35,728 bases of DNA from Podaxis mareebaensis (Eukaryota > Basidiomycota > Agaricomycetes > Agaricales > Agaricaceae). Below the pieces are notes generated by a model. It was not told where the DNA came from and did not search any database. It saw nothing but the letters and a program-made list of their open reading frames with translations. The position numbers and the translations under genes were made by a program. The stretch is taken from contig JAEUWP010000190.1 of assembly GCA_018524725.1 (NCBI GenBank), forward strand, positions 1 to 35,728, read 5' to 3'. This document shows positions 1 through 35,728 of the stretch, piece by piece (within the stretch, counting starts at the first letter, position 1; the number at the start of each line of letters is the position of its first letter).

Positions 1-59
1 TCAGTATAAGAGTCTCAATTCATTCAACATTGATCAGTATACACTGGTATTGTCTGAAT

Positions 60-1010
60 ATTGAGTTCTAACATGATGTTGCAGATGAGGATTTTAAGCA
101 GGTGGGAAGGAGGGAGAGTGTGAAAGTGGAGGGAGCACTACTTAGCAAGTTTGAAGAGGTGGAGTTGGATGGGAATGAGGCCAGCAATAGCCTCAACACC
201 ACCCAAGGGGGTAGTGCAGAATGCACCTGTAATCCACAAAGTGGCTTGTCATTGCATGTGTTGAAGGGACTTGATCAGTCCATGGTATTTGCCATTGCAG
301 TTAAACTAGAGACAGAAGCTGTATATAGTGATAGAAACAACACATGATTGATAGAGTAGCCTCTTGTGTAAGGGGAAGAGCCTGCATATGGAGTTGCCAA
401 GCATGCATATGCAGCAGACAGTAGATAGGGCTTTGGTGGAGTAGAAGTGGACATGTTCTTGGAAATTGAGGCTTCTGTTGAACCAGAAGCCTAGGTAGTG
501 GAGGAAGGATTTGGGGTGGATAGTGAAGGAATCATCAATAGTGATGGGAGAATTGGGGTCATGGGAGGGTCAATTGGAAAAGTGGAAGACCTCAGTCTTG
601 TCTCTTTCAAGAACAAAACCAAGGCAGCAGAGATAGTCTTCACAGGAAGTATAGATCTGTGAAAGAAGGCAGCAGTTAGTTGTGACAGAGTCAGACTGAA
701 CTACAATAAAACTGTCATCAACAAAAGATATGATTTTACAGTGCAGATCATTGGTAAATTTGAACATGAACAGAGAAAGGGAAAGGGCAGTGAGAATAGG
801 GGATAGAGCAGAGCCTTGACTGATGCCTATGGAAGCAGGGAATCTAGGGGAGAGTTGATTGTTCCATGAGTAAGTGGTGAAATGGTCTTTTAAATAATTA
901 GAGAAGAAAGAGACAAGATTGGAGTTAAAACCCTGTCACTTGAGGGTGGCAGTGAGGATGGAATGATTAAGAACTGAGCAACATCAAAGGCAATGACACT
1001 CATCTTGAGT
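60..1010 (-). pseudogene. LINE (non-LTR retrotransposon) reverse transcriptase fragment
   Basis: Read on the minus strand with frame repairs, this is the second half of a fungal LINE ORF2. In order: RT motif A (AFDVAQF, near 970-1000), motif B (GISQGSALSPILTAL, near 780-830), catalytic motif C (SFVDD, 714-728), then LGFVLERDKTEVFHF near 570-625. The conserved tail follows: KRLLYQSCV near 330-355 and WITGAFCTTPLGGVEA near 180-240. That tail is common in Agaricomycete LINEs. Stops and frameshifts interrupt it, and Arg codons are rare because CpG is absent. The N-terminal endonuclease is missing. It is dead; confidence is high for the family and moderate for the ends. Confidence 0.85.
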
Positions 1011-1079
1011 TTGCATTTCTAGCCCTTTCAGACTAGGTGAGTAACATATACACTGGCATCTTCTATTGATTGCTGAATG

Positions 1080-3100
1080 ATGCCACTGAATTGTATTGAA
1101 GAACATTTTCAACAGGCTAAGCAAGCTCAGAGTTTATTTCTCCACTGGACAGGCTCCCCTTGAGAAATTAGAAGCTCTTCTTAAAGCCTTTGAATGCCAT
1201 TTGAGTCATCAACAGAGCACAACTACAATGGTACCTCCTCCCTCAACTACTACCTCACACATCTCCCATTCAGTAGAACTGACAGTTATCAGAGAGTCTG
1301 AACCTCTGAGCCTACTGCAACCATTCTGAATCATTAAACCACCACTGTATCATTCAACTCAACTGTCAACCCCAGAATGACCTGTCAAAACCACTCCCCT
1401 AACTATTTTGCCTGAGCATATCACATTGCCAGATGAGCAGTCCACATTACAGAGTTCTATATTTGTATCTGCAATGAGTGCATAGCTAGAGGCTCATCTT
1501 GCTACACCTTCACACTAATCTCTGCTCTCATGGCTAGGACTGGATACATAGCCTTCCTTGAGGTCCCCAGAAATGCAAACTTTACCCTTAGTAAACACTA
1601 TCCAAACCTTTGATACTTCTGGAATCAACAAGTCATGATTGTCTTCATTCCAGATGTCAATGCCAACTGATTCTATTCCTCAGAGCTGATCTATTACAGA
1701 GATGCAGAGGCCAGAGTCACATACCACTCTGATACTTCCACAGAGACCAACCCCTCAGATACTGAGACTAACAGGTTCTATACCATTGACTTTGACTCCA
1801 TATAACTTACAATCTCAACCACCTTCTCCTCTACCTAATCCACCTCACAGACCACCAGCTTGACAACAGAACACAGCTATAGCCACTTCTAGAGCTCCAA
1901 GGATTCAACCATTCAACAGTGAACCTTGGAATTTCCAAACATTCCAAGATCAACTATGTCTAGTCTTTAGTGATTATTGAGCTGCATTTCAAGATGTGTA
2001 GATGAAGACAGAAAGAAGATCCTTTATACCCTCCAGTACATGACCAAAGGCAATGCTACTGGCTTCCACAACACATTCATGAAAGAGAAGTGAAATGCTA
2101 CAAACAATGCTTATGAGGACAGTACTTGGAATGATTTCAATACCCAACTTGAAGACCACTTCAAACCAAAGATTGAGGCTACACAAGCAGTTGAAAAACT
2201 CCAATGAGCCTGTCTTAACATCTCCAAATCTGATGTCACCATTTTCAATCAGATGTTTACCCACCTCTTAAGTCAGGCAAACATCACTGACAACAACCAT
2301 AAAGTTCATCTTTATGTTGACACTATCCTTGACTGGGTACAATGTCAGTTGTATCTTACTACTTAACCTCCCACCACCTATGTACAATGGCAAGCCAACA
2401 TTGCTAGGATAGTTAACAACTTCTAACAATACCAAACATGCAAGACTGGTAGAGGTCCTACCTCTCAACTCTCATACCTCAACAACACATTCAATGATAC
2501 ACCTCACAATAAATTCATCTACAAAGAATGTCATCTACCACCCAGCAAACTGATGGACATTGATGCTCTCAAAAAATTCTCCTCCAACAAAGAAGAAATA
2601 CCTGACTTCTCATCAGATGAAGAAGATGACTATGCTAAACAAGGCATCTCAGTTAACACTGTAATGACCAATAGACAATGAAAATGAATGAAGTGCAGAG
2701 CCTGTATATCATGTGGCAAAATGGACTACTAGGCCCACTCTTGCCCCCCTTGCCAATAATGGGGCAGTGTTATGAGCTCACCCTGACTATCCTGTACCAA
2801 CATCATCTATCACACCCTCATCTACAAGCTCAGCCTTCCTGACACCTCCTAAGGTACCACTACTAATACCAATAACTCTATCAACAACTCTACACACTAT
2901 TGCAATGAAGCCTTTGCCAACAGGCACCTTTCTGGACATCCATTGCTATTCTCTGAAGACTGGCCAACACCTGGCCCTCTATTCTATTCTACCAACAGAA
3001 TAATGACCAAAATCCTGTGCATTGCCTGGGAGAATGCTTCCTTCACTCACATCTTTGACTCTGATGGGCTATATACACAAACTATCATCAATAACTTCAA
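1080..3100 (+). pseudogene. Decayed LTR-retrotransposon gag with zinc knuckle remnant
   Basis: The best-preserved part, about 1915-2365, reads as a gag core: EPWNFQTFQDQL, then DRKKILYTLQYMTKGNATGF, then a helix-rich stretch ending near LDWVQCQLYL, with several in-frame stops. Downstream at 2703-2744 lies a CCHC zinc knuckle in which C-x2-C-x4-[Y]-x4-C is readable, with Tyr where His should be and a TAG inside. The upstream Gln- and Thr/Pro-rich portion (1086-1330) fits a gag N-terminus. No protease, RT or integrase follows, so the element is truncated. Ty3/Gypsy type is my best reading; Copia cannot be excluded. Confidence 0.7.
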
Positions 3101-3104
3101 CTTA

Positions 3105-4640
3105 TTGTAGAGGGTATAAACTAAGTAGTAGTTACAAGAATGATGAAATGCAGCTGAGTAGCTACTACTGTCCTCAGATGAGTTCTAAGGGACAATGAAC
3201 AGAAAATAGAGGAGGTAGAGGTTATGCAAAAGTGAAATAGAGCTCAATGAAATGTTCTAAACAATCACAAGCTCAAGATAAAGGTCTCTATAACAACAGT
3301 GCCCTTTACACACAGTATTAGTAGAGAGAAACTCTAAAACTGACTAACTTCACTGACTTAAACTGAACTAGACTACTCTTTTCTCTTAGAACAGCCAGCT
3401 TGAAATGCTCTCTTAGCACCAGACAGTCAGTTTGACATAAGTAGCTACCTCACTAGCAGAGTGCAGATAGCTGAGAAGTCTTTTTCTTTATAAGTGTCTT
3501 TTGTCTTTTCTGAAGTCTTAGGTGTCTTATAGTTCATCTTTTATTGGTCTATGACCAAAGAAACACTTAAACTCTCACTTAGCACTTAGAATTGAGTGGT
3601 CAATCCCTTATGCACTGCTGGGAGCAGGTTCCTTGCCTGTCCAGCTCATGCCTGGGGGGTTTATATATTATAGACAAGATACAAACTAGGAAAGTACAAA
3701 ATTACATGTTACATGGTTTCTAGAACACTTGGGACCATATGGAAACTGGATAATCATATCTGGAATAAGTCTGAGCCTTAAAGCTCAGGCATATCTTGTC
3801 TATAGGCTCCAAGACCACATGGTTAACTGGTCTGGACTCAGATAATCAAATTTTAAGGATGTCTTTTATCATCCACCACATGGTTTCTTTGTTTCAGAGG
3901 TCTGGACCAAAGTAGCTACTAAGCAGCTGAGGTATATCCTTAGTATAGAGATATTCCAGGTCCATTCCATGTGTTTTCTTTATCTTGTAGAGCTAACCAG
4001 TCATTCTGGGGCTTTTGGACATGTGAATTCTTGTGGTCTGGGATTTCTCTGAGGGGTAGCTACTCTGCTGCCATCTGATACCCAGGGGTTTTTCTATCTT
4101 TTCTTTTGGGTAGAGATGTCCTATCTATAGTCTGATAAGTAACTAGTATAGCTACTATATCAATAATGCAAACAGAGCAGGATCTAAGCCTTGGATCAGA
4201 GTCATTACTCATAGATAGGCTATTTATGGCTTCTGAACTTGGAATAATAATGTAGTACAGTTTTCCTGCACAGGAAGTGTCTCTCTGGTTCACAGATGTA
4301 AATCTGGAGTACTAGATAACCAGTCTTGCCAGCTCCTCTGGTTGACCTTGGGCCTGCTCTGTTGTAGCAGAGTAGCTACTTTTGTCTTTCTTAAAACTTT
4401 TGTCCTAGTTCAGTGGCTGGAGATATTCTGTCTCTGTAGCCATGTTATTTTCATAGCTATATTGATGAAAATTGTATTATTTCACCCATGTTTCTATTTT
4501 GGGCATATCATTGTCATGGGCTCATGGTTGGAAGATGATTCCCTATGCTGGAGAACCAATTGTATTCCTCTATGCTTATATGATGTACCCCCTGGAAGTT
4601 GTCCCTCATATCATTTGATATGAAGTCACTCATGGACTCT
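3105..4640. other. No gene recognised; AT-rich TE-derived sequence
   Basis: No reading frame here resembles a protein I know, and only short frames are open. The sequence starts TGTAGAGGG right after the gag remnant and could contain a decayed LTR, but I found no matching second copy or clear end. Its visible structure is five copies of the palindrome GTAGCTAC and loosely repeated phrases around ACCACATGGTTAACTGG and ACCATATGGAAACTGG (3730-3850). Confidence 0.5.
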
Positions 4641-5220
4641 ACTTCAGAGAGGTAGAAGTCTATTATATCAATCTTAACTCCAAAGATCCTCCATCCATTC
4701 CTCTACAGCATACCCAGCTACCTCTGCTCTACAGTGTTGACTCCAATATCCTGAGCATCAACAAGTCACCTCCTGAATAACCACCCAGTGTTCTACCTCT
4801 ACCTCCTCCTTACCTGCCTCCCTATGTCACTACAGACATCTCCTTATCATCATCATCATCATTGCAGTCACCACACTACAGCCCTATAGTCAAGTCAGAT
4901 TCCTCTGACTCCCCTTTAGTAGGGAACTTCACTGTTCCCTCTTCTGCTTCATCCCCAGACTCTTATACTTCCAACTCATCCAATGGACAACTTCACTCTG
5001 ACTTGGACTTGTAGATAGTTCCCTTACTTACTCCTGACCTGTTTACAGACTATTACTGCTACCCAGCTATGTCTCATCTTTCTTGTCTCTCAGACTTATT
5101 CCATTTGTGTCTTGTACTATTTTGGACTTGTTCTATTCCTGTCTTTAGTCTAGTTCTATTCTTGTCTCATCTCCAATCTACAGTTACATACTTTTCTTGA
5201 CTCTTGGACTTAGTACTATG
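4640..5220 (+). pseudogene. Ser/Pro/Thr-rich remnant ORF, unassigned
   Basis: A mostly open plus-strand frame reads VEVYYINLNSKDPPSIPL, then Pro-rich PPYLPPYVTTD, then a long Ser/Asp stretch (SSASSPDSYTSNSS). It is interrupted by TAA and TAG codons. A short TCA/ATC microsatellite lies near 4846-4863. Low-complexity composition and lack of CpG suggest a linker of the surrounding retroelements, not a host gene. I do not recognise the family. Confidence 0.4.
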
Positions 5221-5250
5221 TTGCCATAGTTTCCCAATTAGGACCTTAGA

Positions 5251-5737
5251 TGTAGTGCTTAAATAGCCACTCATGTACTGGAAGTACAAGCTTCCAATAT
5301 TCTCAAATCTCAGAATTATTCTCTTACTCTTCTATGATTGATGTTAGTTAACAATCAGTGTGGTAGTAAACTTTCTATTGGTCACATTCTTGACTAATAG
5401 AAGTTCAACCTCTGAGTGTGCTTAATTGGACACTTGCCTCACCACCACCCTAGCTTAAGCTTAGGTGACTAGTGATAAGGACCATCCTAACAGGCAGCTA
5501 ATGGAATACTATGGAAGTTGGATGGTAAGGGAGGTAATATAGAAATGAAATATAAAATAGTATTATAAAAGCCATACCCTAGCAAGTTTGTGGGGGACTC
5601 TGATTCAGAAGTGAAAGAGAAATAAAGTGATATGAGATTAAAACACTTGCTAGAAGTATGAAATAAGGGATAAGGATTGTGAAGGAGTGAGGGAATGTGT
5701 TATGTGCTCAATGTTATCTTCACTTGATGCTGTCACA
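5251..5737 (+). repeat. Probable solo or 5' LTR
   Basis: The segment begins TGTAGTGC and ends GCTGTCACA, giving the TG...CA ends of an LTR. It is followed three bases later by a primer-binding-site-like sequence. Inside are an AT-rich TATAAAATAG/TATTATAAAAG promoter-like cluster (about 5548-5568) and AATAAA (about 5621), as expected for an LTR that starts and ends transcripts. The second LTR is not in the window, so the left end rests only on the TG rule. Confidence 0.55.
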
Positions 5738-5740
5738 AGG

Positions 5741-5752
5741 TGGTATCAGTGA
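5741..5752 (+). promoter_or_regulatory. Putative tRNA primer-binding site of the LTR element
   Basis: TGGTATCAGTGA follows the LTR end after three bases. It differs only near its 3' end from the TGGTATCAGAGC primer-binding site commonly used by LTR elements primed by initiator Met-tRNA. The position just inside the LTR is as expected. About 900 bp of leader without a recognisable gene (5753-6654) separates it from the next ORF. Confidence 0.5.
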
Positions 5753-6654
5753 TTTCCTAGTTCAAGTTTAAACTAGACTGTTTGTTCTAAATTGACAAGT
5801 CTCTGGCATAGTGTCACTACAATACACAAGTACCAAAGAACCAAAGGTAGCAAGAGCAGCCCCTTGCTACTACTAGAAATATACCAATGAGTACCAATGA
5901 GTACTTTGACTGGCAATATGCAGCTGCAATGTATTCCTAGTTAGCCCTACTAAGGCTAACTTCTGGTTCTCAACTTATGGAAACTTCTGGGTAAATAACT
6001 GGGTCTTTGTGAGAACATCCATGGGTATGTTGGTGATGCTAGTTATCACTGTATTGTATTCTGCTTATGGAATTTTGTGCAGACTTAGTTTCTCTATGCC
6101 AGGATTCAGAAATTCCATATTTCATTCTGTTGAGAGATTTCCTAGCTTGAGTTTCCAATCTTGAAAACCCATAACCCTGGGGGCTTCTATCATCTCTGAG
6201 GCCATCACCATGGAAAGCTTGGACTGGGGTTTGTCTGGAGAAGACTTGAGGCTTCTGTGAAGCTCAATTGTGTCTTCTATCTAATTATAGATTCTTTGCA
6301 GACCCTGAGCATTCAGTCCCTGAATGCTATAGATCAACTTTATGAAGTCTATGACATGTAGCTACTGATTGCAATTGTAGTTCTGTAAATCATTTCTGGA
6401 ACTTCTGTGAAATATTGAGTTCATTTCCTTTGTGGAAATGGAGAACTCATGTTATTGCAACAAATTATTACCCTATTTCTAGGAATGTCTTCTGTATTCT
6501 GTATTAACTAGAACTTTAATTCTAATTACCTTCTGGGGTGAGTTTCATCCAAGTCTGCAGATGCCTGATTTCTGTTATATAGAGGGATTGATGCTAGTCA
6601 ACTCCTCACAATCCTACTAGCTCTATACCAATTCAATTATCATTACCCATCCAC

Positions 6655-6981
6655 ATGTCAACCCCAATGTCTGCAAATTCTCCCACCACTAATGCCTTGG
6701 AAGCTCTGCTTGCTCAAAAGCAGGCTGAAGAAAAAGCTGAAGAAGATCATCTCACAAGGGAACTTAAGGAAAAAAAGGTGAAAGAGGAGAAAAGGAAGCA
6801 GAAAGAGGAGAAGTGGGCCAGGAAAGAGGTGGAATGCTAGGCCAAGGAAGAGGAGGATAAGAGGAGGAGGGAAGAAGAAGATTGCTGGGCTCATGAGGAA
6901 GCAGAATACATGGCTCATGAGTTAGCTGTGAAGAAAGAGGCTGAAGTGCATTGGGCTCTCCAGCTCAAAGAAGAGGAGTAA
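6655..6981 (+). pseudogene. Coiled-coil ORF of the LTR element
   Basis: The frame starts MSTPMSANSPTTNALEALL and continues as an unbroken Glu/Lys/Ala-rich coiled coil (QKQAEEKAEEDH, KEEKRKQKEEK). A TAG at 6838-6840 interrupts it, and the same frame resumes with AKEEEDKRRREEED up to a TAA at about 6979. Similar N-termini with long charged coiled coils occur in gag-like ORFs of mushroom LTR elements, as I remember them. Cys and Trp sit at heptad places usually held by Arg, consistent with CpG loss. The rest of the element is missing, cut near 7066. Confidence 0.55.
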
Positions 6982-7088
6982 GTTGTACTGAAGTTCTGTG
7001 GTTTATGAGAACTTTATGAGTACTTGGAGGAGATAGTTACAAAGGTGTCATTTTAGAAGGGGTAGTCGGATCAAGTACCCTGTCTAAT

Positions 7089-7518
7089 ATGACTGGGTTC
7101 CTGGAAACCCGAGGTGAGCTGAAGCGGTCCCATCACCTTAGGGAGGCAGGCATGTTGCAAAAGCTGAATATCTGGAACCCACCTCATGACTGGATCTGTG
7201 CTGAAAAGGTATCTTTCAGAATATGCAAGCATATCACGTATGAATTTTTTACGGATGCAGATTGGGTATGCGCAATACTAATCCGACTCGGTTGATACTT
7301 ACCGAATATCACAGACTCGCCAGGATACCTTGGAGCATTGGATCCCATCAAGCAAGCCGAGACCGATTGCTGAACTCTTGGAGGAACTGATGGTTCGGCC
7401 TAAACGCACTTCCACTGGGGTTGTAGTCGGGGACGAAAGGGCTGGAAAGTGTACAATATTAGTAGATGAGGCGGATAAGGGGAATCCAATATGCTACTTG
7501 ATTCCATATGCTTCGTAG
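7089..7518 (+). CDS. Small unknown protein, module A (paralogue of the 20.2-20.7 kb ORF)
   Basis: Two exons (7089-7265 and 7315-7518) join around a 49-bp intron with GTATGC donor, CTAAT branch-like site and ACAG acceptor, giving a 126-aa protein in frame. It contains REAGMLQKLN, then PIAELLEELM, then VVVGDERAGKCTILVDEAD, and ends with YLIPYAS. I do not recognise the family. The same order of motifs (EAGLLQRVN, PISHLLEDL, VVVGSQMYGRCAVLVDE, FIPY) is encoded on the minus strand at 20.2-20.7 kb, so this is a real protein family. The gene starts about 20 bp after the CpG-free block and may be truncated at its 5' end. Confidence 0.55.
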
Positions 7519-7536
7519 AACTACTGTCCGGCATTT

Positions 7537-7690
7537 CCTGTGTTGTATTTTTAGGGACGACTACATCCCTTTCTATACTTTATGAACTGTAAAATGTAAT
7601 TACAACTTGCTTGAATCTTCCCGAGAGGATTTCCAGAACCACCTCGTCCAAGGCCTTCCGTTCTTTGAGCTTTCGACAGCACCGACAGCA
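7537..7690 (-). pseudogene. Partial tandem duplicate of the RCF1 3' end
   Basis: This stretch aligns with 7764-7921, the end of RCF1 plus its 3' UTR, about 227 bp further on. On the minus strand it reads ESSKNGRPWTRWFWKSSRED followed by a stop, against ESSKSERSWTRWLWKSSRDD in RCF1. The 3' UTR also matches (TTTTACAGTTCATAAAG against TTTTATAGTTCATAGCAGG). Upstream the matching frame has stop codons, so the copy is non-coding. It sits exactly downstream of RCF1 and could act as an alternative 3' end. Confidence 0.8.
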
Positions 7691-7827
7691 GATTAGACTC
7701 GGGAGTTCTCTCAGACGCTCTACTTGATTTCATGTACTCCGTAAATGCTATTATTTGGTATTTCCAGTGTTGCGTTTCAGGCACGCTACACCTGATATTA
7801 TAACCTGCTATGAACTATAAAACATGA

Positions 7828-8646
7828 CTACGACTTCCTACTCGAATCATCGCGGGAGGATTTCCATAACCACCTCGTCCAAGATCGTTCACTCTTTGAG
7901 CTTTCGGTAGCGCCACCCGTAGTCTTCTGCATCAAATTGGGTTCATCAACGCTTGCGATCTCTCCCGAGCCTCCGGCACTACCAGAGATCCTAGAAGTGG
8001 CTGCTTGTTCCTCAGCATGCGCGATCTCCGCACCCTTCAGCCTCTCCTCAAATTCCGTCTTCTCCTTCCCCTTCTTCTGTTCCCTAATGAATTCTGTCGT
8101 CGCTTCATTTCGTGGTAGGGTGTCGGCTATACCTGTATTGGAATCTTTATTCTCTCATTTGAGAAGGCCAGAAGCGTAAAAGCGGACCAACGCCAAAAGC
8201 GAAGGGGGAAGAAATACGGGGAGTGGAGAAAGAACGAATAGAAGAAACGGCTACGTACCGCTGTCAACTAGCTGTCCTTTCCGCTGAGCTTGAATCGCCA
8301 TGGATCCTGCGACGAGCGCAACGAGGGTGAGACCTTGGAGTGCCACTCGTGCCCGGAGCCAATATTGCATGTCTTTGGATTTTCCTGCGCGCATTTTGAT
8401 TGAGGCCATGAGGAGAGCGCCAGTTGTGGCTAGACAGCCTGTTTTGTAGAAGTGTCAGCACTCATGTCAATGTTGATGCCTGGACCAGGATAGGGGAGAG
8501 GAAGGGATATGAATGCGGAGGTGAAGCGAGGACGCATGAGCATGAGACGAGATGGACTCACCGATGGGCACCCAGGGGTTTTCGTTGAATTTCCTCTTGA
8601 ACTTTTCGGACCACGTTTCATATCCGTAGTCAAACCTTTCTGTCAT
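7828..8646 (-). CDS. RCF1: Respiratory supercomplex factor 1 (HIG1 domain protein)
   Basis: Three exons (8562-8646, 8259-8438, 7828-8132) join in frame to 189 aa. The protein starts MTERFDYGYETWSEKFKRK, then ENPWVPIGCLATTGALLMAS (first membrane helix, about residues 22-42), KMRAGKSKDMQYWLRARV, and LQGLTLVALVAGSMAIQAQR (second helix). This is the HIG1 fold of mitochondrial Rcf1, which helps assemble complex III-IV supercomplexes in the inner membrane. A charged helical tail (EFIREQKKGKEKTEFEE) and an Arg/Trp-rich C-terminus follow. Length and layout fit fungal Rcf1. The donor after PIG is GTGAGT. It diverges from URM1; a partial copy of its 3' end lies downstream. Confidence 0.93.
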
Positions 8647-9201
8647 TTTGTTGAGAGCCGGAGGAAAAAGTCGGGGCTGACGGGGGATTGAGGAAGCTGG
8701 TTATCGAGGTTACTGGATGCACGATTCGAAAAGGAACAAGGTTGAATTCCAGCTAATCTTCGGAATCCCTTGACCGAACTTTCGGTGCGCTCTGCTTTCG
8801 TGCTAATTCCATTGGAAGTGTTTATAGCCGACGCATGGTTTATGAGTAAAGGGTGAAAAATCATATGAGATTACTGCTTACCGGAATAGAATTCTTTGTG
8901 GATTCCAAGGTGAAGGAGAGATAACAGAGTACTTGGCTACAACCTGGTGAGAAACATGACGCGCTTCTGGCAACGAAATGGGTTGATTGGAAAGATGCCT
9001 TTTCGGGGGAAATCACGTGCTTCGTTAACAATGGATTGCTTTTGCGACTCGATGCCTGGAATTATTATTTCTCATCTACTTTGCTTGTCTCTTGTATCCT
9101 TCAACTACCGTCTGCCCACTTTGTTTAATACCTTCCCCTGCGGAGCAATCCAAATTGGAAGTCCTATCCCCCAACGGCACTCATCCATTACTCCCATACT
9201 T
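8647..9201. promoter_or_regulatory. Shared intergenic region between RCF1 and URM1
   Basis: The 555 bp between the divergent starts of RCF1 (minus) and URM1 (plus) must hold both promoters and 5' UTRs. The URM1 frame is open upstream to 8947, but Urm1 homology begins only at the ATG chosen here, so the upstream part is taken as leader. I see no convincing TATA box. Confidence 0.5.
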
Positions 9202-9602
9202 ATGTCCATATCCCTCAAGATCGAATTCGGTGGTGGGCTAGAACTATTGTTCTCCAACCAGCGCTCGCACAAAATCTCTATTCCCTCAATCGTCCGCAAA
9301 GATGATTCCACGTCATTACTACCACCAGAGAACGGCACAGACACCAAACCCGCTGATATAACCTACCTCATCCATCATCTCCGCGATCATCTGTTGAAGG
9401 AACGGCCGGAACTGTTCATGGAGAATAAGACTGTGTGAGTGGTAGTAACTGAAAATGAAGCTGAGATGATTGACGTGCGCACAGCCGCCCAGGAATCCTA
9501 GTCCTCGTCAATGACACTGACTGGGAGTTGGAGGGAGAGGGAGAATATAAATTGAAAGACGGAGACGAGATTGTATTCATATCGACGTTGCACGGAGGAT
9601 AG
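9202..9602 (+). CDS. URM1: Ubiquitin-related modifier 1
   Basis: Two exons (9202-9434 and 9485-9602) joined over a 50-bp intron encode 116 aa. The protein starts [17 protein letters not shown] and contains [20 protein letters not shown] and, in exon 2, [17 protein letters not shown], then [15 protein letters not shown]. The C-terminal Gly-Gly is the site activated by Uba4 for sulfur transfer. Urm1 works as sulfur carrier in 2-thiolation of tRNA wobble uridines and as a protein modifier, in the cytosol. Length is slightly above the roughly 100 residues of yeast Urm1, owing to an insertion near [11 protein letters not shown]. The start is where homology begins. Intact. Confidence 0.95.
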
Positions 9603-9853
9603 GGAGGTTGATTGCTTTAAATGCTCTTCTGGGTCGTGTAAGTTCACACCCAAACTTTGCTTTCGTCTCCAACTAATCGATAGATGATGATCAGGGATAC
9701 GTAGTTATATTGGATTCAACCCGTATGAATAACTGACAAGTTTCGCGGTTCCTACATCGCGATTGATGAACAGCCTTTCTACGAGCGTCCCGGCGGATTT
9801 TGTCTGAAAATCACTCTTGGGGGGCGATCTCATTCCGTTACTCCCATCATCGT

Positions 9854-9938
9854 GGGCACATAGTGTAGTTGGTTATCGCGTCCGCTTCGCATCGTCTTGA
9901 CCTGCGGAAGGTGTTGGGTTCAAATCCCAATGTGCCCA
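9854..9938 (+). tRNA. Intron-containing tRNA, anticodon CGC (Ala by code)
   Basis: A full cloverleaf can be drawn. Acceptor GGGCACA pairs with TGTGCCC and is followed by A73. The D arm is GTGTAGTTGGTTATCGC. The anticodon stem TCCGC/GCGGA encloses TTCGCAT plus about 11 extra bases. The T arm is TTGGGTTCAAATCCCAA with a standard B box. Taking the intron at the usual place after base 37, the anticodon is CGC (9888-9890), which reads the Ala codon GCG. The acceptor has G3:C70, not the G3:U70 wobble that marks nearly all Ala tRNAs, so identity is less sure than the tRNA call itself. Confidence 0.88.
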
Positions 9939-9958
9939 CTAATCTCCTCGCTTGGTCC

Positions 9959-9964
9959 TTTTTT
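9959..9964 (+). terminator. Pol III terminator of the tRNA
   Basis: A run of six T on the sense strand starts 20 bases after the tRNA 3' end, as expected for RNA polymerase III termination. Confidence 0.8.
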
Positions 9965-10037
9965 GTCGGAATGACGTCAGTGGTTATTGCCTAACACCCA
10001 ATCCTGAGAGACCATTTCGTCTTTAACTCGCTCTACC

Positions 10038-11283
10038 ATGGACTCGCTGCCACTCGACGTGAATAACCCTGCTGTCAAAGATTATCTTGCGTTGACGAGG
10101 TATAGGCGGCTCGATGTTTTGTCTGCGGCCAGAGACTAATATATTCTATGACAGACTGCAGGTCCTGACGCCCCTCTCACTCGTTATCAACCTCGCTACT
10201 GTGCTTGTGTGCTCTATAGTTGTCCACCCTTCTTTAGGCACGCGCATTGTTGCATTGATTTGGCGTACCGATGCTCACTGTCCTAAGCAGATGGGGTGTC
10301 TCGCCTTCGACCGACAGCGATATCGCCAAGCACGCCGATCATCGGGACATATATCCTCGTCCTCTATTTGATGCAAGTAGGATATTGTGTCCTTTTGGTC
10401 CTTGCTACCAAGCCAGAAACCAAAAAAGCGCTGGTCAAAGCCGTTGGTCTCTCCCTCGTTCTCTCGAACTTCGTCATGGCCATCTGGGCCATTGCCTGGG
10501 TCCGTGTTACGCCTTGAGTTTCCGACGTGCATTATTTACTCAGGTTGATCTAGGTTATGCAATGGTTCCTCTTCTCTACCATATTACAAGGCATCTTGAT
10601 ACTCCTTTTATTATACTCCAACATCGCATTGTTGGTCTACCACCCACCCGTCTCCTCGCGGCCCCTCGATACGGCCCTCATTCATGCCCCAGTTCGATTC
10701 TTCTTCATTCTTCCATTCTCGCTCCTCTTTCCATTGTGCCTCTTGTGCGTCATCTTCACCTCACCACACTTTCGGACAGTCCGTGGATTACTTACACCCC
10801 CTATATGCAGTGTCACCCTCGGCTTTGTGCATACTCCCACCGTTCCCGGCTCAGATCCGAGCTACAAAGGATGGCATGTCTGGCCTGCATTTGGTGTTGT
10901 GGTTGGGACAAACATCGTAGGCCTCATTGTCGTACTCCTCCGCCGTGATATTGTATGGACCGTCGCGGCTACTTGGATCTGTGCTAGCATTTGGAGTTTA
11001 AGGCCAAAGCCCGCTCCTGTCTTTGTACGTCCATCTTAAACCGGTGTGTGCACGGGGTAGGCTGATGTACTGATGCGCCCAGATTACGGTGATTATATTC
11101 ACGGTCCTGCACCCACTTGCGTTGGTCACGGCGGAGATTTATCGCAGGTTTCCTAGGAGGCAGCCTGTGGCACTTGCGGGTGATGATGAGCACCCGGGGT
11201 TGTATAGACCTCAGAATGAGCAGGAGAGGAGAGAGAATGAGATGGGGCCAAGGGAGGTTACTGGGGATAACATGTGGGGTTAA
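10038..11283 (+). CDS. Polytopic membrane protein of unknown function
   Basis: Five exons (10038-10099, 10155-10264, 10318-10499, 10554-11024, 11083-11283) stay in frame and give 341 aa. The N-terminus is short and hydrophilic (MDSLPLDVNNPAVKDYL). About eight hydrophobic helices follow, for example VLTPLSLVINLATVLVC, TYILVLYLMQVGYCVLLVLA, LVKAVGLSLVLSNFVMAIWA, a run of Leu/Ile near residue 130, a Phe/Leu-rich helix near RFFFILPF, VVVGTNIVGLIVVLL, TVAATWICASIW and VIIFTVLHPLALV. A charged tail of about 45 residues (RRFPRRQPVALAGDDE) ends it. I do not recognise the family; its layout recalls uncharacterised fungal families such as DUF1774, but that is a guess. The 53-bp second intron is chosen because it alone keeps the helices in frame. 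Confidence 0.78.
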
Positions 11284-12405
11284 GATTAAGGTGTCTGAAG
11301 GGAGTGCGTTCTTTGTTACGGGTCTCGTAGCTGCTTACTTCTTGAACAGTATGATTTTAAAAAGACTATTTGACGGTTATGAGATTCCTGTATCAACTTC
11401 GTGCATTTACCTCAGAATCAGGCCTAACCAAGAGACGGATATTGACTCTGGCGCGTTAAGTCATGCAGTAATCTGGAAATTCATTGAAGGAGGTGACCTC
11501 AGTTTGCGTGTTCAGTGAGACCTTCCGAGTGGGTGTAAGAGTATACTTGACGAGCTGTCTGACCGATCATAGATGACATACTTCAGCAGCCGCTCTGATC
11601 AGCCTCCCTATGACTTTGGCGCAGATGGTGATACAAACCCGTGGAAGGCCACTGCGACAGAACACCCTCGAAAAGAGTAATATCGCTGGACCTAATGTCT
11701 GTGTCACCGCCCTAGGCTCCACAAGAATCTGGACGATAGATTTATCTGCACCAGCTGATCCATGTCAATTCAGAGTCTTCCCTCCGGTCTGTGGTGATTT
11801 TCCCTTGCGGAGTATCAAGAAAGGTTGTACGTGAGCGCACCAATCAAACTCCAGGCAACATTCTCGTTATTTGCATACACGAGCCAGGCCAGTTGTCATG
11901 AAGATGACCACTTCGCTTAAGGTTCTGCTAGAACCTGTCCAGGCCTCCTTTGGTGATTCAATTCAAAGACGTAATAGAGAACCGGTGATTCCCGTAGTGG
12001 GTTTTGGAGTGCCAAAACCACCTTTCCGCAGTGTAACGAATGCGCAGTGTTGGTGACTTCTCGTAAGCCCACCACTCCATGAAACGACCGTTCACCACTT
12101 CCCCTTCACAGAAGATACTTATCTCCATCCCAGCCAGTCCCTTACCAGCCACGATACCGCCCAGACACAACAATCATGTCAGGTGAATGCCTCTTGTCCA
12201 ATAAACTCTAGCAAGATGACAGCCATCCTCACCACACACACTTAATAGGATCACCGACTTAGCCGCCACGTCAAGGGAGGGGATGATCTTTATCTGCATT
12301 TCCACCTATTCGTCGACGGCTGCTAAATGCGTCCAATCACGTACAGATATAAGAACCCTGCTCGCTCAAGTGAAGAATTTGGAGCCCGCCTGGATCTCAG
12401 TTTCC
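11284..12405. other. Intergenic, no gene recognised
   Basis: Only short frames without recognisable motifs are open here (up to 133 codons, overlapping the 3' end of the membrane-protein gene). CpG is normal and I see no transposon features. The last 150 bp is presumably the promoter and 5' UTR of the cysteine-rich gene. Confidence 0.5.
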
Positions 12406-13128
12406 ATGTTCGTAATGTACAAACTCATCTCTGCTACCTTCGTTGCTCTTGCCGCCCAGACAGTCTCCGCAAAATATCTCAAACCAGGAGACACTTGCAT
12501 CAGCATTGCCGGGCCGTCTCCTGTAAGTTTCAATAGTGCTCTTTTATCATTGTAAATGCCTGACGACATTTGACAGATCCCTTGTACATTCTTTCAATTG
12601 CAAATATCAAGGATTGTATTCACGCCATCTCACTTTAGGCAGGCCCGAACATCTCTGTTGCCCGGTCTATGTTGACCTCGCCATGTACGCCACTCGGACC
12701 CAGTAAGATGGCTTCGTAGTCTGATAAACTCACTACCTTTAGTTGTTACGATGGGAAATCATGCCCCTCGTCTTTTGTGGCGGAAGGAGAACTCTGTAAG
12801 AGCCATATCCTCGAACTTGAAACCAATGCTGACGAAAGCTCTCTAGGCTCTGGAATTGCTGGTCCCTCCCCTGTGAGTACCAAAGGAGTCTCCTGAGCTA
12901 ACGCATTCTGACAACGGTGTTTTGCAGTACCCTTGTAATCGCCATCCTTCATGATTGGGGATCATAATGTTACTCACGAGCGCCGTTTAATTTAGGCTGG
13001 CCCGGCACCACATGCTGTAACCTCAGTCCTGATCTCTCCATGTGAGTGTAGCACGGATCCATCCACTGCTGACCCGCATTTATCTTTTGCCCTCCAGCTG
13101 TACCAGGGATTGTAAGAAAAAGAGATAA
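12406..13128 (+). CDS. Secreted protein with two six-cysteine (knottin-like) modules
   Basis: Eight exons join in frame to 110 aa: 12406-12522, 12577-12583 (7 nt), 12639-12684, 12743-12795, 12847-12872, 12928-12934 (7 nt), 12996-13041, 13098-13128. A signal peptide (MYKLISATFVALAAQTVSA) precedes a mature part with 12 Cys. Each half follows C-x10-C-x5-CC-x8-C-x(3-5)-C: CISIAGPSPIPC, RPEHLCC, VDLAIC in the first; CSGIAGPSPYPC, WPGTTCC, PDLSIC in the second. It ends TRDCKKKR. Microexon and following exon have equal lengths (7 and 46 nt) and phases in both halves, so the unit was duplicated with its introns. C..C..CC..C..C recalls cystine-knot peptides; function unknown. Initiation at 12415 is equally possible. 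Confidence 0.8.
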
Positions 13129-13603
13129 TGGCAAACATTTCATCCAATGGCTCTGTCCTACTAGTTGTGTGGCCGGATCCAATATCATTGGATTGCATAA
13201 CCAGAAGCACCTAGAGCGCCTTCGAGTTAAAGTGGCCTTAGCCCTCACAATATCATCCAAATACCGCGCCACAATGAACACTTTCTCCTTAATATCACCT
13301 AATAGCACAGGATCTGCCTGGACACGTTTCAGTGCAACACGGAAACCCCTTTAGCTACATAACGAAAACAATAAGATATGGGCAAAGAACACAATAGCAA
13401 GGCGTGTAAAATAGGCCCTGGGCTTCAATACTTCGGAAAGATCGAACGCAATAACAAGACCAATCATGAACCGGCTTAATATCCTACAAGATATACTATT
13501 GACGCACCCCGGTTCGGATGGTCACCTCAGTCACGTCTTTCCCACCTGGTTTTTTTCAAACTCAGCTGATCTATGAACGTAGATGATTATGTTGAGATTA
13601 CTA
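13129..13603. other. Intergenic flank left of the transposon
   Basis: No convincing gene. A 112-codon minus-strand frame overlaps the cysteine-rich gene and has no motif. Near the right end lies one arm of an inverted repeat (13493-13521) whose partner is beyond the transposon. The last bases carry the 9-bp target duplication. Confidence 0.5.
13493..13521 (+). repeat. Left arm of a flanking inverted repeat
   Basis: ATACTATTG-ACG-CACCCCGGTTCGGATGG here is the reverse complement of the sequence at 20332-20357 apart from a three-base insertion. The two arms lie outside the 6-kb transposon, on either side. Without the transposon they would be about 0.8 kb apart. Confidence 0.7.
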
Positions 13604-13612
13604 GTAGGTACT
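13604..13612. repeat. Target site duplication, left copy
   Basis: GTAGGTACT lies directly before the first TIR base and is repeated exactly directly after the last TIR base (19662-19670). Confidence 0.93.
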
Positions 13613-13823
13613 CAGACTCCTTCCCAGTCACCTGGGATGCTCTTAGATAATACACTTGTTCCGAAGTTTAACTGAAACTTGAACAAGTTTTTAACGCGTC
13701 CCAGGGACTGGCACACAACTCTATTTGTATTAGTTTATCAATGGCCTCTGTACTTCGGCCAACAATACATCACTCCAAACATGCGTGGGAACTGTGCCCA
13801 TGTTACCCGATTGAGAAATCAAC
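13613..13823 (+). repeat. Left terminal inverted repeat
   Basis: 211 bp matching the reverse complement of the right TIR without gaps. Differences are T/C at 13638, T/C at 13673, TG/CA at 13749-13750 and C/T at 13809 (left/right as reverse complement). An internal near-palindrome of about 88 bp begins 11 bases from the tip. Confidence 0.95.
13624..13711. repeat. Subterminal palindrome in the left TIR
   Basis: CCAGTCACCTGGGATGC on the left pairs with GCGTCCCAGGGACTGG on the right, and CTTGTTCCGAAGTTTA pairs with TGAAACTTGAACAAG in the centre. A long imperfect hairpin is therefore possible. The same structure exists in the right TIR at 19563-19650. It may be a transposase binding or end-folding site. 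Confidence 0.75.
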
Positions 13824-16373
13824 ATGACGCGCTGCCAGACATGTCAAACTTTTGTCGATTGGTTTACTCTGATACTTCTCAAAGGAAGCCTTCCTTCCGT
13901 AACCAACATCTGCAATGAGGTCAAGGCTCATTTTGGCTTTGAACCCTGTCTCTTTCAGATAGAGGATGCACCCGCACAGCTTAGAGGGGATGACTGCATA
14001 ACTATTGCAGCCACAGGCTCTGGAAAAACACTCACATTCTGGATCCCCCTACTATTTGTTCAGGGAATTATTATCTTAATTACTGCATTGAACATACTGG
14101 GTGACCAGAATGTTGCAGAACTAACTTCATTAGGTATCAATGCAGTCAATGTGACTGCAGAAAATGCTTCAGATGCATTATTCAAGGTGCAGGCCACATC
14201 TTACCAAAGTCACGTCTGACTTATATTGCTTTGCCAGGATATTGCCAGTGGAGTCTACCAGGTTATCATTGTCAGTCCAGAGAAGATACTCACTGACCCT
14301 CAGTTTCAAGCCCTTTGGACCAATTGCAAATTCCTTAAACAGGTATTCAACATTTCGTGTGATGAAGGCCATTGTATTAGCCAGTGGGGGACTACATTTC
14401 GCCCAGAGTATGGGCAACTGGGCTGCTTACAGTGGATCCTACCATCACACATCCGATTCCATCTCGTGTCCGCAATGGTGCCTCAAAGTATCCTCCAAGA
14501 TATCAAAGAGAAACTTCACATGCACAATGAAAGCACCACCATCATATGAATGTCCAACAACTGTGAAAATATACACATGGTAGTTGAGCCAATGCAGCAC
14601 CCCACAAACAGTATGAATGATCTAATCTGTGTTCTCTGACTTCGAGAAGACAACAAGCCCCCGAAATTCATGGCCTTCATGAACAGGCGACGCGATGCCA
14701 AAGATAGCATCGAGAAACTGTGGGATGATATCCCAAAGTACCTCTAGGAGAAGGTTGTCTATTTTCACTCTGGAATGAGTCCGGAGTACTGTGAAGATCA
14801 TATACGCAAACTATGAACTGGAGAGATCTGGGGCCTTGTGTGTACAGATGCTGTGGGCATGGTAAGTCTACATGTCAACCACATTTGAAATACACAATAA
14901 ACGTACCTCTGTAGGGCCTCGATATACCTGACATCGAGCTTGTAGTGCAAATGGGCTATGTGCTGTCGCTCTGTACCCTAATGCAACACTTTGGTCATGG
15001 CGTGCAGAGCCGACATCACCAAGCCATTGCTATATACATCGTGGAGCTTCAACACATCGATAATACATGTGAATCTATAGTGGCAGGTGAGCAGAAGTGG
15101 AAACGCTTACAACTTGAAAGCGAGGGAGGGTCCAAACGGGTGCGACAGTGTGCTCGGAATGACAGACTCAAGTGCACCAAGCAGGGGGAGAGGAGTGCAC
15201 ATGATATCAATGAAATTAATGGTGATCAGCGGGTTGTTACTGTAGCTGACAGCAACGACGCACCTCCTGCACCTCATATCTGCAAGGACCCTAAACTTCT
15301 ACCGTTCCCGTCCTGCTCCAGCCTCACCAATGACAACTATGAAGTGGAAGTCATGGCTCTCTTCATTAATGCCAAGGCACGCGGCTTCTGTCGTCGTATA
15401 ATTTGTGATCGATATTTTGGAAATCACCTAGCAGGTCAGTCATTTAAGTCTTTCCCACAGAGTAGACAGCTTACTAGGTTTTGCAGATTGTTTTGATGGG
15501 TGTGGATGTAAACGATGTGACCAGGTGGAAAGAGAAACAGTACCAACATCATGACCTGTCTGCTGTGATGTTTGCTTCCCAGACTTGTTTGTTCCTGCAT
15601 CATCACCTCAGGTATCTGGCAAATGACTGTGTGCTAAACACATGTTCAAGCCCAAGCCATACAAGACATCTGAGAAGGAAGCAGCCCTGAAGACCGCCCT
15701 CCGTGCTTGGCAGAATGAAGAATGTGAGAAGTCAAGTCAATTCCACGACAACGAATTCTTCAGGCCTCAACTACTCATGACTGACATCGTACTCCAGCGT
15801 ATTATCGATCTCGCACACTATGTGAAACTCCCCAACATATCAGCTCTCGCAGCACAAACTCACTGGCATTACACCAAGCAGTACAGTGGTGCGCTGCTTG
15901 CAATCATCAACAAGTACTGTCCACAAACCCCCTCTGAAGCCAATCCGGGACCACCTAAACAATCTGCGACACTTCAATCCATGGACATGCCATTAGCTAA
16001 CCCTCCCAACACTGGTGGCTTATCTCCACCAGACCCATCTTCGGCATCTGCAGGGAAGTCAATCTGTCGATGTAAGACCTGCCTTTCAACATCCCACATT
16101 GGTGAGTCCTCTAATTCAAGGTGTCTGTGTCAACTGCTAACTATGCTTGTCAATCTCATTTCAGCATCAAATTTACTATGCCCCCTCTACAGTCAAAGGG
16201 CAGCTGCTAGCTCAAAAACAGGCCATGGCACCCAAGAGGAGACTGACAAAGAGAATGGAGCCAGCACTTCATCAGGGCAGAATAGGTGACAAAAACAATG
16301 CCACGCATGCAAAGGATTCGGCCACATTTCTTCAAGTAGATGCTGTCTGCTATGGGTTCCGAAGGGTGAATGA
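13824..16373 (+). pseudogene. RecQ-type DNA helicase of the transposon, decayed
   Basis: Five exons (13824-14186, 14238-14861, 14915-15434, 15487-16101, 16165-16373) stay in frame over 777 codons with seven internal stops. Motifs in order: GFEPCLFQIEDA with QLRGDDCITI, Walker A ATGSGKT, VIIVSPEKIL, motif II DEGHCISQWG followed by FRPEYGQLG (RecQ signature), VYFHSGMSPEYCEDHI, motif V VCTDAVGMGLDIPDIE, motif VI as QHFGHGVQS, a RecQ-like zinc region (CRRIICDRYFG, CGCKRCDQ, VCCDVC), a C-terminal helical region and a late CCHC-like CHACKGFGH. Six stops are TGA (14547, 14637, 14814, 15552, 15624, 16287) and one TAG (14745). Arg-finger positions of motif VI are His/Gln. It likely unwinds ends or intermediates of the element. 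N-terminal exon boundaries are least certain. Confidence 0.85.
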
Positions 16374-16438
16374 CAAAAGAAGCAGCCGTTAATACCTGTG
16401 CTATCTAACATATCCTCTGTAAACATATCTTCCATAAG

Positions 16439-19326
16439 TCAGTCAATCTCAAGGTCCTCAGGCTCGACCTCTACCAAGAACTCACTGACCTGTTGCCAGG
16501 GAGCTGCGTCTTTGTCCATATCTACATCTGATGTGGCACTCTCCACTTCCTCCATTCCCTCAATGCTTGCCACCCCCTCTATTCCCTCAATGACTTCTGT
16601 GTTCGCTGGCTTGTCAGCAACCTCTGCCTTGTTCCCTTCTGCTACCCCATAATCCAATGTGCCAGATGTCTGTAGTTCGCTCAGGCCACCATACATTTGA
16701 TCTGGGACTTCATATCTAGCTGTCTGTCCTGGTGTGAATGTATGTGGTTTATTTTTCACAAATTCCCTTTGCAGTTTTTGAAGTGTTTGAGTCATGTCTG
16801 GTGGTGAGTGCCGTATTGTTTGATGTTCCAGGTGAAAACCATTTTCAATTGTGACATGGCATTGGCGGTAAAATTCAATGAGGATCGACTCTTCGATCAC
16901 CCTCTGGATTGTCCAATTAGGTCCAGAACCGCCATATATTACCTACTCCATGGTTCGCCAGTGTCATGGCTATGGAAAACCTGCTACTCACCTTGATGTA
17001 TAGATTGTTCCTCTCCACCATCCAATCTACCCCACGGAACCCATCCTCCTTTCCAGTTGGGTTGCACAACCAATTCATCTGAATGATATGGCTTTATGGG
17101 TGGATTATTAGGTTCAAGTTAATGTGAGAATAACAAGGACTGATGCTAGCTCAGGTGGATACAGTTCATCCAAGTTCAGCATCATTTGGATCATGTAGTG
17201 AGCATACTTGTGCTTGCCCATGGCTTTAAAGATAAAAACCCAGTATAGGAATGACTCCTCGACCCATCCGATATCACCTGCCTTGATAGCATGGTGGAGC
17301 TCTAAGTATAGAAGCTCATCTCGATTCCTCAAGATCTGGTTCTTGAAGATGGCATCCTGTTCCTCCTCATTCCTCAGGTCGCAAACTCTTGAAGTAGTTC
17401 CGATGTACTTTTTGACAATCCAGTGTGACATCTCCTCAATCAATACCCAAGAAAGCTCTGCTGCAGCAAAGTCCTCAAGTGAAGTCCATGCTGCATTCTC
17501 CGCTCTTGCCTCCATTCCCCAACAGTCTAACATCGCGGCCCAGATGTCATGTTGAATCACCTGGTGAGTTCTTTGGTAACCTGGTTTTGATCCAAACTTG
17601 CCCGAATCAGTTGGCTGCAGGATACCAGCATGTTGAAACATGCTGTTGGGATCTTTTTGTGACCTATCAGGCTGCACCCATGTCCTCCATAATGCATCTG
17701 CACATGCCATCTTGAAGTGGAACAACCCAGGCACAAAAACAACATATTGAAAACGGTGTTTAGGTGTGTCTTCCACTCAGCATGTTTGCTTCACTGATTC
17801 CAGCCTCTCCTTCATGAGGAGGTCACCATGCACCAAAAGAACCCAATCTGAGATGTCAACATCCCCAGATCCAGCATCAAAACCTTTGCTGGATGGTTCT
17901 CTGAGACCTCCCTGTCGAAGTAAGTCTTCCATCACTTGAATATTCCCATCAAGTGTTGATTCTTTGATGTTCATTGCTCGACATGGAACCTGATGTGTCC
18001 GATGGACTGGAATTTGGTTTACAGGAACTGGCTGGCCAAGCTATTCCTTGTACTTCGCAAAACTCTGAACTCTGTGGACCAGAATGTGCCATACATGCCA
18101 TGAAAGCTGCCGCATCATTGGACTGAGTGGATCCCCCCCAAATATGCTACCACTTCGCTCATAAAACCGCTCCAGGTCATTGTCATCAAAAGTAACTGGT
18201 GTGGTGGACTTCATATTATTGGGATCACGTTCCCATAGTTGTGCCGAGCAACGAAGTATGTTCGTGTTGTCCATATCCATGATTGGAATGGCAGTCACTG
18301 ATGTTGCGCTCACAAAGGAAGAATCGTGCTCAACAGTTGGCTTGGCAACCTTAAATGCAATGTCAAAGTTGTCATATGCAAACGCCATTATCAGGGTCCG
18401 GACAGAATCTCAAAGCTTTTGACTGGCCTCCTTCGACAAAGACTTGACTGCTGAGTGTATTGAAGACAAGCTGACTGATAAGCCAGCATGTGATAACACC
18501 TCGATGACCTTCTCTGGCACCAGTGCTGAGTGGTAGAAGATGCCAAGGATGCTTTGGAGGTAATTACAGTTTTTGTTCCTGTTTTACAAGAAAATTGAAA
18601 TGCAGACAACAGACTTCTATGGAATGTCAGTACGACCAGCCCTCCACGTCAAGGTAGCAAACCACTTACAATGACCATAAGTGTAGTGTTGCGTGAAGCT
18701 ATGTGCGCCGCTTTTTTCTTCCTCTTTCTCTTCCCAACACTCTCCTCTGCAGATCATAGATCTAGACTTTCTGATGTCATGTCACTGGCCATATTGATGT
18801 CATCATTGTCATTTTCCCCCTGCTCGTCATCAACGTCCATGTCCATCAGGGCCTCAGAAGCTTCTTCGTCTGGGTTTCCACGGCTTTGTGTGCCCCTCTC
18901 TTTTGCCTCTACCTCTTCCTTTGGTTCCTTAACCCTCTGTGCATCCAGGCACTCATGCATCAAATTCCATAACTGGGGTGCATTCACTTTCATTTTGGCT
19001 GCAGCTTCCTGCATGAACAATCCATCCAGGTAGGATGATTCAGCATGCTTCACATTGAAATGGAGGCCATGCTGACACTGCGAAAGTAGAGAAAGCTCTT
19101 TCCGCAGTTTCGTAGCAACCAAGTCAAATGCCCATGAGAAGGTCTCCTTGGCATGGTAAGTATGCATGCTTCCAAGTATGTGTGTTACATCATCACTCTT
19201 CAGCATGCAGAGACCAGTGTTACGGTGATGGCCATCATGTAGAACACTGTCAAGGAAGACTGGGATGGATAGATTTTGCTGCTGGAGTGAAGCAAGGACG
19301 GCATCAAATGGATGTTGGGGACTCAT
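16439..19326 (-). pseudogene. DUF6589 protein, candidate transposase, decayed
   Basis: Read on the minus strand from MSPQHPFDAVLASLQQQNLS. In order: a helical N-terminal part (LHFNVKHAESSYLDGLF), an acidic linker (DMDVDDEQGENDNDD), an intron starting GTAAGT near 18670, then GIFYHSALVPEKVIEVLSHAG, FAYDNFDIAFKVAKPTVE, MNIKESTLDGNIQVMEDLL, DISDWVLLVHGDL, FVPGLFHFKMACADALWRTW, GKFGSKPGYQRTHQVIQHD, RNRDELLYLELHHAI, and a tail RVIEESILIEFYRQCHV. I recognise this as DUF6589, very common in mushroom genomes. Stops at 18410 and 17777 are TGA and at 18041 TAG; 16900-17110 is also broken. A transposase role is inference from its place in a TIR element; conserved Asp/Glu in the GDL, CAD and DELLYLE segments could be an RNase H-like triad. 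Confidence 0.8.
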
Positions 19327-19450
19327 TCTGGGTATCTGGTACCAATAGAGATCAGATATTATATAGATATCTTAGATGCTATCACTGCCATCATGGATCA
19401 GCCATGCATGCGGTGGAACACCACTGCTGGCCTGATTTGGAATGTGTCGC

Positions 19451-19661
19451 GTTGATTTCTCAATCAGGTAACATGGGCACAGTTCCCACGCATGTTTGGA
19501 GTGATGTATTGTTGGCCGAAGTATGGAGGCCATTGATAAACTAATACAAATAGAGTTGTGTGCCAGTCCCTGGGACGCGTTAAAAACTTGTTCAAGTTTC
19601 GGTTAAACTTCGGAACAAGTGTATTATCTAAGAGCGTCCCAGGTGACTGGGAAGGAGTCTG
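19451..19661 (-). repeat. Right terminal inverted repeat
   Basis: 211 bp, reverse complement of the left TIR with five substitutions and no gaps. It contains the same subterminal palindrome (19563-19650). Confidence 0.95.
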
Positions 19662-19670
19662 GTAGGTACT
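19662..19670. repeat. Target site duplication, right copy
   Basis: GTAGGTACT, identical to 13604-13612, directly after the final G of the right TIR. The inferred empty site reads ACTAGTAGGTACTAGGTATT. Confidence 0.93.
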
Positions 19671-19691
19671 AGGTATTCTGACTTGATGTAG

Positions 19692-20150
19692 TCAGTAACG
19701 AGGATGTGAGTCTATATACTGGTTGTAATTAGATGGACCGGCGTATGGATTATGGTAATAGTATGCTGATGAATTATGGGATAGCAAACTCGAATGAGCA
19801 TAAACAGCCCCTGGAGGGTCACCAGGATTAGACGGAAAAGACAGATATGTTGAAGCTGGTGCGTATGGTGATATGTGTACCGGAACATTGTCAGGCCGAG
19901 CTTGTGTAGTAGTGCTTGTCCCGACTGCTGAAGACGGTGCAGATGTAGTACAGCCATAATATGATTCTCGTATTCTGGGTCCTCGTAGGCACGACGAGGA
20001 TCCCGCGACGAGCCTCCCTTGGTCTGCACCATAGGTAGAGAAGGAAGAGTTTGACGCACAGCGTCGAAGCAGAGCCAGATTATTGTCCTCAAATGAATGA
20101 CGTGTGAGTCTCCAGATCTCATCAATGGTATTCAAGCCCCGACACGGCAT
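19692..20150 (-). CDS. Ser/Tyr/Pro-rich protein of unknown function
   Basis: A 152-codon minus-strand frame starting MPCRGLNTIDEIWRLTRHSF. It then becomes low-complexity, rich in Ser, Tyr, Asn and Pro (AYYYHNPYAGPSNYNQY), ending DSHPRY. The frame is open upstream to about 20237, so an upstream exon is possible, perhaps from module B. The stop codon is only 21 bp from the transposon's target duplication. Composition suggests a disordered C-terminal tail. I do not recognise it; it may be the last exon of the gene containing module B. Confidence 0.4.
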   Translation of the reverse strand: MPCRGLNTIDEIWRLTRHSFEDNNLALLRRCASNSSFSTYGADQGRLVAGSSSCLRGPRIRESYYGCTTSAPSSAVGTSTTTQARPDNVPVHISPYAPASTYLSFPSNPGDPPGAVYAHSSLLSHNSSAYYYHNPYAGPSNYNQYIDSHPRY

Positions 20151-20215
20151 TCCTCGGCTAGAGTGACAGAGAGTGAATTGACCCCGCTCGACGCTCTCTC
20201 CAACCGCCTCATATT

Positions 20216-20656
20216 TCAGTACAGTAATGCACGCACATTAGATTGATTATTTATTATCCATTTATTATGAATTTTTGGAGAATTTACACAGAGTGTAGAG
20301 CAACATACAAATGTTCGTCCGAACCGGGGGGCCATCCGAACCGGGGTGCAATAGTATGGGATAAAATAGAACGACGCATAATCCCGATGAGATTCGTCAA
20401 CCAGGACTGCACATCTCCCATACATCTGGGAACCTACCACGACAGCGATAAGGTGTCCCCGGTGAATCCTCAGATCCTCAAGGAGATGCGAAATAGGTTC
20501 TGAAGTCATCATAACATCAGTTGCGTCCGTATAAACCCTCCACGTGGATTGACGGTTGTATTGATATGTAATCTTGCACGATATCATCTCCCGCCTGATC
20601 CACCCGTGTATTGACTCCTCGGCGTTGTTAACCCTCTGCAAAAGCCCAGCCTCCAC
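20216..20656 (-). CDS. Small unknown protein, module B (paralogue of 7.1-7.5 kb gene)
   Basis: The frame encodes EAGLLQRVNNAEESIHGWI, TWRVYTDATDVM, PISHLLEDL, VVVGSQMYGRCAVLVDE and FYFIPYY, in the same order as module A. No ATG opens the frame: the first codon is GTG, so an upstream exon or truncation is likely. After FIPYY the frame runs through a repeated CCCGGTTCGGA and probably no longer reflects the family. The likely coding core is 20345-20656. Function unknown. Confidence 0.5.
   Translation of the reverse strand: MEAGLLQRVNNAEESIHGWIRREMISCKITYQYNRQSTWRVYTDATDVMMTSEPISHLLEDLRIHRGHLIAVVVGSQMYGRCAVLVDESHRDYASFYFIPYYCTPVRMAPRFGRTFVCCSTLCVNSPKIHNKWIINNQSNVRALLY
20332..20357 (-). repeat. 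Right arm of the flanking inverted repeat
   Basis: Reverse complement of 13493-13521 with three bases missing. Its TCCGAACCGGGG core (20335-20346) is directly repeated at 20318-20329. It overlaps the end of module B. Confidence 0.7.
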
Positions 20657-20696
20657 AAGGTAGGGGTGTGTCTATGACAGCACTAGTGAGTTGGAA

Positions 20697-22628
20697 TCAA
20701 GTATTGCTCAAAAGCCAACCCACTTCGTTTATAAGTCTGTTAACGAACGTAGCGGACAGGTTGATAGCTCCCATGAACACATAGCCAAGAAGGAATTTGC
20801 TGAAGTCGACGCGCTCAAAGGTGTTGACGAAATTCGCAGAATCTTTAAAGTCCTCGCTGTGAGTGCCATATGAACATTCATCAGCGCATGGGAGAAGATG
20901 CTGGCTCATAATTTGTTGGGCCGTTAACCAGAGATTGTACTGTAAATCAGAACCATCTTGGTCTGAGGATGGTGAAGGCCACGCCAGCTCTATGCTACCG
21001 GGCTGGGGAAATGGATCACCTTAAAGTCAATTAGCCAAGGCTCGTCAAGGTAGAAGGTCAACTCGAAGACCTACTTGAGGCATGTGCTTGCTGTAAGACT
21101 CGAAAATGACAGCGCCATAAAACGCTCGAGGTTTCATCCACGTTGATCCAGAATTGACCTGATGCGTCTTCATTGCAAAGATAATCAAAGAACGAAGCAT
21201 GGAAAGGGATTATTGGCGTTGTGTCCGCGTCTTCAGGGCTTGGGATACGAAGGACAGAGTGGAGCTTGTGAAGGGAGCCATATGCGACATTCTGTTTGAT
21301 CCCGAGGAGGTTGCACAAGTGCCAAAACGAAGTAGAACCTGAGTTCCAGCCTCCAGAGCTGATTTTGAGCATGGTCAATCCGAGTATTCGGCGGGTGACA
21401 GCATGGTAAGTATTTTTGGGTATAAGCTCAATGATCTGGGTATACAAAACGTGGAGGACAAGAAGTGGATCCTGATAGCTTTTGACAAACAAGGACGTCT
21501 TTCGCGCAATCGATACTATGTCCTCAAGCTGGGATACTGGATCTCCCACAAGAGGGTCGTCAACGAAACGTGCGATTGCAGATGCAAACGCAAAAAGGCC
21601 AGATGCCGCGTGTACAAGGATCACGATGTCGCGCTCTTGCGGCCATTGTGATGGTCCCACTGGTATCACATACGGATGTCTCCTCCGTATATCCTCGAAT
21701 TCGGCTCGCAAATAAAGTTCCACGTCTTTGCAGGCCTCATCGGAGTCCACGGGGATGTATATCGTCCAAAGCTCCTGTTGTACGTGTTTTTGTTCGAAGG
21801 CAATCTTCAGGTGCTGTTCCGGACGACTCGCAATGACCCATAGCAAAGGAGCATCTGGGTATTCTCGGACAAACTCGCTGACGAGCTGGATAATTTCGAC
21901 TTGTGCTTTCTCTCCATCGCACTCGTCAAGACCATCCAAGAAAATAGATAAAGGCTGGCGAGGGTTGACCAGTCGCCGCTGGCCAAAGGGCTCTGCAACC
22001 AACTTCCTGAACTGCTCGCGCATACCCTTCTCAAATAGCTTTGGATTGCTGTGCAGTTGCTCCTGCACATACGCCAGGTAAAGGGGCTCCTTCACAGCAA
22101 GTTGAAACGAGATGGTCGTCCATACGCGCGAAGGGTCACCACGCCGAAAGGGCCGGGAAAAGAACAGCGTAGCAGCCAACCGTTGGGCGTCTGCCTCGAG
22201 TTCTGCAAGAGACTGTATGATTGCAGATTTTCCAACACCGGCAGGGCCGTAAAGCCACAGTAGCCTTCTCTCTGGTTCCAACAGGAGCAGCCATGCTTGA
22301 ACAGTGGTGATTATCTCGATGCGGGTTCCAGGGTGACATCGTGGAGGAGGGTCACGGACGGACGAGTCAAACTCGGCTCCACTGATCGTTCGTTCCGCGA
22401 GCCGGTCCAAGACTATGATAATGCAGGTAATATATATTATATGGTAAGTCAGAGAACTCAGGAACGTGTGTCCCTTAAACGCTCACCTAAGGACGACTGA
22501 TTGTTGATGTGAATGGTCTCGCCCAAGACTGGATCAATCATTACAAAATCGCGTGCTTTTTTGAAGAAACCGTTGGATTGAGGAAGACGATGGTCTTTCA
22601 TGGGAGGCATGTGCTTGAGCATGGTCAT
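20697..22628 (-). CDS. NACHT-type STAND NTPase (short NLR-like protein)
   Basis: Three exons (22487-22628, 21071-22412, 20697-20994) join in frame to 593 aa. Exon 1 encodes a short N-terminus (MTMLKHMPPMKDH ... DPVLGETIHINNQ) like the variable leaders of mushroom NACHT proteins. Exon 2 has Walker A GPAGVGKSA (about residue 103), PFRRGDPSRVWTTISFQLA, Walker B LSIFLDGLDEC (about 203), VIASRPEQHLKIAF (sensor region), then the winged-helix-like part ILGLTMLKIS and IIPFHASFFDYL. Exon 3 (LWLTAQQIMSQHLL) is a helical end. No ankyrin, WD40 or TPR repeats follow, so it lacks the usual sensor. Such proteins are linked to fungal self/non-self recognition; the ligand is unknown. The exon 2/3 donor (GTCTTC) is weak. 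Confidence 0.85.
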
Positions 22629-23245
22629 GTAAAGGAAAAGAGAGAATGTGCTCACTTGGCAACGTTGTTATTCTACTTGAACCTGTAGTGCGCGCCTGCG
22701 CGTCACAAACCAGGATCCTTATTCAAGAAAAACAAACCATACCGAGTTCATCCAGAGCGGCAGAAGCCATCAATACTTGGCTGTGACTCTTGCCTTGTTC
22801 TGCCTTAGGATCTTTACACTGATGTTAGTACGTTGTAATGGATTCAAAGGCTCAAAACCAGGGTTATTATGGAAGCTGCCAAATACCTTTCTCCCGCCGA
22901 TGTGGGGCGCCTGACATTCTTGAATCTCGTGCGAAGCTTGCTATAAGATGCCGGAATTTTCCTTTCATAGTCTCTATCAATCCTCAGAAGGTTGGGAATC
23001 GGTGAGGAATGATAGGCGCAGGAAATGGAAAGCTTGAACACGAGTGCAAATTGCAAGAATAGCCAGAGCACAGCCGCCTCTGGGCGCAAATCAGTTCATT
23101 GAACATGCAGGGCCATAAGAAACAGACTCAAACACAAAGCTTTGTTTTCTATTGACAATGGCGCTCAACTCCCACTTTTGTAGCATTAAACAGTAAAATG
23201 GTCGCACGGCAACTGTGCATATCAAGTCCGTGCCAAACAGAATTA
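22629..23245. other. Intergenic between NACHT and GMC genes
   Basis: It holds the NACHT promoter/5' end and the GMC 3' UTR region. A minus-strand frame of 81 codons (22844-23089) has a hydrophobic start but no ATG-supported signal peptide or motif that I trust. Nothing else is recognised. Confidence 0.5.
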
Positions 23246-25913
23246 TTAGCGACCAATGTTATGATCTTTGATCAGGATCTCCGAAGCCTGTAAATATAGT
23301 ATAGATATCATTAACAGAGTCGAATATGACACCATTTAGAGGTGGGAAAACTGACCATTTCGCCGATCGCATAAGCAGCAGAGACCGTATGAGAGGAGAT
23401 TGCCTATTGAATCCCCATAAGTCATTCAATATTTTGCGTCATAATGACCTAAGTGACGTACCAAAGGAAGTATAGATAAGTCCGCCTGTCCGGTTGTCCC
23501 AGCATCAGAAACATATTACATTCAAAAAGCGACAACATACCACTCTCAACCCATCAACACCATAAACCCTCAATCGCTCATCAACAACGCCCCCATCTTC
23601 TCTTGGCATCATTGCAGCAGTGCCCACAGCGTGGAAAATGGTCCTAACCCAACCGGTTATATGTGCCTCCAGAATTTCTCTCATCTGCGCCTTTGATTCA
23701 TTCTCAGCTTCCGACTCCGGTTGGCAAGCCTTCTCAAGGTCAATTGTAGACAACTCTGCTGGGAACGCCCAGGACTTCAGGGCGCTTTTGAGAGGTTCTA
23801 TTTGTGTGAGATGCATGATAAACTCGAGGCCTTGGAGGAGGAGCGTGCGATCGGTCTTGTATGAGAAGATGTTCGGGTCAATCTTTGGGTATGGAAGTTC
23901 AGCTGTAGCTGAATCCAGGTTTGACGGAGAACGATGTACGGTCCCGCGGGAGAATGGGTGCATGAGGGATGCTGTGAGGGTAACGTATCGCTTTTTTGCC
24001 AAAATGTCTCGATTTGGGGGTGTCAAACCGTTGATGGGTAGGTGCCCTAAGAAGTTGATTATTCTGATATATATAGAGTAAGAATTGCCGAGATACAGAG
24101 AAGTGAAAGCGACGCACTCAACCTGAGGCTCGGCCGGATCAGAGAACCATTTCGTTTGAAGTTTCCACTGCTTTCCGTAGCCGTGCTGGACCTCCTGGGG
24201 AAGGCTGTTTATATACTTCTCACGTTCTGTCTGAAGTTGGTTTGTGATGGTCTCCGGCGACGTCCCAGTAACATTGGAGAGATGTTGAAGCGAAAGAAAC
24301 GCAAATCCCTGGGTGGGGCAGTCCGCGAGCAGACCCTCTTTCTTTTCGTCGCTTCCGGGTTGAAACGAGTTAGACGTTGTGTGAAGGCTCGAGCAAGAAG
24401 CCTACTATAGTTTCTGTTGTTTCTCCAACTCTTTTGCATCCAGGAGTATTTCGTTCGTGACGTAACTCTCATCGGCCTCGGCTATCACAGACACTGATAT
24501 GTGATCCTCTGTGCAAGTAATGTTCCTATTATTCGACAGGATCGAGTTGTGGAAAGGTGGACGCTTACGCAGATTCCCACCTACACCAGGAAGGTCGACA
24601 ATGCATTCAGTCCCATGCTGTCTCAAAACGCCGGGATTGCCAATCCCGGAGCACTCTAGTATGTCAGGGGTCTTGAACGTGCCTGAAAACATTTCTCCAA
24701 TCAGGGAACTGTTAGCTATTAATAGCTGAATGATTGACCTGTCGAGAGAATGATATCGCGACGGATATTTCTCACTTCCAGACGTTTCTCAGAACCTGGA
24801 ATGTGTAGCTCAACACCCACAGCCTTTGACCTCCCGGAACCAACAACTTTATCGAAGAGCACCCGAGTAACCGTTGCACCAGTCAAAACGAATATGTTTT
24901 CTCGGCTGCTTATGATGGGTTCAAGATAACCCGAGACAGAGGAAGACCGTATACCCAATTTGGGATCTATAGTCATGAGAGGTTTTGCGAACCCGATGTT
25001 GGAACCATTGCACTAGAGGAGCTTCCTTTTTAGAATGCGACCGGATGCAGTTCAGGTAATGGTGTGATACCCACGGGTTCCGGGTTTTCTGGAACGCCGA
25101 GTTTTCCAATTGCCTGGAAAAACAAGTCGTTCAGGCCAAGATTTCCTTGCTCGGGCTTGAAGGAATTGTGGGACGGCCAGCGCGGTGGGTGTGAATGATG
25201 GATTGGTCCTTGAGTCCCATGAAATGATGGGTCAGGCACTGGAACATAAGCGCCGGGCGGTGCATTCCGCCTTCGTGTTTCAATTGTTTGATATTGGGAG
25301 AAGTTTTCGCTCTATGTGGTTAAGTTGAGAGGAACCAAGGACGAGCTCTGAGTATCCTTACTCTTTTCATGCATTCTAAAAGGTTGTCCCAGTTCCAACC
25401 ATCATTACCAAAAGTGGTTTGTAGCGCGTCGTACTCTTGTTTTGACGGGCGCGTAAGTCCCAAGTAATTGATAAGGCTTGATCCTCCGAGGCCTCTCCCA
25501 CGGGGTACAGGAATAATCCGGTTTTTTGAGTTTGCTTGGGGCACGGATTGAAAAGTCCAAGCATATAAAGGATTACTTATCACACGGCCCATGAGACCTA
25601 CATCACGTCGGTGGACGATCCAGAAGATTAGAATATGTTCCTACCTGGGGTGTCAATAATAGGGATTGAACCAGCCGCTCCGTGGTAAATGCCAGCTTCA
25701 ATGACCCCGATAGTGAGGTTGGTACTTTCCGCTAGTCTGCGATCATGGATATCTGTTAAGCCATGCTCTGATCAGGGTGATCAAAAACACTGCATCAACG
25801 CACCTCCGGGCGACTACTAGTCCTGCTGTTCCTCCACCGACTATCAAGTAATCAAAAGGGTTGTCCTTGCTGTTTGATCGTTCGATAAAAGCATCAAGAG
25901 TGATTATGGGCAT
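23246..25913 (-). CDS. GMC oxidoreductase (FAD-dependent alcohol oxidase/dehydrogenase family)
   Basis: Twelve exons keep frame and give 678 aa: 25804-25913, 25645-25736, 25362-25597, 25075-25311, 24739-25012, 24569-24682, 24406-24508, 24118-24351, 23541-24063, 23462-23485, 23356-23403, 23246-23287. FAD site DYLIVGGGTAGLVVARRLAE lies at the N-terminus. GMC signature 1 is RGRGLGGSSLINY and signature 2 ILSTGTFKTPDILECSGIG. Later come GVGGNLQDHISV and, at the end, the catalytic pair: His about 611 in HAVGTAAMMPR and His about 654 in AISSHTVSAAYAIGE. No signal peptide is seen (MPIITLDAFIERS), unlike secreted aryl-alcohol oxidases, so an intracellular oxidase or dehydrogenase is likely. Substrate cannot be told. 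One exon is only 24 nt. Intact. Confidence 0.92.
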
Positions 25914-26813
25914 GAGTTATCCTGCTGTTCAATGGTATAAGTTTGGGAATGGCAGTAGCACTGGACGGCTATAGTAGGGGGGGAAGTCGGTGTGTGTGTG
26001 ATTAGCACTACAAGTCTACATATATAAAGGATAGGTGATGTGATGGAGTTTTCTCAGGAATGTGGGACATGGTTCGTCCAACTCTGTAGGTTCGTTGGAA
26101 GAAAGTATACTTAGAGCCCTTCTGTTCGGGTAACAGATGATGATCGGTGAAGCGTGATGCATTGATGAAGCGCCCGCACTCAGTGCTCGGACCATATCAA
26201 GCGATGGGCGGCTCTTTCGGAGTGCCGTTCCGCCGGAGTGATAGATCATCAAGCGCAAACAACGGCGCATTGTTTCGATGGTGTGCTTCCAAGTTTCTTG
26301 CTCTGATGAAAGCCATCATCCATCATTTTTCCAGTCACACACCCCACCGGCTATAGCCACACGCCAGAATGCTTGCGTTGATGCTTGCGGGAACATGCAG
26401 AGTTCTCATCTCCGTTGGTTACCTTCAGGTAAATAAAGCAAGCGTTTGTCATTATGAGGTCGCTGAAAGTTCATTTGAAGGCAAGGATTATTGGCCCGTG
26501 GCCATTAGCAAGTGCTGCTTGCTGTTTCAACTCTCTCCGTTCCGAGGCACGGTAATTCAATCCAGTTCTAAACATAGACATATGGTGCTCTGCCACAATG
26601 CAGTGTTGTCTCATGATTAGATGAACTTGATGGCAAGCCATACATCGCCAAACGTGCGAATGATGGCGGGTAGCCGTCGTTGCCATCTGGGTCTCTCGCA
26701 TGTTCCTGCCTTGACTTGCTTATCCGACCATTCCTCTCCTCCTTGATCGCTTTGGGACTGGATCCTTCTAGAGAGCCCATCAGGGAACTGGTATCGACGG
26801 ACCTCTTCGCCCG
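25914..26813. promoter_or_regulatory. Divergent intergenic region between GMC and large disordered gene
   Basis: 900 bp between two divergent starts. On the minus strand a TATA-like CCTTTATATATG lies near 26019-26030, about 110 bp above the GMC start. Short frames on both strands show no motif. Part of 26680-26813 is probably the 5' UTR of the plus-strand gene. Confidence 0.45.
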
Positions 26814-29800
26814 ATGCCTAGCCTCTCCTTCATCAAGCCCAAGGCTCCCAAGTGGAAATCTAGAGTTTCCAACAGGACACCGTTCTCCACTGGTCGATTC
26901 GACAATATCAGCTCCCCTCACCCATATGCCGCCCCCGACATCATAGACATCCATGATACTTCCGCATCCTTCGGATCCGTTGTAGAAGAACCTGCTGCGC
27001 CTGCGCCTGCTCCCGCTCGGCCGTCCCTTCAGGCTTCACCACATATCAAAATCGACTTGGACCTTTCCTCTGAGCCTTTTGACTCGGATTGGTTCCAAAC
27101 TCGGTTTACCAGCAATTCCTCACCTTCGCCAAGGCAGCAACAGAATGGGCACAGAGAAGAGAGCCGAGTAGGAATTCAGGAAAGTCGTGCATTGGGTGTC
27201 ATGGAGAGATGGGAACCGCAGGGTGTGCCAACAGAAGTTCCAACTGACGAGGATGATGATATCGACCTTTCAACGTCAGAAGATGACGTGTTGGATCACC
27301 TAAAGGCCATGGATGTGAGCGTTTTATCCATCGCGTCGAACTCTCGCTCACGATAAGCCAGGCATCCACTTTCCTCCATCTCCCAGCCCAGCGCAACGGG
27401 GTGCGTTGCTGACTTGCTTTTAGAGTATTGTGGTAGTTAATTTAACTATAGATGACCGAACAACCTGCTTCTTCGTCAGCCAGAAGGAATCCTCCTACCC
27501 CAATCAAGATTCCAAATCTCTCCATGCATGGTCCCCAGGTTCATATTGTTCGTTCGGCCGAACCAAACAACTCCCGCCCACTCTCGGAGATATCCTCTGC
27601 GGAATCCTCTGCTGTCTCTGGTCAAACCCTTGCTCGCGCCTTGTTGGGAAATAGTTTTGTCCTGTCCAGTGACGCCAGGTCATCGAGGTACAGGAGCGGG
27701 TTTGGAGGTCTTGTTCGTTCTGATTCGGCGACATTGCCTCGTGGGGATCACCCGCTGATGAATTCACCGCATTGGCGGGATCGGGCTCTGAGCGGTACAA
27801 GTGACACCTTCGCTGCTGATCCAGATGTCCCGCCCGTTCCCTCGAATGCTGACAAGGTGTATGTTCCTCCTCAGACACCCCGACACTCTGGCGCCGAGCC
27901 GAAGAGGAAGTCTAATGTCAGGAGACACTCGAGTGCCGGAAGTTTGCCGTCGCCGGTCTCCGAGGGGGATTCCAATGATTCAAGGTCTCGATCCAATAGC
28001 ATTGGCGAGTTCACTCGGGAGATGGAAAAAATAGGGAAAGATATCCAAGCCCTGCGTCGGATTTCTCGTATCTCTGAAGCTCCATCGACGACACCTACAA
28101 CTCCTGCTAACCCCGAAATTCCCCTACATACACCCTCTGAGCCATCACCTGTCGAGGTCCCTTCTACCCAAGAAGAACCTTCTCCCCCCCCTTCAGAACC
28201 TCCAAATCACTCACCCACTACATCGAATTCAAGATCTCCTGGTGTCTCGTCAACCACCACCACCTCTTCAGTTATCTCTTCAACAAAAGAGTTAGAGAAT
28301 GTTCTGGATTATTACTCATCCTCTGATGGTCCAGAGCGAGCTTTCGCTCCTGCATTCTCTCCTATTATCGAAGAATCCAGTTCACAGTTATCCTCGCCAG
28401 CGAGCAGGCGGCTATCTCATCGGACCACCCTAACAAGTCGGACGATGTCGCCATTGTCAGGCACTACGAATGGTGAGTCTATATTAATCCCAGCAGTTAT
28501 GTGGCACATCATAACAAATGGGTTACTAGGGAGGATAGACCCCAGCACCGTACGCAGGCCATCAGATGGCGCTGTCATATCCAAAACATCTAGCCCACGT
28601 CGACGTTCTATTCAGGTGGTGAGTGCAACAAATTGACATAATGTCAAACTCAACTATACTTTTCCTTTTCTCACAACCGAACTTGTTCGTAGCCGTCCCC
28701 GGGTCCGAACTCCCCACAGCCTCAGCCACAAACAAGTGCAGGCACAGCTGCCAACAGCGCCGCAGGACATCGAACTTCGTTACTGCATCCAGCATCAGTT
28801 GGTCGCGTAGCAGGAGGGCGTCTGCGATCTGGAAGTGCTCCAAGTCCCATCAAGATTACTCGTGATTCGAGGGACTTGAATGTGTACAGAATCATTTCTC
28901 CATTACCCGAAAACGCGTTGGAGACCCCTTCGACAGGAGATAGTGATGGTGTCGGGATGCAACAAACCTTTCCCGAGACACCTAGTGGGTTTAGTCCATT
29001 TTGGTCTCCCGGCCCATCACCTGGGATGTCCCAGGGGTTGCCAGATGGGTATGAGTTCACGCCAATGCCTCAGACGCCGCTGTCCGCGGCATTGCCTGGT
29101 AGTGGGAGAGGCGCACCTGTCAGCCTTGATCAACAAATCTTGCTGACGAGGGCAGCGTCGATGGCTAGGACTAGACATTCGAGGCAAGGGAGTCTGCCGA
29201 TGTTTGGCACGGAGTCCAGGGAGCTACCTAAGCCTCAGGCTCCCGCTTCTACTTCCGCAGCTGCGAACTCTGTGAAACCGAATGACGATCGAGAAGTGGA
29301 CGGTGTTGGAGAAGAAAGTTCTGCACAGGTGGTTCAAGCTCCACCATCACGACCGTCAGAGACCTCGCCAGTTAGCAGCGCCTCCCAATATTCCGAACCG
29401 AGTGTAGATCCACACCCTTTATATGAAGAGACGAGGCCTGGGCCTCCTGCCGTCGAGGTAGCTGGTAGGACGCGTCCCGCATCCCCGTCGACATTGGAAT
29501 CATCGCCCCAACTTGCCTATCTTGTTCGAAATGATTCATCTCGTTCCACACAGTCATCGCCTTCTGTCACTCCATTACCTTCCAATCTTCCTTCTTCACA
29601 TCACCTTGATCCTGCTCCTGAATTTGCGGACCCTTTCAATTCTCGCGTTACTCCTCCCCCTCGTTTCGAACATCGGACTGTTTCTCCTCACCATCGCTCT
29701 TTGCAGACACCTCCCCCTGTTGTCATCACTCCTCCGGCAGGAGATTCTGCATCTGCACCATCCCCTTACCTTGGACACTCTTTACGGCGAATATCTGAAA

Positions 29801-31670
29801 TTAGCAATAACTTTGACTCACCACCTCCCTATGATACCATTGATCAGGATCAACCGCCACCACCTTCTCTTACCCCAAACTCTGGAAACTCACATGTTGA
29901 ACCGCACTTCGCTGCTAGAGCTCATCCTTCGCCTCCAGCAACCCAAGGGTCTAGCAGCGAACATCTACCTTTGAGCAGGAAGACCTCGGACGGGAATCGA
30001 GATCGGAGGGGCCGGGTAAGACCCGTAGCACCAACGGGTCCGAGGCGACCTCTTTCGCACCTTAACTCTCAACCAGTCGGGAGAACAAGAAACCCTTCAA
30101 TTTCGTCTGTGTCGAGTACACCGCCGAACTCAAACCCCACTACAACCGTGATTAGGACGGCCTCCACAACTCCTGTTGTCGAACCCAAATCTCTCAACAT
30201 CAACCCATCTACTCCGAATGCTCAGCCTGAGCCGAGCCTTTCCCCTTCCAATGGCACGGCGACTGCTGTGAACAATACCCCGGCTGTGGTGTCTCCTCAG
30301 TCGCCGGATTTCCAAGTTCCGCCCATGCAATATCGTGGATTGACATTGGATCAAGCCAAATGGACGTTTACCTCGGCGCAGTTGCAAACTGTCGTTTCAC
30401 GAGCGATCCAGCAGTCCGCTGAGGCATCTTCTATTCGACTTCTTCGTCTGGAGACTCTCGACAACGACATCCCACGAGAACTAAAACGATTGGAAGCCCA
30501 AAAGGCAGAGATCAAGGGCAAATACCGGTCGTTAACGCGCGCTAGCGAGTCTCTCTTCATGAAGCTCAACAACCAAATCGCAAATGGCAGCACCAGCACG
30601 CAAAGAACGTTGGAGGAGTTGCGGGACGTCACGGGGCAGCTCAACCACTTGACAGAGGAGCTGCATTCAGTGGACCAACAACACGCGCAGATCCAGAGCT
30701 TGGTACTCACGCATTCTGCGAGTGCGTTGTCGATGGCGTTGAGAAAGTTGAACGCGAGCTTCTTGAAGCAACTGGCGGAGACGCAGGAGCTACAGAGGCA
30801 GGTGGCGGACTTGGAGAATGAGATTTGGACCATCAATGAGTTGAGAAAAACGTCACCGGAGGGCCAGCTCGGCCAATCACAGGCGAAGTCACAGTCTCAT
30901 CCACCGGCTCAATCCTCATCGTCACAACAAGTTGTCCCAAATTTGAATCTTAGTGAGCCCGCTGCGAACTCGGGTGCAGAATTGGAGAGCAAGAGGTCGA
31001 CGCATTCGGTAGCTGTCGCCAGGAGGCCAAGCCTCGGGTACTCAAGGACGGTCAGGTTGTCCGGGAACCGGCTCAGTCAGCGCTCATCGTCGAGCAGCAA
31101 TGGCGCCAGAACGAGTTTGATGCTTGGAGGTGGAATGTCAGGGACAAACCCAACATTCGGTGTACCTCCTGTGCCCCCGTTACCAAGAAGACGCCCAACG
31201 GATATACTTACGGATGCACCCGCCAGCCGCACGACGGTACGTATTCTCCTGCATTGATGGGTTTCCTACTGACAGTTTGATAGATATTCTCGACTGACAG
31301 TGGGACTCCCAACACTGAAGTTCGAGCCATGATACGAGCACAAGATGAACTTTATCGGATACTCGGAATGTCTCTGCGAGGTGATACTCGTCTGCGACGA
31401 TCACATTCCGTCATTGGGCTGCCCGGCAATCTCGAAATTCAGCCTCACCCGTCGAATACCGCTCACAATTTCCTTCAACCGAGGGCCCCTACATTGAGAT
31501 CCGGATCAATGGGTTCGAGTTCGCTTTCAACCAGAGCTTCGAGGGCTAGTCCTCGCCCGCTTTCGTATCCAGCTTCCGTACTGGAGGCGTATAACCCTCT
31601 GGATGCTGACGTGGGTCCTTTGTTCCTTACGCCTCCGCTTGGGGACAGCGTTTCTGACGTCCACTGGTGA
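26814..31670 (+). CDS. Large Ser/Pro-rich protein with C-terminal coiled coil
   Basis: Five exons (26814-27314, 27452-28472, 28530-28618, 28693-31236, 31284-31670) stay in frame and give 1513 aa. Nearly all is low-complexity Ser/Pro/Thr with phosphosite-like stretches (RRHSSAGSLPSPVSEGDS), so mostly disordered. The one ordered part, near residues 1085-1265, starts YRGLTLDQAKWTFTSAQLQ, continues EASSIRLLRLETLDNDIP and ELKRLEAQKAEIKGKYRSL, then coiled coil (QLNHLTEELHSVDQQHAQIQ). It recalls the fungal 'up-regulated during septation' domain, but that is memory only. Intron 2 (57 bp) has no stop and a length divisible by three, so it could be retained. A cytoskeletal, septation or polarity scaffold is plausible. 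Confidence 0.85.
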
Positions 31671-32057
31671 TGTAGCGAAACGCCATGCTTGCCACACTGG
31701 AAATGATCACGCACGATGAACACTAACTTATTTGGTTCTCTTTTGTTGTTTTTGCTTTCGCACAATTACTGTTCACCTAATGCACACCCATTACCTATGT
31801 CGTCATTTTGATATAATTTTCCTGTCTTTTCTGTGGTATTTGGTTGTACCCAGGAAAATACTGTGATAAGTGTTCTGAATTTGGATTGCTCTTCGTTGTT
31901 AGAGCATCGAGAAGAAAAAAGGCAATGCTGAGGCATCTGTACGTGGCAAAAGTACCAAGGATAGACGAAAACTGTACTACTAAATATGACAGAGCAAGAA
32001 GCAACGGAGGAAGCAAGAACATCGTCGGAAGATGTTCCGAAGTGGGACATCAATGCA
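31671..32057. other. Convergent intergenic region
   Basis: 387 bp between the ends of two convergent genes; presumably their 3' UTRs. Short frames on both strands show no motif. Confidence 0.55.
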
Positions 32058-33126
32058 TCAAGACTTAGTCGCAAATTTGAGGATGGCCGCTAATCCTGTA
32101 CCTACTGCAACCTTTTCAACCCAACCACCGGCCAGTGTCATACCAAGGCTTTGCAAGATAGCAAACCAGCTACCCCTGGCAACAGCCCCTCCCCAGAAAG
32201 CCCTTTGAAGCCAAGCGGCAGCAGAACCTGTTTTAGGCCATTGAACAACCTGCGCCTTCTCATTTGAAAAAGGCTGACCTTTCATCGGACCTAACGGACC
32301 GAACCCGAATAATCGTAAAATTGGGCCAAAAATCGGAATACTTGAGAGTAGGATTGATGCCACAATAATCAAAATATCCAGGAGTATAGGATATGCGTCG
32401 ATGATTTTGCCTAGTGGTCAGCCAAGAACGTTAAGACATCGGTTAATATCGATAGTAAGACCTATAGGCTTACCGATGATAAGTAGAAAACGCATAATTT
32501 TCGATGCGAAATCCTCGAATTGTTCCTCCGCCCGCTCTCGAGGAACGTCCACTTTGACTAGCACATGAACATATGCCACCTTCACCCCCTGCATAGTTCG
32601 AGCGAGCCGCTGCTCACGAGCCTTTGCCCTCTCCCCACGGTCCTCTGGCAGGGGATCGTTCACCTCGTCCTTCAGTTGTTCATAAACTGCGCCAATCTCA
32701 CGAGAGAGTAGGTCTGTGATGTGCTCGATGGTAATATCCCTCTTCTTTGTCATTTCTTGCAATTCTCTACGAGTCTTGTGGGCTTGCTCGACCACTTGGG
32801 CTGCTGCATCCTGGAATTCGCCAATAACACGCGTTGTCTCGGGGTATGTCTTCGTGACCTTGTCAAGGACTACCTGCCCTGCCTGTGAACCCAACTTCTG
32901 TACCTCCTCCCAGAGCTTCTCGAGCTTGTCCTGAGGCGCAAGCCCATCTACAACCGATCCTGTAGTGTGGCGTCAGCTGAGACTTTGAGAATATGCGCTA
33001 TCTTGGCTCACCAGCAAGCTCGGATAGTGCCGATCCTATGCTACTAGGTAAAGGAGGGAAACTTGCAGATACAAAGGTCACCCATAAAGCGGAGAGTATA
33101 GTGAGGGTAGCGAATGCGATCCTCAT
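32058..33126 (-). CDS. Membrane/secreted protein with coiled coil, unknown
   Basis: Three exons (33012-33126, 32474-32959, 32058-32410) join in frame to 317 aa. It starts with a signal peptide-like MRIAFATLTILSALWVTFVSA. A helical, charged central part follows (DKLEKLWEEVQKLG, FQDAAAQVVEQAHKTRRELQ, RGERAKAREQRLARTMQGVK), then hydrophobic segments (FLLIIGKIIDAYPILLDILII into VASILLSSIPIFGPILRLFG) and a moderately hydrophobic C-terminus (WVEKVAVGTGLAAILKF). Secretory-pathway entry with membrane anchoring is likely. The middle resembles amphipathic helical-bundle proteins in pattern only. No known domain recognised. Confidence 0.8.
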
Positions 33127-35492
33127 GGTAGAGAGCAAGCGTATACTAATGTATTACTTATGCATTGTCTCCTCGTAACAGTCAACGTTAAGGTCAACGT
33201 AAGCATGCACAATGATTCGCATAAGAATATCTACGGGTGAGAGTCTAGCGGTTGCTGAAATGGCAGAGCTGGATGCAAAGGAAATCTAGAGTGATTTCCT
33301 GGGTTGCGGAGGGCCTGGCGGAAATTTGTGACTTTTGAGTGAGATGTGCTTACGTGCGCTCTCAATAGGCCTTTGTAAATGGCTCAGATTCACGCCATGG
33401 GGAAAGGCTTCGGAGGGTGTCAGAATAGTGCTTACAAAACAGGAAGGACTGGATTCCAAATATCACACGACTTCGGGTGCGAGGAGATGGAGAGGAATTT
33501 ACGCGGAGGGCATAAACGAGGGAAAATGCCAAGCTCTTCGCAGCAAGTAGAAGCCGATCCCGCCGGGGCCTGAGCGATTGGTAGGCCAACCTGGACGCCG
33601 GAGTGGGTGCAAGTGGCTGTACCAATCGCTAAAGGAGTGGGAATCTGAATGGGAGGGTGAGCAAAGCTGGAGGACTGGTGATTGCTCGAAACGCAGAAAA
33701 AAGATAAGGAGATAGATTGATCTGATCGTAAAAGAGATATTGTATGTATCTGCGAGGAACAGCGGCTGATGGCTAGACTGGGACCCTTCGAATATCTTAT
33801 CCTTCTATGAGTCGCATGCTTCTCATCTTGGATGCTGCTTGAGTTACTTCTGAAACTTCGATCACTCGTACATGGTACACGTACACAACACCCATTGCGC
33901 AGGTTGTGATGGTCCGCGACTTTGAGAACGTGCGTCCTTTTTTCACAAGGAAACAAGTCCCATTTCTGGCTTTTTTCTGGCTTTTTATGGTGTATCGACA
34001 TCCCCTTTATTTACATGTAACACGCTGTTCTATGCTACTTCGTTTCCTGAGTGGTGTCTGTATCCTCCTTGTATGAAGCTGGGTGTTACAGCCATGACTA
34101 TGAGTAAGGAGAGGGCGCTATCTCTACGATTATCTAGTGTGGTTGTGTGGAATACACTGTATGCGAGGAAAGGGGGACTGTTTACAGATTTACTACCTGA
34201 TCTCTATCACCCTTTTTTCATCGATTTTTGGGATGTTCTCTAAATTATCAATCTCGTTCACATAAGCGAAGGTGCCTCTCACCCTCTGTCTGTTGCCATA
34301 ATCTCTTCATAATCTCTTGCTACGTTTATCTATCCATTGTTCCTTTCTTCACATGATGATAGTCGTCTCTCCACGTGGCAGGTGGTACCTCAGAGTGTTT
34401 GACTGCTATATCATCTTCTATCACCATTTTAACCCTGTATGCCATGCGGAAATGCGGAATCTCATGTCCTTTCTGATTCATATTTCCAACACAATCCAAG
34501 CAGGGTAGAGGGCTCCAGTGACTTGACAGGGTTTTTCTCCATGGACATCGCAGTAGTTCGGAATTCTTTGAATGTGGGTGTTCTGATTAGCGCGTAGGCA
34601 CGCTCACACTGGACTAAAGAAGGTGAGCTAGACAACTTTCACCTTAAGGTCATGTATCGATGCATTGACAGTCGGGTCTCCCAAACGCTGTTTGATATGC
34701 ATCATGCTAAGCTTTGAGAGCAACAAAAAGATAGTACTGCCGGGATACGGCTTTCAGTCACGATGGCGTTTCTGCCTTTAGTAGTGGCGTGAGTGGGTAT
34801 GCTTTTGATCAGGCTGATTCCTCAAGGCCTCATCGATCGTTTACTGAACATTCATCGATTTGACGTTGTAGAATCGTATCTGATCATGTTTTCCTCCGGA
34901 ATATTAAGAATCAAGCTCATAATATTAACGCTGGAAACACACAGGCCAAGTCATACTTCCTTATATACCCCATTGTGTATTCAAAATGGGAGACACGAGT
35001 CCCTTTGCAAGTTCCAGAAGGAATATGTCGAAGATCACAAAATCTGGGGTTACAAAAACGTTTTTCCCTTGGGGCTGACATTTCGAGAGTCGGTGATATC
35101 CACATCCCAGTAAGACGTGGATGAAATAACTTGTGATATCTCTTGGTCCATTTCAGTACTAAACTGAGTCTCAGCCTTCAGCAGACAGTTTTGGATTGGA
35201 GAGGACCTGACCTGACTTGCACTTCGGCAAGCAAGCAATACACTATTGTTTCGGTAGCGTTTCCGCGACTTCAGATTTCTTCCCAGATTTAAGATCTTCT
35301 TACTGATTAGTTTCGATTGGAAGAAATATCTGGGGTTCATGCTAGGGTTTTAGAGGCCTGCACATGTGCATCATATCGTGATCGGGAATGAGGCTTCCCG
35401 GTGTCATACAGGAACAAACAAAAGTTGTCGGTCCGTTGGGATTGAAACCCAGTACTCTTTTCTGCATTTATAGCGTCAAACAGAGAAGACTC
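33127..35492. other. 2.4 kb without a supported gene
   Basis: It starts with the promoter of the 317-aa gene. The longest frame (33432-34001, minus, 189 codons) is Ser-rich with no domain and could be a 5' leader. At 34.3-35.3 kb only short frames of ordinary composition occur. I found no tRNA, repeat array or transposon ends. A small unannotated or non-coding gene cannot be excluded. Confidence 0.45.
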
Positions 35493-35728
35493 ATGGCTCT
35501 CATAGCAATCCGCAAACTCGTTCGCTCCATCCTCCTCTCACTTCACATAATGAGCTCTAAAACTTCGTCGCCTTCTCTTAACGACCTACATCAATTCTGG
35601 TTCCATGAAAGCGATGAACGCAAAGTTGAGGTGGAAATGTACAGGGCCTTGCTTGACGTGTACTATTGTGGCACTGGTGCTGTGGTTGGTCCGCATGACT
35701 GGTACATTTCGCGTCTCGACATTGTCAA
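35493..35728 (+). CDS. Partial gene cut by the window end, unknown
   Basis: An ATG at 35493 opens a frame that stays open for 78 codons to the end of the window: MALIAIRKLVRSILLSL, then an internal in-frame ATG (35550) MSSKTSSPSLNDLHQFWFHE, then VEVEMYRALLDVYYCGTGAV and DWYISRLDIV. The second ATG may be the real start, as the Ser-rich beginning looks like a natural N-terminus. Balanced composition supports coding. Family not recognised. Confidence 0.5.
   Translation, partial: MALIAIRKLVRSILLSLHIMSSKTSSPSLNDLHQFWFHESDERKVEVEMYRALLDVYYCGTGAVVGPHDWYISRLDIV

Follow-up and report, generated by a model that had tools for sequence, protein, structure and literature searches.

Among the described DNA transposons, the closest to the element reported here are those of AcademH, a helicase-encoding lineage of the Academ superfamily which, according to the available text of the papers cited here and below, is found in animals and fungi, generates target site duplications of 9 or 10 bp (PMC10045372) and has been recorded in Basidiomycota, Ascomycota and Mucoromycota (PMC10799480); the lineage was published in Kojima 2020 (Mob DNA 11:15). 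A RecQ helicase in Academ was mentioned as early as 2013 (PMC3627910), the superfamily is counted among those with a DDD/E transposase (PMC9587614), and in Marasmius oreades nonautonomous Academ elements, like MULE ones, have been called widespread (PMC8290104). KolobokH, also a DDD/E transposon encoding a RecQ helicase, has only fungi as known hosts (PMC9587614). We here describe a transposon from a 35,728-nucleotide stretch of DNA of Podaxis mareebaensis, analysed as a whole and referred to below as the window, which is very probably a decayed AcademH member of the Academ superfamily, matched to AcademH by its published description.

The transposon spans positions 13613-19661 of the window and harbors two genes between long terminal inverted repeats (TIRs) [Table 1]. 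The first-pass annotation of the window had described 211-bp TIRs, identical at 206 positions, and a perfect 9-bp duplication of the target site. A mechanical arm search and a position-wise comparison of the outer arms confirmed the former, with mismatches at positions 26, 61, 137, 138 and 196, and the latter was recovered as GTAGGTACT on each flank. When duplication lengths of k = 4 to 14 were tried, the flanks of this element matched in full at k = 9 only; the chance of a 9/9 match, estimated at random places of the window, was ~1.5e-5 (200,000 trials). Both genes point into the element, the RecQ-type gene from the side of the left arm and the DUF6589 gene from that of the right arm, and they converge near 16.3-16.4 kb.

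Table 1 Coordinates of the transposon features in the window
Feature	Position	Strand	Basis or remark
Target site duplication, left copy (GTAGGTACT)	13604-13612	.	Same as 19662-19670
Left terminal inverted repeat, starting CAGACTCCTTCCCAGTC	13613-13828	+	Arm of 216 nt; pairs with the right arm at 97% complementarity
RecQ-type helicase gene, helicase core	13824-15493	+	PF00270; best PDB matches RecQ-family
220-codon open frame downstream of the helicase core	15627-16286	+	No Pfam match
DUF6589 (PF20231) gene, putative transposase	16439-19326	-	PF20231 match and gene model
Right terminal inverted repeat	19446-19661	-	Arm pairing with 13613-13828
Target site duplication, right copy	19662-19670	.	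Identical to 13604-13612

The helicase core was modelled as three exons (13824-14186, 14238-~14872 and 14915-15493, with approximate ends), the splice sites of this gene model of our own having been read by eye. The ORF at 13815-14216 (+) is a DEAD helicase by Pfam (E 6e-8), and that at 14220-14546 (+) yielded a DEAD match below the curated Pfam cut-off (E 0.0011). Upon comparison of the joined helicase piece with PDB sequences, the best matches were RecQ, BLM, WRN, RECQ1 and RECQ5, with E values down to 9e-19; since these belong to the RecQ family, the name RecQ under which the gene had been annotated is correct. The helicase frame is broken by four in-frame stops located between 14541 and 14872. 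The open frame downstream of the core, which has a counterpart elsewhere in the genome only in the second long element described below (37% identity, E 2.1e-15), probably encodes the C-terminal portion of the helicase.

The gene on the opposite strand was modelled as four exons (19326-18670, 18577-17135, 17078-16992 and 16942-16439). Gene model and splice sites are here, too, our own reading, and the 3′ boundary of the first intron is provisional; exon 2 was begun one base further on because a plain AG acceptor at 18578 leads to the wrong frame. Its annotation as a DUF6589 gene was borne out by a match to PF20231 over 17135-18577, with stops read through (Pfam, E 1.3e-75), and the minus-strand ORFs at 17117-17776 and 17780-18040 each matched the same family (E 4.7e-48 and 1.1e-16, respectively). 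Four in-frame stops interrupt the model, at codons starting at 18756, 18412, 18043 and 17779. Searched against PDB by sequence, the single DUF6589 frame had no match, and a DUF6589 profile gave one PDB match at chance level (E 1.1). To look into the RNase H-like fold suggested in the first-pass annotation, the window frame was aligned with three pieces from the second long element and modelled with AlphaFold2, which returned a low-confidence model (mean pLDDT 33.7, pTM 0.20). Relatives of DUF6589 were sought in viral contigs, prokaryote genomes and plasmids, and none was found there.

Searching the genome (36,954,825 bases in 429 contigs) with the TIR yielded 11 matches at eight loci, two of which are long two-ended elements, namely the window copy (C264) and a 6065-bp element at C352:6971-13035. 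The latter has the same outer bases as the window copy, is flanked by a perfect 9-bp duplication, GGTCAGAAT, and carries both genes, to which the window proteins aligned in tblastn at 36 to 58% identity (transposase pieces) and at 51 to 63% (helicase core). Two short two-ended copies were without genes in blastn comparisons: one of 869 bp with a perfect 9-bp duplication (C220:27452-28320), the left end of which is missing some terminal bases such that its boundary was placed at CAGAC, and one of 164 bp (C130). At C275, C292, C8 and C290, one TIR end each was present within the 6 to 10 kb fetched. The terminal 17-mer, at up to 2 mismatches, matched 49 times versus 11 times for a reversed control.

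PF20231 matched the genome five times in two places only, which are the two long elements. The helicase piece, for its part, gave 11 matches at eight loci, six of them inside or beside TIRs (the window copy, C352, C394, C150, C268 and C353). At C394, a helicase fragment lies between 206-nt arms that are 99% complementary; at C150, the 5′ parts of both the helicase and the transposase genes lie between arms (E 4e-5 for the transposase N-terminus); at C268, a helicase fragment is enclosed in a 1032-bp element (4189-5220 of the fetched locus) with ends CAGGCTCC and a perfect 9-bp duplication, TGCTAAGTA; and at C353, a helicase fragment adjoins one TIR arm, as judged from the alignment. From these surroundings, the helicase fragments of these four loci represent deletion derivatives, and the presence of both 5′ parts between the C150 arms indicates that the gene pair was present in a further copy. 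The helicase matches at the other two loci (C415, 30% identity; C159, 28%) resemble cellular RecQs. The C268 ends differ from those of the other copies, and their association with a 9-bp duplication and a RecQ fragment points to the genome having a second subfamily of TIRs.

What had been annotated as a single TIR element with both genes is, therefore, accompanied by a second long element and by the C150 derivative, and both long elements with these TIRs (2/2) carry the pair. This sharing of the gene pair also bears on another possible origin. MULEs have long TIRs and duplications of about 9 bp, and the TIR and duplication lengths of the window element would suit a MULE (MuDR) element with a captured RecQ gene. 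Such an element would not be expected from a gene pair common to both long elements, and we regard it as highly improbable: MULE/MuDR identity was rejected on the absence of the transposase domain, Pfam having revealed no MULE domain in the element ORFs and PF10551 having been without a match in the whole genome (0/1), with the control matching in 3/14 genomes.

Perfect 9-bp duplications, none of them TTAA, flank four separate elements (window, C352, C220 and C268), and for each of these k = 9 alone, among k = 4 to 14, gave a full match. Whether further copies would show the duplication, a check put forward in the first-pass annotation, had a mixed outcome: C352, C220 and C268 were perfect, whereas the match was weaker at the short copy C130 (7/9) and at C365 and C195 (5/9 each), C79 had no good 9-bp flank match, and C394 had no duplication. 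C365, C195, C79 and C394 are either short or have a damaged end. Short-end pairs with looser matches (C209, C279, C306, C155 and C168) were left out of this tally. Kolobok elements duplicate TTAA, and the four perfect non-TTAA duplications of 9 bp led us to reject KolobokH identity, as did the position of the helicase, which in KolobokH lies downstream of the transposase domain (PMC9587614) but here has a gene of its own on the opposite strand. Despite the RecQ helicase and the fungal host range of KolobokH (PMC9587614), membership of the window element in that lineage is scarcely conceivable.

Both long copies have decayed. All five differences between the arms of the window copy are transitions in CpG-type context (a rule of our own), and under the same rule 16 of the 21 arm differences of the C352 element are in such context, 20 of the 21 being transitions. 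The window element has a ratio of observed to expected CpG of 0.40 and the C352 element one of 0.13, compared to 0.85 for the sequence on the right-hand side of the former; the depletion at C352 is regional, since its flanks are CpG-free as well. We read the arm differences and the CpG depletion as CpG-directed decay of repeats, to which the in-frame stops are due at least in part. The DUF6589 stretch of C352 contains a TGA, and the window and C352 copies both look inactive as far as their sequences tell.

Outside the element, positions 1-7066 of the window contain no CpG in 7066 bases, with 294 expected from base composition, and end at a sharp edge, the first CG being located at 7067; this fits strong CpG-directed mutation of repeats. 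Positions 2000-2750 are a high-copy repeat, present at ~40 places at about 74-77% identity among the scored candidates. C150:65000-74900 and the flanks of the C352 element are almost or wholly CpG-free, while CpG was 0.7-1.1 in the majority of 1-kb pieces from the remaining fetched loci, yielding a two-peaked distribution in this fetched, non-random sample. With respect to neighboring genes, the ORF at 21058-22410 (-), just right of the element, had NPHP3_N and NACHT matches and is an NLR-like gene, a kind common in fungi; the ORF at 23505-24026 (-) matched a GMC oxidoreductase C-terminus, and that at 8947-9438 (+) matched Urm1. Spliced genes, the 37-Mb genome and the NACHT/NPHP3_N and GMC oxidoreductase ORFs are in keeping with a fungal host.

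Because PF20231 was found in this genome nowhere but in the two long elements, DUF6589 is likely the transposase and RecQ an accessory, in line with what the first-pass annotation had proposed; we infer that DUF6589 is the transposase of AcademH. The accompanying claim of a DNA transposon type not known before found no support, as a helicase together with 9 or 10-bp duplications is already described for AcademH in the available text of PMC10045372 and PMC10799480, and RecQ in Academ in that of PMC3627910. Most likely, the window element represents a new family, now dead, within a transposon type that has been published. DUF6589 could otherwise be the transposase of a superfamily of its own, undescribed and unrelated to the Academ transposase, which acquired RecQ and the 9-bp stagger independently. 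Pfam files PF20231 under 'unknown function', our literature search returned no paper naming DUF6589 (PF20231 brought up only an unrelated physics paper), and a sequence link between DUF6589 and the Academ transposase is not part of the case for AcademH. Yet the helicase, the duplication length and the TIRs coincide with AcademH, as would the fungal distribution (PMC10045372, PMC10799480 and PMC3627910, from their available text), which makes a second independent origin less likely, and we consider it improbable.

As an AcademH transposase, the DUF6589 protein would be a DDD/E enzyme that binds the long TIRs, excises the element and attaches its 3′ ends to the target strands at a spacing of 9 bp, this stagger and the ensuing gap repair giving rise to the 9-bp duplication. 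The RecQ helicase may open or process the DNA ends, or repair a transposition intermediate. Short derivatives would presumably be mobilised in trans, and host mutation at CpG sites would afterwards have broken both genes.

Assignment to AcademH provides a likely function, that of AcademH transposase, for a family that Pfam still lists as unknown, and a likely function also for RecQ-like genes which would otherwise pass as host helicases; one genome here offers a small and clear set of copies, with two long elements, deletion derivatives and four perfect 9-bp duplications. AcademX would share the superfamily with the window element if the Academ assignment is right; its members, in contrast, have 3 or 4-bp duplications and a nuclease, and no helicase (PMC10045372, available text), whereas here the duplication is of 9 bp, a helicase is encoded and no nuclease match above cut-off was found by Pfam in the element ORFs. 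The comparison with AcademH, made by its description in later papers, includes no tested difference. The likeness consists of the helicase, encountered here through PF00270 and the RecQ-family PDB matches and present in the C352 element too, of the terminal inverted repeats, and of duplications of 9 or 10 bp, matched here by the perfect 9 bp of the window, C352, C220 and C268 elements.
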